From Ruminiclostridium cellulolyticum H10 (GTDB lineage: Bacteria; Bacillota; Clostridia; Acetivibrionales; DSM-1351): a stretch of 64,000 nucleotides of DNA. The first letter of the stretch is position 1, and the number at the start of each line of letters is the position of its first letter. Both the position numbers and the translations under genes were made by a program. Below, in pieces: positions 1 through 64,000 of this stretch. The stretch is from the NCBI RefSeq assembly GCF_000022065.1, contig NC_011898.1, forward strand, positions 3,987,501-4,051,500. Direction: 5' to 3'. Below the pieces are notes generated by a model, which ran no database searches, had not been told where the DNA came from, and saw only the letters and a program-made list of their open reading frames with translations.

Positions 1-44
1 TCTCCCGGATTCAGTGTATATCCGTCTAATACAACTATCTTCAT
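1..44 (-). CDS. D-isomer-specific 2-hydroxyacid dehydrogenase, N-terminal fragment
   Basis: Only the first 14 codons lie in the window; the gene continues off the left edge. The translated start (MKIVVLDGYTLNPG) is the beta-strand opening typical of hydroxypyruvate/glycerate and related NAD-dependent 2-hydroxyacid dehydrogenases. A GGAGGT ribosome binding site at 49-54 sits 5 bases from the ATG. The exact substrate cannot be told from this fragment. Confidence 0.6.
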   Translation of the reverse strand, partial: MKIVVLDGYTLNPG

Positions 45-300
45 GATTACCTCCAGTTAATAAACTTATTAAGTATTAACCCCTGACCAGAGGGTATTTA
101 TACAATTATAATTCATATAAATTGCCAGTTCCAGACCATTGCAATAAAAATAAAGGAACTTCCTATCCTTATAGTGCATGACAAGACTTTCACCAGTTTA
201 CTGGAGCCTTTTTCAGATTTCCCCTCACTATGAGCACTATTGCCTTTGGCTATGTGCTCACATTATCAGCCTGCACTCGGAACTTTGTACCGACCAAAAA
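45..300 (-). other. Long structured leader/intergenic region without a gene
   Basis: About 250 bases separate the dehydrogenase start from the terminator of the GH4 gene. No open frame is convincing. On the minus strand it could fold: a 7-bp stem at 231-237/254-260 with an inner GCC/GGC pair, a 5-bp stem at 193-197/200-204, and AGTTCC/GGAACT arms at 127-132/155-160. It matches no riboswitch class I recognise, and the T-box motif is absent. Confidence 0.35.
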
Positions 301-346
301 AGGGAGTACAAAACTACTCTTTAAGTAGTTTTGCACTCCCTTTTTG
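301..346. terminator. Bidirectional rho-independent terminator
   Basis: A near-perfect 17-bp inverted repeat (arms 301-317 and 325-341) with a 7-base loop is flanked by T-runs on both strands. It closes the GH4 glycosidase gene on the minus strand. Confidence 0.85.
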
Positions 347-357
347 TATTTTAGTTA

Positions 358-1683
358 CTATTTAAATTTCGGAAGCCAACTGCCATGTGCCTCTATTAGT
401 TCATCAACCATTTTCACTATGTTATCAAGAGTCATTTCAGCACTAGTGTGCGGATCCAGCATTGCTGCATGGTAAATGTGCTCCTTCTTTCTAGTGGCTG
501 CTGCTTCAATAGTTAAAAGCTGGACGTTGATGTTAGTCATATTCATTGCTGCCAATTGTACAGGCAACCGCCCCACTCTACATGGATTAATCCCCATTCC
601 ATCAACCATACAAGGTATTTCAACACACGCCTCGTGTGGAAGGTTCTCAATAAGACCACCTTTATTAATAACGTTTCCGCCTATTTTGAAGGGCTTATTG
701 GTAACAATAGCTTCCATAATATAGGATGCATACTCATTTGATCTCTCATGAGTGAGGTATTCGTTATTCATTAATTCATCCCTGCGTTTATTCCATTCTT
801 GAATCTGTTCTATGCATCTCCTCGGATATTCATCAAGAGGTATGTTAAACTTATCTATAAGTTCAGGATATGAGGATTTGATAAAAAAGGGATTGTATTC
901 AGCGTTGTGTTCACTTGATTCAGTGCAGTAATACCCCAGTTTATCTATATACTCATATCTCACCATGTCACTATGCTTTTCATTTTGATTCTTTTCTTTT
1001 GCACGCCTTCTAATCTCAGGGTAAAGGTCATTACCGTTCTTATCGCATATCTCCAGCAGCCATCCCATATGGTTTATACCTGCTATCAATTCCTTTCTTC
1101 CTTCCAATCGGTCTTCCATGCCCAGGGACTTCATCAAATCCTGTGAGCAAACTTGTACACTGTGGCATAGTCCTATTGTTTTTACACCGGTAAATCTCTG
1201 CATATATCCGGTCAACATAGCCATAGGATTTGTATAATTCAGGAACCATGCATTAGGACAAACTTCTTCAATATCCCTTGCAAAGTCCTCCAAAACCGGT
1301 ATTGTCCTAAGTGTACGCATTATTCCACCGATTCCTAATGTATCTGCTATTGTTTGTCTTAATCCATACTTTTTGGGAATCTCAAAATCAATAATCGTAC
1401 AAGGGTCATATCCTCCCACTTGAATTGCATTTACAATAAAATCAGCGTTTCGGAGGGCTTCCTTTCTGTTTTCGACCCCTAGATAGGTTTTTATTTTAGC
1501 CCTTCCCCCGTTTATATTTCTATTTATCGCTTCCAGCATTATTTGAGACTCCTTGAGTCTATCACCTGCGATGTCATACAGCCTTATCTCACAGTCTGCC
1601 AGAGCTTCCGAACACATGCTGTCACCCAGTACATTTTTTGCAAATACAGTACTACCGGCTCCCATAAATGTTATTTTGACCAT
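358..1683 (-). CDS. Glycoside hydrolase family 4 (alpha-galactosidase MelA-like)
   Basis: A 441-residue cytoplasmic enzyme. GH4 enzymes hydrolyse glycosides by a redox mechanism that needs NAD and Mn2+. The N-terminal Rossmann motif (GAGSTVFAKN, about residues 8-17), the NYTNPMA segment around residue 150 and the GLCHSVQ segment with its metal-binding Cys/His around residue 172 are characteristic. The overall look is closest to alpha-galactosidases, but GH4 also contains 6-phospho-glucosidases and alpha-glucuronidases, so the substrate is unproven. A frame five codons longer exists, but its first ATG overlaps the GGAGGG site, so the ATG at 1683 is preferred. It is divergent from the nitroreductase/AraC pair, whose regulator may control it. 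Confidence 0.85.
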   Translation of the reverse strand: MVKITFMGAGSTVFAKNVLGDSMCSEALADCEIRLYDIAGDRLKESQIMLEAINRNINGGRAKIKTYLGVENRKEALRNADFIVNAIQVGGYDPCTIIDFEIPKKYGLRQTIADTLGIGGIMRTLRTIPVLEDFARDIEEVCPNAWFLNYTNPMAMLTGYMQRFTGVKTIGLCHSVQVCSQDLMKSLGMEDRLEGRKELIAGINHMGWLLEICDKNGNDLYPEIRRRAKEKNQNEKHSDMVRYEYIDKLGYYCTESSEHNAEYNPFFIKSSYPELIDKFNIPLDEYPRRCIEQIQEWNKRRDELMNNEYLTHERSNEYASYIMEAIVTNKPFKIGGNVINKGGLIENLPHEACVEIPCMVDGMGINPCRVGRLPVQLAAMNMTNINVQLLTIEAAATRKKEHIYHAAMLDPHTSAEMTLDNIVKMVDELIEAHGSWLPKFK

Positions 1684-1836
1684 TTTTTTACCCTCCATGC
1701 TATTTTCATTCTATCTATAGGATATCAGAAATAGGCAAATCGAGAATTGAATAATGTAACTTATATTTGTTATAATGTAACTATTGAGTAATTTACGTAT
1801 ATAAATATTTAGTAATATTTGAAAGGATGAATTTAT

Positions 1837-2478
1837 TTGGAAAATAACCTCTATGATCTTGCAGTTAAAAGAAGAAGTATCAGAAAATTTAAAGAAACAC
1901 CCATTCCCCATGAGGATATTGAATATTTTATTTCTTGTGCTGTTAACGCCCCAAGCGGGTGTAACAGTCAGTGCTGGCACTTTGTTGCAGTGGAAGACAA
2001 AACTTTGATTGAGCGACTTGCTGAGGAAACTGCAAAAGGTGCCAGGGAATTCTATGGGACAGGGTTTCCAGAAGCAACTGAAGAATTCCTTATTTCCAGA
2101 GAAAAAGCTACCAGTTTTTTCAGAAATGCTCCTCTGGTTATATTTGTATTTCTTGACAGGATGGATTATTATGACGAAAGAGTTTCCAAGGCCTTTTCTG
2201 CAAAAGGTTTCTCAAAAAGGCAAATGCTTGATACCCTTGCATATCCCGATATTTTGTCAATAGGCGCTACTGTCCAAAATATGCTTCTTGCCATAGCCGA
2301 AAAAGGTTACGGGGCCTGCTGGATGAACGACCCTGTAATCGGAGAAAACCGGATTAAAAACCTCTTACAGGTCAGGAACGATTTGAGGCTTATCAGCGTT
2401 GTTCCTATTGGTATTCCCAATTATGTACCTCGAGAGAAAAAACTCAAAAATATGAGTGAAGTTATTGAATATAGATAA
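1837..2478 (+). CDS. Nitroreductase family protein
   Basis: A 213-residue FMN-dependent oxidoreductase of the nitroreductase superfamily. The N-terminal RRSIRKFK segment (about residues 11-18) binds FMN phosphate in this family, followed by NAPSGCNSQCWHF; the C-terminal half has the AEKGYGACWM segment. The start is TTG: an AAAGGA site lies 9 bases upstream, and the only nearby ATG is out of frame. The AraC regulator begins 21 bases after the stop, suggesting one transcript. Its physiological substrate is not apparent. Confidence 0.85.
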   Translation: MENNLYDLAVKRRSIRKFKETPIPHEDIEYFISCAVNAPSGCNSQCWHFVAVEDKTLIERLAEETAKGAREFYGTGFPEATEEFLISREKATSFFRNAPLVIFVFLDRMDYYDERVSKAFSAKGFSKRQMLDTLAYPDILSIGATVQNMLLAIAEKGYGACWMNDPVIGENRIKNLLQVRNDLRLISVVPIGIPNYVPREKKLKNMSEVIEYR

Positions 2479-2499
2479 ACATGACAAGGGGTCGTTTTA

Positions 2500-3297
2500 A
2501 TGCACAATATTCCTTTATTAAATAAAGGCTTTGAAGAGGTCAACCCGTTGATTTGCGGGTGGCAATCGTGTGATAAGGGACATTTCTTCGGGCCTGCTTC
2601 ACGTGAATATTACCTGATTCATTATGTTGTTTCCGGAAGTGGTGTTTTCGAGAGAGCCGGGAAACGCTATCCTTTATCCAAAGACTGTCTGTTTCTGATA
2701 AGGCCTTATGAATTAACCTTCTACAAAGCAGACAAAGAAAACCCTTGGGAATATATATGGATTGGGTTTGACGGAAGTTTAGTTCCTGATTTGCTGAAAA
2801 ACAGCGGGTTTTCAGATGATATTTGTACAATGCATATACCTTCTCTGAGCACTACTTTTTTAAGTATGAAGGAAGTCGAAAACTTACAGCACTCTTCAGA
2901 AATATTTTTATGCGGTAAGATCTTTGAGATGTTTTCATACTTGTCAGAGGAGTTCAGTCCTACACCTAAAGGGTCAACTACGAGTGTTTACTGCAAACGT
3001 GCCAAGGATTATATTATGTCAAATTATGCTAATCACATATCCGTAGAAAGTATCGCCAACATGCTTGGAATCGATAGAAGATATTTGTGCAGAATATTTT
3101 ATAAGTACACCGGGAGCACACCCCAGAATTTTATTGTTAACTATAGGCTTGAAAAGGCTGCGTTTCTTCTTTCAAAGCACGGCTACACAGTAGCGGAGGC
3201 AGGAAGAAGTACAGGGTATGATGATATCTATAATTTTTCCAAAATGTTTAAGAAAAAATATGGGGTACCACCATCACGATATAAGAATGATTCATAA
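2500..3297 (+). CDS. AraC-family transcriptional regulator
   Basis: A 265-residue regulator. The first ~150 residues form a cupin-like sugar-sensing domain (HYVVSGSGVFERAGKRY, then IRPYELTFY). The last ~100 residues carry the two AraC-type helix-turn-helix motifs: ISVESIANMLGIDRRYLCRIF and the signature ending GYDDIYNFSKMFKKKYGVPPSRY. It is transcribed with the nitroreductase and divergently from the GH4 glycosidase, so the glycosidase promoter between 1684 and 1836 is the likely target (inference). Start ATG with AAGGGG upstream. Confidence 0.88.
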   Translation: MHNIPLLNKGFEEVNPLICGWQSCDKGHFFGPASREYYLIHYVVSGSGVFERAGKRYPLSKDCLFLIRPYELTFYKADKENPWEYIWIGFDGSLVPDLLKNSGFSDDICTMHIPSLSTTFLSMKEVENLQHSSEIFLCGKIFEMFSYLSEEFSPTPKGSTTSVYCKRAKDYIMSNYANHISVESIANMLGIDRRYLCRIFYKYTGSTPQNFIVNYRLEKAAFLLSKHGYTVAEAGRSTGYDDIYNFSKMFKKKYGVPPSRYKNDS

Positions 3298-3370
3298 GAT
3301 ACACCTGATTGCGTTTTTTCACACTTTCAGTTTCGCCATTGCTAATACAGCTTTAAAAGGTCTGATAATA

Positions 3371-3405
3371 AAACCCCCTTGAACAAAAGCGTCCAAGGGG
3401 TTTTT
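3371..3405. terminator. Bidirectional terminator between AraC regulator and xylA
   Basis: AAACCCCCTTG pairs with CAAGGGGTTTTT across a short loop, with T-runs on both strands. It separates two convergent transcription units. Confidence 0.85.
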
Positions 3406-3422
3406 GATTTTATTTTTCAATC

Positions 3423-4742
3423 TTATTTTGTTTCGAGGATATACTGGTTTAACAAAGCTTCCAGCATTTCCTGACGTCCAGACTTGTTCTGAATCTTTGC
3501 AGTAAGTGCATATTGCTCCAATTCCTTAAAGCCAACTTTTCCTTCAACAATATCTTTTCCGATACCATTTGTGTAGCTTGAGTATCTGTCAGCAACAAAT
3601 GCATCAAACTTACCGTCCTCAACGATCTTATTTGCTATGATAAGACCCTTTGCAAAAGTATCCATACCTGCAATATGTCCATAGAACAAGTCTGATGGTT
3701 CGAATGATCCTCTTCTAACTTTTGAGTCGAAGTTCAAACCTCCCTTTTTCAATCCGCCGGCCTTTAATACTTCCACCATTGCTAGTGTTGCATCATATAG
3801 GTTCGTTGGGAATTGGTCTGTATCCCATCCGAGCATTACATCACCTTGGTTAGCATCAATACTTCCAAGCATGTCGTTGATTCTGCACATAGCAAGCTCA
3901 TGTTGGAATGTGTGTCCTGCTAATGTAGCATGGTTAGCTTCGATATTCATCTTGAAGTATGGGTCTAATCCATATGTCTTCAGGAAGCCGATAACTGTAG
4001 CTGTATCAAAATCATATTGGTGCTTAGTTGGTTCTTTTGGCTTTGGTTCGATTAGGAATTGTCCGTCAAAACCGATTTCCTTAGCATAGTCAACAGCCAT
4101 CTTCAAGAATCTTGCTAAATTATCAAGTTCCAGCTTCATGTCTGTATTCAAGAGAGTTTCATAACCTTCTCTACCACCCCAGAATACATAGTTTTCTCCG
4201 CCTAATTCCTTTGTGATTTCCATTGCCTTTTTAACCTGAGCTGCTGCATACGCAAATATGTCAGCGTTTGGCGAAGTTGATGCACCATGCATAAATCTTG
4301 GGTTTCCGAAAGCATTTGTAGTTCCCCATAATAACTTTACCGGACTGGATTTCATTCTATCTTTAATTACTGAAACTATTGTATCAAGGTTTTTATTTGT
4401 TTCAGCGAGTGTGTCGCCTTCAGGAGCAATATCCCTGTCATGGAAAGCGAAGAAAGGTGCTCCCAGCTTTTCAATGAATTCAAAGTTTGCTTCAACTTTG
4501 TATTTTGCAATTTCCAGAGGATCGGACATTGTATTCCAAGGTCTTACATATGATCCTGCACCGAACATGTCAGCACCTGGTGCTGCAAAAGTATGCCAGT
4601 AGGCAACTGCGAATCTCAGATGTTCTTCCATTGTCTTTCCGCCGATAACTGCCTTAGGGTCATAGTACTTAAAAGCTAATGGATTATCTGACCCGCTTCC
4701 TTCAAATTTAATGTTTGAAATACCGCTAAATACTTCTGACAT
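3423..4742 (-). CDS. xylA: Xylose isomerase
   Basis: A 439-residue enzyme converting D-xylose to D-xylulose. Family hallmarks are visible: the [10 protein letters not shown] segment with the catalytic His near residue 100, the WGGREGYE signature near residue 188, and metal ligands in the [16 protein letters not shown] region (about 232-247) and later GWDTDQFP. The length fits the class II isomerases of Firmicutes (~440). GGAGGG precedes the ATG. It is the last gene of the xylB-xylR-xylA block. Confidence 0.97.
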
Positions 4743-4803
4743 ATTAAAATCCCTCCATTTTTTATTTTTTTGTTTTCTAAAACATTTTCACATATAGCAA
4801 GCT

Positions 4804-6003
4804 CTATAACCTGTAGCCAAAGAGCTTTTTTACTGGTATTATTGCTGCACCTAAAGCCGAGGTGTCTTCTCCAATTTTTGATACAACCACTTGTACTCTG
4901 GACGCAGGGTATTTCAGTGCCTTGGCAGATGCAATACTTTTCAGATGGTCTACAATATCTTCTGAAAACTTGGCCAGTTCTTTTCCAAGAACTATCTTGG
5001 AAGGGTTAACAGTATTTATAAGGTTTGCTATCGCAAGCCCTAGATATCCTGCTGCCTCTACCAGAATTACTCTCGCTGACTCATTTCCTTCTCGTGCCAG
5101 TCTGAAAATTTCATCCACCGTAATAGCTTCAATATCCTCAAAATCTGTTATCAAGCCTTGCCTGACTAATTTTTGTGCCTTTTCAACCATTGACCTTGCT
5201 GAAACCAATGCTTCAAGACAGCCGTAGTTGCCGCAGGCACATCTGGGTCCGTTTTGATCAACCGTTATATGGCCTATCTCCCCTGCACTTCCGCAGCAGC
5301 CTCTGTAAAGATTCCCAGCTGCAAATATACTGGAGCCTATACCTGACTTCATATTTATGCAAACAAAATCTCTTTCATCCATACAGCACCCTATCCAGTT
5401 CTCACACAATGCAGAACACATGGCCTCATTATCAACATATATAGGAAAATCTCCTATTCTGTCCATCATGTGTTCCAGATTCACGCGTTCCCAACCAAGA
5501 TTCGGTGCGAATATTATCTCATGTGTAAGGTTATCAATCATTCCCGGAACCGATACCCCTACACCAAGCAATCTGTCATGTTCAATATTGTGGATTTTTA
5601 TTATTTCACTTATCTTTTCTTCCATAAGCCTTATGGACTCAGATGCGGCCCGGGCGAAATCACAGGATATCCTATCCTTGAATTCAACCTGCCCGGTAAT
5701 ATCCATTAAAATAAAACGTATATAATCAATGTCAATGTCCACGCCTATAGAAAAATAGCTTCCCGGGGTTAATTCATACAGTATTGGCCTCCTGCCGCCC
5801 TTTGACGTTCCTATCCCTGCTTCACGAATATACCCTTTGTCAAGCAGATTTGTGACTATTGTTCCACATGCAGTAGGTGAAAGTCCGGTTATTTGTGCAA
5901 GTCCAGCTTTTGAAACCTGCTTGTTTATTCTTATTAATTCAAGTAATGATGTCTCATTAATCTCTTTTAATAGCTTATTATTTCCGGCTTTACCCATCCT
6001 CAT
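4804..6003 (-). CDS. xylR: ROK-family xylose repressor
   Basis: About 399 residues. The N-terminal winged helix-turn-helix (QVSKAGLAQITGLSPTACGTI, about residues 28-48) precedes a ROK sugar-kinase-like domain with the Zn-binding ACGNYGCLEA motif. Family members repress xylose genes until xylose binds. Position between xylB and xylA supports the XylR assignment. Start is ambiguous: TTG at 6027, ATG at 6003 or ATG at 5997; a GGGGG stretch about 7 bases before 6003 favours that one. The probable operator is the 33-bp palindrome at 7606-7638. Confidence 0.9.
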   Translation of the reverse strand: MRMGKAGNNKLLKEINETSLLELIRINKQVSKAGLAQITGLSPTACGTIVTNLLDKGYIREAGIGTSKGGRRPILYELTPGSYFSIGVDIDIDYIRFILMDITGQVEFKDRISCDFARAASESIRLMEEKISEIIKIHNIEHDRLLGVGVSVPGMIDNLTHEIIFAPNLGWERVNLEHMMDRIGDFPIYVDNEAMCSALCENWIGCCMDERDFVCINMKSGIGSSIFAAGNLYRGCCGSAGEIGHITVDQNGPRCACGNYGCLEALVSARSMVEKAQKLVRQGLITDFEDIEAITVDEIFRLAREGNESARVILVEAAGYLGLAIANLINTVNPSKIVLGKELAKFSEDIVDHLKSIASAKALKYPASRVQVVVSKIGEDTSALGAAIIPVKKLFGYRL

Positions 6004-6028
6004 AAACCAACCCCCATATAATGTCAAA

Positions 6029-6052
6029 TTTATACAGAACTATCTGTATAAA
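6029..6052. repeat. 24-bp inverted repeat between xylB and xylR
   Basis: TTTATACAG and CTGTATAAA (arms 6029-6037 and 6044-6052) surround a 6-base centre. It lies in the short xylB-xylR gap. No T-run follows, so an operator or mRNA processing hairpin is likelier than a terminator. Function unknown. Confidence 0.4.
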
Positions 6053-6054
6053 GC

Positions 6055-7584
6055 TTATTTCAATATTGTGCTGAGCTGGTTAAAATCATCCTTTAATGAT
6101 TTATAAAGCTTTGTATAAAGCTTATAGAAATCGTCATATTTCTTTATTCTGTCTTCAACAGGAGCAAGAGTGTCCTTAACCTTTATAACCTCTTCACAAG
6201 CTTGCGGAACACTGTCATATATACCTGCACCAACTCCCGCAAGTATTGCTACACCCAAAGCCGGACCTTCATCAGAACGGATACGGTTTATATTGGTTCC
6301 GAATACATCAGCCTGCATTTGTCTCCAGATTCCACTCTTTCCGCCACCACCTGAGGCTCTTACCTCTGAAACATCTACGCCCATTCCTTTAATAATTTCA
6401 AGACAGTCCCTCAAACTGAAAGTAACACCCTCCATTATTGAACGGATGAAATGTGGTTTTGTGTGTTTCGCAGTAAGACCGAAAAATACACCCTTTGCAT
6501 TCGGATCAAGGTGAGGAGTTCTTTCTCCCATTAAGTATGGAAGATAAACAAGACCGTCACTGCATGGTTTTATAGTTTCCGCTTCTGCGTCAAGTAGCTT
6601 ATATACATCAATATCTGACAGCTCAGAGGTCATCATTTCCTCCATGCAGAAGTTGTCTCTAAACCATTTGAGTGATAGTCCAGCACCTTGTGTAACACCC
6701 ATTACATGGTAAGTATTAGGTACAGCATGGCAGAATGTATGAACTCTTCCAAGAGGGTCTATTGTAAGCTTGTCTGTATAAGCAAAAACAACGCCTGATG
6801 TTCCGATTGTGGAAGATACTATACCCGACTTAACAATACCGTTTCCAACCGCACCTGCTGCCTGATCTCCCCCACCGCCTACTACAATTGTTCCTGCATT
6901 TAATCCTGTCTGATCCGCTGCTGAAGAAGTAACCTTTCCGGTAACTTCCTGAGATTCGTACATTTTACCGAGCATTGAAGTGGATAATCCCAATTTATCA
7001 AGAACTTCGATACTCCACTCTCTTTTAGCAATATTCATTAGCTGCATACCGCTGGCATCAGAAACCTCAGTAGCATATTCACCAGTCAACCTGAATCTGA
7101 TATAGTCTTTTGGTAACAATATTTTAGCTATTTTTTCAAATATCTGTGGTTCATTATTTTTTACCCACATAATTTTTGAAGCAGTAAATCCTGTAAGTGC
7201 CGGGTTTGCAGTAATTTCTATCAATCTTTCCCTGCCGATGAGGTCGGTAATCTCATCACATTCAGCAGCACTTCTCTGGTCACACCAAATTATTGCGTTC
7301 CTTAATACTTTGTCATCCTTATCCAGTAAAACAGCACCATGCATCTGTCCTGACAATCCTATGCCCTTCACCTCTCGTTTATCAACGCCACTTTTTAACA
7401 TGACATTATTTATACTTTCGCATGTGCCCTTCCACCATTCTTCAGGATCCTGTTCAGCCCATCCAAGATTCGGCTGATAAAGAGGATATTCAACTGTAGA
7501 GCTTGCGACAGGCTTTCCAGCCTCGTCAAATAATACTGTTTTTACACCTGATGTTCCTAGATCAATACCAATAAGAAAAGACAA
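6055..7584 (-). CDS. xylB: Xylulokinase
   Basis: A 509-residue FGGY-family kinase that phosphorylates D-xylulose to xylulose 5-phosphate. The ATP-binding GIDLGTSGVKT opens the protein (residues 6-16). GLSGQMHGAVL near residue 77 and ASGGGGKS near 405 are typical of xylulokinases. It is the first gene of the xylose operon, with its own promoter and a strong palindromic operator candidate immediately upstream. xylR follows about 50 bases later. Confidence 0.96.
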   Translation of the reverse strand: MSFLIGIDLGTSGVKTVLFDEAGKPVASSTVEYPLYQPNLGWAEQDPEEWWKGTCESINNVMLKSGVDKREVKGIGLSGQMHGAVLLDKDDKVLRNAIIWCDQRSAAECDEITDLIGRERLIEITANPALTGFTASKIMWVKNNEPQIFEKIAKILLPKDYIRFRLTGEYATEVSDASGMQLMNIAKREWSIEVLDKLGLSTSMLGKMYESQEVTGKVTSSAADQTGLNAGTIVVGGGGDQAAGAVGNGIVKSGIVSSTIGTSGVVFAYTDKLTIDPLGRVHTFCHAVPNTYHVMGVTQGAGLSLKWFRDNFCMEEMMTSELSDIDVYKLLDAEAETIKPCSDGLVYLPYLMGERTPHLDPNAKGVFFGLTAKHTKPHFIRSIMEGVTFSLRDCLEIIKGMGVDVSEVRASGGGGKSGIWRQMQADVFGTNINRIRSDEGPALGVAILAGVGAGIYDSVPQACEEVIKVKDTLAPVEDRIKKYDDFYKLYTKLYKSLKDDFNQLSTILK

Positions 7585-7605
7585 TATATAGTCCCCCTCT
7601 CCAAA

Positions 7606-7638
7606 GTATACTTTATAATATTATATTATAAAGTATAC
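7606..7638 (-). promoter_or_regulatory. Perfect 15-bp-arm palindrome, candidate XylR operator
   Basis: Arms 7606-7620 and 7624-7638 are exact inverted repeats around a TTA centre. The right arm contains the predicted xylB -10 hexamer, so a bound protein would block transcription. Assignment to XylR rests on position; this motif differs from the Bacillus XylR site. Confidence 0.7.
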
Positions 7639-7661
7639 CAAGCTTATGATAGTTTTGTCAA
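7632..7661 (-). promoter_or_regulatory. xylB sigma-A-type promoter
   Basis: On the minus strand TTGACA (7656-7661) and TATACT (7632-7637) are 18 bases apart. The -10 lies inside the palindrome. Confidence 0.65.
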
Positions 7662-7827
7662 AATATATTTCGGTTTTACAACTTAGTTTTTGTACAAACT
7701 TTATAAAGAATATACTCTAGGTGTTCATATCTATGGTTTACTATTTTTTATTTAAAATACATAAATTAATTAACAAAACCTTATATGCGTTATGATAATT
7801 TGACCTTACTTTCAGATTTTTTTACAA

Positions 7828-7855
7828 CAAAAAAGGCAGAACAATAAGTTCTACC
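7828..7855 (-). terminator. Terminator of the 85-residue protein gene
   Basis: On the minus strand GGTAGAAC (7848-7855) pairs with GTTCTGCC (7835-7842) and is followed by a run of T. It lies 24 bases after the stop codon. Confidence 0.75.
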
Positions 7856-7879
7856 CCTATTTTAAACCTTACTTTAAAC

Positions 7880-8137
7880 CTAATATAGTGTTATTTCCAG
7901 CCTGTCAAATTTAATTTCCTCACCGAAGTGATCACTGTTGAAACTGGTTTTTCTATATAATCCGAAATCCGTGGTATTCTTTTTAAGCCAAATCGGAACT
8001 TCTATATCAAGCTGCTTGCAAACCTGAATTAGACATTCCTCAAGTTGATCCCTGAAATCAGTGGATGGGCCATGGGGTTCAGCCCACGCCTCACTTATTA
8101 ACTTACCCTGTTTAATTATTCTTCCATAAAGCTTCAA
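7880..8137 (-). CDS. Conserved-type hypothetical protein, 85 residues
   Basis: No family recognised. The product is small and soluble, with no signal or membrane segment; it opens MKLYGRIIKQGKLI and ends with beta-like FDRLEITLY. The start is TTG at 8137, with AAGGGGATC about 11 bases upstream. A strong terminator just after the stop and its own intergenic space argue for a real single-gene unit between the xylose and citramalate genes. Confidence 0.6.
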   Translation of the reverse strand: MKLYGRIIKQGKLISEAWAEPHGPSTDFRDQLEECLIQVCKQLDIEVPIWLKKNTTDFGLYRKTSFNSDHFGEEIKFDRLEITLY

Positions 8138-8248
8138 TTTATTTTGATCCCCTTATAAATAGTTTTGCTTTAATACTATTATACAGTAAACCAAAAAAAA
8201 TGCAGCCAACTTTTTTAAATATTTGTAAAAAGAGTTATTTTCAAATTA

Positions 8249-9811
8249 CTATTTCATAAGTTTATGCTCTACAGAATCAACTAAGGCACGCCAACTAGCC
8301 TCAATAATGTCGGTAGATACCCCTACCGTTGTCCAAACTTCCTGTCCGTCTGTGCTTTCTATCAAAACCCTAACCTTTGATGCGGTTGCAAAATTTGAAT
8401 CAAGAACCCTAACCTTGTAATCGGTAAGCTTCATTTCAGCTATTTGGGGATAAAACCTCTCCAGAGCTTTTCTTAAGGCCTTATCAAGGGCATTTACAGG
8501 CCCTTCTCCTTCCGCCGCCGTGATTTCTGTCTGCTCACCTACAACAATTTTTATCATTGCAGATGAATTTACACTATTTATAGTCGGTTCATTTACTATA
8601 ACTTTAAATTCCTTTAATTCAAAGTATGATTTGTACTTGCCAAGCATCTTTCGGATAACAAGCTCAAATGAGCTTTCCGCACCTTCATACTGGTAGCCCT
8701 CATACTCAAGTTCCTTCAACCTTTCAATTATCTTTTTGGTTTCTGGGGAATCCTTGGTTATAGTACTGTCTACCTTGTTTATAATGTTCATAACAGCACT
8801 TCTGCCTGCTACTTCTGACATAAGAATAATTCTTTGATTTCCAACAACCTCCGGATTTACCATTTCATATGCAAAAGAATTCTTATTTACCGCATCAGTA
8901 TGCATTCCTGCCTTGTGTGCAAATGCACAGCTTCCAACAAAAGGAGCTCTTTCGTCATGTATTATGTTTGCAACCTCACTTACAAACCTTGCTGTAGGAG
9001 TCAGATAGGCCATATTATCACTTGGTATGCACTGATATCCCATCCTAAGCTGAAGGTTGGGTATAATTGTACAAAGGTTAGCATTTCCGCATCTTTCGCC
9101 AAATCCGTTTATAGTTCCCTGTATTTGTACTGCTCCAGCCTCAACTGCGGAAATAGACCCCGCCACAGCCATCCCATTATCATTATGACAGTGGATTCCG
9201 ATTGCACAATCCACCTCTTCTCTGACTTTCTTTGTTACTCTCGCTATATAGGACGGCAAACCTGCTCCCTTTGTATCACAGAGGCATATGGTATCCGCTC
9301 CTGCATTATATGCCCTCTTTAATGTCTCAATAGCATATTCGGGATTTGCATCGTAACCGTCAAAAAAATGTTCTGCATCGTAAACAACAGTTTTTCCTTG
9401 TTCCTTTAAAAATTTGACGGTATCGTATATCATATCAAAATTTTCATCCAGAGTAGTTTTTAATATATCCGTAACCTGGAAATCCCAAGCCTTTCCGAAC
9501 ACAGCTATTGCTTCGGTACCTGCACTTAGAAGAGACTGTATGTTCGCATCATCTTCTACTTTTATATTTGCCCTTCTGGTTGAACCAAAGGCAATTATTT
9601 TAGAAGTCCTCAACTTTAATTTTAATACTTTTTCAAAAAACTCTAGGTCTTTCGGATTGGAACCGGGGTTTCCCGCCTCGATGTAATCAATTCCCAGTTC
9701 ATCAAGCTTTGAAACAATTTTGAGTTTATCCTCAACTGTAAATGATATTCCCAGTGCCTGAGCCCCATCTCTCAAAGTTGAATCATACATAATTATTTTG
9801 TTATTTGACAT
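8249..9811 (-). CDS. cimA: (R)-citramalate synthase
   Basis: A 520-residue member of the isopropylmalate/homocitrate synthase family. It condenses pyruvate and acetyl-CoA to citramalate, the entry to threonine-independent isoleucine synthesis. The N-terminal DSTLRDGAQALGISFT differs from the DGEQTPGVN of LeuA, as expected for the citramalate group. Other marks are the metal-binding GIHCHNDNG near residue 208, the GTINGFGERCGNANL segment, and a C-terminal regulatory LeuA dimer domain from about residue 390. It is separated from leuA by a terminator. AAGGAG precedes the ATG. Confidence 0.92.
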   Translation of the reverse strand: MSNNKIIMYDSTLRDGAQALGISFTVEDKLKIVSKLDELGIDYIEAGNPGSNPKDLEFFEKVLKLKLRTSKIIAFGSTRRANIKVEDDANIQSLLSAGTEAIAVFGKAWDFQVTDILKTTLDENFDMIYDTVKFLKEQGKTVVYDAEHFFDGYDANPEYAIETLKRAYNAGADTICLCDTKGAGLPSYIARVTKKVREEVDCAIGIHCHNDNGMAVAGSISAVEAGAVQIQGTINGFGERCGNANLCTIIPNLQLRMGYQCIPSDNMAYLTPTARFVSEVANIIHDERAPFVGSCAFAHKAGMHTDAVNKNSFAYEMVNPEVVGNQRIILMSEVAGRSAVMNIINKVDSTITKDSPETKKIIERLKELEYEGYQYEGAESSFELVIRKMLGKYKSYFELKEFKVIVNEPTINSVNSSAMIKIVVGEQTEITAAEGEGPVNALDKALRKALERFYPQIAEMKLTDYKVRVLDSNFATASKVRVLIESTDGQEVWTTVGVSTDIIEASWRALVDSVEHKLMK

Positions 9812-9903
9812 ATAATTTCTCCTTTCCTTTAAAGTTAACCTGTCTTCATTGGAAATATCAGGTTTCTATAGGTGATTGCCTTTACAAAAATTCCTTATAG
9901 GTA

Positions 9904-9934
9904 AAAAAAGCAGCCCAGCAAGGGGCTGCTTTTT
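9904..9934. terminator. Terminator after leuA
   Basis: AAAAAAGCAGCCC and GGGCTGCTTTTT form a 12-bp hairpin with T-runs on both strands, between the leuA stop and cimA. Confidence 0.88.
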
Positions 9935-9945
9935 ACAAGCTCCCC

Positions 9946-11472
9946 TTACTGGCTAATTATGCTTTCTCCAATTTCACTTATTGATCTGTTTATAGCATTC
10001 AAATATGCTTTAACACTGGCCTCAATGATGTCAGTACTGACACCCTTACCCATAAATATACTGTTATTATTCGATATTTTCACAGTTACCTCACCAAGTG
10101 CATCCTTTCCTTCCGTAACAGCCTTTATACGATAATGAACCAGTTCTGCATTAACTCCTGTAGCACGCTCTACTGCATTAAATGCAGCATCTACAGGGCC
10201 GTCACCCGTTGCAGCCTCAGTTATGATTTCCTCATCTTTTCTAACACTAACTGTTGAGGTTGATATCATCTTATTTCCGCTGTTTATCTGGAAGCTATCT
10301 ATTACAAAAATCTCAGGAACTGCAATGTTTTCGTCTACTAAGGCCTCTATATCCTTGTCAGTAACTACCTTTTTCTTGTCAGCCAAATCTTTAAACTTTG
10401 CAAAAGCAGTTTTAACTTCTTCATCAGACAGAGAGTAACCCATTTCTTTTAGTCTATCCTCGAATGCATGACGTCCCGAAAGCTTGCCCAGAACCATCCT
10501 GTTGGTGCCCATTCCCACTGATTCAGGAGTCATAATCTCGTAAGTTGTCTTTTCAGAAAGTACACCGTGCTGATGTATTCCTGATTCATGTGCAAATGCA
10601 TTTGCTCCCACGATTGCCTTATTGGGTTGTACGTTCACACCGGTAAGACTCGAAACAAGTCTGCTTGCTCTGTATATCTGGGTCGTATCAATCCTATGTG
10701 TTATATCATAATAGTCTTTTCTTGTATTTATACCCATTATTATTTCTTCTAACGCAGCATTTCCGGCCCTTTCGCCAAGACCGTTTATTGTACACTCTAC
10801 CTGTACCGCACCGTTTTCAACTGCCGCAAGGGAATTGGCAACGGCAAGCCCCAGATCGTTATGACAGTGAACGCTGATATCTGCCTTGTCAATGTTTGGT
10901 ACATTATTTCTTATATTTCTTATGAGCCTTCCGAATTCCAGCGGAGTTGAATATCCCACTGTATCAGGAATATTTACCGTTGTAGCCCCTGCTTTGATAA
11001 CAGCTTCAACCACACGGTACAAAAATTCCTCGCGGGTTCTGCTGGCATCTTCTGCTGAAAATTCAACATTGGAGCAATATCCCTTTGCACGTTTTACCAT
11101 GGAAACAGCTCTTTCCAACACTTCTTCCTCTGTCATTTTCAGCTTGTATTTCATATGGATATCTGAAGTTGCAATGAATGTGTGTATTCTGGGGCTTTCC
11201 GCATACTGCACTGCCTCCCATGCCCTGTCTATATCTTTTTCTACTGAACGACACAGACTTGCGATTGTAACCCCTTTCAGGTTCCTTGAAAGAGTCATTA
11301 TTGATTCAAAGTCACCGGGGGAGGCAATGGCAAACCCGCCTTCAATAACGTCTACACCCAGCCTTACCAGTTGTTTTGCTATTTCCAACTTCTCCTGGAG
11401 ATTAAGGTTAACACCCGGTGTTTGCTCTCCATCCCTTAATGTGGTATCAAATATCTTAATCGTTCTGGCCAT
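9946..11472 (-). CDS. leuA: 2-isopropylmalate synthase
   Basis: A 508-residue enzyme for the first committed step of leucine synthesis (2-oxoisovalerate + acetyl-CoA). The N-terminal [15 protein letters not shown] signature, the metal-binding [11 protein letters not shown] near residue 203 and the [16 protein letters not shown] segment are all visible. The last ~120 residues are the leucine-responsive regulatory domain. The frame extends 31 codons upstream, but AGGGGG seven bases before the ATG at 11472 fixes the start. It follows ilvC after about 160 bases. Confidence 0.95.
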
Positions 11473-11635
11473 AAGAATTCCCCCTAACATCCCATATTCA
11501 TAAATGTCTAAAAAATAAATAAATTGATATTTACGAATTTGTTTGTGAATTAGTATAGTTGACAAAACTATACTAATTCATCAAATACAGTCGTTTTTAT
11601 TTAATATATATAGTTAACCTTTTCTTCCTGTATTT

Positions 11636-12631
11636 TTATTTTTTCAACCAACTCATCATTTTTCTAAGCTCTGCACCCACTGTCTCCAGCTGGTGTTCAG
11701 ATTCATTTCTTCTCATTGAAATAAAGTTGGCTCTACCTGCTGCCTTGTTTTCTATAATCCAGTTAGCTGCAAACTTACCGTCCTGAATCTCTTTAAGTAC
11801 CTTTTTCATTTCTTTTCTGGTTTCATCTGTGATTATTCTCTTACCTGTAACGTAATCGCCGTATTCAGCAGTATCACTAATGGAGTATCTCATTTCACCG
11901 AAACCGCCTTGATTAATAAGGTCTACAATCAGCTTCATTTCGTGTATACACTCAAAATACGCTATTTCCGGCTGATAGCCTGCTGCTACAAGTGTTTCAA
12001 ACCCTGCCTTCATTAACTCGGTAACACCGCCGCAAAGTACAGCCTGTTCCCCGAACAGGTCGGTTTCTGTCTCTTCTCTGAAGGTTGTTTCAAGTATTCC
12101 TGCTCTTCCAGCTCCAATTCCTGAAGCGTATGCCAAAGCGTATTCCTTTGCTTTTCCAGAAGCGTCCTTCTCAACCGCAATAAGTGCAGGAACACCCCTG
12201 CCTTCTTTGTACTGACTTCTAACTGTGTGTCCCGGTCCTTTTGGGGCAACCATGATTACGTCCACATCTGCCGGAGGAACTATCTGTTTGAAGTTAATAT
12301 TAAAACCATGAGCAAACATAAGAATGTTACCCGCTTCAAGATTCTGTGCTATGCTCTCTTCATACATAGCCGCCTGTTTTTCATCGGGAACCAGTATCAT
12401 TATGATATCAGCCATCTTCGCTGCTTCTGCGGTATCATAAGCTTTCAGACCATCAGCCTCCACCTGCTTTCTTCTTGCGGATGATGGAGTAAGTCCTACT
12501 ATAACGTTAACTCCGCTATCCTTTAGATTCTGTGCATGTGCATGCCCCTGACTTCCGTATCCTATAACCGCTACTGTTTTTCCCTCCAGTAGTTTTAAGT
12601 TGCAGTCACTGTCATAATACATTTTTGCCAT
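11636..12631 (-). CDS. ilvC: Ketol-acid reductoisomerase (NADP+)
   Basis: A 331-residue class I enzyme. It turns acetolactate into dihydroxyisovalerate in valine/leucine synthesis, and acts in parallel for isoleucine. The Rossmann motif [13 protein letters not shown] (about residues 24-36), the catalytic [10 protein letters not shown], and the metal ligands EQAVLCGG and later [12 protein letters not shown] are present. GGAGG precedes the ATG. It lies between ilvN and leuA in one direction. Confidence 0.97.
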
Positions 12632-12698
12632 ATTCTTAAACCTCCCATATTGTAATCATTGCAATCCTTTTAAATTGCATTGTTTTTTATTTTAATTC

Positions 12699-13208
12699 TC
12701 AGTCTTCCGTACTTCCCGCCTTAATATACTTGTTTCCTCTTTCAATAGCAATTGTGCCTGTTCTTACGATTTCCTTTATTCCAAACTGCCTGAGCATTTC
12801 CTCAAGAGCAGCGACTTTATCATTTGCACCTGATATTTCAACTGTTAATGTACTCTTTGATACATCTACAATTTTTGCTCTGAATATTTCAACTATCTGG
12901 ACTATTTCAGACCTTGTAGAAGATGTAGCATTGACTTTTATTAATGCAAGCTCACGGCTGACGGATTCAGATTTTTCCAATGCCCTGATCTTAATTATGT
13001 CGATGAGCTTGTTAAGCTGCTTGCTAACCTGTTCTACAGTATATTCATCCCCGTCAACTACAATAGTCATTCTTGAAACTTCAGGATTTTCAGTTACCCC
13101 TACTGCAAGGCTTTCAATATTGAAACCCCTCCTGCTGAATAAGCCTGCGACTCTGGACAATACTCCGGAGCGGTTTTCAACCAGTACAGAAAGTGTATGC
13201 TTTGCCAT
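12699..13208 (-). CDS. ilvN: Acetolactate synthase small regulatory subunit
   Basis: A 169-residue regulatory subunit. An N-terminal ACT domain (LSVLVENRSGVLSRVAGLFSRRGFN, split around residue 15) carries the valine feedback site in this family; a second ACT-like half follows. It starts 18 bases after the ilvB stop, so the two subunits are co-transcribed and probably translationally linked. Confidence 0.94.
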   Translation of the reverse strand: MAKHTLSVLVENRSGVLSRVAGLFSRRGFNIESLAVGVTENPEVSRMTIVVDGDEYTVEQVSKQLNKLIDIIKIRALEKSESVSRELALIKVNATSSTRSEIVQIVEIFRAKIVDVSKSTLTVEISGANDKVAALEEMLRQFGIKEIVRTGTIAIERGNKYIKAGSTED

Positions 13209-13226
13209 TTTTAATTCCCCCTCTGC

Positions 13227-14855
13227 CTAAACCGTTTCTTCTTCAGGATCAATACTACATTCTAGCAGATATGCACTGTCGTCAGCCAGAAATCTTTCTA
13301 ATGCCTCACCTATCTGCGAATCACAGGTTATTCTTTCAGATTTGAATCCGTAGGCTTCCGCAATTTTAACGAAATCCGGATTATCATCTAGAAATACCTG
13401 GGAATATCTTTTTCTGTATCTGTTCTTCTGTATTTCACGTACCATCCCAAGCCTGTTGTTGTTGAGAATAAGAATTTTTACTCCCAACCTATTCTGCTTA
13501 ATTGTACCCATCTCCGGCATTGACATCTGGAAACTTCCGTCACCGCCTATGACAACTACCGTACTTTCAGGTCTGCCAATCTTGGCTCCAATTCCGGCAG
13601 GAAGTCCGTAACCCATGGTCCCTAAGCCGCCTGAGGTAATAAACGAACCAGGTTTTCTTGCAATAAAATTGTTGGCGGCCCATATCTGGTTCTGTCCGAC
13701 TTCCGTAACCATAATCGCATCTTCATCCAGTCTTTTTGAAAGTTCTGCTATGAGCTTCTTGGGATTGACATAACTATCTTGGGCTAAGCCGGTATTTTTG
13801 TTTTTATTCTTACTAACAGCCTGTCTCAGGCTATCAAGCCATTGTGAAGTATTACAGGCTTGAATAGAATTGTACAAATCCCCAAGAACCAATCCCGCGT
13901 CACCTACCACAGGTATCGTCGTACTTACATTTTTCCCTATCTCGGCAGGGTCAATGTCAATATGGATTATTTTCGCTTTTTCAGCTATTTTCCCCGTGGT
14001 TCCTAAAGCACGGTCTCCCACCCTGGCCCCGATTATTATAAGAAGATCAGCGTTATGTACCGCATAGTTGGCCGCATATACGCCATGAGAACCCAGCATT
14101 CCTAAATTTAAAGGATGGTCTACCGATATTGAGCCAATACCCATCAGCGTCGTTACTACAGGTATTTCATATTTCTCTACCAACCTTGTCATTATTTCCG
14201 AGGCCTTTGAAGAGATAACTCCACCTCCTGCACATATCACAGGTCTTTGAGAGTTTGAGACGGCCTCCGCAATCTTTTTTATCTGTTGAGGATGACCTTT
14301 GTAATTCGGTTTGTACCCCCTAATGTCCACCACATTGGGATATCTGAAATCAAGTATATCCGTCTGTATGTCAACAGGTACGTCTATCAATACCGGTCCC
14401 GGCCTGCCTGTAGAAGCTATATGAAAAGCCTCCTTGACTATTCTGGGTAAATCCCTGACGTCCTTCACAAGATAGTTGTGCTTGCAGAAGGGTTCTGTAG
14501 CTCCTGTAATGTCCACCTCCTGAAACACATCCCTGCCGATAAGATCAAGGGAAACCTGTCCTGTAATGGCTACCATGGGAATTGAATCCGAATATGCGGT
14601 TGCAATCCCTGTAATAAGGTTCGTCGCACCGGGACCCGAGGTTGCCACACACACACCTACTTTGTCTGTAACTCTGGAATACCCGCTAGCAGCATGAGCT
14701 GCTCCTTGCTCGTTTCTTGTGAGTACATGGTTGATATCCGAATCCAGCAGTGCATCGTAAAAGGGACAGATTGCCGCACCGGGATATCCAAAAATCGTAT
14801 TGATGTTTTCCAACTCAAGTGCTTTTACCAATGCCTGTGCTCCTGTTATTTTCAA
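13227..14855 (-). CDS. ilvB: Acetolactate synthase large catalytic subunit
   Basis: A 542-residue ThDP/FAD enzyme that condenses pyruvate (or pyruvate with 2-oxobutyrate) to acetohydroxy acids. Visible features are FGYPGAAICPFYDAL with the ThDP-activating Glu region (RNEQGAAHAASGY), the FAD-binding middle domain, and the C-terminal ThDP motif GDGSFQMSMPEMGT...NNNRLGMV. Two TTG codons compete as start; GGAGG lies 7 bases before the one at 14855 but only 1 base before 14861, so 14855 is chosen. It is the first gene of the operon behind the T-box leader. Confidence 0.95.
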   Translation of the reverse strand: MKITGAQALVKALELENINTIFGYPGAAICPFYDALLDSDINHVLTRNEQGAAHAASGYSRVTDKVGVCVATSGPGATNLITGIATAYSDSIPMVAITGQVSLDLIGRDVFQEVDITGATEPFCKHNYLVKDVRDLPRIVKEAFHIASTGRPGPVLIDVPVDIQTDILDFRYPNVVDIRGYKPNYKGHPQQIKKIAEAVSNSQRPVICAGGGVISSKASEIMTRLVEKYEIPVVTTLMGIGSISVDHPLNLGMLGSHGVYAANYAVHNADLLIIIGARVGDRALGTTGKIAEKAKIIHIDIDPAEIGKNVSTTIPVVGDAGLVLGDLYNSIQACNTSQWLDSLRQAVSKNKNKNTGLAQDSYVNPKKLIAELSKRLDEDAIMVTEVGQNQIWAANNFIARKPGSFITSGGLGTMGYGLPAGIGAKIGRPESTVVVIGGDGSFQMSMPEMGTIKQNRLGVKILILNNNRLGMVREIQKNRYRKRYSQVFLDDNPDFVKIAEAYGFKSERITCDSQIGEALERFLADDSAYLLECSIDPEEETV

Positions 14856-14900
14856 TGGCAATCCTCCTTTTTACTATAGTTCTATCTTCATATTAGTTAT

Positions 14901-14941
14901 AAAAATCCCCCCATCTCTGCTTAACGCAGGGACGAGGGGAT
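14901..14941 (-). terminator. Regulated terminator of the ilvB T-box leader
   Basis: A 16-bp hairpin (arms about 14905-14920 and 14926-14941) is followed on the minus strand by a T-run. The T-box sequence just upstream can form the alternative antiterminator. Confidence 0.85.
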
Positions 14942-15225
14942 AAATCCACCGTGGTACCACCCTGATTTAATGCAGCCTATTAACTGCATCCTCAGTGAGC
15001 AGCCGGACCCGAGCCCGTACTGCATGGTTATATCGTAACTAACGCCGGCACTTAATCAAGTTGAATCTTTAGGCACCGGGCCTCCGGAATGAGTTATACA
15101 TGCATCTATTGTACCGTCTTTCACCAACCGCCGGCTCTCTTTAACAACTCAATACATCTTGGTTTCCATCATAAGCTGTATATTTAGTTAATTTTTCTCT
15201 TGCAGAAGTTGTAAGTCTTGGTTTA
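14901..15225 (-). ncRNA. T-box riboswitch leader of the ilvB operon, leucine-type
   Basis: The minus strand carries the T-box core AGGGTGGTACCACGG (14949-14963), a stem I with the GAGAGCCGGCGG...TGGTGAAAG pattern, and a downstream terminator. The likely specifier triplet is CTC (15091-15093), followed by A and the TTCCGGA stretch, which implies that uncharged tRNA-Leu senses the state. The operon makes both leucine and valine precursors. Confidence 0.9.
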
Positions 15226-15231
15226 GAAATA

Positions 15232-15260
15232 ATTATAGCATCATATTGACAGAGCGTCAA
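15232..15260 (-). promoter_or_regulatory. ilvB operon promoter
   Basis: TTGACG (15255-15260) and TATAAT (15232-15237) on the minus strand are exactly 17 bases apart. The -35 overlaps a TTGAC/GTCAA inverted repeat (15246-15260) that might add protein-mediated control (inference). Confidence 0.75.
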
Positions 15261-15334
15261 TAAAAGGCATTTAACGTTTTCTGACCAGTTTAGCTGGAGT
15301 TTTTAATGTTTTATGTTGTTGGACCTAACATAGC

Positions 15335-16894
15335 TTATAAGCCTGTATATTCAAATAAATCAAAATCTGCCATATTACTGCTGTCAAAACCATTGCTGCT
15401 GGTAAACATCCCTACATACGTCCCGACAAATCCTCCTGCTACATCGGTACTGAGAATTCTTCCGTCTACATTGACAGCCAGTTCAACCAATTCATTTTCA
15501 TCTCCGCAATAAAAGCTGTAATCCTGACCGTAGGCTTGAACTACCATGTGAATCCGGGTATAAGTATTTTCCCTTTGGGCAACAATACTTTCCTTACCGT
15601 CATTACATACAATCAACCTTACTACATCCTTCTCTCCTGATTTGGTACATTCAAACCTCATATGATAATTGTTACTCTGTATTAATAATATACCTGCAGC
15701 TTCATTTTCGTTGCCAGGTACAAATTCCATTACCGTTTTTGCCCGGAAATTAATGTGCTGCTGACGTCTCCCAATAAAACTCGGATTTTTCTGCTCTTTA
15801 ATTTTAGGAGATTTCAGGTTAAGCCTCAAGTGCCCCGGCCTGTCAGTCAAGCTGTAAAAGTTTTCTCTGGGAGTACGTATAAAATTCCATATAAAACTAA
15901 GCTTTTCATTGTCAAAGTGGTCACAAGCCGTTACTTCAACAGGATTATCCGGGGATAGTGCAGGTCTTTGGTATGAAAACTCTACTTTTCCGCTTAATGG
16001 GCTTACTACCGGCCAACCATCTTCCCATTCTACAGGGATAAGAAATGTTTCACGGCCAAGGTTTCTATAATGCCCGCCATACGGCCTTGATGCCAGTGCT
16101 ACCATCCACCACTCACCGTTTTGGGTCTCAACCAAATCAGCGTGGCCTACATTTGCAATAGGGTATTTTCTTCCTAAATGCCTATGAGTTATGATAGGAT
16201 TCCCTATATAGCCTTCATATGGTCCTGTTATCTCCCTGCTTCTGGCTATAGTGACAGAATGGTGATAGTCAGTACCGCCCTCGGCAATCATTAGATAGTA
16301 GTATCCATTAATTTTATATATATGGGGTGCTTCCGACCAAATTGCATTCTTCAATGCACCTCTCCACAAGCCATATCTTGGACCGGTAAGCTGCATCTTC
16401 CCGGTGTCAAGTTCCCTCATCCAGATTTCGTTATCACCGTAATAGGTTCCATCAGGAGAATCATTTGTACCAGTAAAATACACCTTTCCATCATCATCGA
16501 AGAAAAGTGACGGGTCTATACCAGGTGCATCAGCAATCCAATATGGGTCTGACCACGGTCCTTCAGGTTTTTCCGATGTTATTATGAAATTACCTTTTTT
16601 CCCAACGTTGGTACATGCAATATAGAAGATGCCATTATTGTATCTAATGGTTGGGGCATATAATCCCTGAGACTGTTCTAAACCATCTAGGTCAAGCTGG
16701 GAAGGTCTGTCAAGGGCGTGTCCTATCTGCCTCCAGTTAACCAAATCTTTGCTATGGAATATAGGCAAGCCCGGAAAATATGTAAAGCTGGATGTAACAA
16801 GATAGTAATCATCCTCTACACGACATATGGATGGATCAGGATAAAACCCGGGCAATATTGGATTACTGAAATAATTGGAATTTGTTTTTGTCAT
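15335..16894 (-). CDS. Glycoside hydrolase family 43 beta-xylosidase
   Basis: A 519-residue enzyme without a signal peptide, so probably cytoplasmic, releasing xylose (or arabinose) from short xylo-oligosaccharides. The five-bladed catalytic domain starts with NPILPGFYPDPSICR (catalytic base Asp near residue 20). It includes SEAPHIYK with the catalytic acid Glu, and GHADLVE. The C-terminal ~200 residues are the beta-sandwich typical of long GH43 xylosidases. GGGAGG precedes the ATG. Its product feeds the xylose operon 8 kb away. A 5' inverted repeat at 16939-16973 may control it. Confidence 0.92.
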   Translation of the reverse strand: MTKTNSNYFSNPILPGFYPDPSICRVEDDYYLVTSSFTYFPGLPIFHSKDLVNWRQIGHALDRPSQLDLDGLEQSQGLYAPTIRYNNGIFYIACTNVGKKGNFIITSEKPEGPWSDPYWIADAPGIDPSLFFDDDGKVYFTGTNDSPDGTYYGDNEIWMRELDTGKMQLTGPRYGLWRGALKNAIWSEAPHIYKINGYYYLMIAEGGTDYHHSVTIARSREITGPYEGYIGNPIITHRHLGRKYPIANVGHADLVETQNGEWWMVALASRPYGGHYRNLGRETFLIPVEWEDGWPVVSPLSGKVEFSYQRPALSPDNPVEVTACDHFDNEKLSFIWNFIRTPRENFYSLTDRPGHLRLNLKSPKIKEQKNPSFIGRRQQHINFRAKTVMEFVPGNENEAAGILLIQSNNYHMRFECTKSGEKDVVRLIVCNDGKESIVAQRENTYTRIHMVVQAYGQDYSFYCGDENELVELAVNVDGRILSTDVAGGFVGTYVGMFTSSNGFDSSNMADFDLFEYTGL

Positions 16895-16938
16895 GTTTAA
16901 CGCCTCCCTGTAGAAAATATTTAGTATATGAAATCCGG

Positions 16939-16973
16939 GAATGTATCATCCCCCGAATAGGGGCGATACATTC
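16939..16973 (-). promoter_or_regulatory. Inverted repeat upstream of the GH43 gene
   Basis: GAATGTATC (16939-16947) and GATACATTC (16965-16973) enclose a second CCCC/GGGG pairing. No T-run follows on the minus strand, so a transcription-factor site or 5'-UTR hairpin is likelier than a terminator. Confidence 0.5.
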
Positions 16974-17014
16974 TAATAAGGATAGTTTAGCACAATATTG
17001 AATGCATTTTTCAT

Positions 17015-17374
17015 TTATTGTCCGATAATTTCGATAAACCGGTCTTTGGATATATAATTTGTTTGCTCTATCAAAGTACCATTTTTGTAGAACCTTAAAT
17101 AAGGCACATTTGGATTTCCAAACTGTTCCTCCTTAAAGGTTTTAAATTCTTCAAAATAATCCGTAGTATTATACTCCAGTTCGTATATATCAATATCCAC
17201 ATCCACATCCGCACTATCATAGAGCCATGTTTTCATAGCTTGCCACTGGGGACACCAATCCTGTGTTAATACTATTAGTACGATTTCCTTTGAAGCTATC
17301 ACACTCTTGTCAAATTCACCGTTCTTTACGGCATTTAAAGCTTGTTCCTTCTGTATTGTTACTTTGTTTATCAT
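17015..17374 (-). CDS. Thioredoxin-like protein with a single-cysteine WCPQW site
   Basis: A 119-residue thioredoxin-fold protein. The segment IVLIVLTQDWCPQW (residues 31-44) sits where thioredoxins have WCGPC. Only Cys41 remains, the second cysteine being Trp44. The cis-proline loop NVPYLRFYKNG (about residues 89-99) is preserved. It therefore cannot act as a normal dithiol reductase; a monothiol or binding role is possible. It follows tadA by 28 bases, suggesting one transcript. No signal peptide. Confidence 0.75.
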   Translation of the reverse strand: MINKVTIQKEQALNAVKNGEFDKSVIASKEIVLIVLTQDWCPQWQAMKTWLYDSADVDVDIDIYELEYNTTDYFEEFKTFKEEQFGNPNVPYLRFYKNGTLIEQTNYISKDRFIEIIGQ

Positions 17375-17402
17375 AAGTTCCGTCCTTTGCCAAAGTTATT
17401 AT

Positions 17403-17861
17403 TTAGGTTTTTCTAAGCTGCTTAAAGAATTCTGTTAATATAGTTCCACATTCCTCAAACATTAATCCATATACTACATCAACCCTATGATTAAACTGAG
17501 GAACTCTGAATAAATCTACCACAGAACCTGCGGAACCAGATTTTTTATCCATTGCCCCTATATAAAGTGTTTTTATTCTTGACTGGATTATAGCCCCCGC
17601 ACACATAGGACATGGCTCCAGAGTAACATACATATCACAGCCGTCCAGTTTCCAAGTTCCAATCTCCTTCGCTGCCTTTTTCAAAGCCTCTATTTCAGCG
17701 TGGGATGTTACATCGAGTTTCTCTTCCCTCCGGTTACAGCCATAGGCAATAATCTCTCCATTCTTTACTATTACTGCTCCTACCGGGGATTCTCCATTTT
17801 TATATGCCTCTTTTGCCTGTTGAATTGCTGCAAGCATAAATTGCTCATTTTTTGTATACAT
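17403..17861 (-). CDS. tadA: tRNA-specific adenosine-34 deaminase
   Basis: A 152-residue zinc deaminase that converts A34 to inosine in tRNA-Arg(ACG). The zinc and proton-shuttle motifs HAEIEAL (about residues 55-61) and PCPMCAGAI (about 85-93) are intact. Two ATG codons compete; GGAGG is six bases before the one at 17861 and directly abuts the earlier one, so 17861 is used. The thioredoxin-like gene follows. Confidence 0.93.
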   Translation of the reverse strand: MYTKNEQFMLAAIQQAKEAYKNGESPVGAVIVKNGEIIAYGCNRREEKLDVTSHAEIEALKKAAKEIGTWKLDGCDMYVTLEPCPMCAGAIIQSRIKTLYIGAMDKKSGSAGSVVDLFRVPQFNHRVDVVYGLMFEECGTILTEFFKQLRKT

Positions 17862-18029
17862 CCACATCCTCCATTAGTAGTATTGCATAATCAATAATAT
17901 ATATTATAACTCCGCGATAAAAAATAGATATTTTATATAAAGTTACAATCAAATAAATTACTAAATTAAATATTTAAATAAGTCAGTACCCATAACTAAA
18001 TTAAGAACATATTATGTTATCAGAATGTT

Positions 18030-18045
18030 AGCTTTTTCAAAAGCT
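18030..18045. repeat. Short palindrome upstream of gmd
   Basis: AGCTTTT and AAAAGCT around a TC centre lie 32 bases before the gmd start. It could be an operator or a 5'-UTR hairpin; nothing else supports either. Confidence 0.3.
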
Positions 18046-18077
18046 GTGTCAGATAAATACAAAAAGGAGATGTATAC

Positions 18078-19115
18078 ATGAAAAAAGCTTTAATTACAGG
18101 TATAACAGGCCAGGATGGATCATATCTGTCTGAGTTTTTATTAGATAAAGGGTACGAAGTTCATGGGATTATGAGGAGAAGCAGTAGCTTGAATACTCAA
18201 AGGATATCTCATCTTCTTGAAGATAAGGCCGGAGAAAATGCCCTAATTTCCTTACACTTCGGGGATTTATCAGATTCCGTCAGTCTAAATAAACTTATTT
18301 ATAAGATAGAACCTGATGAAGTCTATAATTTGGGTGCCCAAAGTCATGTCCAAGTGTCCTTCGATGTTCCAGAGTATACGGGCGACGTCGATGGACTGGG
18401 AACTGTAAGGCTTTTGGAAAGTATTAGAGAAATTGACCCTTGTATCAAATTTTATCAGGCTTCCTCCAGTGAATTATTCGGTAAGGTAAGAGAAATTCCC
18501 CAAAGTGAAACTACACCGTTTTATCCGAGAAGTCCATATGGAGTATCTAAAATGTACTCATACTGGATTACAGTTAACTATAGGGAAGCATACGACCTTT
18601 TTGCCTGTAATGGAATCCTTTTTAATCACGAGTCTCCAAGACGCGGAGAAAGCTTTGTAACCCGTAAGATAACCAAGGGAATAGCCGACATATTGAATGG
18701 AAAAACAGACAAAATTTATCTTGGTAACATAGATGCAAAGAGGGACTGGGGTTTTGCAGGAGATTATGTAGAGGCAATGTGGCTGATGCTTCAGCAGAAA
18801 AAACCTGACGACTATGTTATAGCTACAGGTGAAACACATACCGTAAGAGAGTTCTGCAATCTAGCTTTTAAACATGTAGGAATAACTCTGGAATGGCAAG
18901 GCTCAGGTGAGCAGGAAAAAGCCGTTGACAGTACTACGGGCAGAGAGCTTATTAATATCAGCAGTAAATTCTTCCGTCCTACAGAGGTAGATTTATTACT
19001 GGGTGACCCGACAAAAGCCAAAAGCCAACTAAAATGGAAGCAGAAAGTCTCTTTTGAAGAGCTGGTTAAAATGATGGTTGAAAGTGATTTAAAAGGTGGT
19101 TATAGCAAGATTTAG
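18078..19115 (+). CDS. gmd: GDP-mannose 4,6-dehydratase
   Basis: A 345-residue short-chain dehydrogenase/reductase making GDP-4-keto-6-deoxymannose from GDP-mannose. The NADP-binding [14 protein letters not shown] (residues 8-21) and RRSS segment are characteristic of GMD. The catalytic YGVSK (around 154-158) is present, as is the [15 protein letters not shown] segment that is highly specific for this enzyme. AAGGAG precedes the ATG. The fucose synthase gene begins 23 bases after its stop. Together with manC at 29.3-30.4 kb the pathway to GDP-fucose is complete from mannose 1-phosphate. Confidence 0.96.
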
Positions 19116-19138
19116 TGTTTATATGGGGAGATGAAATA

Positions 19139-20071
19139 ATGAACAAGGAAAGTAAAATCTTTGTAGCCGGGCATACCGGAATGGTTGGTTCTGCAATAGT
19201 AAGGCGGCTCCAGAAAAACGGGTATGAAAATATTATATGCAAAAGTCACAAGGAGCTTGACCTAACAGACCAATCCTCAACTGAGTATTTTTTTAGGGAT
19301 GAAAAACCTGATTATGTTTTCCTAGCCGCTGCTAAGGTAGGGGGAATTCATGCAAATAACTCCTATCCTGCAGACTTTATAATGGAAAATATGCTTATAG
19401 AATGTAACGTAATAAAAAGTTCATATAAAAACGGTGTGAAAAAGCTCATGTTTTTAGGCAGTTCGTGTATATATCCTAAATTATGCCCCCAGCCTATTAA
19501 GGAGGAGTATCTTCTCACAGGTGAACTTGAGCCGACCAACGAGGCGTATGCCCTTGCTAAAATTTCAGGTATAAAAATGTGCCAGTCCTATAATAAGCAA
19601 TACCATACAATTTTTATTTCTGCAATGCCTGCAAGCCTCTACGGTGTTAATGACAGATTTGATATAAACAATTCTCATGTTATCCCTTCAATGATTATTA
19701 AGCTCCACGAGGCTAAAATCAATAATAAACCCTATGTTGAGTTATGGGGCACCGGCAATCCTTTAAGAGAATTTCTTTACGTTGACGACATGGCAGATGC
19801 ATGCCTGTACCTTATGCAGAACTATGAGGAAAATGAATTTGTGAATATCGGTTCAGGTAAGGAAATTAGTATCCGTAAACTTGCCGAAACACTAAAACTT
19901 GTAATCGGATATAATGGGGAGCTTTTGTTTGATACAACCAAGCCCGATGGTACACCAAGGCGTGTACTGGATAACACCAGAATATACAAGACTGGTTGGA
20001 GGCCCCAGGTTGATATGGAAGAGGGTCTGCAAAGGGAGTATGAATACTATCTTAAGTATGTTGTTAGTTAA
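19139..20071 (+). CDS. fcl: GDP-L-fucose synthase
   Basis: A 310-residue epimerase/reductase converting GDP-4-keto-6-deoxymannose to GDP-L-fucose. The GHTGMVGSAIVRRL dinucleotide motif is near the N-terminus, and LGSSCIYPKLCPQPI plus the catalytic YALAK follow. WGTGNPLREFLYVDD is typical of fucose synthases. The frame opens 8 codons earlier, but GGGGAG eight bases before the ATG at 19139 selects that start. It forms a two-gene operon with gmd, closed by a terminator. Confidence 0.95.
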   Translation: MNKESKIFVAGHTGMVGSAIVRRLQKNGYENIICKSHKELDLTDQSSTEYFFRDEKPDYVFLAAAKVGGIHANNSYPADFIMENMLIECNVIKSSYKNGVKKLMFLGSSCIYPKLCPQPIKEEYLLTGELEPTNEAYALAKISGIKMCQSYNKQYHTIFISAMPASLYGVNDRFDINNSHVIPSMIIKLHEAKINNKPYVELWGTGNPLREFLYVDDMADACLYLMQNYEENEFVNIGSGKEISIRKLAETLKLVIGYNGELLFDTTKPDGTPRRVLDNTRIYKTGWRPQVDMEEGLQREYEYYLKYVVS

Positions 20072-20090
20072 TGGTGTTATTACATAAAGA

Positions 20091-20126
20091 ATAAGGCAGT
20101 ATCGACTGAGAACTGCCTTATTTTTT
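20091..20126 (+). terminator. Terminator of the gmd-fcl operon
   Basis: ATAAGGCAGT pairs with ACTGCCTTAT around an 11-base loop and is followed by T6. It separates fcl from the convergent coiled-coil gene. Confidence 0.88.
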
Positions 20127-20129
20127 ATA

Positions 20130-20594
20130 CTACTCATTATTTTTTTCACTGAATAATTGCTGTAATACGTCCAGTTGTGCACTTATCAACGCTTCAGATT
20201 TTGTTTTAAAAGAGTACAACTGACCCTTAATTTCATCCAGCTTTCCTTTTGCCTTTATGACTTCCAGATTGGCAGTTTCAATAATTTTTTTGGCACTTAT
20301 TTCTGCCTCATCAGTTATATTTTTTGCCTTCTCACATGCATTTGTTTTTATTTGTTCACTTGTATGCTGTGCAACTATAATAGAATGCTGCAATGATTCC
20401 TCGAGTATTTTATAGTGCTGAACTGTTTCATTAAGTATATCTATTTTGTTCTTTATTTCCTCGCTTTCCTTAGCCATACTTATGTAATCCTCGCCGACCT
20501 GGGCTAGAATCGCATCAACCTGCTTCCTGCAATAACCATTAACCAGGGACTTTTTTATGCATAAGCATTTAAAATCTTCGGGAGTATAATACAT
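20130..20594 (-). CDS. DivIVA-like coiled-coil protein
   Basis: A 154-residue protein. The N-terminus (YYTPEDFKCLCIKKSLVNGYCRKQVDAIL) resembles the short lipid-binding domain of DivIVA/GpsB proteins, with the F-x-x...G-Y-x-x-x-x-V-D-x-x-L pattern. A long predicted coiled coil, rich in E/K/I/A heptads, follows to about residue 140. Such proteins mark curved membrane at poles and septa. It is shorter than classical DivIVA, so a paralogue rather than DivIVA itself is likely. The ATG at 20594 is preferred because GGAG lies 9 bases upstream. It sits between two glycosylation units, perhaps by chance. Confidence 0.65.
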   Translation of the reverse strand: MYYTPEDFKCLCIKKSLVNGYCRKQVDAILAQVGEDYISMAKESEEIKNKIDILNETVQHYKILEESLQHSIIVAQHTSEQIKTNACEKAKNITDEAEISAKKIIETANLEVIKAKGKLDEIKGQLYSFKTKSEALISAQLDVLQQLFSEKNNE

Positions 20595-20746
20595 ATCGAT
20601 CATCTCCTAAAATTACTCTCATCATAATATATTCTTATGTGAGGAATATATTCTCTATATATTCTAACAACTGCAATATATAGACATTATATCCCTTCAC
20701 AAGTACAAAAAATGTGTCTCTTTTGTGTCTCTTTATTCATTAAGAA

Positions 20747-21706
20747 TTAGTACAAGAGCTTAATATTGGATTCAGGCCAATCCCTTAGCCTTAGAACTGT
20801 ATTTGAAAGGTTGGAATATCCGTTTCCAATAAAAAAATCGCATTTTGATGCTATATAAGTATCCTTTATTATTTCGATCGTGTCCTTTATAAGCTCAACC
20901 CCTTTGTGCCGTTTATTGGGGTAGTTCAGCAGGGCAGTAGGAACACGCTCTTTGAGAGGTATCTTCTTACTGTCGGTATATATCAACATATCATTTTTGC
21001 TATACAATTTCCTATATTGTTTGAATACAGTATTTGAATCCGTTATCAGAAACAAATGCCTTGCATTATACCTAACTATATACTGCCATATGTTTGGTTT
21101 GTAAAACTCGTTCAAGTCATACAATTGAGCTACCTCATTTACTATAGCCTTCTCCCTTACATGAACCCCTAAAATAGGCCTCTCGTCTCTGAAATTTGGA
21201 TTTGTATTTAGGAATTTTTGGATTTCCTTGTTTATCGCGGGCTGTAGCTTGATGTAGTTGTCAAACATGTATCTGTAAATCTGGTATGGAGTTTTTCCGT
21301 ATGACCAATGATCCCTTCTCACATAAGAAAGAATCGCCCGCATCGGAAAATATATATCACTTACAACTACGTTGGCTTCACTTCTCATCATTCCGTTCAG
21401 TTCCCGGTTTTCCATTTTAAATCTATCCGTATCCTCAGCCAGAATATTTTCAAACTTCCACACCTTAGGATAATAGGTATACTCTGGTCGTACTACATCG
21501 TGGAAGGTATATTGGGAAATAGGTTCAAAGAAGGATTCAAAAGAATTTGTATCAACGGATTCACTGTATAAGCTTTCCATTCCCCAATATACTACCGGGA
21601 TCCTGTTTGTCAGCTCAGCAGCCAATATTTGACATATTACATGATCTACGTCTCCCCATATACTACCTCCAAGTGACTTGATCAGAAGAAATTTACTATT
21701 CGACAT
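20747..21706 (-). CDS. Fucosyltransferase-like glycosyltransferase, paralogue 1
   Basis: 319 residues, one of four related proteins in this island. All open with K/R-FLLIK...D-x-D/M-H, continue with ...LAAELTNRIPVVYWG and end with CDFFIGNGYSN-S. The C-terminal FIGNGYSN-S segment and the central H-x-R loop recall the donor site of alpha-1,6- and O-fucosyltransferases (GT23 and relatives). Here the loop reads HVREKAI, lacking the Asp-Lys of paralogues 2 and 4, so activity is uncertain. The start overlaps the previous gene's stop by 11 bases, with GGAGG upstream. Last gene of a three-gene unit. Confidence 0.65.
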   Translation of the reverse strand: MSNSKFLLIKSLGGSIWGDVDHVICQILAAELTNRIPVVYWGMESLYSESVDTNSFESFFEPISQYTFHDVVRPEYTYYPKVWKFENILAEDTDRFKMENRELNGMMRSEANVVVSDIYFPMRAILSYVRRDHWSYGKTPYQIYRYMFDNYIKLQPAINKEIQKFLNTNPNFRDERPILGVHVREKAIVNEVAQLYDLNEFYKPNIWQYIVRYNARHLFLITDSNTVFKQYRKLYSKNDMLIYTDSKKIPLKERVPTALLNYPNKRHKGVELIKDTIEIIKDTYIASKCDFFIGNGYSNLSNTVLRLRDWPESNIKLLY

Positions 21707-22757
21707 AAGTGTTAACACCTCCATAAAATTCAGGGTACTCCAACTTGTGATTTTTTCTTTCCAGCAGCCTTCTGTTACCCTCTTCCTTCACTCTCCTTCT
21801 GGCAAGCTTTTTTTCATTCTTTAAATCCCTGTAAAATAGGATAATGTTTTGCTCCGGCCAATCCTTCAACCGTTTTATTGTATAAGAAACATTGGAATAT
21901 CCATTTCCAATAAAGAAATCACATTTTGAGCCAAGATACGTATCTTTTATAATTTCAATTCCTTTACGCCTTTTTGCAGAATAATCCTGCAGGTGGGGTG
22001 CATCCTGTGTCGCACTTAAGGCTCCTCTTCTGCAATCAGTAAAAACTACCTTGTCTCCATATAGCTTTAAAAATTCATTTAAAATGTCTTCGCAATCAGT
22101 AAGTAGAAGTATTTTCCCTATATCGTAACTGGAGTTAAAATTTTCGATTTCCTTATAGTATCGCTTGTTCAAGCGACCGAGATTTTCTACTTCCCTGACT
22201 TTATCCCCGCCCCTGATGTGGACAGCAAGAGATAGTCCTTTACCCTTGAGTTTTTCATCATAAAAGTCCTGAATTTCTTGTTCTATGTCCGGTTTGAGTT
22301 TTAGGTACTTGTCAAACAAACCCCTATATATCTGGTGTGCGGTCATACCGTAAGCCCAGTGTTTCTTTGTTATATAGTTAATCAAGGGCCTTATAAAATA
22401 ATGGACATCACTTACCAGTACGTTTACGTCACTGTTCATCATTTCGCCGAGATTACGGTATGTCCATGTTACCTTATCCAAATCTTCAATCATAACATTG
22501 TTGTAATTCCAAACGGAAGGAAAATAAGTATAATTGTACTTTATCACATCGTTTATGTTATAGTTGGAGACTGGTTCAAAGTAAAGCTCGAAGGCGTTTG
22601 TCTTGAATGATTCTGCGTAAAGGCTATTGGGCCCCCAGTAAACTACAGGTATTCTGTCCGTCAGTTCAGCAGCAAGAAGCTGACCCATTACATGATCCAC
22701 ATCCGACCAAAAGCCGCATCCCCATGCCTTTATAAGTAAAAACCTGTCACTTGGCAT
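21696..22757 (-). CDS. Fucosyltransferase-like glycosyltransferase, paralogue 2
   Basis: 353 residues. It carries the clearest donor-site motif of the group, LAVHIRGGDK (around residue 190), matching the H-x-R-x-x-D-K pattern of GT23-type fucosyltransferases that bind the GDP-fucose diphosphate. FLLLTDCEDI-type and FFIGNGYSNVS segments follow. A charged C-terminal tail (about 45 residues, many Lys/Arg/Glu) is unique to this copy. GAGGTGATATAA precedes the ATG, which overlaps the stop of paralogue 3 by 11 bases, so translation is coupled. The donor is inferred to be GDP-fucose from gmd/fcl next door. Confidence 0.7.
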   Translation of the reverse strand: MPSDRFLLIKAWGCGFWSDVDHVMGQLLAAELTDRIPVVYWGPNSLYAESFKTNAFELYFEPVSNYNINDVIKYNYTYFPSVWNYNNVMIEDLDKVTWTYRNLGEMMNSDVNVLVSDVHYFIRPLINYITKKHWAYGMTAHQIYRGLFDKYLKLKPDIEQEIQDFYDEKLKGKGLSLAVHIRGGDKVREVENLGRLNKRYYKEIENFNSSYDIGKILLLTDCEDILNEFLKLYGDKVVFTDCRRGALSATQDAPHLQDYSAKRRKGIEIIKDTYLGSKCDFFIGNGYSNVSYTIKRLKDWPEQNIILFYRDLKNEKKLARRRVKEEGNRRLLERKNHKLEYPEFYGGVNTYVE

Positions 22758-23934
22758 TTATATCACCTCTGGCTTCCTTGCTCATTTTGAATTTACTAAA
22801 AATTTTTTTAACTCTCCGAGCTGCACGGATAAATATATTAGGTTTATCACTCTTGACTACAAGCATTACGTTTACAGGGTACTTTCGTTTTTTGAAAACC
22901 CAATACATCATCTTTATATTTTTATCTGCCCAATCCCTTATCCGAGTCACCCCGTGAGATACATTTGAAAAGTCATTTCCTATAAAAAAGTCACACTTTG
23001 CAGCAATATACGCATCTTTTATAATTTCAATACCTCTGCGTCTTACCACCATAGGGTTTTCCATATGATACACGGGTTCTTCGTTTTTTATCCTTTTACA
23101 ATTTGTATAAACAAGCATTGTACCATATTTTTCCTTATATTCTTTCAGTGTATCTTCACAATCTGTAAGCAGGAATATCTTCTTTACATTATATTTATCT
23201 ATATATTTTTTAATCTCCTTATGATAGCCTAGATTAGGCTCCTTAAACTTTCCCTTTGCAAAAAGCCTATATAATTTCTTTTTCTTTTTTTTAGGTATTT
23301 GTTTATATTTTCTGTATATTTTATTCCAATATTGGTTGCCGTTTTTTTGAGGATCTCTGGTGTCAAAGATCATATCTATTGCAGCTCTTCGTACATGTAC
23401 CGCAAGAATAGGATGGTTGCCTTTAAGCCATGAATTATAAAAGATTTGGACTTCCGAACCTATGTCTGATTTAAGCTTTATATATTTACTGAACAGATAG
23501 CGGTATGCCTGCTGAGCACTCATTCCATATGTTGGGTGATTCTTTTTTACAAAGGGAATTAACTCATGTATATTGTAATAAACATCAGCTACTACAACAT
23601 TTGCTTCGCTGCTAAGTAAGTCACCGATATTCCTATAAACCCATGTTTCCTTATTCTGATCTTCAATAAATAAATTGTCATTATCCCAAATTGGCGGGTA
23701 ATATGTGTACTCCGGCTTGGCTACGTCAAAAATAGTGTAGTTTGAAACAGGTTCAAAAAACAATTCAAAACCATTGGTAAGAATATAACCATTGTGCATA
23801 CAGTGTGTAGGCCAGTATACAACAGGAATCCTGTTAGTGAGTTCAGCTACAAGAAGCTGTCCAAGTACGTGGTCTACATCTGCCCAAAGAATATAGCTCC
23901 AGGCTTTAATAAGCAGGAATCTGCCATTTGACAT
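22747..23934 (-). CDS. Fucosyltransferase-like glycosyltransferase, paralogue 3
   Basis: About 395 residues, the longest copy. The donor loop is HVRRAAI, without the Asp-Lys pair. It is followed by an insertion of about 60 residues rich in Lys (a run of six around position 228) before the shared KIFLLTDCEDT segment. FFIGNDFSNVS replaces the usual FIGNGYSN. A basic tail ends the protein. Either divergence to another sugar or loss of catalysis is possible. The start is ambiguous between ATG 23940 and 23934; the latter matches the MSN-x-K/R-FLLIK starts of its relatives. First gene of the three-gene unit. Confidence 0.62.
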   Translation of the reverse strand: MSNGRFLLIKAWSYILWADVDHVLGQLLVAELTNRIPVVYWPTHCMHNGYILTNGFELFFEPVSNYTIFDVAKPEYTYYPPIWDNDNLFIEDQNKETWVYRNIGDLLSSEANVVVADVYYNIHELIPFVKKNHPTYGMSAQQAYRYLFSKYIKLKSDIGSEVQIFYNSWLKGNHPILAVHVRRAAIDMIFDTRDPQKNGNQYWNKIYRKYKQIPKKKKKKLYRLFAKGKFKEPNLGYHKEIKKYIDKYNVKKIFLLTDCEDTLKEYKEKYGTMLVYTNCKRIKNEEPVYHMENPMVVRRRGIEIIKDAYIAAKCDFFIGNDFSNVSHGVTRIRDWADKNIKMMYWVFKKRKYPVNVMLVVKSDKPNIFIRAARRVKKIFSKFKMSKEARGDINAK

Positions 23935-24010
23935 ATTCATTATCACCTCAATATAAATGCATTTCATGTTATTTTATGTAAGCCTCAACTAATATGTGAA
24001 TACAAAAGTA

Positions 24011-24046
24011 AAAAACCCATAGGCAAATATCCCCATGGGTTTTTTA
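24011..24046 (-). terminator. Terminator after the subtilisin-like gene
   Basis: AAAAACCCAT (24011-24020) pairs with ATGGGTTTTT (24035-24044), with T-runs on both strands. It divides the island's minus-strand genes into two transcription units. Confidence 0.8.
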
Positions 24047-24055
24047 CTGCTATAA

Positions 24056-25246
24056 CTACTCCTCTTCTTTTTCAAACAACTCTAATATATAAGAGTACAC
24101 TTGTTCCAACTGATTATTATTATAATTGCTATAGCTTTGAATACCGTAAGAACTTTTTACTTCAATTGAAATATCATTTATACATATTTCTATATCTGGA
24201 TCCAACTCCATTATACCTTGGCTCTGTACCTTATTACTTTTTTGATTATTAGACGAGAAAAGTATTATATCAGGATTAAATACTCCACATATATCATAGA
24301 AGCTATTTTTTATGGAGGGATTTTCTTGATTGGTAAAACGTCTGATATCTATGTACCCGTTGCATATGTTACTGACATCAGACTCGTTTGGGTTTAAAAA
24401 AACACATACTGCGTTAAACCCATCACCCCTGAATTTGCCAGTCAGTCCTTTTTCAAAACTGCCGGCTTTTTGGTTGTTGATTAGAATAACAGGTATATCC
24501 GGTTCTTTACGTTTTTCGGGGGACTTAACGCAAAGGGTGCCCGCCGGGCTGGCCTCCTGTTGTAATTTGCCTATTATCTCGGTGAAATCTATATTTGGGT
24601 TATCCCTGATAAGATTATATACTTGGGAAGTAACAAAAGGTGCTGCGTAGCTATTGCACGCACCAGTTACCGTATTAGTGCCATCATGCTTTTTCAGACT
24701 ATGTTTTGCAAATGCAGTTATATCTATCCCGTCCATGGAAGCATAGTTAAAGGTGTACTCTCCTTCGTTTAGCACTTCTGCCAAATCACATTTTACACCA
24801 ATTACATTTTCCAAAGACGCCGGGCATGTTAAAATATTACGGTTATTACATGCCGCAACTACAATTACATTCCTTTCACAGGCATAGTCTACAACTTCCT
24901 TTATTTCAGCAAAGTCTCTGTAATCTATTGTGCCAAGGCTTAGGTTGACAATACGTATTCTGTTTTCGACACACCATTTTAATGCCCAAATAAGCTGTGC
25001 TTTCATTCCAGTCCGTGAGTCTGAATCCAATATTTTTATACTGCCCAGAACCGCTTCCGGAGAGTATTTTTTTATGATTGCGGCACAGGTTGTACCATGG
25101 GACATAAAAAAAGAGTCGTAACCTGTCCTGTTACAAACTGATAAATCATGAGTTATTTCAAGATTAAACGCAAGTTTGCCTGTTTGATAAAGTTTCTCAT
25201 TTACCCCGTCATCGATTACTGCAATATTAATAGGTAGTGTATTCAT
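24056..25246 (-). CDS. Subtilisin-like (S8) serine protease with unknown C-terminal domain
   Basis: About 396 residues. An S8 catalytic domain fills residues 1-230. Asp12 lies in AVIDDGVN, His50 in SHGTTCAAII, the oxyanion Asn in AACNNRN, and the nucleophile Ser in CNSYAAPFVTS (the usual GTSMAAP). There is no signal peptide, so it acts inside the cell or is exported another way. The C-terminal ~150 residues (starting near IPVILINNQKAGSF, with FNPDIILFSSNNQ) are not recognised. Cytoplasmic S8 proteins with such tails are common in peptide-maturation loci, but no precursor peptide is seen here. The start is uncertain; the ATG at 25246 is the most plausible, although spacing from GGAGG is long. 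Confidence 0.7.
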   Translation of the reverse strand: MNTLPINIAVIDDGVNEKLYQTGKLAFNLEITHDLSVCNRTGYDSFFMSHGTTCAAIIKKYSPEAVLGSIKILDSDSRTGMKAQLIWALKWCVENRIRIVNLSLGTIDYRDFAEIKEVVDYACERNVIVVAACNNRNILTCPASLENVIGVKCDLAEVLNEGEYTFNYASMDGIDITAFAKHSLKKHDGTNTVTGACNSYAAPFVTSQVYNLIRDNPNIDFTEIIGKLQQEASPAGTLCVKSPEKRKEPDIPVILINNQKAGSFEKGLTGKFRGDGFNAVCVFLNPNESDVSNICNGYIDIRRFTNQENPSIKNSFYDICGVFNPDIILFSSNNQKSNKVQSQGIMELDPDIEICINDISIEVKSSYGIQSYSNYNNNQLEQVYSYILELFEKEEE

Positions 25247-25334
25247 CCTGAAGTGATTTCCTCCCACCATAAACAGTATTTGTAAGGATAAAATTACATT
25301 TTTTCTAACAACTTACATACAATATAACATCCAT

Positions 25335-26387
25335 TCATTTTGTTTGCAAATTATACTTATCTTTATTCCATTGAATAGTTCTAAAAAGTCCCTCCTTGAG
25401 TGGCTTAAAGTGTTTAATCCCAAACTCTGAACAAACTTTACTTATATCAAGCTGAACCCTGTCAGGGGAAACCTTTATTTCCTCAAAAGCCTGCCTTTTC
25501 TCTGGATTGTTAATGGTAAGAGTACTTCCGGTAACAGAGCATACTTCTTCGGCAAGTTTTTTGATACTTATACTATCAAGGCCTCCCACGTTATATACAA
25601 AATCTTTTCCATAGGCAATTATGTATAGAAGCATTAAGGCACAGTCTGCTATGTAGCAGAATGTCCTGACTTTGCTTCCGTCATCCAGCATGGAAATGTT
25701 TTTTTGTTCCATTGCCCGTCTTATAAACTGTCCGAGAACACGTTCATCGTCCCCCTTAACTCCCGGACCGTAGGTCATGGATATTCTGGCTACTTTTGCA
25801 TTCACTCCCTCATAGTGTTTGTATGCAAAGCACAGTGTTTCTCCCATCCTTTTGGACTCGGAATATACAGCTCTTACATTTACCGGAGAGCAGAAGCCCG
25901 GATAGTTTTCAGGTGTAGGTATGTTCTCACTATCCGGCTCCCCGTATATCTCAGAGGAGCTTAGGAACAAGACAGCTGCATTGTCTTTTTTAGCCTTTTG
26001 AAGCAACTTTTCAGTGACTACAGTATTTAAGTGGATTGTAGTAATATAGTTTCTAAGGAATTTTCCGGGTTGTGCATAAGTTGCACCATGTATGATATAA
26101 TCAGCTTTATCCTTTAGCTTGTCAAAATCCATAATATTAAGGTCTTCGGAATAAAACCTGTAATTTTGCTCAAATATATCAGTAAGTGCCTCACAGGGTT
26201 TGCTTCTGCTGACAGCTTGTATTTTAATACCCCCTTTGTTTAAAAGGTTGGCCAGATGAAGCATATAAATGATATATGTTCCTATTAGTCCGTTTGCACC
26301 TGTAATCAGTACAGATTTATTATATAGAGGTGTCAGGTCGATTTTTTCTAAATATTCCATGCAGTCCTCTTGTATATATTTATCCAA
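25335..26387 (-). CDS. NAD-dependent nucleotide-sugar epimerase/dehydratase
   Basis: About 350 residues of the extended short-chain dehydrogenase family. SVLITGANGLIGTYII binds NAD, SSSEIYGEP supplies the catalytic Ser, YSESK the Tyr/Lys pair, and ARISMTYGPGV follows. The general pattern resembles UDP-glucuronate decarboxylases and dTDP-glucose 4,6-dehydratases; the substrate is unknown. TTG at 26387 has a GGAGG seven bases upstream; an ATG at 26405 overlaps the E1 beta stop but lacks a site. It is tightly coupled to the E1 alpha/beta pair, suggesting a shared sugar product. Confidence 0.8.
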   Translation of the reverse strand: MDKYIQEDCMEYLEKIDLTPLYNKSVLITGANGLIGTYIIYMLHLANLLNKGGIKIQAVSRSKPCEALTDIFEQNYRFYSEDLNIMDFDKLKDKADYIIHGATYAQPGKFLRNYITTIHLNTVVTEKLLQKAKKDNAAVLFLSSSEIYGEPDSENIPTPENYPGFCSPVNVRAVYSESKRMGETLCFAYKHYEGVNAKVARISMTYGPGVKGDDERVLGQFIRRAMEQKNISMLDDGSKVRTFCYIADCALMLLYIIAYGKDFVYNVGGLDSISIKKLAEEVCSVTGSTLTINNPEKRQAFEEIKVSPDRVQLDISKVCSEFGIKHFKPLKEGLFRTIQWNKDKYNLQTK

Positions 26388-26404
26388 ATAGAGGCCTCCT
26401 TCCA

Positions 26405-27445
26405 TTACTTCATTAATTCAACAGCCTTGTCGCATATACTTTCAGAATCAGGATAAAAGGCTTTCTCCTGCAAATCTCCCGTCGGGGTAGGTATATCAGG
26501 GCAGCAAACCCTTACTACAGGCTTTTTAAGAAGATGAACAGCCTTTTCAGCAACAAGGGCTGTTATTTCTGCGGCGGCCCCGCCGGTCTTCCATCCCGTG
26601 TCTGTTACTATAAGCCTACCGGTCTTTGCAAGGGATTCAAAGATAATGTCCTCGTCTATCGGTTTTATTGTCCTTAAATCTATGACCTCTGCCGATATGT
26701 TCTTAGCTTGAAGCTTCTCGGCTGCCTTTAGAGCCTCAACCAGCATATAAGATACTGCAACTATAGTAATATCCTTTCCCTTTCTTCTTACAGCACCCTT
26801 ACCGAAAGGTATGGAATACAGTGTATCCGGGACATTACCTACTGTTTTGTAGAGCCATCTGTGTTCCACGAACAGGACAGGATTATTGTCTATTATGCTT
26901 GATATTAACAATCCCTTGGCATCATAGGGAGTGGCAGGCACAGCTATTTTTAGTCCGGGGGCATTCATAAGCATTCCATGCAGACATTGTGAATGTTGTG
27001 CTCCCGATCCCCATCCTCTTGCACTCACCGTTCTTACCACTAAAGGAACTTTGACCTTTCCTCCCGTCATATAGCTCCACTTTGCGGCATGGTTTACCAG
27101 CTGATCCAACGAAAGCAGCAAAAAGTCCATTCTACTATGCACAAAAATCGGTCTTAACCCTGCCATTGCGGCTCCAGCAGCAATACCTGTCAGAGAGTTT
27201 TCTGCAATTGGCGTGTCAAAAACTCTATTTCGGCCGTATTTTTCATGGAGGCCTTTCGTAGTCCCAAAAACTCCGCCGGGGTCATCAACACCCTCTCCCA
27301 TAATAAAAACTCTTGGGTCTCTAGCAAGAGACTGGTCCAATGCTTCGTACAACGCATCCTTATATGAAATCATTCTGCCAATTTCCGAATCATCAGTTAT
27401 TACAAAATTGTCCTGTTTTTCAACTTCTATTGTAGTCCAAGGCAT
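26405..27445 (-). CDS. 2-oxoacid dehydrogenase-type E1 beta subunit (transketolase C-terminal family)
   Basis: About 346 residues. The pyrimidine-binding domain opens with ISYKDALYEALDQSLARDPRVFIMGEGV, including the catalytic Glu, followed by DTPIAENSLTGIAAGAA. The transketolase C-terminal domain follows (SAEVIDLRTIKPID). With the E1 alpha gene it forms the alpha2beta2 ThDP enzyme used by pyruvate, acetoin and branched-chain 2-oxoacid dehydrogenases. No lipoyl E2 or E3 gene is nearby, so the pair probably works alone on an activated aldehyde for sugar or glycan modification (inference). GGAGG sits eight bases before the ATG at 27445. Confidence 0.85.
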   Translation of the reverse strand: MPWTTIEVEKQDNFVITDDSEIGRMISYKDALYEALDQSLARDPRVFIMGEGVDDPGGVFGTTKGLHEKYGRNRVFDTPIAENSLTGIAAGAAMAGLRPIFVHSRMDFLLLSLDQLVNHAAKWSYMTGGKVKVPLVVRTVSARGWGSGAQHSQCLHGMLMNAPGLKIAVPATPYDAKGLLISSIIDNNPVLFVEHRWLYKTVGNVPDTLYSIPFGKGAVRRKGKDITIVAVSYMLVEALKAAEKLQAKNISAEVIDLRTIKPIDEDIIFESLAKTGRLIVTDTGWKTGGAAAEITALVAEKAVHLLKKPVVRVCCPDIPTPTGDLQEKAFYPDSESICDKAVELMK

Positions 27446-27486
27446 GAAAAACACCTCCTATTCAGTATCAAGTAATCAAACCGGAT

Positions 27487-28452
27487 TTAATCCGCATAAA
27501 CAAAATCAAAGAGCTCTTCTGGTTGTGGTTTAGGAGAATTTACTGCGAATTCAAAAGCATCTTTTACTAACTTATCTATCTCCTCATTAATAGATTTTTC
27601 TAACTTATCATCAAGAATATTCCTTACTCTAAGATAGTCCTTATACCATTTAATAGGGCACTTTGAAATCCAGTAATCATACTCCTCCTGCGACCTGTAT
27701 CCTACTCCCAGGTCATCAACAGTGCCTATGTGCCCCTTCCACCTGTAACTTACGCACTCCAGCAAAGTAGGCCCTTCACCCTTTCTGCACCTTTCTATTG
27801 CCTTTTCTGCATACTCAGAAACTTTAAGTACATCATTCCCGTCTATTTGATATCCCGGTATTCCGTATACCTGAGCCATTTTATATATATTGTCTCCTGA
27901 CTGTCTTTGTGCCTGACGTGAATTAATAGCATAGAAATTATTTTCACAAACATAGAGAATCGGAAGTTTTTTAAGAGATGCAAAATTCAGACTTTCGTGA
28001 AAAGTACCTTCGTCTGCCGCTCCATCCCCAAAAAAAACTGCCGTAACTCTGTCATTTTTTTGAATTTTTGATGCAAGAGCAGTTCCCGTTCCAAGAGGCA
28101 AGCTTCCCCCCACTATAGCAGTGGAACCGAATATCCCTCTATCAGCAGCCATCAGATGCATGGAGCCTCCTCTCCCTGAAGTACATCCTGTTTTTCGCAG
28201 ATATAGTTCCGCTATCATCTGTTTTATATCGCCACCTTTAGCAATATACTGTGCATGACTCCTATGGGTTCCAAAAAGGTAATCATCTTTACGGAGATTT
28301 ATACAAACTCCCGCCGCAATTGCTTCCTGGCCTATAGATAGATGAATTGGAGTTTTCATTTCGTCATTCTTATATTCCTCTTCAATTTTGCGCTCTACAA
28401 TGCGTATGGTTTGCATAACTCTGTATAGCTCAATAAATCTCTCATTTTCCAT
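27487..28452 (-). CDS. 2-oxoacid dehydrogenase-type E1 alpha subunit
   Basis: About 321 residues. The ThDP-binding motif GDGAADEGTFHESLNFA...CENN (about residues 155-185) is complete. The GRGGSMHL segment, with its catalytic-loop His, and the phosphorylation-type loop YRWKGH are also typical of pyruvate/acetoin dehydrogenase E1 alpha. A frame extends 31 codons upstream, overlapping the previous gene, but GGGGGTTG just before the ATG at 28452 favours that start. It is encoded directly after a fucosyltransferase-like gene and before E1 beta, inside a sugar-nucleotide operon. Confidence 0.87.
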   Translation of the reverse strand: MENERFIELYRVMQTIRIVERKIEEEYKNDEMKTPIHLSIGQEAIAAGVCINLRKDDYLFGTHRSHAQYIAKGGDIKQMIAELYLRKTGCTSGRGGSMHLMAADRGIFGSTAIVGGSLPLGTGTALASKIQKNDRVTAVFFGDGAADEGTFHESLNFASLKKLPILYVCENNFYAINSRQAQRQSGDNIYKMAQVYGIPGYQIDGNDVLKVSEYAEKAIERCRKGEGPTLLECVSYRWKGHIGTVDDLGVGYRSQEEYDYWISKCPIKWYKDYLRVRNILDDKLEKSINEEIDKLVKDAFEFAVNSPKPQPEELFDFVYAD

Positions 28453-28496
28453 ATAACAACCCCCGAAATTCCCACTTTTACATATGACTAATAGTG

Positions 28497-29321
28497 TCAG
28501 AAAAGCAGAGTAACCTCTTGATTCTGCCAATCCTTGAGTTCGCACACTGCTCTTGACACATTTGAGAATCCATTTCCTATGAAATAATCACTTTTTGCTG
28601 CCAGCCATGTGTCTTTTATAATTTCAATCCCCTTGAGCTTGTTGTTACAATATTCCTGAAAGTGAACTCCTCCTCCGTTTTTCAAGACCCTTTTGCAGTC
28701 GGTACTGATTAATTTATCGTCGTATACACTTTTATACTCCTCCAATATATCTTTGCAGTCTGTCATCAGAAAAATGTAGGCATCCGGCCTTTCTTTTAAA
28801 TATGTCTTTATTTTCGTCGGATAAAGTTTATTCAGTTCATGTAAATGACTTACTTCCAATATCTTGTCACTTCCTCTTATATGTACAGCCAACATAGTTT
28901 TTCCTTCCATATTTGCTGCATAAAAAGTATTTATTTCATTTTCAACTTCCGGCCTTAGCCGTATATACTTTTTGAGCATCCGCCTGTAAATATCTCTGGA
29001 GTTTAATCCAAAATACGGACAGGTCTTATCCATACGGCACATTATACACTCAATATCAGTGTATCTGTCAGCAACCTGTATATCCGCATCACGATTAATA
29101 TTTTCTATTAATCTATCCATACCATCTTTTGATACAGGTAGAAAAAACTGTTCAAACGCGTTTGAGGTCTCGTCAGTGCTGTACATACTCCTGCTTCCCC
29201 AGTAAATAACAGGAATTCTTTCCGTTATTTCTGCAAGAAGGAGATTGGAAAGTGTGTGGTGCATGTCATACCAAAATCCGTCACCTATTGTCTTGATAAG
29301 TAAGAATTTATCCTGCTTCAA
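28497..29321 (-). CDS. Fucosyltransferase-like glycosyltransferase, paralogue 4
   Basis: 274 residues, the shortest copy. It keeps the FLLIKTIGDGFW opening, the AVHIRGSDK donor motif and the FIGNGFSNVS segment. Relative to paralogue 2 it lacks about 60 residues, including most of the TYFP-V-W-region after residue 70. It starts at TTG (GGAGGG seven bases upstream), 27 bases after manC. It is the only paralogue in the manC/E1/epimerase transcript; the other three form a separate unit. Confidence 0.7.
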   Translation of the reverse strand: MKQDKFLLIKTIGDGFWYDMHHTLSNLLLAEITERIPVIYWGSRSMYSTDETSNAFEQFFLPVSKDGMDRLIENINRDADIQVADRYTDIECIMCRMDKTCPYFGLNSRDIYRRMLKKYIRLRPEVENEINTFYAANMEGKTMLAVHIRGSDKILEVSHLHELNKLYPTKIKTYLKERPDAYIFLMTDCKDILEEYKSVYDDKLISTDCKRVLKNGGGVHFQEYCNNKLKGIEIIKDTWLAAKSDYFIGNGFSNVSRAVCELKDWQNQEVTLLF

Positions 29322-29348
29322 TTTAAAACCCTCCGCTATACCAGGTTA

Positions 29349-30422
29349 TTACAAAAAAATCTCATATCCCTTCTGTTTGAGTATTTCCACCAAGCCCTTA
29401 ACTTCCTGTGCCTTTCCTCTTGGACAAACGATAACAGCCTCTTTTGTACCTGCAACTATCATATTGTCCAACCCTATTACCGTAATGAGGATTCCATCGG
29501 CATAAATTACAGAATTGGTGGTTTGTACAGCTATATAGTCACCCTTCCATGAATTAGCGTCATTATCTTTTTGCAAGGTCTCCGATAAAGTGTCAATACT
29601 CCCTATATCATCCCAGTCGAAGGAAGCCCTCACTACATAAATATCACTGGATTTTTCCAACACAGCATTGTCAAATGATATTTCCTGTAATTTATTATAT
29701 GCATCAACAATGTATGTGTTAAAATTATCTGCTCCTCCATACCTTAGTGCATTAGCAATTTCAATATAGTGTTGCGGTATGTTTTCTTTTATTTCCCTTA
29801 TTATAGTTTGTGAACTGCCGACCAAAATGCCTCCGTTCCACAAATGATCACCCGATTCAAGCATTGAGCGTGCGGCATCTTCGTTTGGCTTTTCAGTAAA
29901 TTTACTAACTTTAAGAACATGTTCTTCTAATCCCGCATCCTTGGTTATTTTTATATATCCATAAGCGGTAGATGGGTATGAAGGTGTGATTCCTATTACA
30001 ACAAGCCGTTCCTTTTCTTCGGCTGCACTAAAAGCAAGATTTATAGCGTCTGCATAGCCTTGCTGATCCTTTACATAACCGTCAGCTGGTACAAAGCACA
30101 ACACTCCCTCCCCCAGTTTCTTATTAAGTAAAACTGTAGTATAAGCAATACATGCCGCCGTGTTCTTCTTCCGGGGTTCAGGAATTATATTGGAATATGG
30201 AATTATGTCCTTGACAACTTCCTTGGTCAGTTCTACAAGACTTTCATTAGTTATAATAAAACAATTAGACGGTGGTACGCATTTGCATACACGTTTAATT
30301 GTCTGAACAAGCATACATTCGCCGTCATCAACAGATATAAACTGCTTAGGCTTTTTTTCTTTTGACAGCGGCCATAGTCTTGTTCCCGAGCCTCCTGCCA
30401 TAATAACGACAAATCTTTCCAT
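29349..30422 (-). CDS. manC: Mannose-1-phosphate guanylyltransferase
   Basis: A 357-residue nucleotidyltransferase making GDP-mannose from GTP and mannose 1-phosphate. The activation loop GGSGTRLWPLSKEKKPKQF (residues 10-28, Arg16 and Lys24 typical) is intact, as are the FVPADGYV and FTEKPNEDAA segments. It is the single-domain type, without the phosphomannose isomerase half. It heads the minus-strand transcript and supplies the substrate of Gmd encoded 10 kb away. No phosphomannomutase is seen in the window. Confidence 0.93.
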   Translation of the reverse strand: MERFVVIMAGGSGTRLWPLSKEKKPKQFISVDDGECMLVQTIKRVCKCVPPSNCFIITNESLVELTKEVVKDIIPYSNIIPEPRKKNTAACIAYTTVLLNKKLGEGVLCFVPADGYVKDQQGYADAINLAFSAAEEKERLVVIGITPSYPSTAYGYIKITKDAGLEEHVLKVSKFTEKPNEDAARSMLESGDHLWNGGILVGSSQTIIREIKENIPQHYIEIANALRYGGADNFNTYIVDAYNKLQEISFDNAVLEKSSDIYVVRASFDWDDIGSIDTLSETLQKDNDANSWKGDYIAVQTTNSVIYADGILITVIGLDNMIVAGTKEAVIVCPRGKAQEVKGLVEILKQKGYEIFL

Positions 30423-30586
30423 ATTAAATCTCCCGACATGTTATTATGATGTATTTTATGTAAATTACCATGGATTGGTTCATACCTATAGATATTCCTC
30501 ATAATATACCTGCTCGTCCCCGCTTTTACGGTATATCTTGTATAGCTTCAGGACAAAATAAACTTACTTAAATCTATATATATTGG

Positions 30587-30937
30587 ATGACATACATGCA
30601 GGGTAAATATATACTGTTATCAATTTTAAATTCAGGACTTATTGTCTTCGGACAGACACTGTGGAAATTAGGGCTTGTTAAAACTGAAGAATACAGTCTT
30701 AGGCTGGTGCTCAGCCCACTTATACTTGCGGGTGTATTTGTCTATGGTATTTCAACACTTTTGTGGCTTTATATACTTTCCGAACTCCCATTTTCAACCG
30801 CATATCCGTTAAACAGCATTGCCTATGTGCTTAGCCTGTTTGTAGGTTTCTTCATATTCAAGGAACATATTGACCTCCAGAAAATATTTGGTACTATGCT
30901 CATTCTGGCAGGAGTATTTTATATGACCAGAGGGTAA
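30587..30937 (+). CDS. Small EamA/SMR-type membrane protein
   Basis: A 116-residue protein with four predicted membrane helices (about residues 6-24, 38-60, 65-85 and 95-112). The last loop, PLNSIAYVLSLFVGFFIFKE, is typical of ArnE/ArnF-like and SMR-type carriers that flip undecaprenyl-phosphate-linked sugars or export small cations. It is divergent from manC, so it may serve the glycosylation island as a flippase component (inference). The start codon is uncertain: ATG 30587 or 30596, neither with a strong ribosome binding site. Confidence 0.65.
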   Translation: MTYMQGKYILLSILNSGLIVFGQTLWKLGLVKTEEYSLRLVLSPLILAGVFVYGISTLLWLYILSELPFSTAYPLNSIAYVLSLFVGFFIFKEHIDLQKIFGTMLILAGVFYMTRG

Positions 30938-31044
30938 AATAAATATAACTATTTGTAGTTGTCATTTTATTCCGAACAAACCGACAGGTTAGAAAATATG
31001 GGCCAATCCATTACACTTATGGAGAATCAAAACCATTAAAAAAG

Positions 31045-31073
31045 TTGAAATAATACAACTATTATGATAATCT
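31045..31073 (+). promoter_or_regulatory. leuS promoter
   Basis: TTGAAA (31045-31050) and TAATCT (31068-31073) are spaced by 17 bases, about 40 bases before T-box stem I. Confidence 0.5.
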
Positions 31074-31114
31074 AATATAGATTAAGATTGTATAAATTAT
31101 TTAATTATTGATTA

Positions 31115-31330
31115 AAGTTATGAAGCGGAGTAGTAAAGGAAAAAATAGTCGTCAAGAGAGCTGCATATATGGTGGAATTGCAGTGACTACGTTCTTTGAA
31201 CTCGCCGTGGAGCCGCTGATATAAAAATCAGCCGTATGTCTTTCGTTACAGGACTTTTGAGTGAGCCCCAGGGCTAACAAGAGTGGTACCGCGGATTAAC
31301 CCGTCTCTTTTACTAAGAGACGGGTTTTTA
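31115..31330 (+). ncRNA. T-box riboswitch leader of leuS
   Basis: Stem I (from about 31120, with AAGAGAGCTGC...GGTGGAATTGCAG), the T-box GAGTGGTACCGCGG (31281-31294) and a terminator (arms 31298-31309/31315-31326, then T-run) are in the expected order. The specifier triplet is CTC (31201-31203), read by tRNA-Leu, matching the gene downstream. Confidence 0.92.
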
Positions 31331-31369
31331 TAAGTTATTGATATTAAATAAAATAAAGGAGTTGATTAA

Positions 31370-33814
31370 ATGCCATACTCAGCAGATATAGATAGAAAGT
31401 GGCAAAAAAAGTGGGAAGAAACAGGTATTTATAGGTTTAACCCTGAAGAAACCGACAAAAAGCTATACTGTCTGGAGATGTTTTCATACCCATCAGGTGC
31501 TAACCTTCATGTGGGACATTGGTACAATTACGGTTTGACTGATTCCTGGGCCAGAATGAAAAGAATGCAGGGATATAATGTGTTTCATCCCATGGGCTTC
31601 GATGCTTTTGGGCTTCCCGCAGAAAACTATGCAATAAAAACAGGTATTCATCCACAGGACTCTACACTAAAAAATATTGAGACAATGGAAGGCCAGCTCA
31701 AGGAAATGGGTGCTACCTTTGATTGGGATTATGAGATAAAAACCTGTATGCCCGACTATTACAAATGGACACAGTGGCTGTTTCTTCAATTATATAAGTC
31801 CGGCCTTGCCTATAGAAAAAATGCACCTGTTAACTGGTGCCCGAAATGCAACACCGTTCTTGCAAATGAGCAGGTGGTTGACGGGTGCTGTGAAAGATGT
31901 GATACAGAGGTAACAAAGCGTGACCTGACTCAGTGGTTCTTTAAGATAACCGCTTATGCTCAGGAACTTCTGGATAAGCTTGATACTATTGACTGGCCAG
32001 AAAAAACAAAAAAGATACAAACAAACTGGATAGGACGTTCAGAAGGTGCTGAAATATCCTTCAAAGTTGTTGACACAGATATTGAGTTTCAGGTATTCAC
32101 AACAAGAGCCGACACCCTTTATGGTGTAACATATGTTGTTCTGGCTCCTGAAAATCCAATAGTTGAGAACATAACAAGACCCGAGTATGCAGAAGCAGTT
32201 GAAAAGTATAAAAACGATACTAAAAAGCAGACAGAAATAGAAAGGCTTTCAACAACAAAAGAAAAGACAGGTGTATTCACCGGCAGTTATGCAATTCACC
32301 CAATCACGGGGGAAAAAGTACCTGTATGGATTGCGGACTACGTTCTTGCAAGCTATGGAACAGGATGTGTAATGGCTGTTCCGTCACATGATGAACGTGA
32401 CTTTGAATTTGCAAAGAAATATAACCTGCCTATTAAGAGGGTTATAAAAAGTGCTGACGGTTCAAATGACGAGCTTCCGTACTGTGAATACGGTGTTCTG
32501 GTTAATAGTTCAGAATTTGACGGGGTTCCCTCTACTGAAGCGAGAACCGCTATAATAAAGAAGCTGGAAGCTGACGGCAAAGGAAGTTTGAAGATAAACT
32601 ACAGACTGAGAGACTGGCTTGTTTCAAGACAAAGGTACTGGGGTGCCCCTATCCCTGTAGTTTACTGCGAGCACTGCGGCGAAGTTGCAGTCCCGGAAGA
32701 AAACCTCCCTGTTACTCTTCCTTACAATGTTGAATTTAAACCTGACGGAGAATCCCCTCTTAAAAAGAGTGAGGAATTTATGAATACCGTTTGTCCGAAA
32801 TGCGGTGCTACGGCCAAGAGAGATCCTGATACTCTCGATACATTTGTTTGCTCGTCATGGTACCATCTCAGATATCCTGACAATCGAAACAATGATAAGC
32901 CCTTTGACACCGAATGGATAAACAAGCTGCTCCCTGTTGACAAGTACGTAGGCGGTGCCGAACATGCAGCAATGCATCTGCTGTATGCGAGGTTTATAAC
33001 CAAAGCATTGAGAGATTTGGGCTTCCTCAATTTTGACGAACCGTTCCTGTCACTTGTACACCAAGGTACAATACTTGCCCCAGATGGGAGTAAAATGAGT
33101 AAATCAAGAGGAAACACTATTTCTCCTGATGATTACGTGAGAAAGTACGGTTCCGATATATTCAGAATGTACCTTGGTTTCGGTTTCAACTATGTTGATG
33201 GCGGACCATGGAGTGATGACGGAATAAAAGCTATTTCAAGATTTGCAAGCAGAATAGAAAGGCTTGTTGAAAGTCTAGCAGAGCAAAAATCAAAGGCTTC
33301 CAGAACTGATATAGACAAGGATGACAAGGAGCTGAACTTTGTCCGTCATACTGCTATAAAAGGTGCCACTCAGGATACCGACAGATTCCAGTTCAACACC
33401 GCAATTTCCCGCTGTATGGAGCTTGTAAACGCACTTTTCAAGTATGATGCAGAGGTCAAAACTAAGAATATACAACTATTTGAGGATACTATAAAAGACC
33501 TGGTCAAGCTTGTTTCTCCTTTTGCACCTCACTTTGCAGAAGAAATGTGGGAACAGCTGGGCTGCGAATACTCTTTATTCAACCAGAAATGGCCTGAATT
33601 TGACGAAAATGCGTTAGTTAAAGACACTATAGAGCTTGCAGTACAGGTTAACGGTACAGTCAGGGGCAAAATAGAGATTGCCGCCGATGCTGACAACAGT
33701 GCAGCGGAAGCTGCTGCCTTGGCTGATGAGAAAATAAAGCCTTTCCTTGATGGAAAAGAGATAAAGAAAGTAATAGTAGTAAAAGGAAGACTCGTTAATA
33801 TAGTTGCAAAATAA
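31370..33814 (+). CDS. leuS: Leucyl-tRNA synthetase
   Basis: An 814-residue class I synthetase. The HIGH-type motif reads HVGH (about residue 46) in [16 protein letters not shown], and the KMSKS loop is present at about residue 575 ([11 protein letters not shown]). The editing domain lies roughly between 220 and 400, and Zn-type CPKC/CERC clusters occur near 160-180. Length matches bacterial LeuRS. AAGGAG precedes the ATG. The T-box leader controls it by leucine availability. Confidence 0.97.
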
Positions 33815-33832
33815 TTAATATAACTATTTTAA

Positions 33833-33884
33833 AATACAGTAAGAGATAATTCTATACAAGATTGTCTCTTATTGTATTTTTTTG
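33833..33884 (+). terminator. leuS terminator
   Basis: AATACAGTAAGAGA (33833-33846) pairs with TCTCTTATTGTATT (33865-33878), followed by T7. Confidence 0.82.
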
Positions 33885-33954
33885 ATACTTGCTGTAAAAT
33901 ACTCTCATAATATGATAATATTAACTGATAAGTTCATGGATGGAGAACATAAGT

Positions 33955-34521
33955 ATGAATATTACTTTTTATAGGAAGCTTGCATACAAAGTGGCTGATT
34001 CAGTCACAAGGAATGGGCAGTATACAGAAACTGAAATTAAAGACATTCGTTACGGGCTGGTATGTATCTTCTCAGATTTTTATAAAACTCTTCTATACTT
34101 ATTGATATTTACAGTGTTCTCTTTAACAAAGGAGTTTATCTCAGCATTTATTGCTTTTCTTCTGCTTCGGCCCTTTCTTGGGGGTTATCATTTTAAAAGT
34201 GAGCTTGTATGTATTATAATGTCATTTCTGACCATGGCCATAGCTATATTTGCAGGTAAAATAATTATAATTCCCTACTATATCCAATTATTGCTTATTA
34301 TAGCTCTTCCAATTTTTGCATTATTAATTATACCTGTAAAAGACAGCCCAAAAAAAGAGTACCGAAAAAGAACAGGGATTTTAACAGGATTAATTACAGT
34401 TTTACTCCTACTGTCAGACTATTTCTATATGCCTGATAATATAATTACCTGGTCTGTTTTAGAAGTTTATGTATTATCTGTATACCAACTACTAATTATC
34501 AAATATATGCATAATATGTAA
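33955..34521 (+). CDS. agrB: AgrB-type peptide-processing membrane endopeptidase
   Basis: A 188-residue membrane protein that cleaves and cyclises the AgrD precursor. The catalytic segment LLRPFLGGYHFKSELVC contains Arg72, His79 and Cys86, with the His-to-Cys spacing of seven seen in AgrB. Hydrophobic segments follow (about 45-70, 85-125, 140-160, 165-185). A frame five codons longer exists, but GGAG lies within it, nine bases before the ATG at 33955. The agrD-like gene starts 86 bases after the stop and the kinase follows. Confidence 0.92.
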   Translation: MNITFYRKLAYKVADSVTRNGQYTETEIKDIRYGLVCIFSDFYKTLLYLLIFTVFSLTKEFISAFIAFLLLRPFLGGYHFKSELVCIIMSFLTMAIAIFAGKIIIIPYYIQLLLIIALPIFALLIIPVKDSPKKEYRKRTGILTGLITVLLLLSDYFYMPDNIITWSVLEVYVLSVYQLLIIKYMHNM

Positions 34522-34607
34522 TATATTTTGTAAAATATATTGACTTTTCCTGTAGAATGTTAGAATATTAAGTTGAGAATTAAAATTTTATTTAAGGAGT
34601 GATTCTG

Positions 34608-34715
34608 ATGAGGAAAAATTTGTTAAGTTCAGTTGGGAAAGTTTCATTAATAGTGACAGGTTTGATTACAGGTGCAGCTTCTAAAATATTATGGTTATAT
34701 AAGCCTGAAAAGTAA
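34608..34715 (+). CDS. agrD: AgrD-like cyclic peptide precursor without cysteine
   Basis: A 35-codon gene between agrB and the kinase, with AAGGAG 8 bases before the ATG. The peptide has an N-terminal amphipathic stretch (MRKNLLSSVGKVSLIVTGL) followed by ITGAASKILWLYKPEK. Position, the leader and the YKP near the end (compare YQP or HQP after the ring in clostridial AgrD) identify it. It contains no cysteine. Ser25 could close a lactone as in FsrB-type peptides, giving a ring with one more residue than usual. The acidic tail is cut to KPEK. Confidence 0.75.
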   Translation: MRKNLLSSVGKVSLIVTGLITGAASKILWLYKPEK

Positions 34716-34745
34716 TTTAATGCAGGCTAATTCTGTTAAACTTTG

Positions 34746-34785
34746 CTCTAATAATTAGAGTTTTCCTCTAAGTATTAGAGTGTTT
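34746..34785. repeat. Two tandem palindromes after agrD
   Basis: CTCTAAT-A-ATTAGAG (34746-34760) and CTCTAA-GTA-TTAGAG (34766-34780) repeat at 20-base spacing, each followed by T-rich sequence. They may be a weak or double terminator between agrD and the kinase gene, or paired binding sites two helical turns apart. Confidence 0.5.
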
Positions 34786-34853
34786 CTTTGTTTTTGTATT
34801 TCAAGTTCGAGATGGGATAATCCTCCTCTGGAAGGATGTGTGAATTGGAGTGT

Positions 34854-36188
34854 ATGTTGCATATAAAGTTTTTTTTACTGTTATTGACTGTTATTGAAGG
34901 TTTTATTTTTATAATGGCTTTTTATTTTCTATCAGGCCAGCGTAAATTCATAAAAAATAATTATATTCGGATTGCCTGCTTTGTATCTATTTATACAATA
35001 TATACATACTGGATTACCAAGTTTTTGCCGTCAGGGCTGCATTCAATTTTAATTGCATCCCTTACATGTTTTATACTTAACTATATACTTAACGGAACTC
35101 TTTTAAAAAGTTTTGTCAAAGTTCTAATTATTTTTTTGGGAATAGCTATTATTGAAAGTCTCATCGGTCTGGCATGTACGACTATCATAGGCAAGCCAAT
35201 GTCAGTATTGATTCACAATAATGAAGTACTGTTAGTTCTAGGTATTATAGCAAAGCTGATTCAAAGCACTATTGTATTTATATTATACAATTCCCACGAT
35301 GGATTTTCCTGGTTAAAGGACGGAAACCCCTATCAGTCAAGATACAAGCAGACTCTTATAATGATTTTTGCAGTACTGTTCTTTATGATAGGAACAAATA
35401 TTTATATTTCCAAAGACCCCCAAAATCTACTTCTTTATAATATTTTTACCTTTGTTATATATATCGTTTTGATTATTTCAATGCTTTCTGCCTTCAGGGA
35501 AGGTTCAAAGCTTGAGATTCTGCAATATGCAAATGAACTTAAAAAAGAAAACGTTTTTCAGTTGATTTCCTTTAACGAAATGGTGGCTAAAGAAAGGCAC
35601 GAATATAAAAACCATTTAAATACTATATACGGTCTTTGTACCCTAAACAGACCTGACCTAAGTGAAAAGGTCAAGCAATATATAAACAATTATGCCAATA
35701 ACAGCGAGACCAAGAATATAAATGTATGTTCTGGTAACGACTTTGTTGACGCAATTATCAGCGTAAAATATAATAACGCTTTAAAGAAAGATATAGAAGT
35801 TCTTGTGGACTTTGAAGAACCTTTATCAAGTGCAGTAATAGACGAAGACACTGCTGTTACTGTTTTATCTAATATAATAGATAATGCTTATGAATCTATA
35901 TTAGGAATAGATAGGGAAAAAAAGTATATACGTCTTGAAACATATATCGATAATGATATTTACTATATGTCTATTTCCAACAACGGCCCCATGATTCCCG
36001 AAGCAATTATTAAGAAAATTTTCAGTGCAGGTTATTCCACTAAAGAAAATTCATCCAAAAAAAGAGGCTTCGGCCTGAGTATAGTTCAATCACAGATAGA
36101 AAAGTGCGGGGGCAGCATCCATATTAACAGCAACGAAGAAATTACAGAATTTCTCATAACACTTATAGTGAATAATCAGGTAAGCTGA
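34854..36188 (+). CDS. agrC: AgrC-like sensor histidine kinase
   Basis: About 444 residues. Six to seven membrane helices occupy residues 1-210, typical of AgrC-type receptors. The dimerisation segment KERHEYKNHLNTIYG (about residue 245) contains the phospho-acceptor His in the HPK10-type context. A minimal HATPase domain ends with SNNGPMIP...STKENSSKKRGFGLSIV. No LytTR response regulator follows; a helicase gene is next. The start is uncertain: ATG 34836, ATG 34854 or TTG 34857, with GGAG at 34847-34850 best placed for the last two. Confidence 0.85.
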   Translation: MLHIKFFLLLLTVIEGFIFIMAFYFLSGQRKFIKNNYIRIACFVSIYTIYTYWITKFLPSGLHSILIASLTCFILNYILNGTLLKSFVKVLIIFLGIAIIESLIGLACTTIIGKPMSVLIHNNEVLLVLGIIAKLIQSTIVFILYNSHDGFSWLKDGNPYQSRYKQTLIMIFAVLFFMIGTNIYISKDPQNLLLYNIFTFVIYIVLIISMLSAFREGSKLEILQYANELKKENVFQLISFNEMVAKERHEYKNHLNTIYGLCTLNRPDLSEKVKQYINNYANNSETKNINVCSGNDFVDAIISVKYNNALKKDIEVLVDFEEPLSSAVIDEDTAVTVLSNIIDNAYESILGIDREKKYIRLETYIDNDIYYMSISNNGPMIPEAIIKKIFSAGYSTKENSSKKRGFGLSIVQSQIEKCGGSIHINSNEEITEFLITLIVNNQVS

Positions 36189-36275
36189 CCAGTTATTTAT
36201 GCAAAAACTACACATTTTCCTTCAAATTGGTTATAATAATATGATAGCTTATTTTATTATACTTTGGAGAAAATG

Positions 36276-39200
36276 ATGTTTAAAATTTCTAAAGAAGCCA
36301 TTTATTCATTGTCTACACCCTTGAGATATAAAAAGGGAATGGACTATTTCAGGGATAGGCGTGTTAAATCCTTATCCTTTAATCAAGAAATGTTATTGTT
36401 TGATGCATCAGTTTTGGGAACTCGCCCGTACAACGTGCAAGCACAGTTTGCCAAGTCCGGTAATCTCACTGATTATTCATGTACCTGTTCAGATTTTGAA
36501 AAGAACAATAAATGTTGCAAGCACATTGCCGCCGTTCTTTTCTTAATTAAGGAAAAGGATGAGCAGGGTTTTTTTAATTCTTCTGTTCAAAAGAAGGCAG
36601 CAAAAGATATTTTTCAGTTTTTTTCAGATAAAAGCTCAGGAGTAAAGCTTCCTGTTAATATGGAATTTAATTTGGAATTAATAAATAGAAAGTACTCTGT
36701 TTCAAAAAGAGGACCCCTTGCAGCTCTGTCTCTTCGTATCGGCAGAGACAGACTTTATATTGTCAGGAATATCAGACAACTGTTAGAATGTCTGAAAAAT
36801 AATACAGAGATTGTTTTCGGGAAAGGATTTACATTTGACCCCTCCATACATGACTTTAGAGAAAATGACAAGTCTGTTATTTTATACCTTCAGGAAATAT
36901 GGCAGAATGAAAATCTTGTACACTATTTTACAGGTGAATTAAGTAAGTACAGTACTTTTATAGATAAAGATATTTTCCTCTCTGGAGCGGCTCTTAAAAG
37001 GCTCCTTCAGCTATTACATGATACCCAATTTAATGTAATACACAATAATATAAAAATTCAAAATGTTATTATAAAAAATCAAGATCTTCCTTTAGAATTT
37101 ACGCTAACAGGAAATGCCTCCTCCATAGATCTGAATATAAATACTAATCTGCCTCTTGACCAGATAACCTCTGATTCTGAATATTTTTTATACGGTGACA
37201 CTATTTACAGGGTTTCAACTGCCCAGAGGGAATACTTTAAACCCTTTTTTAACTATATGCAGCAGGAGAATGTTAATCGTATAACCTTTATAGAAAAAGA
37301 TAAGGAACGTTTCTTTTCAGAGGTACTCCCTTATGTCGAAAAAACCGGAAAAGTATACATAGACGAAAATGTTCAGGAAATGGTTCAGAGAGTTAATTTC
37401 GAGCCTGAAATCTATCTGGACAAATTTGAAGATATAATAACTGCTGATGTAAAGTTCAAGTACGGTGACCGTATTATCAATCCTTTTTCAGCATTTGGGG
37501 ACCAAGTCTCCATGGGTAAGATTCTAGTAAGGGATATGGAAAAAGAAGGTGTTATTCTTGACCTTCTGGGTGAAAGCGATTTTAAGGTGAATGCTAACAG
37601 AATATACCTGGATGAAGAAGAAAAGATATTTGATTTTGTAAATACAATTGTTCCTAAACTACAGGAGTATACACAGATTTTCTATTCAGAAAGCTTCAAG
37701 TCCATGACTATGAAAAGACTTCCCTCATTTTCGGGATTTTTGAGGCTGAATACACTCAACAATTTTCTTGAATTTAGTTTTGATATGGAAGGCGTAGGAC
37801 GTGATGAGTTATCATCTATATTTCGGAACGTAAGAGAAAAGAAAAAATATTTCCGCTTAAAAAATGGTGCCTTCCTTCCCCTTGATTCAGATGGACTTGT
37901 AACTATGTCTGAACTAATCGATCAACTTGGGCTGACAATGGACGATTTGGATAGTGAGCTGGTTCAGCTTCCCATGTACAGAGCTTTTTTTATAGACGGT
38001 ATGCTGAAAGAAACCGGAATGAAATTCTTTGAGCGAAATAAGGCCTTTAAAGATTTAGTTCATGATATTCAAGAACCTTCCGAGACTGAATTTCAAATTC
38101 CCGAGACCCTTAAAGGAATATTAAGAAATTATCAAAAACTAGGATTTAAATGGCTTAAAACTTTGTCAACATACGGCCTTGGAGGTATTCTCGCTGATGA
38201 TATGGGTTTGGGAAAAACCTTGCAGGTTATTACACTTCTACAGTACGATAAAAATGTTTCCGGCCCCGCAACATCTATAGTCATTGTTCCGACCTCCCTT
38301 ATATATAACTGGTGTTCGGAAGTTGACAAATTTGCACCAGATTTGAAGATAACTGCTGTTGTTGGAAACAAGGCGGAGCGTGAGGAACTTATAAGAGAAT
38401 CTGTCAACTCGGATGTAATTGTCACATCTTATGCCCTTATCAGACGTGATATTGAAGACTACAAGGATTATATATTCAGATACTGTATACTTGACGAAGC
38501 GCAACACATTAAAAACCCCGCATCCCAGGCAGCTAAAGCCGTAAAACAGCTTGTATCTCAGCATAGGTTCGCACTTACAGGAACACCTATGGAAAATAAT
38601 CTTACGGAGCTGTGGTCAGTTTTTGATTTTATTTTACCCGGTTATCTGCGATCCCATGGTAAATTTGTTGAAAAGTTTGAATCCCCCATTTCAAAAGGAG
38701 ACAATTCTGCTTTAGTGTCCTTGAGCAAACAATTAAAACCATTTATACTCAGAAGACTCAAGCAAGATGTTCTTAAAGAATTACCCGAGAAAATAGAGCA
38801 TACTATTGAAGCGGACCTTACCGATGAGCAGAAAAAACTTTACGTTGCTTATCTTGAGAAAGCTAAAGGAGACATTTTAAAGGAAATCAACGAAAACGGC
38901 TATGAGCGAAGCCAAATAAAGATTTTATCGGTTCTAACACGACTAAGACAGCTTTGCTGCCATCCTTCACTGTTTGTAGACAACTACGAAGGTGACAGCG
39001 GTAAGCTACTGCTCCTTAAGGAAATAGTAGGAGACTCTTTGACCTCCGGGCATAGAATACTTCTGTTTTCACAGTTTACATCAATGCTCGCAATTATCAG
39101 GCAGTGGCTTCAGGAGGATGGAATAGATTATTTATATCTTGATGGATCAACTCCCGCTGACGAAAGAATGAAAATGGTTACAAACTTTAACAACGGGCAG

Positions 39201-39509
39201 GGTCAGATTTTCCTTCTGTCCCTTAAATCAGGAGGAACCGGATTAAATCTGACAGGTGCTGATACGGTTATTCACTATGACCCCTGGTGGAACCCTGCCG
39301 TAGAAGACCAGGCAACTGATCGAGCCTATCGTATAGGTCAGTTAAAAACCGTTCATGTGATGAAACTGGTTACACACGGCACAATAGAGGAGAAAATATT
39401 ACACCTTAAAGATAGGAAAAAACAGCTGGTTGATGCAGTTATCCAATCCGGGGAAACCCTTATTACCAAGCTGACAAAGGAAGAACTGACGGAACTTTTC
39501 GAAATATAG
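36276..39509 (+). CDS. SNF2-family helicase with SWIM zinc finger
   Basis: About 1077 residues. An N-terminal SWIM finger (CTCSDF...CCKHI, about residues 69-87) may bind DNA. A long middle region is of the bacterial SNF2-associated type. The ATPase core shows Walker A DDMGLGKT (about 640), the DEAQ box (about 740) and GTPMENNLTELWS. The C-terminal lobe has SLKSGGTGLNLTGADTV and DRAYRIGQ. Such proteins are common in Firmicutes and remodel nucleic acid-protein complexes; their partner is unknown. Start ATG 36276 (GGAG six bases upstream) is preferred over 36273. Confidence 0.9.
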   Translation: MFKISKEAIYSLSTPLRYKKGMDYFRDRRVKSLSFNQEMLLFDASVLGTRPYNVQAQFAKSGNLTDYSCTCSDFEKNNKCCKHIAAVLFLIKEKDEQGFFNSSVQKKAAKDIFQFFSDKSSGVKLPVNMEFNLELINRKYSVSKRGPLAALSLRIGRDRLYIVRNIRQLLECLKNNTEIVFGKGFTFDPSIHDFRENDKSVILYLQEIWQNENLVHYFTGELSKYSTFIDKDIFLSGAALKRLLQLLHDTQFNVIHNNIKIQNVIIKNQDLPLEFTLTGNASSIDLNINTNLPLDQITSDSEYFLYGDTIYRVSTAQREYFKPFFNYMQQENVNRITFIEKDKERFFSEVLPYVEKTGKVYIDENVQEMVQRVNFEPEIYLDKFEDIITADVKFKYGDRIINPFSAFGDQVSMGKILVRDMEKEGVILDLLGESDFKVNANRIYLDEEEKIFDFVNTIVPKLQEYTQIFYSESFKSMTMKRLPSFSGFLRLNTLNNFLEFSFDMEGVGRDELSSIFRNVREKKKYFRLKNGAFLPLDSDGLVTMSELIDQLGLTMDDLDSELVQLPMYRAFFIDGMLKETGMKFFERNKAFKDLVHDIQEPSETEFQIPETLKGILRNYQKLGFKWLKTLSTYGLGGILADDMGLGKTLQVITLLQYDKNVSGPATSIVIVPTSLIYNWCSEVDKFAPDLKITAVVGNKAEREELIRESVNSDVIVTSYALIRRDIEDYKDYIFRYCILDEAQHIKNPASQAAKAVKQLVSQHRFALTGTPMENNLTELWSVFDFILPGYLRSHGKFVEKFESPISKGDNSALVSLSKQLKPFILRRLKQDVLKELPEKIEHTIEADLTDEQKKLYVAYLEKAKGDILKEINENGYERSQIKILSVLTRLRQLCCHPSLFVDNYEGDSGKLLLLKEIVGDSLTSGHRILLFSQFTSMLAIIRQWLQEDGIDYLYLDGSTPADERMKMVTNFNNGQGQIFLLSLKSGGTGLNLTGADTVIHYDPWWNPAVEDQATDRAYRIGQLKTVHVMKLVTHGTIEEKILHLKDRKKQLVDAVIQSGETLITKLTKEELTELFEI

Positions 39510-39512
39510 AAA

Positions 39513-39545
39513 CAAAACCAGAGGCAGATTAAACCTCTGGTTTTG
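39513..39545. terminator. Bidirectional terminator between helicase and aminopeptidase genes
   Basis: CAAAACCAGAGG pairs perfectly with CCTCTGGTTTTG (12 bp) with T-runs on both sides, between convergent genes. Confidence 0.9.
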
Positions 39546-39566
39546 TTAATTGTTAATTCGCTATGC

Positions 39567-40682
39567 CTATTTCAAATTTTCAGGATTTAATGCTTGAAGT
39601 TCAGCCGGTACAAAAAGTCCGTCTTTTCTTATAAGCTTATCATCAAACCATATTTCTCCCCCGCCATACTCAGGTCTTTGAATAAATACAAGATCCCAAT
39701 GGATTGATGACTTATTCCCATTCGGACATTCATCATAACAGCTTCCGGGTGTAAAGTGAATACTTCCCCTTATCTTTTCGTCAAACAGGGTATCCTTCAT
39801 AGGGGTTTCAATGTAAGGATTTACGCCGATTGCAAACTCCCCTACGTACCTTGCTGCTTCGTCAGTATCAAAAATTTCATTGATACGTTCGGTATCGTTT
39901 GCTGTAGCATCTACAATCTTACCATCCTTAAACTCAAGGCGAATATTCTCAAAAGTAACACCCTGATATACGGCAGGGCAGTTGTAGCTTATTACACCAT
40001 TTACCGAGTCCCTAATCGGTGCAGTAAATACCTCTCCGTCAGGGATATTCATTTTACCGTCACACTTTATTGCAGGCAGTCCTTTTATTGAAAATGTCAA
40101 GTCTGTCCCCTTACCTGTAATCCTTACCTTGTCAGTAGATTCCATTATTTTTACAAGGGGGTCCATAGCTTTTGACATCTTAGCATAATCCAAATTGCAT
40201 ACTTTAAAATAAAAATCTTCAAAATATTCCGTTGGAGTATTTGCCAGCTGCGCCATTGAGTGAGTCGGATATCTCATTACACACCACTTTGTATGTTCAA
40301 CCCGCTGTTCTGAATGTACTGGCTTTGAAAACAGTGACATGTATATCTTCATCTTATCAGACGGAACAGAAGCCTTTTCGCTTACATTATCCCCTGACCT
40401 GATTCCGATGTATGCGTCCATATCCTTCATTCTTTCCAACTCATAACGAGCCATGTCCTTCATTTGTTCTTCTGTACACTGTTCAAGAAGTACTCTTTCC
40501 AATTCCGGATTCTTTATTGTAAGGTATGGAATTGCACCAACCTTGTATGCCTCACGGATTAATGCTCTTGATAAGGGAATCTCATTACCGATATTCTCAA
40601 TCAAGATTTTCTCCCCCGCCTTTAGTTCACATGAGTAGTTAATCAAATTTTGTGCAAGTTTTTCTATGCGTGGATCATTCAT
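39567..40682 (-). CDS. M29-family aminopeptidase
   Basis: A 371-residue metallopeptidase of the thermophilic-aminopeptidase (AmpS/T) group, cytoplasmic. Family segments seen are IPDGEVFTAP (metal Glu), the ATAND.. loop, EFAIGVNPYI, and near the end GSIHFTPGSCYDECPNG...SIHWDLVF with the His/Asp metal ligands. It cleaves N-terminal residues from peptides. It is followed upstream in the same direction by pepF, so both may recycle peptides. Confidence 0.9.
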   Translation of the reverse strand: MNDPRIEKLAQNLINYSCELKAGEKILIENIGNEIPLSRALIREAYKVGAIPYLTIKNPELERVLLEQCTEEQMKDMARYELERMKDMDAYIGIRSGDNVSEKASVPSDKMKIYMSLFSKPVHSEQRVEHTKWCVMRYPTHSMAQLANTPTEYFEDFYFKVCNLDYAKMSKAMDPLVKIMESTDKVRITGKGTDLTFSIKGLPAIKCDGKMNIPDGEVFTAPIRDSVNGVISYNCPAVYQGVTFENIRLEFKDGKIVDATANDTERINEIFDTDEAARYVGEFAIGVNPYIETPMKDTLFDEKIRGSIHFTPGSCYDECPNGNKSSIHWDLVFIQRPEYGGGEIWFDDKLIRKDGLFVPAELQALNPENLK

Positions 40683-40724
40683 TACTGTAACCTCCGTTTT
40701 GTATTTTATAGCGACCAGTGTATA

Positions 40725-42530
40725 TTATACTAAAAGTTCTTCCAGCTCTTCCAAAGTCTTTTCAAATACATTTAAGGCATCTTCTATGGGCTTCGGTGAA
40801 GAAAGGTCTACACCGGCTATTTTTAAAAGCTCCAGGGGATAGTTAGAGCCTCCGCCTTTAAGGAACTCCAGATATTTATCAACCGCTGGCTTACCTTCTT
40901 TATAAATTTTTTCTGCAATAGCAGTTGCAGCTGAGAAGCCTGTGGCATATTTATATACGTAAAAACTACTGTAGAAGTGCGGAATTCTTGACCATTCCAT
41001 TGCAATTTCCTCATCAACGTCAACTGTTTCTCCAAAATATTTTTTGTTCAAGTCATAGTAAATATCACAAAGTTCCTGTGCGTTTAGTGCCTCTCCCTGT
41101 TCGGTCTTTTGGTGTATCAGCTTTTCAAATTCTGCGAACATTGTCTGTCTGAATACTGTCCCCCTGAACTCCTCAAGATAATGGTTCAACAAATATGCTT
41201 TCTCTTGTTTGCTCTCTGATTTTGATAACATATACCTCATGAGCAGTGATTCATTCACTGTTGAGGCGACCTCTGCAACAAATATCCTGTATTCAGAATA
41301 AACGTAAGGCTGAGTCATATTGGTATAGTATGAGTGCAGTGCATGTCCCATTTCATGTGTCAGAGTATACACATCATTTATGTTGTCCTGATAGTTGAGC
41401 AGCACATAGGGATGTGTTTTATAAGTACCCCATGCATATGCTCCGCTGGTTTTGCCTTCATTTTCATAAATATCAATCCATCCCGAATTCAAACCCTTTT
41501 TAAGATATCCGATGTATTCCTCACCGAGCGGCTGTAGTCCTTCTTGTACAATTTTCTTGGCTTCCTCATAGGTAACCTTCTTGTCGTATTCTTCTACCAT
41601 GGGAACGTATAAATCGTACATATGAAGTGCATCCAGCTTTAATACCTTTTTTCTCAGCTTTAAATATCTATTCAATAAATGCAGGTTTTTGTTAACCGTT
41701 TCTATAAGATTATCATAAACCTCTACAGGAACGTTGTCATTATCCAGAGATGCTGCCAGAGCTGAAGGATAGTTTCTTACAACGGAATAAAACCTGTTTT
41801 TCTTTACATTTCCCGTAAGTGATGCACCAAGTGTATTTTTCATTTTGCTGTAAGTACTGTACAAGGCTTCAAAAGCATCTTTACGGACTCTTCTGTCCCT
41901 GCTTTCCATCAATGTTGTATATCTGCCTTTGGTAACTTCTATTTCCTCACCTTCTTCGTCCCGTATGTGGGGGAATTTTATGTCAGCATTGTTGTACATG
42001 GTGAAGATGTCGCCTGCTGTGTCAGATATTTCAGTTGAAAGTGCAAGAATCTGTTCTTCCTTCTCAGTTAAAATATGCTCCTTCTGTCTCAAATTTTCCT
42101 GTACCATGAACATGTACACGGAAAGCTCCTTATTTGAATTCAAGAAAGACATAAGCTTGTCTTCGGGTATTGTGAGCATTTCGGGAACAACAAATGAAAT
42201 TGCGGCATAAACCTCTGTTGCAAGGGTAGACGCTCTCTCTGTCAACGCCTGGTAGGTTGAATTTCCATTATCCTCATCTCTCTTCATTCTTGCATAAACA
42301 AAGACCTTATCATTAAGAGATAATAGTTCATCACTTTTCTTGAAGCAATCAAGCAGTGTATCCGCACTATTTCCAAGCTTGCCCTTGAAGTTTACCATTT
42401 GTGCCGCCAATTCCTTAACTTGCTTAAAGTCTTTTTCCCATGAATCCGTATCTTTATATATATCCTCCAGTTTCCATTTAAACCTTTCCTCAATGTCTTT
42501 TCTCTTGGGTAGTGTCTTTCCTGAAGTCAT
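40725..42530 (-). CDS. pepF: Oligoendopeptidase F
   Basis: A 601-residue M3B zinc peptidase. The HExxH motif is in TLTHEMGHALHSYYT (about residues 387-401), with the third ligand in the downstream EVASTVNESLL segment. The N-terminal helical lobe (RFKWKLEDIYKDTDSW) is typical. The frame begins five codons earlier at GTG, but GGAGGT there is the ribosome site for the ATG at 42530. Acts on cytosolic peptides of roughly 7-17 residues in known members. Confidence 0.94.
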   Translation of the reverse strand: MTSGKTLPKRKDIEERFKWKLEDIYKDTDSWEKDFKQVKELAAQMVNFKGKLGNSADTLLDCFKKSDELLSLNDKVFVYARMKRDEDNGNSTYQALTERASTLATEVYAAISFVVPEMLTIPEDKLMSFLNSNKELSVYMFMVQENLRQKEHILTEKEEQILALSTEISDTAGDIFTMYNNADIKFPHIRDEEGEEIEVTKGRYTTLMESRDRRVRKDAFEALYSTYSKMKNTLGASLTGNVKKNRFYSVVRNYPSALAASLDNDNVPVEVYDNLIETVNKNLHLLNRYLKLRKKVLKLDALHMYDLYVPMVEEYDKKVTYEEAKKIVQEGLQPLGEEYIGYLKKGLNSGWIDIYENEGKTSGAYAWGTYKTHPYVLLNYQDNINDVYTLTHEMGHALHSYYTNMTQPYVYSEYRIFVAEVASTVNESLLMRYMLSKSESKQEKAYLLNHYLEEFRGTVFRQTMFAEFEKLIHQKTEQGEALNAQELCDIYYDLNKKYFGETVDVDEEIAMEWSRIPHFYSSFYVYKYATGFSAATAIAEKIYKEGKPAVDKYLEFLKGGGSNYPLELLKIAGVDLSSPKPIEDALNVFEKTLEELEELLV

Positions 42531-42696
42531 ATTATTTACCTCCACTTTTAAATTTCGTATTGGTTACCGATTATTATATTCTCTTTATTATTTAATATCT
42601 CACTATATCTAATAATTATAAAGCAACCTTATAATGATTTCCATGCATTTCCTGCATAAAGTTTATTTACGGGGTGATTTTATAATAAAAATAGCC

Positions 42697-42725
42697 TTGA
42701 AATGTTGAAACTTTTTTAGTATACT
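42697..42725 (+). promoter_or_regulatory. tRNA-Arg promoter
   Basis: TTGAAA (42697-42702) and TATACT (42720-42725) with a 17-base spacer, 35 bases before the mature tRNA end. Confidence 0.7.
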
Positions 42726-42759
42726 ATGATAGTTGTTAAAAGGAAACATTTTATTTTAT

Positions 42760-42836
42760 GCGCCCGTAGCTCAGCAGGATAGAGCGTCGGTTTCCTAAAC
42801 CGCAGGTCGCACGTTCGAATCGTGTCGGGCGTACCA
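42760..42836 (+). tRNA. tRNA-Arg, anticodon CCT
   Basis: A 77-base cloverleaf with encoded CCA. Acceptor GCGCCCG/CGGGCGT, D-loop AGCTCAGCAGGATAGAGC, anticodon loop TTTCCTAAA (anticodon 42794-42796) and T-loop GTTCGAATC are all standard. It reads the AGG codon. Confidence 0.97.
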
Positions 42837-42901
42837 ATGTACATTTATCAAGGGTTTCGAGATTTTGATGATGTAATCACCAGAATTTCAACCTACGGTC
42901 T

Positions 42902-42936
42902 ACCCTTCTAAGCTATAAAGTTTAGGAGGGTTTTAT
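42902..42936 (+). terminator. Hairpin downstream of tRNA-Arg
   Basis: ACCCTTCTAA and TTTAGGAGGGT pair imperfectly, followed by TTTTATT. It likely ends the tRNA transcript. The right arm also contains a perfect AGGAGGG ribosome-site sequence. Confidence 0.6.
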
Positions 42937-42937
42937 T

Positions 42938-43039
42938 ATGCCCGGAAAAACTAAGTGCAACATACATAAGCCTCTCCCGTCAATAAGTTTGCAAAACGTA
43001 CCACAATCGTTTTATTTTAAAAATACTTTTTTCTATTAA
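42938..43039 (+). CDS. Possible 33-residue ORF after the tRNA gene
   Basis: ATG at 42938 lies seven bases after AGGAGGG and opens 33 codons (MPGKTKCNIHKPLPSISLQN, then VPQSFYF...). There is no recognisable family, and the ribosome site is buried in the terminator hairpin. It may be a decayed remnant; the tRNA 3' end is a common integration site. Low confidence. Confidence 0.25.
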   Translation: MPGKTKCNIHKPLPSISLQNVPQSFYFKNTFFY

Positions 43040-43088
43040 TCTCTAATACATTTTTTTAAATCAAACAGTTTGGACTGAAAATTATATA

Positions 43089-43117
43089 TTGACATTATTA
43101 CCAGATTATTCCATAAT
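43089..43117 (+). promoter_or_regulatory. Promoter of the 386-residue secreted protein gene
   Basis: TTGACA (43089-43094) and CATAAT (43112-43117), spacer 17. It lies about 45 bases before the start codon at 43164. Confidence 0.55.
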
Positions 43118-43163
43118 AGTTTCAATACTAAATGTGATAAATTTACAGAAGGGGAGAATCCAT

Positions 43164-44324
43164 ATGACAAAAAGGAAATTGAAATTAATCGCGGTTGTTA
43201 TTTGTATATTTTCTTGTATGATTTCATCAGTATCAGCTGCCTATATTCCTGATAACGCTGCAACACTTCAAAAAATGACAAACGGAGGAAACCAATATAT
43301 TTATTCGGATAATCCAGAAATGCTCTGGGATGGTACAACAACAAATCCGGGGTCATGGGTAAACAATTTTAGTGGAAGGTCTGGTGCCTACACTATTGAA
43401 CAAGCACTGACATCTAACACGTTATATGATGCATACTTCTATCATATAAACAAAACCCAAAGTAAAACTATAAAAGTCGGGGTGTATTTATATACCACAA
43501 CCGGTACTGCAACAGCTACTATATATAACAAAAAAGTAGTGAGTAAGGACAATTCAACCTTAACAGATGATGCAATGTGTGCCGGTGTAGAGACAGGCTA
43601 TCAACAAAGTACCAATTACCAAACATTAAATATAACCACCGACGGGACTTTTATTGCTTATGATACTATCAGTCCACTAATGTTGATAAACGGTCATGTT
43701 ATGTTTAAAACAACATCAAGTAATATGAAGTGCAGGATAGTATTCCTTGATTCAACATCAACTGTAAATCCCAAGACTTTGGGAAAAGCTATTGCAATGT
43801 CAACTGGTGTAACCGGACTTTTCCCATGTGATGTAAAGTATGTAAGCTATAATTACAGTAATGTATCTTCTAGTGGAAAACATGGATTTTACTTAGCTCT
43901 TAGCGGTTCAGCAATGGGAAAAAATTCAGGTGAATATGATATCGGTTCAAACCTGATAAACATTAACAACGACCAGCTTCAGGGGAATTATGGCATAGTG
44001 TATAATATGGTCCTAAGCGGTTGTGCCGGAAAAACCATTAGAATAACCGCTGATTGGGATACTATTTGGAACTCATCAAGTGGTACATGGTGTGTTTGTG
44101 AAACCTTTGCTTATTGCCCGGGCGGATCAACCAGTTCATGGACATCTCAAAGAACGCATAGTATATATAATAAGAGAGATCCACAAACTAACATTAAAAC
44201 AAAGTATACAGGATCAGAGCCAACGTTTATTGACGTTCCTGTTCCTGCTGGTAATAATAGTTATAATTTTAAGTTTATTTTGCCGGGTTCTAATTTTGGA
44301 AATGTTTATTTCGAAATTATATAA
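43164..44324 (+). CDS. Secreted protein of unknown function, 386 residues
   Basis: An N-terminal signal peptide (MTKRKLKLIAVVICIFSC followed by MISSVSA-AY) predicts export. The mature part is rich in Ser, Thr, Asn, Tyr and Gly and looks all-beta, with several cysteines. No catalytic motif, dockerin, S-layer or sortase signal is visible, and no family is recognised. The upstream frame opens 25 codons earlier, but GGGGAG precedes the ATG at 43164 and the signal peptide begins there. It stands alone, with its own promoter and terminator. Confidence 0.75.
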   Translation: MTKRKLKLIAVVICIFSCMISSVSAAYIPDNAATLQKMTNGGNQYIYSDNPEMLWDGTTTNPGSWVNNFSGRSGAYTIEQALTSNTLYDAYFYHINKTQSKTIKVGVYLYTTTGTATATIYNKKVVSKDNSTLTDDAMCAGVETGYQQSTNYQTLNITTDGTFIAYDTISPLMLINGHVMFKTTSSNMKCRIVFLDSTSTVNPKTLGKAIAMSTGVTGLFPCDVKYVSYNYSNVSSSGKHGFYLALSGSAMGKNSGEYDIGSNLININNDQLQGNYGIVYNMVLSGCAGKTIRITADWDTIWNSSSGTWCVCETFAYCPGGSTSSWTSQRTHSIYNKRDPQTNIKTKYTGSEPTFIDVPVPAGNNSYNFKFILPGSNFGNVYFEII

Positions 44325-44393
44325 TTAAAACAATGTAAAACATACAATAAAAATTTATTACATTTAGGGTTATTACACAATTATATTATCAGT

Positions 44394-44430
44394 AAAAAAT
44401 GATGTATTCATTACGATACATCATTTTTTG
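44394..44430. terminator. Terminator after the 386-residue secreted protein gene
   Basis: AAATGATGTAT and ATACATCATTT form an 11-12-bp stem with T6 on the plus strand and a T-run on the minus strand. Confidence 0.85.
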
Positions 44431-44651
44431 TTTAACTTATGTTCTCCATAGGATTTGTTTAAATTTCGAAATGTTCTTACATAAGTCTTTTTAGCCATAA
44501 CAATCTGCTTTTTGGTTTTATCAACAAAATAATTATAGTTACCCTTCCAAAAACTATCAATCACAATCAAAGGAATTGGCTTCTCTTTCCCGATAACTGC
44601 CATTTTATATAATTTTAAGACTTTCTTTTCTGTATTTCTATATATTGACAT
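44421..44651 (-). CDS. Possible small basic protein, 76 residues
   Basis: An open frame encoding a Lys-rich protein (MSIYRNTEKKVLKLYKMAVI..., ending NKSYGEHKLNKK). It lacks a recognisable ribosome binding site, and its stop lies inside the terminator hairpin. No family recognised. Retained because the region is otherwise empty and composition is protein-like; it may be spurious or a remnant. Confidence 0.35.
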   Translation of the reverse strand: MSIYRNTEKKVLKLYKMAVIGKEKPIPLIVIDSFWKGNYNYFVDKTKKQIVMAKKTYVRTFRNLNKSYGEHKLNKK

Positions 44652-44686
44652 TTATACTGAGATAAAATACAATTAAAAATAGGTTG

Positions 44687-44732
44687 CTAAAACGATAACG
44701 CTATTTCCAAGCCTGAACGGCTAATTGGAAAT
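44687..44732 (+). promoter_or_regulatory. cre-like site and hairpin before the esterase gene
   Basis: CTAAAACGATAACG (44687-44700) resembles the CcpA/LacI-family operator TGWAANCGNTNWCA in 11 of 14 positions. Directly after it ATTTCCAA-GCC (44703-44713) pairs with GGC-TAA-TTGGAAAT (44720-44732). Both lie just before the GGAGG site, suggesting catabolite or LacI-type control. Confidence 0.5.
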
Positions 44733-44755
44733 TTCTAGAAGGAGGAAGTATTTTT

Positions 44756-46831
44756 ATGGGCAAGGAAAAGAAGAAACCGCTAAAACACTTTATTATTGTG
44801 CTGGCTGTTTTCTCAATGGTATTCACGAATTTTATCGGTTCGTGGTCAGGTGTCTCCGCAGCTCCTGCAAAGGGTAAGCCTTCATTTAAACAAGCAGCTT
44901 CTAAAGAGCTGAAGGTGGGGCAAACCTACACTTTTGATATCATCAATAAGCAGACAGGTGCAACCTACCAGTGGAGCAGCAGCAACAAATCAATTGCTAC
45001 AGTAACCCAAAAAGGGCAAGTTAAGGCAATCTCTGTGGGTACTGCAACAATTTCCTGTAAAATAACTAAAAACAAAAAGTCAACTACAATTAAGGCAAAA
45101 GTCATTGTTAAAAAGGAAAAGGCCCCTGCTAAACCTGCCCCACAACCCGCAAAAGTATCGGTAGACAAAAATGGATTTGATTCCAAAGGAAGAATGGTCG
45201 CTTATTTTGGTTCTCCAGTGATTGACGGTAAAGTGGATGCTGCTTGGAGTAAAGCACAAGTTGTTACTCCGAAATACGTAACAGATAATATTGGTACAAC
45301 AGCTACTTTCAGAACTCTATGGGATGATAATGCAATCTACATACTTGCAGAAGTAAAGGATAAAAATATGTCTGTTGAATCCGACACTCCATATATGCAA
45401 GATTCGTTAGAGATATTTTTAGATGAGAATAATGATAAAACACAAGAATATGGCATTGATGACTTACACTTCCGTGTTAATTATAAGAATTCCCAGTCTG
45501 TGGATGTTGGAAATGCCGAACGCTTTTACACCAGTACAAAAAAAGTGAAGGGTGGATATCTAGTAGAAGCAAGAGTTGCTTTGAATGCCAAACCCTCAGA
45601 CGGAAAGGTACTAGGAATTGAACTGCAAATTAATGAAGCAAAAGATACTGAAAGAATCGGTACTATTAATATTTTTGATTCTACAGGCAGTGCATGGAAC
45701 GACACCAATAAATTTGGTGAAGTATTGCTTACAGGCAAGGCCAAAGGAGCGGTTAGTGGATTGAACCCATATGATCTTATAAAACTGGTAGAAAGTACTC
45801 AAAAAATTGATTTCACACTTTATAAAAATCCAAATGTGGTAAAAGACGCTGTTAAATCTGCTCAAAAGGTAATTGCTAATAAAAAAGCCACCCAGAAACA
45901 AATTGATGCACAATATTCCGCAATAAAAGCAGCAATCGGTACATTAGTTCTCACTGATGAAGCTGCAAATGAAAAATACTTTAAAGCAGTCCCGGATAAT
46001 TATAGAACGGAAAATGATAAACAAGGTACTATTGTAAGCTTAGAGTACTCTGCGGATAATTTAAAAAATGGAACAGACGTTAAGAAGATGAATGTTTACC
46101 TTCCTTACGGTTATGATGCATCCGATAAAAATAAAAAATATAATGTTTTATATTTAATGCATGGCGGTGGTGAAAATGAAAATCTCATTTTTGGAGGACC
46201 TGCCCAAAACAAAGAACTAAAGAAAATCATAGATAATATGATTTCAAATGGAGATATCGAACCGCTAATTGTTGTAACACCTACATTTTATGGTGGAAAA
46301 GATGATACTGCACTCTTCCATGAAGAACTGATGAAAAATGTTGTTCCTTTAGTAGAGACTAAGTATAATACATATACAAAATCAGCAAGTCTGGAAGATT
46401 TGAAGGCTTCTAGAGAACATAGAGCATTTGGCGGATTTTCTATGGGTTCGGTAACTACCTGGTATACATATATCAATTGCTTGGACTATTTCAAATATTT
46501 TATTCCGATAAGCGGTGACTGTTGGGTATTTGGTCAGAAAGCCGGAAGCGAGAAGTCAAAAGAAACAGCAGAATATCTCGCTAAGGTTGCAAAAGATTCC
46601 GGTTATAGCCCACAGGATTATTACTTGTTCTGTGCTACAGGAAGCTTGGATATTGCTTATCCTAACTTAAAGCCTCAGGTGGATGCTATGAAGCAATTAA
46701 AAGACACCTTTATTTATTCATCTGATACAACAAAAGGAAATTTCTATTTCATAGTAAGCGATGGTGGTACACATGCTTGGAATTGGGTTAATCAGTATAT
46801 TTATGATATATTGCCTGATCTATTTAAATAG
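44756..46831 (+). CDS. Secreted esterase: Ig-like + CBM9-type + CE1 feruloyl/acetyl esterase domain
   Basis: 691 residues. A signal peptide (about 1-36, ending GVSA-AP) is followed by a BIG2-type bacterial Ig domain (about 45-120, WSSSNKSIATVTQKGQVKAISVGTATI). After a Pro-rich linker comes a CBM9/DOMON-like carbohydrate-binding module (about 145-335, SPVIDGKVDAAWSKA, TLWDDNAIYILAEVKD). The C-terminal alpha/beta-hydrolase (about 410-690) has LYLMHGGGENE, the nucleophile elbow GGFSMGSVTTW and a final SDGGTHAWNWV His. This matches CE1 feruloyl/acetylxylan esterases acting on arabinoxylan. There is no dockerin, so it is free or wall-bound. A LacI-type regulator is downstream. Confidence 0.88.
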   Translation: MGKEKKKPLKHFIIVLAVFSMVFTNFIGSWSGVSAAPAKGKPSFKQAASKELKVGQTYTFDIINKQTGATYQWSSSNKSIATVTQKGQVKAISVGTATISCKITKNKKSTTIKAKVIVKKEKAPAKPAPQPAKVSVDKNGFDSKGRMVAYFGSPVIDGKVDAAWSKAQVVTPKYVTDNIGTTATFRTLWDDNAIYILAEVKDKNMSVESDTPYMQDSLEIFLDENNDKTQEYGIDDLHFRVNYKNSQSVDVGNAERFYTSTKKVKGGYLVEARVALNAKPSDGKVLGIELQINEAKDTERIGTINIFDSTGSAWNDTNKFGEVLLTGKAKGAVSGLNPYDLIKLVESTQKIDFTLYKNPNVVKDAVKSAQKVIANKKATQKQIDAQYSAIKAAIGTLVLTDEAANEKYFKAVPDNYRTENDKQGTIVSLEYSADNLKNGTDVKKMNVYLPYGYDASDKNKKYNVLYLMHGGGENENLIFGGPAQNKELKKIIDNMISNGDIEPLIVVTPTFYGGKDDTALFHEELMKNVVPLVETKYNTYTKSASLEDLKASREHRAFGGFSMGSVTTWYTYINCLDYFKYFIPISGDCWVFGQKAGSEKSKETAEYLAKVAKDSGYSPQDYYLFCATGSLDIAYPNLKPQVDAMKQLKDTFIYSSDTTKGNFYFIVSDGGTHAWNWVNQYIYDILPDLFK

Positions 46832-46886
46832 GAAAGTTACATATCTCCTCACGAATATGTAATCCATAAGTTGTAAAAGAAATGAG

Positions 46887-46916
46887 AAAAAGCACCCCTA
46901 ACGGGGGGTGCTTTTT
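46887..46916 (+). terminator. Terminator after the esterase gene
   Basis: AAAAAGCACCCC pairs with GGGGTGCTTTTT around a short loop, with T-runs on both strands. Confidence 0.88.
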
Positions 46917-47008
46917 CTTAAAGATAATCCTCTATTTAAATATTCCTTTTAATTTACTTTAACTCAAATATTATGATAATATGTTAATATAACCCTTAGG
47001 AGTGAAGT

Positions 47009-48052
47009 ATGGCTAATGTAAATATTAAAATCATTGCTCAAAAAACGAATCTTTCACCAGGTACTGTATCCATTGTTCTAAATGGACGCGGCGATAAAAT
47101 GCGTATATCCGAAAAAACTCAGAACAGAGTTTGGGAAGAAGCCAAATTATTAGGATATAAGCCAAATATATATGCCAGACGCTTACGGAATCAGTCGGCA
47201 GGTAATTCAGCTGCCATTATAGGCATTCTTTGGCCTTCTGTATATTCTTCAGAATTGATTGTAAGCTTCTTTGATGGAATTCAAAACAGTATTTTAAACG
47301 ACAAATTAAACGTAGAGGTTGTTTTTAAACCTTATCAATATTCAGAAATAAGTAAAATGGAAGATGTGTTTAAAAATCAGTTGTTTAACGGGGTAATAAT
47401 TGTCGGAGCCTCTGATAGAGATGTTGATTATATGTATACGATAAAATCTGCAATGCCTATCATATTGTTTAACAGGCAAAATGATAAATACGGCTCCGTA
47501 TGCATCGACAATTACGATACAGGTAAAAAAGTAGCCGGATTACTGGCTGCAAGAAAACATAAAAAAGTAGGCTTAATTTCTCCCAATCTTTTATCGAGAA
47601 ATTTCAGCATGAGAAGGACGGGCTTTTTAGATGGATGCCAAAAGTACGGAATATCTGTGTTACCGGAGCATATCATTCAGGAAACTATTGACTCTGAAGG
47701 CGGGTACCGAAGTGCAGAAAAACTTTTGAGGTCAGAATCTCTTCCTACCGCACTTTTTTTACTTGTATCAGGTTATAGTCATGGAGTCTATTCGGTTTTT
47801 CAAAAGAATGGAGTGCGTATTCCTGAAGACATTGAAATAATAGGTTGCTCTGACATCGTATCCAGCCGAATTTTAAAACCGAGTATGACAGTCATTGATT
47901 TGCCTGTGCAAAAAATGGTAAAAAAGAGTTTACTGCTTATTCTAGATATGATTAACGGGTATATACAAGATCCTCACATTATTTTTGAGGAAGCTCCTTT
48001 CATATTTCGTGAAAGCTGCGGAGGGTTTCCTGACTCAGGATCGGTTATTTAA
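47009..48052 (+). CDS. LacI-family transcriptional regulator
   Basis: 347 residues. The N-terminal helix-turn-helix reads IKIIAQKTNLSPGTVSIVLNGRG with the hinge GYKPNIYARRLR (about residues 48-59). A periplasmic-binding-protein-like sensor domain follows (IGILWPSVYSSE, VIIVGASDRD, GLISPN). GAGTG precedes the ATG. Its likely target is the neighbouring esterase gene, whose upstream region holds a LacI-type half-site arrangement (inference). Confidence 0.88.
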   Translation: MANVNIKIIAQKTNLSPGTVSIVLNGRGDKMRISEKTQNRVWEEAKLLGYKPNIYARRLRNQSAGNSAAIIGILWPSVYSSELIVSFFDGIQNSILNDKLNVEVVFKPYQYSEISKMEDVFKNQLFNGVIIVGASDRDVDYMYTIKSAMPIILFNRQNDKYGSVCIDNYDTGKKVAGLLAARKHKKVGLISPNLLSRNFSMRRTGFLDGCQKYGISVLPEHIIQETIDSEGGYRSAEKLLRSESLPTALFLLVSGYSHGVYSVFQKNGVRIPEDIEIIGCSDIVSSRILKPSMTVIDLPVQKMVKKSLLLILDMINGYIQDPHIIFEEAPFIFRESCGGFPDSGSVI

Positions 48053-48079
48053 ATATATATATTTGTAAGGAGTATATTT

Positions 48080-48268
48080 TTGATTATAAATTGTATACCA
48101 ATAATTATTTTTATTCCACTAATTATAAGTTATTTTGTACCAAAGTTACAAAAACACACATCACCTCACCTATTCAAATTGATAAAAAGAATCCTCTTGG
48201 TTTTATACATACTTATAATTGTTTATTGCTTGTTTAATATATATTCAAGTTCTATCTGGCGTATCTAG
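48080..48268 (+). CDS. Small membrane protein, 62 residues
   Basis: Two predicted helices (about residues 2-20 and 36-55) separated by a basic loop. The start is TTG at 48080 with AAGGAG eight bases upstream. It begins 28 bases after the LacI-type regulator and may share its transcript. No family recognised. Confidence 0.5.
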   Translation: MIINCIPIIIFIPLIISYFVPKLQKHTSPHLFKLIKRILLVLYILIIVYCLFNIYSSSIWRI

Positions 48269-48277
48269 AACCACTCC

Positions 48278-48703
48278 CTACTTCTTTTTTATAACATATG
48301 TAAACTTCCATACAGCCGAATTACCTGAATACCTGCCTCTGTTTTCTATAACTGTAACATTTGATGTATAATTAGTACTCTTGTTTGCTTTTAGCTTACT
48401 TACTGAAACCGCAAGAGTCTTGCTCCCATAGTCCGGATAGCTATCGTCCTCTTCTGCCATTGAAACAATAGTAATCTTACCTTTTGGTGTTGTTGATATT
48501 TCTATCGTTTCTCCCTCATAAATTGTTTTTTTATTAACTGTAGCACCAAATCCCCATTCATTGCCTACATGGTCATTCTTTATACAAACAACAGATTTTA
48601 GTGTTACCTTTACTTTAGTATTTGCAGCACTATATGCCAGATTTGTAAAACAAGTTAATATAAGCGTGATTATTAATAAAAAACTAAGAATACGTTTATT
48701 CAT
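48278..48703 (-). CDS. Secreted protein of unknown function, 141 residues
   Basis: A clear signal peptide (MNKRILSFLLIITLILTC, then FTNLAYSA-A) and a ~115-residue beta-rich mature domain with EGETIEISTTPKG and a basic end. No catalytic motif seen. GGAGG precedes the ATG. It is convergent with the 62-residue membrane protein gene and stands alone. Confidence 0.7.
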   Translation of the reverse strand: MNKRILSFLLIITLILTCFTNLAYSAANTKVKVTLKSVVCIKNDHVGNEWGFGATVNKKTIYEGETIEISTTPKGKITIVSMAEEDDSYPDYGSKTLAVSVSKLKANKSTNYTSNVTVIENRGRYSGNSAVWKFTYVIKKK

Positions 48704-48862
48704 TAATTGTCATCCTCCATCTTAGAAATTCACAATAACATCCTAATTATAACATAAATGTACTACTTAGTAAACTTTTACCAATAAAACATTAGCCATT
48801 GCGTTTCCAAAATGAATATATTGATTTGTAAAAACAGATAATAATTTCGGAGGTGATATCTT

Positions 48863-49114
48863 ATGAATCAGAAAATAGCTATTGAGCCTAATTTAACTCC
48901 CATAAAGGAGTATCTCGCACAAAAAGGGTACAGCGTTGAAAATATAGACTACGGACAAGGTGCCACAAAAAATAATTATGATGCAATTATAGTTTCAGGT
49001 GTAGAAACTAACATAATGGGCATAGAGGATACAAGCAGCAAAGCCATTGTAATAGATGCTGACGGTATGACAGCAGAACAGGTGTATCAAGAACTCCAAA
49101 GTCAATTACATTAA
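48863..49114 (+). CDS. UPF0180 (YkuS-like) protein
   Basis: 83 residues. It opens with IEPNLTPIKEYLAQKGYSVENI and contains YDAIIVSGVETNIMGIED, the pattern of the YkuS/UPF0180 family found in spore-forming Firmicutes. Function of the family is not established. GGAGGTGAT precedes the ATG. A single-gene unit with a strong terminator. Confidence 0.82.
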   Translation: MNQKIAIEPNLTPIKEYLAQKGYSVENIDYGQGATKNNYDAIIVSGVETNIMGIEDTSSKAIVIDADGMTAEQVYQELQSQLH

Positions 49115-49157
49115 ACGAACAAAACCCCAATATAAAAAGTATTGGGGTTTTGTTCGT
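49115..49157. terminator. Bidirectional terminator between UPF0180 gene and araD
   Basis: A 17-bp perfect stem (49115-49131/49141-49157) with a 9-base loop; GGGG followed by TTTTG on the plus strand. Confidence 0.9.
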
Positions 49158-49172
49158 TGATAACATTATATT

Positions 49173-49862
49173 TTATTTTTGTCCGTAATAAGCTTTCGGG
49201 CCGTGCTTCCTCATAAAATGCTTGTCTAGCAGCACCTGCGGCATGGGAGTTACATTTGGGTTCAGTTGTCTGCACTGAATAGCCATCATAGCTACTTCTT
49301 CTAAAACAACAGAATTATGAACCGATTCCGCTGCACTTTTTCCCCATGTAAAAGGTGCATGATTTTTTACAAGTACGGCAGGGATATAGTTAGGATTTAA
49401 ATCTTTAAAAGTCTCTATTATCACCGTTCCGGTATTTGCTTCATAATCGGACTCAATCTCATCCTTTGTCATTTCCCGAGTACATGGGATTTCACCATAA
49501 AAGTAATCCGCATGAGTAGTCCCGTAAGCAGGAATCCCCATACCAGCCTGTGCAAAAGCAGTTGCCCACCTGGAATGGGTGTGTGTTACACCTCCTATAT
49601 CAGGAAATGCATTATACAGAGCTACATGTGTTGGTGCATCAGAAGACGGCTTCAATTTTCCTTCCACCACTTTACCTGTAAGGTCGATTAATACAATATC
49701 ATCAGCTGTCATAACATTATACTCAACACCACTGGGTTTAATTGCAATAAGTCTGCTTTCTCTGTCGATACCGCTTACATTTCCCCATGTATATGTTACA
49801 AGTCCTTTTTCAGGCAGCTCTAGATTGGCTTCCAACACCGCTTGTTTTAGTTGTTCCAACAT
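49173..49862 (-). CDS. araD: L-ribulose-5-phosphate 4-epimerase
   Basis: A 229-residue zinc enzyme converting L-ribulose 5-phosphate to D-xylulose 5-phosphate. Zn ligands are in [15 protein letters not shown] (about residues 93-107) and [11 protein letters not shown] (about 163-173). The KPSGVEYN and DAPTHVALY segments are typical of the AraD/class II aldolase fold. GAGG precedes the ATG. Third gene of the ara operon. Confidence 0.95.
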
Positions 49863-49903
49863 CTTTTTTACCTCATTAAAATCAATTATTACAATAAACT
49901 ATT

Positions 49904-51511
49904 TCAGTTCAAGAAGTTTATCGCAGCCCTTTCAATACCCAGTCCCTTTGTGTACCTTTTCATAAACTCGTTGAAACCGTCAACATCCTTCGAATCTGGC
50001 TGTACAGTCTCACCTTGGCTTTCCCCAAACACATTTTGTTTAAGAAAATCCTCCAAGGACTGTGAGCTTTCCCTATTAATCATATACGAAGCAAGTAGGG
50101 CAATACCCCATGCACCGCCTTCACCCGCAGTCTTCATAACAGATACAGGGACATTAAAGGCAGCCGCCATAATCTTCTGTCCTACTTCCTTCGTCTTAAA
50201 GAAACCGCCGTGTCCGGTAATACCGTCCACTTTAACAGCTTCCTTTTGAAAAAGAATATCCAAACCGGTCTTCAAGGCTCCAAGAGATGTAAACAAATTG
50301 ACCCTGATAAAGTTGGCCAGGTTGAATTTGCTGTTTGATGAACGAACAACCATCGGGCGACCTTCTTCAAAATGGGTAATATGCTCACCTGAAATATAAC
50401 CGTACGCAAGCAACCCTCCGCAATCAGGGTCACCTTGAAGTGCGGCTCCCAGCAGGGTATCATATAGCTGTGGTTTTTTCACGTCAAAGCCCAAGGTCTT
50501 AACTGCCTCAGCAAATATACCCATCCATGCGTCATAGTCCGATGTACAATTATTTGAATGAACCATAGCCACAAGATTTGCGTCAGGTGTAGTCACCAGG
50601 TCAATTTCCGAATACACTTTGGATAATTCCTTTTCGAGAACAACCATAGCAAAAACAGAAGTCCCGGCAGACACATTGCCTGTACGGACAGCAACGCTGT
50701 TAGTTGCAACCATACCGGTTCCCGCATCTCCCTCAGGGGGACAAAAAGGAATACCCGCCTGAAGCTCCCCGGTAACATCAAGAAGCTTTGCACCTTCTTC
50801 TGTCAGCCTACCTGCTTCAGTACCCGAAACCAAAACTTTTGGAAGAATATTTTGAAGCTTCCATGAAAAATTTCGATTGGTGGTAGCCTCATTAAACTGA
50901 TTAATCATACTTGAATTAAAATCCTTAGTATCTAAATCTATTGGGAAAACACCTGATGCCTCTCCGACACCAAGAACTTTTTCTCCTGTCAACTTCCAGT
51001 GTATAAATCCGGCCAATGTAGTCATAAAATCGATATTGGATACATGCTCTTCATTGTTCAGTATGGCTTGGTAAAGATGGGCAATGCTCCACCTTTGAGG
51101 AATAGGATAATTAAACAACTTGGTTAGTTCCTCGGAAGCCTGTGCAGTTATAGTGTTACGCCATGTTCTGAAATGAGTCAGAAGATTACCTTCCTTATCA
51201 AAAACCATATAACCGTGCATCATTCCGCTAAAACCTATTGCTCCGGTTGTCTTTAGACTTACTCCGAATTTGTCCCTAACATCTTTAACCATTTCCTGAT
51301 AGCTGCTCTGTACGCCTTTCCAGATATCTTCCAAGCTGTAAGTCCAAATATTATTGATATAGCTGTTTTCCCAGTCATGACTACCGGATGCGATAGGTGC
51401 ATTGTCTGCACCTATCAATACCGTTTTTATTCTAGTTGATCCGAGTTCAATCCCAATTGCTGTCTTTCCATTTAGAATAGCATTTCTCCCGTCATTTAGT
51501 TCATGCTTCAT
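49904..51511 (-). CDS. FGGY-family L-ribulokinase (clostridial type)
   Basis: About 535 residues. ATP-binding [16 protein letters not shown] lies near the N-terminus, [10 protein letters not shown] near residue 95 and the [23 protein letters not shown] segments in the C-terminal lobe. Sequence type differs from the classical AraB (no GTSTCHM-type segment seen), but the araA-kinase-araD order makes L-ribulose the expected substrate. The frame extends 13 codons further, but GAGGAGGAG lies six bases before the ATG at 51511. Confidence 0.85.
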
Positions 51512-51597
51512 TGTTCTCCTCCTCATGTATTCATCCATACTTATGCTCACTTATGAACTGAATCTAATAGGATGTCATTCAGATTAACATAACTTTA

Positions 51598-53079
51598 TTA
51601 TTTGAATGGATTTTCATCCTTATAAAGTATAGATGCAGGCTGATTGAAAGCTACATCCTCAACACCCAGAAGCTTCATTGTAGCAAACAGAACTTTTCCC
51701 ATATGCTTAAATGCTACACCGCCATGGTGAGGGTATCTCTTAGCAATCAGTACATGTCTGTAGAATCTGCCCATTTCTTTGATTGCAAATACGCCTATAC
51801 CACCGAAAGATTTAGGGTCTACATCTATAATTTCACCCTCGGCAACATAACTTCTCAGCTGACAGTCAGCTGTTCCCTGGAGCCTGAAGAAAGTAATATC
51901 TCCGGGTCTTATTGTTCCCTCCAATGTTCCTCTTGAAATATCAGGTTCCTTGCCGGGCTCAAGTAATCTATGCATGATAAGCTGATATTTCATAGTGTGG
52001 TTTTTCATCATACATGAAGGAGTATTTCCACAGTGGAAGCCCATAAACAAGTCTGTAAGAGTGTATCCATTAAATAACTCCTTGTTATTTTCAAACATGT
52101 CCTTAGGAACAGAGTTGTTTATATCAAGAAGTGTTGCAGGCAACTGTGTAGCACAAGTAATTATATATTCGCTTAATGCACCATAAATATCGGTCTCACA
52201 TGCCACAGGAATTCCTTTCGCTGCAAGTCTTGAATTAACATAACATGGAACAAATCCAAACTGTGTCTGGAATGCAGGCCAGCACTTATTAGCAAATACA
52301 AAATATTCGGAAGTTCCCTTATTCTGTTCCGCCCAATCCAATAATGTAATCTCATACTGTGCTAACTTCGGAAGAATTCCCGGATACCCGTTTCCATCCT
52401 TCAATTCCTCTTCCATTTCCTTAACCACTGCAGGTATTCTAGGATCATCCTTATGATTATTATATGCCTCAAAAAGATCAAGCTCAGAGTTTTCCATTAT
52501 TTCAACGCCCAGATCATACAAGGGTTTAATAGGTGCATTACATGCCACAAAATTAAATGGTCTAGGACCGAAACTGAATATCTTTAATTTTGAGACACCA
52601 ATCAGTATTCTCGCAATATTTTCAAAATCCCCAATCATATCTGCAACATCCTGAGGGTCTCCAACCGGATATTCAGGAATGTACGGATTTAGTTTCCTCA
52701 GAGCCAGGTTATAGGATGCATTCAGCATACCGCAATATGCATCTCCACGTCCGCCTTTGAGATTTCCCTCAGACTCTTCAGCAGCAGCTACGAACATTAC
52801 AGGTCCGTCAAATTTCTGGGCAAGCATGGTTTCTGGTCCTTCAGGTCCGAAGTTTCCAAGGTATACAACAAGAGCATTTGCATCGGCGTCCTTTAATTCC
52901 TTCAGAGCATTGGGTATATCTACTTCATTTTCAACCACTGTATCGGCCTGAACTATTTCAACACCCTTTTCTGCACAAGCCTTAACAACAGCTTTACGTC
53001 TTTCCGTACTTAATTCCGCAGGAAAACAGTCCCTGCTAACTGCTACAATGCCGAGTTTAACTTTTGGTACGTTATACAT
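51598..53079 (-). CDS. L-arabinose isomerase, L-fucose isomerase-like type
   Basis: 493 residues. It belongs to the L-fucose/L-arabinose isomerase family (VKLGIVAVSRDCFP, LGNFGPEGPETMLAQ, CWPAFQTQFGFVPCYVNSR, MGFHCGNTPSCMM, CHH-type metal-site residues toward the end). First gene of a unit with a ribulokinase and AraD, so L-arabinose to L-ribulose is the expected reaction; L-fucose isomerase activity cannot be excluded. AAGGAGG precedes the ATG. An AraR-type site lies 68-80 bases upstream. Confidence 0.82.
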   Translation of the reverse strand: MYNVPKVKLGIVAVSRDCFPAELSTERRKAVVKACAEKGVEIVQADTVVENEVDIPNALKELKDADANALVVYLGNFGPEGPETMLAQKFDGPVMFVAAAEESEGNLKGGRGDAYCGMLNASYNLALRKLNPYIPEYPVGDPQDVADMIGDFENIARILIGVSKLKIFSFGPRPFNFVACNAPIKPLYDLGVEIMENSELDLFEAYNNHKDDPRIPAVVKEMEEELKDGNGYPGILPKLAQYEITLLDWAEQNKGTSEYFVFANKCWPAFQTQFGFVPCYVNSRLAAKGIPVACETDIYGALSEYIITCATQLPATLLDINNSVPKDMFENNKELFNGYTLTDLFMGFHCGNTPSCMMKNHTMKYQLIMHRLLEPGKEPDISRGTLEGTIRPGDITFFRLQGTADCQLRSYVAEGEIIDVDPKSFGGIGVFAIKEMGRFYRHVLIAKRYPHHGGVAFKHMGKVLFATMKLLGVEDVAFNQPASILYKDENPFK

Positions 53080-53147
53080 TTTAGAAATCCTCCTTAATAA
53101 TTTTTTGGCAATTTAAATTGAATACTATTTATTATTACTGTATACTG

Positions 53148-53159
53148 TTACGTACAAGT
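53148..53159 (-). promoter_or_regulatory. AraR-type operator upstream of araA
   Basis: ACTTGTACGTAA on the minus strand matches one and a half arms of the AraR consensus ATTTGTACGTACAAAT. It overlaps a possible -35 for the araA transcript. Confidence 0.6.
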
Positions 53160-53168
53160 TTTCAACAT

Positions 53169-54263
53169 TTATCTCTTTATACAGGATTCCTTGATAATAA
53201 GTTCCGGTATAACAACTTTTTGGACAGGATTTTTTAAATAATCATTATCCTTAATCATCTCTAGAAGAATTTCAGCCGCTTCCTCTCCCAATTTTTCTTT
53301 AGGGTGACGGACAGTGGTGATCTTCACAGGACAATTTGCAGAAAAATAGGAATCGTCAAATCCAACTAGCGATATGTCCTCAGGTACTTTTACACCTAAA
53401 CCGGTCAGCAGTTCATATACTCTGAATGCAATTTGATCGTTATAACAAGCTATTGCATCCACTTCTCGGTTTTCTTCCAGAAAACGTTTAACCATGTTAT
53501 AGGGCTTTACAACTCTGTCCTCAGTGTGAAACCATATTACATCATCGGGATTATAAGACATACCTGCATCGGCAATAGCCTTTGCATAACCATTGTGCCT
53601 TTCAACTCCTTGAACATCATCAGCTTTAAATATTCCCACAATCTTTTTATGACCGAGTTTTGTAAGATATTCCACAGCTGAATACATACCCTTGGCATCA
53701 TCCAGTATAATATGTGATTTATTCTCTAGCTGCTGGTAAAAACCATGAATAAAGATATATGGTATACGATGGTTGTCCAGTGCCTCATAAAACTCCATAT
53801 TCTCCGAATACAAAGCACTTTTGGTAGGCTCAATTATAAGACCCTCAACATTCTTCTGCAATACGTCTTCCAGGCAAACAGCTTCTTTATTGGTGTTATT
53901 GTTGGTGTTTTTTAGCATAATGCTGTAACCGTTGGACGAAAGTACACTATCAATACCTTGAATAACCTTTGGAAATATGTATTCAGATATATAGGTAGTA
54001 ATTACTCCAATATTTCTGGAATCATTTCTTTTTCTGCTCCTATCCAGGCAAAAGGTTCCTCGGCCATGTTCAGTGTACAAGTAACCTTCATTTACAAGCA
54101 ATGAAATTGCTTTTCTTACGGTGTGACGACTCAGAGACATCGTCTCCGCCAGCACGTTTTCCGAAGGAATTTGTTCCCCTGGCTTGATTCTTCCCAAAAG
54201 TATTTCTTGCTTCAGATGCTCCATAAGCTTGAGGTATTTTACCTGATTATCACTTTTTTGCAT
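53169..54263 (-). CDS. araR: AraR-type repressor (GntR DNA-binding domain + LacI-type sensor)
   Basis: 364 residues. A GntR-type winged helix at the N-terminus (IPSENVLAETMSLSRHTVRKAISLL, about 32-55) is joined to a LacI/PBP-like arabinose-sensing domain (NIGVITTYISEYIFPKVIQGI, LVGFDDSYFSANCPVKITTVRHP). This chimera is diagnostic of AraR. The start at 54263 has AAGGAG upstream, and a longer frame lacks one. Its own promoter is followed directly by an AraR-type site, suggesting autoregulation. Confidence 0.92.
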   Translation of the reverse strand: MQKSDNQVKYLKLMEHLKQEILLGRIKPGEQIPSENVLAETMSLSRHTVRKAISLLVNEGYLYTEHGRGTFCLDRSRKRNDSRNIGVITTYISEYIFPKVIQGIDSVLSSNGYSIMLKNTNNNTNKEAVCLEDVLQKNVEGLIIEPTKSALYSENMEFYEALDNHRIPYIFIHGFYQQLENKSHIILDDAKGMYSAVEYLTKLGHKKIVGIFKADDVQGVERHNGYAKAIADAGMSYNPDDVIWFHTEDRVVKPYNMVKRFLEENREVDAIACYNDQIAFRVYELLTGLGVKVPEDISLVGFDDSYFSANCPVKITTVRHPKEKLGEEAAEILLEMIKDNDYLKNPVQKVVIPELIIKESCIKR

Positions 54264-54282
54264 TATAATCTCCTTATAAGCA

Positions 54283-54296
54283 ACTTGTACGTACAT
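54283..54296 (-). promoter_or_regulatory. AraR-type operator in the araR promoter
   Basis: The minus-strand sequence ATGTACGTACAAGT is a near-match to the AraR consensus. It lies between the -10 and the araR start, a repressing position. Confidence 0.7.
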
Positions 54297-54300
54297 CTTA

Positions 54301-54328
54301 ATTATACAATATAATTTAAAATACACAA
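54301..54328 (-). promoter_or_regulatory. araR promoter
   Basis: TTGTGT (54323-54328) and TATAAT (54301-54306) with 16 bases between, read on the minus strand. Confidence 0.6.
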
Positions 54329-54344
54329 TACTGTTTATTAAATA

Positions 54345-54375
54345 AAAAAAACTGCCTTGATAACATCTGGCAGTT
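54345..54375 (-). terminator. Terminator of the 44-residue protein gene
   Basis: AACTGCC (minus, 54369-54375) pairs with GGCAGTT (54350-54356), followed by a long T-run on the minus strand. Confidence 0.8.
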
Positions 54376-54387
54376 ATAGTTTAAAAA

Positions 54388-54522
54388 TTATTTTTTTGCA
54401 GGCTTTGTATTCTTATTTGCCTTCTTATCACAATTATTTTGTGGCATTTTATAGGTTTCGTATTTTCTCTTATCCATTTCCCATAACTTTCTTTGATAAT
54501 CTAAAAACTCATCTAATTTCAT
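54388..54522 (-). CDS. Small charged protein, 44 residues
   Basis: MKLDEFLDYQRKLWEMDKRK... ending KNTKPAKK, with a strong AGGAGGTGG site before the ATG and a terminator right after the stop. These signals support a real gene. The product is highly charged, with one cysteine and a Lys-rich tail. No family recognised. Confidence 0.65.
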   Translation of the reverse strand: MKLDEFLDYQRKLWEMDKRKYETYKMPQNNCDKKANKNTKPAKK

Positions 54523-54629
54523 TTTAACACCACCTCCTGATTTTATTTTATGTTAACATATCAGGAGTTGTTACTTATACCCACTTAAACAATTATATTG
54601 CTTTATAGGAAAAAGTATGTTCTCCTAAT

Positions 54630-54752
54630 TGTGGATTAGGCTTTCTCATTATCTACAACATATACACACACATATAGTAATATCCACAGTTTAATTCACA
54701 AAATGTTGTGTTTCTGTGGATTAAACCTCACTCTCCCTCTAGCTAATCCACA
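54630..54752. promoter_or_regulatory. Cluster of DnaA-box-like 9-mers, cluster 1
   Basis: Matches to TTATCCACA with one mismatch occur at 54630-54638 (-), 54649-54657 (+), 54680-54688 (+), 54715-54723 (-) and 54744-54752 (+), plus one with two mismatches at 54692-54700. They lie in the gene-free stretch between yjbQ and the 44-residue gene. No origin genes are nearby. Confidence 0.5.
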
Positions 54753-54797
54753 GAGTTTTCAACAACCTGTTAACAAAACCTAGTTACAGTGTAAAAC

Positions 54798-55199
54798 TTA
54801 CAAACCTGACTTTATAATCTTTACATAAAACTTTCTGTTTCTCGGTCCGTCAAACTCGCAGAAATAAATTCCCTGCCATGTACCAAGCAGAAGCTTACCT
54901 TCTTCAAAAATAATATACTGGCTGCTGCCCACCGCACTAGCCTTTAAATGTGCCGAGCTATTGCCCTCATAATGCCTGAATTCGGTCCTATCAGGATATG
55001 CCTTATCCAAACCGTAAAGCATATCTCTAACAACATCCGGATCAGCATTTTCATTAATAGTAATTCCAGCCGTTGTATGCGGACAAAATACTATTACCGC
55101 ACCGTCCGTTATCCCACACTGAGATATAGATTCCGCAACCTTACTTGTAATATTATAAAAATTCTGCCTTTCAGTGCTTAAACTGAATTGATATAGCAT
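54798..55199 (-). CDS. YjbQ/UPF0047 family protein
   Basis: 133 residues of the YjbQ fold. Conserved segments are FCPHTTAGITINENADPDV (His and Asn/Glu pocket, about 38-56), NSSAHLKAS and LLLGTWQGIYFCEFDGPRNRK. Members show weak thiamine-phosphate synthase activity; the true role is unclear. Its ATG overlaps the sfsA stop by one base, so translation is coupled. Confidence 0.9.
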   Translation of the reverse strand: MLYQFSLSTERQNFYNITSKVAESISQCGITDGAVIVFCPHTTAGITINENADPDVVRDMLYGLDKAYPDRTEFRHYEGNSSAHLKASAVGSSQYIIFEEGKLLLGTWQGIYFCEFDGPRNRKFYVKIIKSGL

Positions 55200-55879
55200 T
55201 ACAATCTCACCTCCACTTGTTTTTCTATTTCAATAAATCCCTCTTCAACTACACAATCAAGAGCCAATATATTCACACCTTTTCTATATGCAGATTTCAA
55301 CGCATCTGAAAACTCCCTGTGTGTCGTCTCATTAGGTATAAAATAATCAACATCTTTCATTTGTATTACAAAGATTATATACGCCTTATATCCATCGTGC
55401 AAGCTATCACAAAGCTCTTTAATATGTCTTACACCCCTTTCGGTGGGAGCATCAGGAAACATTGCTATATTATTTTCCTCCAGCGTTACTCCTTTTACCT
55501 CAATAAAAATCTTATCCTCCTTGGTTTCAACATAAAAATCAAACCTTGAGTTTTTATATCTGGACTCAGCCTTTACAAGCGTAATACCACTAAACAGATT
55601 ACCCTTCTCCATCCACTCCTGAACCAGCTTATTTGGTGCCTGACTATCCATATTAATATGTCTGCTTCCCTTAATTACACTTATAAGGTCAAACCCGGTC
55701 TTACGTTTGGGATTATCAGATTTCTGAATATAAACGACAGTACCGGGTATTAAAAGCTCCTTACACCTGCCGGTGTTTTTAACATGGCAAATTTCAGTCA
55801 CACTGTCAATTTCCACATGTGCAATGAATCTATTTGGCCTTTCAATAAATATTCCTCTTTTGATGTTTTTGTATTTCAA
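55199..55879 (-). CDS. sfsA: SfsA-family sugar fermentation stimulation protein
   Basis: 226 residues. The IERPNRFIAHVEI opening (OB-fold-like DNA-binding part), then HVKNTGRCKELLIPG, and the nuclease-like SRFDFYVET...IEVKGVTLEE and FPDAPTERGVRHI segments are diagnostic of SfsA. Proposed to bind DNA; its exact role is not settled. The start is TTG with GGGAGG seven bases upstream. Confidence 0.93.
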   Translation of the reverse strand: MKYKNIKRGIFIERPNRFIAHVEIDSVTEICHVKNTGRCKELLIPGTVVYIQKSDNPKRKTGFDLISVIKGSRHINMDSQAPNKLVQEWMEKGNLFSGITLVKAESRYKNSRFDFYVETKEDKIFIEVKGVTLEENNIAMFPDAPTERGVRHIKELCDSLHDGYKAYIIFVIQMKDVDYFIPNETTHREFSDALKSAYRKGVNILALDCVVEEGFIEIEKQVEVRL

Positions 55880-56041
55880 ATTTATCCTCCCGCTGCGTGT
55901 TTCTTTGTAAATTATAATAAAAGAATATCATATAACCTCCTAAAAAGATTATAAACATTTTGTTAGAACAACCTAATAATGGGTATAACTAAATTATCTT
56001 TAATTTGGTTAGGCATAACAATATATTTAAGGAGGCTTTCT

Positions 56042-56422
56042 ATGAAAACAGAAGTTGCATTTTATCGTTGCGGTCAGTGTGGTAATATCGTAAGTATCAT
56101 TAAAAATGGTGGAGGAAAACTGGTTTGTTGCGGAGAGCAAATGGAAAGACTTGAACCAAATACTACAGATGCAGCTCTTGAAAAGCACGTTCCTGTGGCA
56201 GAAAGAAAAGACGGGCAGATTGTAGTGCAGATAGGTTCCGCGATCCACCCGATGATTGATGTCCATTATATTGAGTGGATTGAAGTTGCAGGCGATGAAG
56301 GCACTGAAAGAATCGTCCTTTCTCCCGGTGATGAGCCAAAAGCAGTTTTTGCCGATAAGAGTAACGCGGAAGTTTATGCATATTGCAATCTTCATGGACT
56401 ATGGATGTCACATGTAAAATAA
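56042..56422 (+). CDS. Desulfoferrodoxin (superoxide reductase)
   Basis: 126 residues. The N-terminal desulforedoxin domain carries Cys10, Cys13, Cys29 and Cys30 for a rubredoxin-like iron. The C-terminal superoxide reductase domain has EKHVP, IHPMIDVHYIEW and CNLHGLW, giving the four-His one-Cys iron site. It reduces superoxide to peroxide without releasing oxygen, as expected in an anaerobe. AAGGAGG precedes the ATG at 56042; the longer upstream frame lacks a site. Confidence 0.96.
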   Translation: MKTEVAFYRCGQCGNIVSIIKNGGGKLVCCGEQMERLEPNTTDAALEKHVPVAERKDGQIVVQIGSAIHPMIDVHYIEWIEVAGDEGTERIVLSPGDEPKAVFADKSNAEVYAYCNLHGLWMSHVK

Positions 56423-56445
56423 AATTCGGTAAACAGCTACCGGAA

Positions 56446-56500
56446 GATAAAATAGCCCTGCAAATAAGTCGATACTGACTTTGTTTTGTAGGGCTTTAGT
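56446..56500 (+). terminator. Terminator of the desulfoferrodoxin gene
   Basis: TAGCCCTGCAAA and TTTGTAGGGCTTTA pair with an inner extension, followed by TTTTC. Confidence 0.7.
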
Positions 56501-56728
56501 TTTCTTCAAATATCCGGTCGTAAGTTTTAGGCAAAAAAATAGGTTAGTCTTTTTCGACTAACCATGTAAAGGGGGTCAAAATGTATTTTGTGAGGTCAAT
56601 ATTATAATAGCCATTATTTAAAAAATTTATACAATCGTTTTTGAAAAATTTGATCATTATAATTATTTATTACCAGGTAAATAATAAATTTATATAAAAT
56701 AAAAATGTTATAAGAAGGAGCTGCATCT
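56501..56728 (+). other. Gene-free stretch with hairpins and a possible leader peptide
   Basis: GGTTAGTC/GACTAACC form a hairpin at 56542-56563 with an adjacent A/T run (terminator-like on the minus strand). AAAGGGGGTCAAA then precedes ATG 56581, opening only eight codons. An 8-bp inverted repeat, ATTTATTA/TAATAAAT, lies at 56665-56672/56682-56689. These may form the leader of the 81-residue gene. Confidence 0.4.
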
Positions 56729-56974
56729 ATGAAGTTGCAAAACAATGTTATAAATGCTGAAAATTTAAATGAAAACAATACATTATCAGTTGTTCAGGAT
56801 AAACTCAAGCCCGGTGAAACAATCATACTAGATGTCGGGTATAACTATTTCCACCAGGCCGACAAACTCTATGAAATGCTTATAAATGAGGGGTATTATG
56901 TAAGGAAAACCTTTGTGAACGGCCGCAATCAATTGCTGGTTGCACAAAAGGATGAGAAGCATCATATGTATTAA
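56729..56974 (+). CDS. Hypothetical protein, 81 residues
   Basis: The second half (GETIILDVGYNYFHQADKLYEMLINEG..., then RKTFVNGRNQLLVAQK) looks like a compact alpha/beta domain of the SirA/DUF2249 size, but without the CPxP cysteine. AAGGAG precedes the ATG, and a strong terminator follows, so it is probably a real gene. No function can be assigned. Confidence 0.6.
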   Translation: MKLQNNVINAENLNENNTLSVVQDKLKPGETIILDVGYNYFHQADKLYEMLINEGYYVRKTFVNGRNQLLVAQKDEKHHMY

Positions 56975-56993
56975 TTATTACGCAAAAGTATAA

Positions 56994-57036
56994 GAAGGCC
57001 TGCTGTTTAACTTTATAATTAACACAGCAGGCCTCA
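56994..57036. terminator. Bidirectional terminator between the 81-residue gene and the lipid kinase gene
   Basis: AGGCCTGCTGTTTAA pairs with TTAACACAGCAGGCCT. Confidence 0.82.
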
Positions 57037-57039
57037 ATA

Positions 57040-57942
57040 TTAACTTATATTATTTATTTCTTCTATAGGTACAAAAACCTCTAAAATCCTTTGTTTGAAT
57101 TCAATACTAGCCGGGAACAGCTCGGATCTTTCACCATCTACAGTTAATGCAAGGGGCATTTTGCTGCTTAATTCACATTTCCTGGCTTTTAGAATAATCA
57201 CGTTCTTGTCATTAACAGATTCCTTACTCAATACCTTGAAAAAAATACTTGCAAGGTTAATATTTGAACATTTCTTAACCAGAATAATATCCATATATCC
57301 GTCGGTATAATCAGCCTGTTTAAGAAGGTTCGGAAAGCCGGCTGCCTGTTTCCCGTTAACTATTAAAAACAAAAGAAACTTTCCTTCAATTATATGCTCA
57401 TCTGCTGTGATTTTGAGATCAAAGCTTTTAATATTAGCTACTTCAGAAATACCTTTCAGGTAGTAGGCAAAGGGACCAAAATTCTTTTTAAGCTCACTGT
57501 TTGTATTAAAAGAAACATCTACGAAATTTCCTCCTGCAAAAGTACTAAGAAAATACTGTGAATTGTTTATGTAACCCACATCGCACATAATTGTCTCACC
57601 CTGAAGAATTATATCGATACTTTCTTTAAGAGAGTTTATTCCCAGACACTTTGCGAAATCATTACATGTTCCTGATGGTATCACTCCTAGAGGCATTTTA
57701 ATATCATTGTTCAGTAGTAAATTGGCCACAAAATTAATTGTTCCGTCCCCCCCGGAAGCAGCAACAAAGTCATATACTCCTGACTGCAATGCATTAATGA
57801 GATAATCGCTGTTAGCATCCGTCAATCTATAGGGCTGAGCAAGAATTCCCTTTTCCTGAAATGAGGACAATATAAAGTCTAGTTCACTGGGGATCCTATG
57901 TCCCCCGGAAACAGGGTTATATACAAATAATGCGTTTTTCAC
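57040..57942 (-). CDS. Diacylglycerol kinase-family lipid kinase (DgkB/YegS-like)
   Basis: About 300 residues. It contains the nucleotide-binding GGDGTINFVAN motif (about residue 66), an early NPVSGG, PLGVIPSGTCNDFAK and a C-terminal beta-sandwich with TVDGE. Such enzymes phosphorylate diacylglycerol or related lipids at the membrane. The frame extends 40 codons upstream, but GGAGG precedes GTG 57942, which is placed where family members start. Single gene. Confidence 0.88.
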   Translation of the reverse strand: MKNALFVYNPVSGGHRIPSELDFILSSFQEKGILAQPYRLTDANSDYLINALQSGVYDFVAASGGDGTINFVANLLLNNDIKMPLGVIPSGTCNDFAKCLGINSLKESIDIILQGETIMCDVGYINNSQYFLSTFAGGNFVDVSFNTNSELKKNFGPFAYYLKGISEVANIKSFDLKITADEHIIEGKFLLFLIVNGKQAAGFPNLLKQADYTDGYMDIILVKKCSNINLASIFFKVLSKESVNDKNVIILKARKCELSSKMPLALTVDGERSELFPASIEFKQRILEVFVPIEEINNIS

Positions 57943-58083
57943 AGGTATATCCTCCAATACAAACACTTTAAGTAAAAACTTCTCTATTAACTTATAATAA
58001 ATGAAATTTAATATAAAAGCAATCTTAACAGACATGATATAGATTATTTTATTACATATCAAAAAATTATAGGAATATTAAAA

Positions 58084-58120
58084 TGGGGCGTCAGCAAGAC
58101 TTTCGTCTTGCTGCAGGCCC
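58084..58120 (-). terminator. Terminator of the SASP gene
   Basis: AGCAAGAC/GTCTTGCT with an outer GGGGC/GCCCC pairing; ATTTTAAT follows on the minus strand. Confidence 0.65.
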
Positions 58121-58140
58121 CTAAACGACGCTAAACTATC

Positions 58141-58311
58141 CTATTGTTTGACACTTCTTTCAGCCATCTCAATTGCCTTCTTAACAATGTTTCCGCAATC
58201 TCTAGAAGATACTGCTCCCCATCCTTCGTTAGCAACTGTATTGTAGACTCCAAGTTCTCTGGCAATTTCCTCTTTAAGGGCATCTGACATAACACTTTTA
58301 CGTCTACTCAT
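58141..58311 (-). CDS. Small acid-soluble spore protein, alpha/beta type
   Basis: 56 residues. The core LKEEIARELGVYNTV...GWGAVSSRDCGNIVKKAIEMAE matches the two conserved blocks of alpha/beta SASPs that coat spore DNA (the E-I-A-x-E-L-G protease site and the G-x-V-x-x-R-x-x-G-x-x-V-K segment). GGAGG precedes the ATG. It indicates a spore-forming host. Confidence 0.88.
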   Translation of the reverse strand: MSRRKSVMSDALKEEIARELGVYNTVANEGWGAVSSRDCGNIVKKAIEMAERSVKQ

Positions 58312-58450
58312 GGTTGGTGCCTCCTTAATTCAGGCAGCAGCCACTGCGTAATGCGTTTCAGGGGAAATACAAATACGCTGTTTACTGCCTGAAATAGATT
58401 TTTTAGCGTACACATATATTTTGCTAATTTCTTTAAAAAATATTAAGGAA
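58312..58450 (-). other. Leader with long-range hairpin upstream of the SASP gene
   Basis: TTCAGGCAG (58329-58337) and CTGCCTGAA (58385-58393) pair across about 47 bases, with internal GCGT-rich matches. No gene seen. The structure ends next to the GGAGG site and might affect translation. Confidence 0.35.
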
Positions 58451-58453
58451 ATC

Positions 58454-58736
58454 TAATCCACATTTTGCACAATCCAAAATTCACCATAATATTTGCACCA
58501 CCACAATATATGTACTCTTTTTATAAAAATAATATCAACATTTGGTATAGGCAAAATCCGCTGTGTATACAATCTACAAAAACTTCTCTTTAATCCACAT
58601 GAAAGAATAAAATTGTGGATTACTTTAAAAATCAATTAACCTCCTAAAACCTTGTGGTTGTAGGGATTCCATATTTCTTCAAAAACGTTATGTGAATAAG
58701 TTAAAAAAACTGTGGATAAAAAACTTTTTATCCACA
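58454..58736. promoter_or_regulatory. Cluster of DnaA-box-like 9-mers, cluster 2
   Basis: Two exact TTATCCACA boxes lie in inverted orientation at 58711-58719 (-) and 58728-58736 (+). One-mismatch copies are at 58454-58462 (+), 58591-58599 (+), 58614-58622 (-) and 58691-58699 (-, TTATTCACA). The exact pair also forms the stem of the nad terminator. Confidence 0.5.
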
Positions 58737-58740
58737 GTCT
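58702..58740 (-). terminator. Terminator of the nadABC operon
   Basis: ACTGTGGATAAAAA pairs with TTTTTATCCACAGT (14 bp), followed on the minus strand by a T-run, 20 bases after nadC. Confidence 0.8.
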
Positions 58741-58758
58741 GTTTTAATTTATATAAAA

Positions 58759-59595
58759 CTATTCTATATTCATACTTATATCAATAGAATTTGCAGAGTG
58801 AGTAAGTTTACCTATAGATATAATATCAACTCCTGTTAACGCTACATTATATATAGTTTCTTCACTTATATTCCCCGAGGCCTCCGCAAGAGCTCTTTTA
58901 TTTATAAGCTTGACAGCCTCAGCCATCTGTTCATTTGACATATTATCAAGCATAATTATATCTGCCTTGCATTCGAGAGCCTCACGAACCTCTTCCATGG
59001 ACTCTACTTCTACTTCGATCTTTACAGTATGAGGAATACTGTTTCTTACACGTTGAACCGCATTTGTTATTCCTCCGGCAGCAGCAATGTGGTTATCCTT
59101 TATGAGAACACCGTCAGAAAGCGAAAATCTGTGATTGGCTCCTCCTCCTGCACTTACTGCATATTTCTCCAGAAGTCTCAGACCGGGAGTAGTTTTTCTT
59201 GTATCAGTTACCTTTACAGGTAACCCCTGAACTTTACTAACATATCTGTTAGTCATAGTAGCAATTGCAGATAACCTTTGCATAAAGTTCAATGCAGTCC
59301 TTTCACCTTTTAACAAAGCTCTTGTCGAACCGCTTACCTCGGCTATAATATCACCTTTCGAAACCTTGTCTCCATCTTTTACAAAGGCCTTAAAACATAT
59401 GCCGCTATCCAGTACCTCAAAAACATACTTCGCAACATCGAGCCCTGCAATAACCGCATCCTGCTTTGCCATAAATTCGGCTCTGGATGAATCTCCTTCT
59501 GAAAGAATATTGTCTGTTGTAATATCACCTAGTGGCATATCCTCTTTTAATGCATTCATAACTATTTCATGGATATAAAGATTACTGAGTTTCAT
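58759..59595 (-). CDS. nadC: Nicotinate-nucleotide (quinolinate) pyrophosphorylase
   Basis: 278 residues. It converts quinolinate and PRPP to nicotinate mononucleotide. Family marks are DMPLGDITTDNIL, the DTRKTTPGLRLLEKYAV segment with the PRPP-binding Arg/Lys, HRFSLSDGVLIKDNHI, and the C-terminal TGVDIISIGKLTHS. GGGGAGG precedes the ATG. Third gene of nadABC, 11 bases after nadB. Confidence 0.96.
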   Translation of the reverse strand: MKLSNLYIHEIVMNALKEDMPLGDITTDNILSEGDSSRAEFMAKQDAVIAGLDVAKYVFEVLDSGICFKAFVKDGDKVSKGDIIAEVSGSTRALLKGERTALNFMQRLSAIATMTNRYVSKVQGLPVKVTDTRKTTPGLRLLEKYAVSAGGGANHRFSLSDGVLIKDNHIAAAGGITNAVQRVRNSIPHTVKIEVEVESMEEVREALECKADIIMLDNMSNEQMAEAVKLINKRALAEASGNISEETIYNVALTGVDIISIGKLTHSANSIDISMNIE

Positions 59596-59606
59596 ATTTC
59601 CTCCCC

Positions 59607-61211
59607 TTAAAATGGTGAAGCCATTTTTCCCTTCTCCAATTCCTTAACTATATTTTTTCTCCAGTTCGTATCATCAGTTTTGTCGTAGTCTGTTCTATAA
59701 TGAGCACCTCTGCTCTCTTTTCTTTCAAGAGCTGATTCTATAACAAGCCCCGCTACTGTAAGCATATTCAACACTTCCAGCTTTACAAGACTGAATCCTG
59801 TAAAATCCGTGTACTTCTTATAAATATCTTTAATAATTTGGGCAGCCTTTTCAAGACCTTGTTGACTTCTGATTATACCTACATACTTTGTCATTGCAGC
59901 CTGTATCTCTTCCTTCATAGATTTAAGAGCCGCATCATTTTCTTTATTGGATACATAACAGAGCCTTGAATTGACGGCTGAATTATTACAAGGTCTTCCT
60001 TCGGACTCGATCTTCTTTGCGATTTTCCTGCCGAAAACCAGTCCTTCTAGCAAAGAATTGCTTGCGAGCCTGTTTGCACCGTGAATCCCTGTACAAGCTA
60101 CCTCTCCACATGCATACAGACCCGGAATATTTGTCTGCCCGTCAACATCTGTTTTTACTCCCCCCATACAATAATGCTCTGCGGGAGCAACCGGAATAAA
60201 ATCCTTAGAAATATCAATACCGTAATCCAGACATGTTTTAAAGATATTAGGAAACCTACTTTCGATATATTCCCTACCTTTAAATGTTATATCCAGAAAT
60301 ACATTTTTGGAATCAGTAAGATACATTTCTTTAAAAATCGCTCTTGAAACAATGTCTCTGGGTGCCAGTTCACCCAACTCGTGATATTTCTTCATAAAAG
60401 GCTCACCGTTGCTATTTTTAAGTTGAGCACCCTCTCCTCTAACCGCCTCAGATATTAGGAAACTCTTGTCTTTTGGGTGGTATAGTACTGTAGGATGGAA
60501 CTGTATAAACTCCATATCCATGGCCTGGGCACCCGCTCTCAAACACATTCCGACTCCGTCACCAGTTGCGACCTCAGGATTAGTAGTATGTGCATAAATC
60601 TGTCCAAAACCCCCAGTTGCAACAACTACCGAGCCGGATTTAAATATCTTAATTTTATCTTCAATTTCGTCATAAACTATTACACCTTTGCATTTGCCCT
60701 CTTCGATCACAAGATCGACTGCAAAGTGACTCTCAAAAATCGATATGTTCTTCTTTCTCCGGGCAACCTCAATAAGCTTGTCACAGACTTCCTTACCAGT
60801 CGTATCTCCTGAGTGAATAATTCTATTTACACTATGGGCCCCTTCTCTAGTAAGGGATAGATGTTGTCCGCTTTTATCAAAGTTTACCCCTAGGCTGCAC
60901 AAAATTCTAATATTTTCAGCAGCCTCTTCTACCAGAACCCATACGCTCTTTTGATCATTTAATCCTGCACCTGCAAAAAGAGTATCTTTGAAATGTAGTT
61001 GTGGAGAATCATTCTTCTCATCAAGAGATACTGCTATTCCCCCTTGTGCGAGAACTGAATTGCTTATGTCCAGTGTCTCTTTGGTAATTATCCCTATCTG
61101 GAAACTGTCGGGTATTTCCAATGCAGTATATACTCCGGCTATTCCGCTACCAATGATGACGACATCCTTGTGTATGACCTCAACATCAACCTTATTACTA
61201 TCCTCTTCCAT
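59607..61211 (-). CDS. nadB: L-aspartate oxidase
   Basis: About 534 residues. It oxidises aspartate to iminoaspartate for quinolinate synthesis, using FAD (fumarate probably replaces oxygen here). The FAD motif VVIIGSGIAGVYTAL is near residue 20, the SVLAQGGIAV loop near 55, and the catalytic EFIQFHPTVLY, REGAHSVNR and HYCMGGVKTD segments follow. The ATG at 61211 is chosen because GGAGGG precedes it within a slightly longer frame. Confidence 0.96.
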   Translation of the reverse strand: MEEDSNKVDVEVIHKDVVIIGSGIAGVYTALEIPDSFQIGIITKETLDISNSVLAQGGIAVSLDEKNDSPQLHFKDTLFAGAGLNDQKSVWVLVEEAAENIRILCSLGVNFDKSGQHLSLTREGAHSVNRIIHSGDTTGKEVCDKLIEVARRKKNISIFESHFAVDLVIEEGKCKGVIVYDEIEDKIKIFKSGSVVVATGGFGQIYAHTTNPEVATGDGVGMCLRAGAQAMDMEFIQFHPTVLYHPKDKSFLISEAVRGEGAQLKNSNGEPFMKKYHELGELAPRDIVSRAIFKEMYLTDSKNVFLDITFKGREYIESRFPNIFKTCLDYGIDISKDFIPVAPAEHYCMGGVKTDVDGQTNIPGLYACGEVACTGIHGANRLASNSLLEGLVFGRKIAKKIESEGRPCNNSAVNSRLCYVSNKENDAALKSMKEEIQAAMTKYVGIIRSQQGLEKAAQIIKDIYKKYTDFTGFSLVKLEVLNMLTVAGLVIESALERKESRGAHYRTDYDKTDDTNWRKNIVKELEKGKMASPF

Positions 61212-61319
61212 AGTTTTACCCTCCATATCCCCCTTGTGTAAAACGAGCTGCAGATAAAATACTTCGTAAATCAGTTCTGTTCCATGCTATGGGGTAAATT
61301 ACTTTTTTGTTACACAAAT

Positions 61320-62234
61320 CTATTTCCCTACTGCCAGCATTCTATTCAAACTACCGGATGCACGTTCTATAATACCGCTATCCAATGTAATTTCGTATTG
61401 CCTCTTAGCTAAGGCATCATGAACACTCTGTAATGATGTTTTCTTCATATTCGGACAAATCAGCCCTGTTGACATCATATAAAAAGTCTTGTTTGGGTTC
61501 TCCTTTTTTAACTGGTAAAGAACACCCATCTCAGTTCCAATAATAAATTTGTCATGCTCGGAATTTCTTGCATAATCTATAATCTGCTTTGTGCTTCCCA
61601 CAAAATCAGCAAGCTCCTGTATTTCGGGTCGGCACTCCGGATGTACCAGCAAAATAGCATCAGGATGAAGTCTCTTTGACTCTATGACAGCATCTTTCTT
61701 AATCTTATGATGTGTAATGCAGTAGCCTTCCCAAAAAATAATGTTTTTTTCAGGAACCTTTTTTGCTACATAACTGCCAAGATTTTTATCTGGAGCAAAT
61801 ATAATATCCTTTTTATCGATAGATCTGATTACTTTCTCCGCATTTGAAGATGTACAGCAGATATCACACTCGGCCTTAACCTCAGCACTTGAGTTTATAT
61901 AACATACAACAGCTGCGTGAGGATACTTTTTCTTAGCCTCTTTCAGAGCCTCAGCCGTAACCATATCTGCCATTGGGCAACCTGCATTTATTTCAGGCAA
62001 CAGAACCGTTTTTTCAGGCGATAGAAGCTTCGCACTTTCTGCCATAAAGTGTACCCCGCAAAAAACTATAGTATCCGCCTGACTGGAGGCACAAAATTGA
62101 CTTAGAGCTAATGAATCTCCTGTAACGTCAGCAATCTCCTGCACCTCATCAACCTGATAACTGTGAGCAACAATAACTGCGTTCTGCTCTTTCTTCATTT
62201 TTTTAATGTTACTAATCAACAAATCTTTATCCAT
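61320..62234 (-). CDS. nadA: Quinolinate synthase
   Basis: 304 residues. It condenses iminoaspartate with dihydroxyacetone phosphate. The three cluster-binding Cys positions lie in [10 protein letters not shown] (about 85), the CCTSSNA segment (about 127) and [11 protein letters not shown] (about 260). HVCR-like family sequences and [12 protein letters not shown] are typical. GAGG precedes the ATG. First gene of nadABC. Confidence 0.96.
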
Positions 62235-62278
62235 TTTTTTACCTCATAATCTTTTTGTAATTCTATAGCGTAGGGTGT

Positions 62279-62296
62279 ACTTCATTATCTTGAAGT
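62279..62296 (-). repeat. Short inverted repeat upstream of nadA
   Basis: ACTTCA and TGAAGT around a 6-base centre, about 45 bases before the nadA start. A NAD-repressor site is possible but it matches no motif I can name with certainty. Confidence 0.3.
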
Positions 62297-62413
62297 TTTA
62301 AAATACTGCATTCATTTTAATACTTATAATTTGCTTTGTAAATGCTTTTATACTAAAAGAAAAATCTCTCCATATAATAATGAAAAGATTTTTTAAAATC
62401 ATGTGATTTTATT

Positions 62414-62596
62414 CTAAGAATACGGTAAACTATTTAATACATTTGCTGGTTTGGGACACCCGGAACATCCACATCCGCAACTTGAATCACCGTTACTTCT
62501 CTGCCGGATTTTAAATATTATAACCCAGGCCATTAAAACGAAAATCACAGCAGATATTAAAATCATTGCAATATTATCATTTATATATTGTATCAT
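62414..62596 (-). CDS. FeoB-associated Cys-rich membrane protein
   Basis: 60 residues: one N-terminal membrane helix (about 8-28) followed by SSCGCGCSGCPKP. This layout is that of the small proteins encoded after feoB in many anaerobes. It is intact although the feoB upstream is broken. GGAAGG precedes the ATG. Confidence 0.85.
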   Translation of the reverse strand: MIQYINDNIAMILISAVIFVLMAWVIIFKIRQRSNGDSSCGCGCSGCPKPANVLNSLPYS

Positions 62597-62617
62597 AGAA
62601 ACCTTCCAATTACTAAA

Positions 62618-63870
62618 TCATGCATTTACCCTCTTAACATTTTTATCATTTCCAATACTATAACCATTAAAATACCCAGTAAATATGGTTGATGGAGCAA
62701 CCCACCATGATTTATCCTGTTCAATGGTTCTTGATGCCATTATGCCCGCAACGCCCCAACCTGATGAAATAAGTATTGGTAATGCTACACGGGCCATGTA
62801 ACCGCAGTCCTCTAAAATAGATAAGAAAAAGAATAAAATCATCATCTGAGGAACAAATCTAAGAACAGCACCAACTCCTCCGATAATTCCGTCAATCACC
62901 AGTCCCTGAAGCCATTCTGCTGCACCTACAGTCGAAAGGAAGGCACCCATAGCAGGCTGTATCCAACTGCCAAAAAACGTGTCATTTGTCCAATCCGTTA
63001 CTATCATACCCAGCCAGGAAACATATACGAAATACACTATAACCATAATAGATGCAAAAATGGGGTTTGTAAGCCATCTGTTGGTAACTATGCGGTCAAT
63101 CTTATCTGATGATGTCATGCCCACACTCTTTTTATGTAAACATTTCTTAATAACTTTTGCAATATACAAATAACGTTCATTTGTTATAACGTTTTCACTA
63201 TCATCATCCATTATTTCTTCACAGTCTGCAATTATTTGTTCAATGTCCTCTACAGTTTCGGATGTATGAGAAATCTGTTCCATAACCTTTTCATCACGTT
63301 CAAACAGCTTAATTGCATACCAGCGAGAATACTGCTTACTGACAGGTTTATTAACAATTGTCTCAATCCTATTTCGAGCAACCTCCACCTCACCTGAAAA
63401 CGAGTGTTGAGAATAGATTTTTTCCTATTTTTATCTATATCTATAATCTTTTTCAATAATCTATTCTACGCCTATCCCTTTCAAAGCAGATGTTTCAATA
63501 ACAGTACATCCTAATTCTCGCTGCTAAGCTTCTTAAGATCAACCTTATCCCCGTTTTTACGAACAATATCAATCATATTTAATGCAATAACAACCGATAC
63601 CTCTAATTCAACCAACTGTGTAGTTAGATAAAGATTACGTTCAACATTTCATGCATTACCAAGGTTTATTATAATGCCCGGGCTAATCATTCAATGGCTA
63701 GTTACGTGTAACAACCTCCTCAAGAGTGTATGGAGATAAAAAGTAAATACCGGGTAAATCCACTATAGTTACATCCTTATATCCTTTGATCTTACCTTCC
63801 TTTTTTTCAAGTAACACCAGGCCAGTTCCCGACGTACTGAGAACTACCCGTCAGCTCATTTAACAAAGTA
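62618..63870 (-). pseudogene. feoB: Decayed ferrous iron transporter FeoB
   Basis: Reading the minus strand, FeoB segments appear in changing frames: LNELTGSSQYVGNWPGVT (about 63813-63866), KKEGKIKGYKDVTIVDLPGIYFLSPYTLEEVV (about 63710-63800), ALNMIDIVRKNGDKVDLKKL (about 63528-63586), and then an open stretch (62618-63388) with the linker and first membrane helices up to VAGIMASRTIE. Stops and frameshifts separate them, the P-loop start is missing, and most of the C-terminal channel is deleted. The gene cannot make a working transporter. Confidence 0.85.
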
Positions 63871-63871
63871 G

Positions 63872-64000
63872 TTTATAAGCCGTGCAATGGCTATTCTTAA
63901 AAAATGCACAATATATTACAATTGATGATAATACAGGCTATAATACTGCTAAAGCCATGTACGAACGGCACGAAATATTAACCCGCTATCTGGTTTCAAT
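63872..64000 (+). pseudogene. Remnant of a DtxR/MntR-type metal regulator
   Basis: One open frame to the window edge reads FISRAMAILKNAQYITIDD...TAKAMYERHEILTRYLVS, matching the recognition helix, wing and YERH-x-x-L-T metal-binding helix of DtxR-family repressors. The segment between wing and helix is shortened, and the N-terminus ends abruptly where the feoB remnant begins. It is probably a deletion fusion of two iron genes; intactness beyond 64000 is unknown. Confidence 0.5.

Follow-up and report, generated by a model that had tools for sequence, protein, structure and literature searches.

Organization of the agr Locus

The window examined here is the 64,000-nucleotide stretch at positions 3987501-4051500 of the forward strand of NC_011898.1, from Ruminiclostridium cellulolyticum H10, a cellulose degrader related to Clostridium. 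It holds an agr-type locus (Table 1) in which a 35-codon agrD open reading frame, translated as MRKNLLSSVGKVSLIVTGLITGAASKILWLYKPEK and closed by a stop codon, lies between agrB and an agrC-like gene for a GHKL/SPOB-type histidine kinase. The first-pass annotation of this DNA had placed the peptide between agrB and agrC and behind a perfect ribosome binding site, and both statements are borne out by the domain matches and the AAGGAG motif of Table 1. Its description of the peptide as AgrD-like, free of Cys and unusually short in the C-terminal tail is likewise correct. Cys is absent from the translation, in which Ser25 and Lys26 precede I-L-W-L-Y31-K32-P33; the Pro, the leader and the AgrB neighbour match the AgrD plan, and five residues follow the presumed ring.

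Table 1. Features of the agr locus and its upstream flank, in window coordinates.
Feature	Position	Strand	Evidence
T-box leader upstream of leuS	31111-31311		Rfam RF00230, 108 bits
agrB, membrane cysteine peptidase	33955..34521	+	Pfam AgrB PF04647, E 1.3e-27; R72, G77, H79, C86 kept
Promoter-like site TTGACT-18-AATATT, 5' of agrD	34540..34569	+	Consensus scan 9/12, weak
Ribosome binding site AAGGAG	34594..34599	+	8 nt 5' of ATG; identical in 5/5 close genomes
agrD, Lys type, 35-aa predicted signal precursor	34608..34715	+	Translation, homologues, selection, Lys column
Predicted five-residue core K26-I-L-W-L30, codons	34683..34697	+	Lys column 14/14; hhalign vs C. thermocellum-type S25
K26 codon	34683-34685	+	Within predicted core
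Stem-loop then T-rich run, between agrD and agrC	34745..34781	+	Folding vs shuffles
agrC-like histidine kinase gene, start codon uncertain	34854..36188	+	HATPase_c 4.9e-15, HATPase_c_5 6.5e-12, SPOB_a 8.4e-7

The locus is flanked by leuS upstream and by an SNF2-type helicase gene downstream (both named by inspection). AgrB is present in all 11 genomes searched from the genus, R. cellulolyticum included, and in each it is followed by a small agrD-like open reading frame. The kinase occupies the same place in the 10 other genomes, all of which retain the order leuS-agrB-agrC-snf2, and the genes are thus inherited together; at one locus from a metagenome-assembled genome (L045) leuS is about 2.4 kb away from agrB. 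The N-terminus of the kinase has several hydrophobic segments. The window range contains no LytTR regulator (the genome holds six LytTR places), hence no AgrA-type regulator gene adjoins agrC as in an agrBDCA operon, and because neither neighbour encodes a regulator the kinase looks like an orphan. A Pfam DUF2749 match in the domain search of the locus (E 0.029) fell below its cut-off and was disregarded.

The agrD open reading frame is a real gene under purifying selection. Its dN/dS is about 0.09-0.26 in 10/10 pairs among the five closest genomes (dN 0.025-0.091, dS 0.13-0.60), and in most pairs the differences fall mainly at third codon positions. This low ratio, together with a syntenic homologue in each of the 10 other genomes of the genus, takes the gene beyond chance. 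The promoter-like block 5' of agrD is well kept across the five close genomes; it is a weak candidate, because the consensus scan of the whole stretch returned 14 sites against 6.2 in shuffles. The 95-nt stretch around the stem-loop 3' of agrD folds at -19.4 kcal/mol (z -3.0, equalled by 0 of 200 shuffles), and the arms are largely kept in the five close genomes when the sequences are compared by eye. A terminator consensus scan of the stretch did not report the stem-loop, which is a possible terminator or attenuator ahead of agrC.

An Invariant Lysine in Genus-Wide AgrD Peptides

The Lys-type set comprises 14 AgrD-like peptides from 11 Ruminiclostridium genomes, two of which carry tandem agrD copies with differing cores between agrB and agrC: three in G002 (locus L173, 3916-5157) and two in G009 (L177, 3865-4524). 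These copies perhaps supply several signals for one receptor. The first tandem reading frame of G002 (L173, 3916-4023) has no ATG, GTG or TTG near its in-frame beginning; it starts with ATA directly after a stop codon, and a purine-rich stretch lies ahead of it.

Position 26 is Lys in 14/14 peptides, encoded by AAA in 10 and AAG in 4, and it sits seven residues ahead of the Pro position in every one. The residues around it vary. It is preceded by Ser in six peptides, Thr in three, Leu in three and Ala in two, and followed by Ile in six, Leu in four, Thr in three and Phe in one. The resulting cores are KILWL, KIFWL, KLIYF, KFWFY, KTIGF, KTLYF, KTLFF, KLFFF, KLWLF and KIVLF. Lys and Arg exchange at peptide positions 2, 3 and 7 and never at 26. 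The Pro33 column holds Pro in 13/14 peptides and Gln in one, and five or six residues follow the presumed ring in all 14. The first-pass annotation had placed Ser25 or Lys26 near the expected ring position. Lys26 stands; Ser25, although present in 5/5 close genomes, is replaced in much of the genus, and the conserved distinguishing residue is the Lys. The annotation had also proposed that Cys at this position in relatives would indicate decay. All 14 peptides of the 11 genomes carry Lys, which rules out a decayed Cys peptide.

An unchanging residue need not be a nucleophile: the leader residues L5, G10 and S13 are likewise invariant (14/14). We tentatively read S13 and G10 as helix-packing residues, and a large ring closed from Ser13 is, strictly speaking, still conceivable. 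The 14 copies of the Lys are not 14 independent events either, since all Lys types share one ancestor.

Comparison With Cys and Ser AgrDs

The order survey covered 110 loci, the window's own included, with at least two AgrB places present twice; it did not take in a further AgrB place of G005 with an equal score, the one at 3934960 in G002 or the partial AgrB of G042. With a Cys/Ser profile, 62 loci yielded a peptide (58 unique) and 48 yielded none, among them the window locus; for several of the 48 the AgrD may fall outside the stretch examined. In the class survey, where adjacency to AgrB was no criterion, a peptide was present in 91/93 loci among the best-scoring matches listed. The 58 unique order AgrDs and the wider class set close the ring with Cys or Ser and now and then with Thr; elsewhere in the order this residue lies seven or eight places before the Pro position, Cys mostly at eight. 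A script that looks for Cys, Ser or Thr at two alternative positions sorted 144 comparison strings, some of them the same peptide with different N-terminal extents, into 95 Cys, 43 Ser and 2 Thr, with 4 unsorted (by eye two Cys, one Ser and one Thr). One of these strings has Lys beside a Cys and none has Lys alone; a Lys peptide of the genus (L205) and L210 had been excluded beforehand.

The tail differs as well. Counted from the Pro, it has 3-4 residues in the Lys type and 7-16 in 55 of the 56 sorted Cys/Ser order AgrDs, the one outlier (62) being a mis-anchored string. The charged C-terminal tail of Staphylococcus aureus AgrD is reported to span 14-15 residues (PMC10196373), and a long charged tail is missing from all 14 Lys-type peptides.

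The NCBIfam model for AgrD cyclic lactone autoinducers, TIGR04223, has a curated cut-off of 19 bits. The window peptide gave no match to it at E<=1, and none of five other Lys peptides exceeded the cut-off (best 13.2 bits), as against 33.5-56.4 bits for 5/5 Cys/Ser controls. The hydrophobic or amphipathic leader, the short core and the Pro after it are all present, the Pro in 13/14. The ring-closing position holds Lys instead of Cys or Ser in 14/14, with a Ser adjacent in 6/14. In Pfam, an AgrD model matched 0/5 Cys/Ser controls, and the silence of Pfam on the Lys peptides is uninformative because it names neither group.

A close resemblance is to the AgrD of Clostridium thermocellum, for which a lactone linking S25 to F29, with Y30 next in the chain, was reported from LC-MS/MS (PMC5322536); a C. 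thermocellum-type AgrD in our set (G024, L188) agrees with that assignment. Aligned by hhalign against this type, the 14 Lys peptides gave a probability of 95 and an E-value of 2.7e-8; Lys26 fell opposite its Ser25, and Ser25 of the window peptide fell in a gap. The two share one plan, with the residue seven before Pro, a five-residue core and a Tyr after the core. They differ in the ring residue and the tail, Ser and a long canonical tail in the reported pentapeptide lactone (PMC5322536), Lys and a short tail here.

A Lys-type profile was run on 58 genomes of the order, 391 of the class and 398 of the phylum. Outside the genus it returned weak matches only, and those inspected were Cys/Ser AgrDs or reading frames with no AgrB nearby. 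Three candidates with a Lys or a similar leader (L210, with the core-like string AKLWFFYS, L052 and L059) have no AgrB nearby and were taken as chance. Across 18 loci checked for AgrB, a clear AgrB lay within about 3 kb only at L051, a Cys AgrD; L211 has a marginal AgrB match (12 bits, E 0.003). A tblastn search of viral contigs found no relative, and plasmids and phages gave no match.

AgrB, the Kinase and Their Ancestry

The AgrB beside the window peptide scores as a PF04647 member, and the AgrB proteins that accompany the Lys peptides retain R72, G77, H79 and C86 in 11/11. In the other aligned AgrBs of the order H79 and C86 are present in 107/107, and R72 is Arg in 94 and Lys in 13. The S. 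aureus counterparts R70, G75 and H77 are described among the key residues of AgrB, with C84 at the reaction site (PMC10196373). A search by sequence for a solved AgrB relative returned none, only two designed proteins at E of about 0.1, and AlphaFold2 models from 11 AgrB sequences (mean pLDDT 51.9) were too poor to use.

The Lys-type AgrBs group together as a single clade (support 100/100) in a 117-row tree, on a long stem of 2.86 changes per column. Under midpoint rooting the AgrBs of G040 and G053 adjoin this clade, one joining branch being weak by one measure (100/57). In a comparison of kinases at four loci, the G040 and G053 kinases match the window kinase at E 5e-52 and 3e-73 (30-33% identity over about 420 residues), as against E 2e-4 for the kinase of L178, a Cys locus of R. 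cellulolyticum itself. The G040 and G053 loci (L279, L280) thus have AgrBs that neighbour ours in the tree and similar kinases, whereas their gene order is D-C-B in place of agrB-agrD-agrC, and their AgrDs have Thr or Ser at the Lys register and canonical full tails. These sequences are most simply read as a single substitution, at the root of the genus system, that put Lys where a hydroxyl residue had been and was accompanied by the loss of most tail residues.

Within the genus the membrane half of the kinase is 36-43% identical in six distant relatives and the kinase half 65-68% in five. The variability of the membrane half fits co-evolution of signal and receptor, although it is suggestive only. 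The sixth relative, R. cellobioparum subsp. termitidis (L042), was left out of the kinase-half comparison because of a stop inside agrC. Its agrC, read from 4885, meets an in-frame stop after 227 codons, which is either a real loss or an assembly error.

A Proposed Lysine Lactam and Its Alternatives

We propose that the locus encodes a dedicated Lys-type AgrB-AgrD-AgrC pheromone system in which the Lys26 amine closes a pentapeptide lactam, KILWL, and we put the probability of this reading at slightly under one half. Amines react readily with thioesters and the amide product is stable, so a Lys could close the ring irreversibly; speculatively, an irreversible step might explain why a long tail became dispensable. 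In the accepted pathway a thioester between AgrB and the AgrD core is attacked by the Cys of AgrD (PMC4979651). In the pathway that we infer for the window peptide, AgrB Cys86 and His79 would cut after Leu30 and retain the peptide as a thioester, which would then be attacked by the Lys26 side-chain amine and not by the thiol of a Cys or the hydroxyl of a Ser. The tail YKPEK would be released as the five-residue isopeptide ring K26-I-L-W-L30 closes; a second protease would then remove the leader, and the exported ring would be sensed by the neighbouring kinase. The common ancestor of Ruminiclostridium would already have had the Lys-type system.

A Lys side chain as ring closer is favoured by an invariant Lys26 amid varying flanks, also in tandem copies with different cores, and by a register that coincides with Ser25 of the C. 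thermocellum-type AgrD and with the Thr or Ser of L279 and L280. Receptors of the AgrC type can read such rings, since a synthetic lactam analogue of a Listeria autoinducing peptide (AIP) is reported to be an effective agonist; the corresponding lactams of S. aureus AIP-I and AIP-II are about 1000-fold weaker (PMC11297923). Several points count against a lactam. Most aligned Cys AgrDs have their Cys one residue earlier, at the place of window Ser25, and the Lys peptides do not reach the curated threshold for AgrD. At neutral pH most Lys side chains are protonated, and we know of no AgrB that uses a Lys amine. AgrB might also not cut in the usual way here, because the tail has only five or six residues and the S. 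aureus tail residues D33 and E34 are reported as required for cleavage (PMC10196373).

If AgrB or another protease merely trimmed the precursor, an uncyclised peptide led by Lys could be the active signal, and the Lys might be retained because it helps to bind the receptor or to place the peptide in the membrane. A core with neither a conserved thiol nor a conserved hydroxyl and a short tail would suit such a linear signal. We consider it unlikely, as the AgrB catalytic residues are kept in 11/11, the Lys occupies the register of a ring-closing Ser, and Arg never appears at position 26 in 14 peptides, though binding by charge alone would permit it. The leader might instead be removed first, leaving the alpha-amine of Lys26 to capture the AgrB thioester and yield a homodetic cyclo(KILWL) whose Lys side chain stays free. 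Homodetic rings formed through an S-to-N shift are attributed to R. cellulolyticum (Molloy 2021, cited by PMC11297923), and the small residues before Lys in the window peptide could permit cleavage there. Such head-to-tail closure has no need of a Lys that is nonetheless invariant, and the Leu or Thr found before it in some relatives would make poor signal-peptidase sites, which makes this reading distinctly improbable.

More doubtful again is a lactone through Ser25, giving a six-residue ring SKILWL in the subclade of the window. It would agree with the Ser25 of the five close genomes, with the many order Cys AgrDs that place Cys eight before Pro, and with the Ser lactone known from C. thermocellum (PMC5322536). 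Of the 14 orthologous peptides, five have Leu or Ala in place of the Ser and three have Thr, while the Lys is never exchanged, and the profile alignment passes over Ser25 to match Lys26. A decayed or non-coding remnant, finally, is hardly credible. The lack of Cys, the short tail and the silence of the curated AgrD model would be expected of one, yet a dN/dS well below 1 in every pair already contradicts it, as does a gene present in all 11 genomes and duplicated and diversified in two.

Relation to Known Autoinducing Peptides

The published bond types of AIPs include Cys thiolactones, Ser lactones and rearranged rings (PMC12312760), and an autoinducing cyclopeptide of R. cellulolyticum is the subject of Molloy 2021 (cited in PMC11297923). 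The lactones of Enterococcus Fsr GBAP and of the S. pseudintermedius AIP likewise close on a residue other than Cys, but that residue is Ser and not Lys (PMC12312760). Among the matches listed in the open-access literature, taken by title and the beginning of the abstract, no natural Lys-closed AIP appears. A Lys lactam would be new as far as these searches show; a Ser lactone would have a precedent within this order. The suggestion of the first-pass annotation that a lactone would be a novel signal type for the group therefore fails, as a Ser-lactone AgrD is already reported from C. thermocellum (PMC5322536) and the order has many Ser-type AgrDs. A natural macrolactam AIP, a Lys isopeptide made by AgrB, that arose once in a lineage whose nearest relatives use Ser or Thr and then diversified across the genus with tandem precursors is a proposal that we advance tentatively, at somewhat less than even odds.

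A Lys in place of the ring-closing Cys or Ser may mean a ring chemistry unseen in such bacterial signals. Thiolactone and lactone bonds are labile, and a Lys-closed ring would, if the lactam reading is true, be a stable natural signal. AgrB would then be able to transfer an acyl group from its active site onto an amine, much as sortases act when pili are assembled, and the enzyme could serve the production of lactam peptides. The failure of the curated AgrD model to recognise Lys-type precursors would likewise follow from a Lys closure.

R. cellulolyticum also carries Cys AgrDs at L001, L003 and L005, which have in common with the window peptide a hydrophobic leader, an aromatic or small-residue core and an AgrB-holding locus. 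They differ in having a Cys core and a long tail with a second Pro, and the two tested match TIGR04223 (2/2); the AgrBs of L001 and L003 are placed elsewhere in the tree from those of the Lys type. L005, near 3651955, is a fifth agr locus of the genome in which AgrB is disrupted or short. Its Cys AgrD and AgrC are intact, a repeated sequence and a Cas2-like reading frame (by eye) adjoin it, and a LytTR regulator gene lies nearby.
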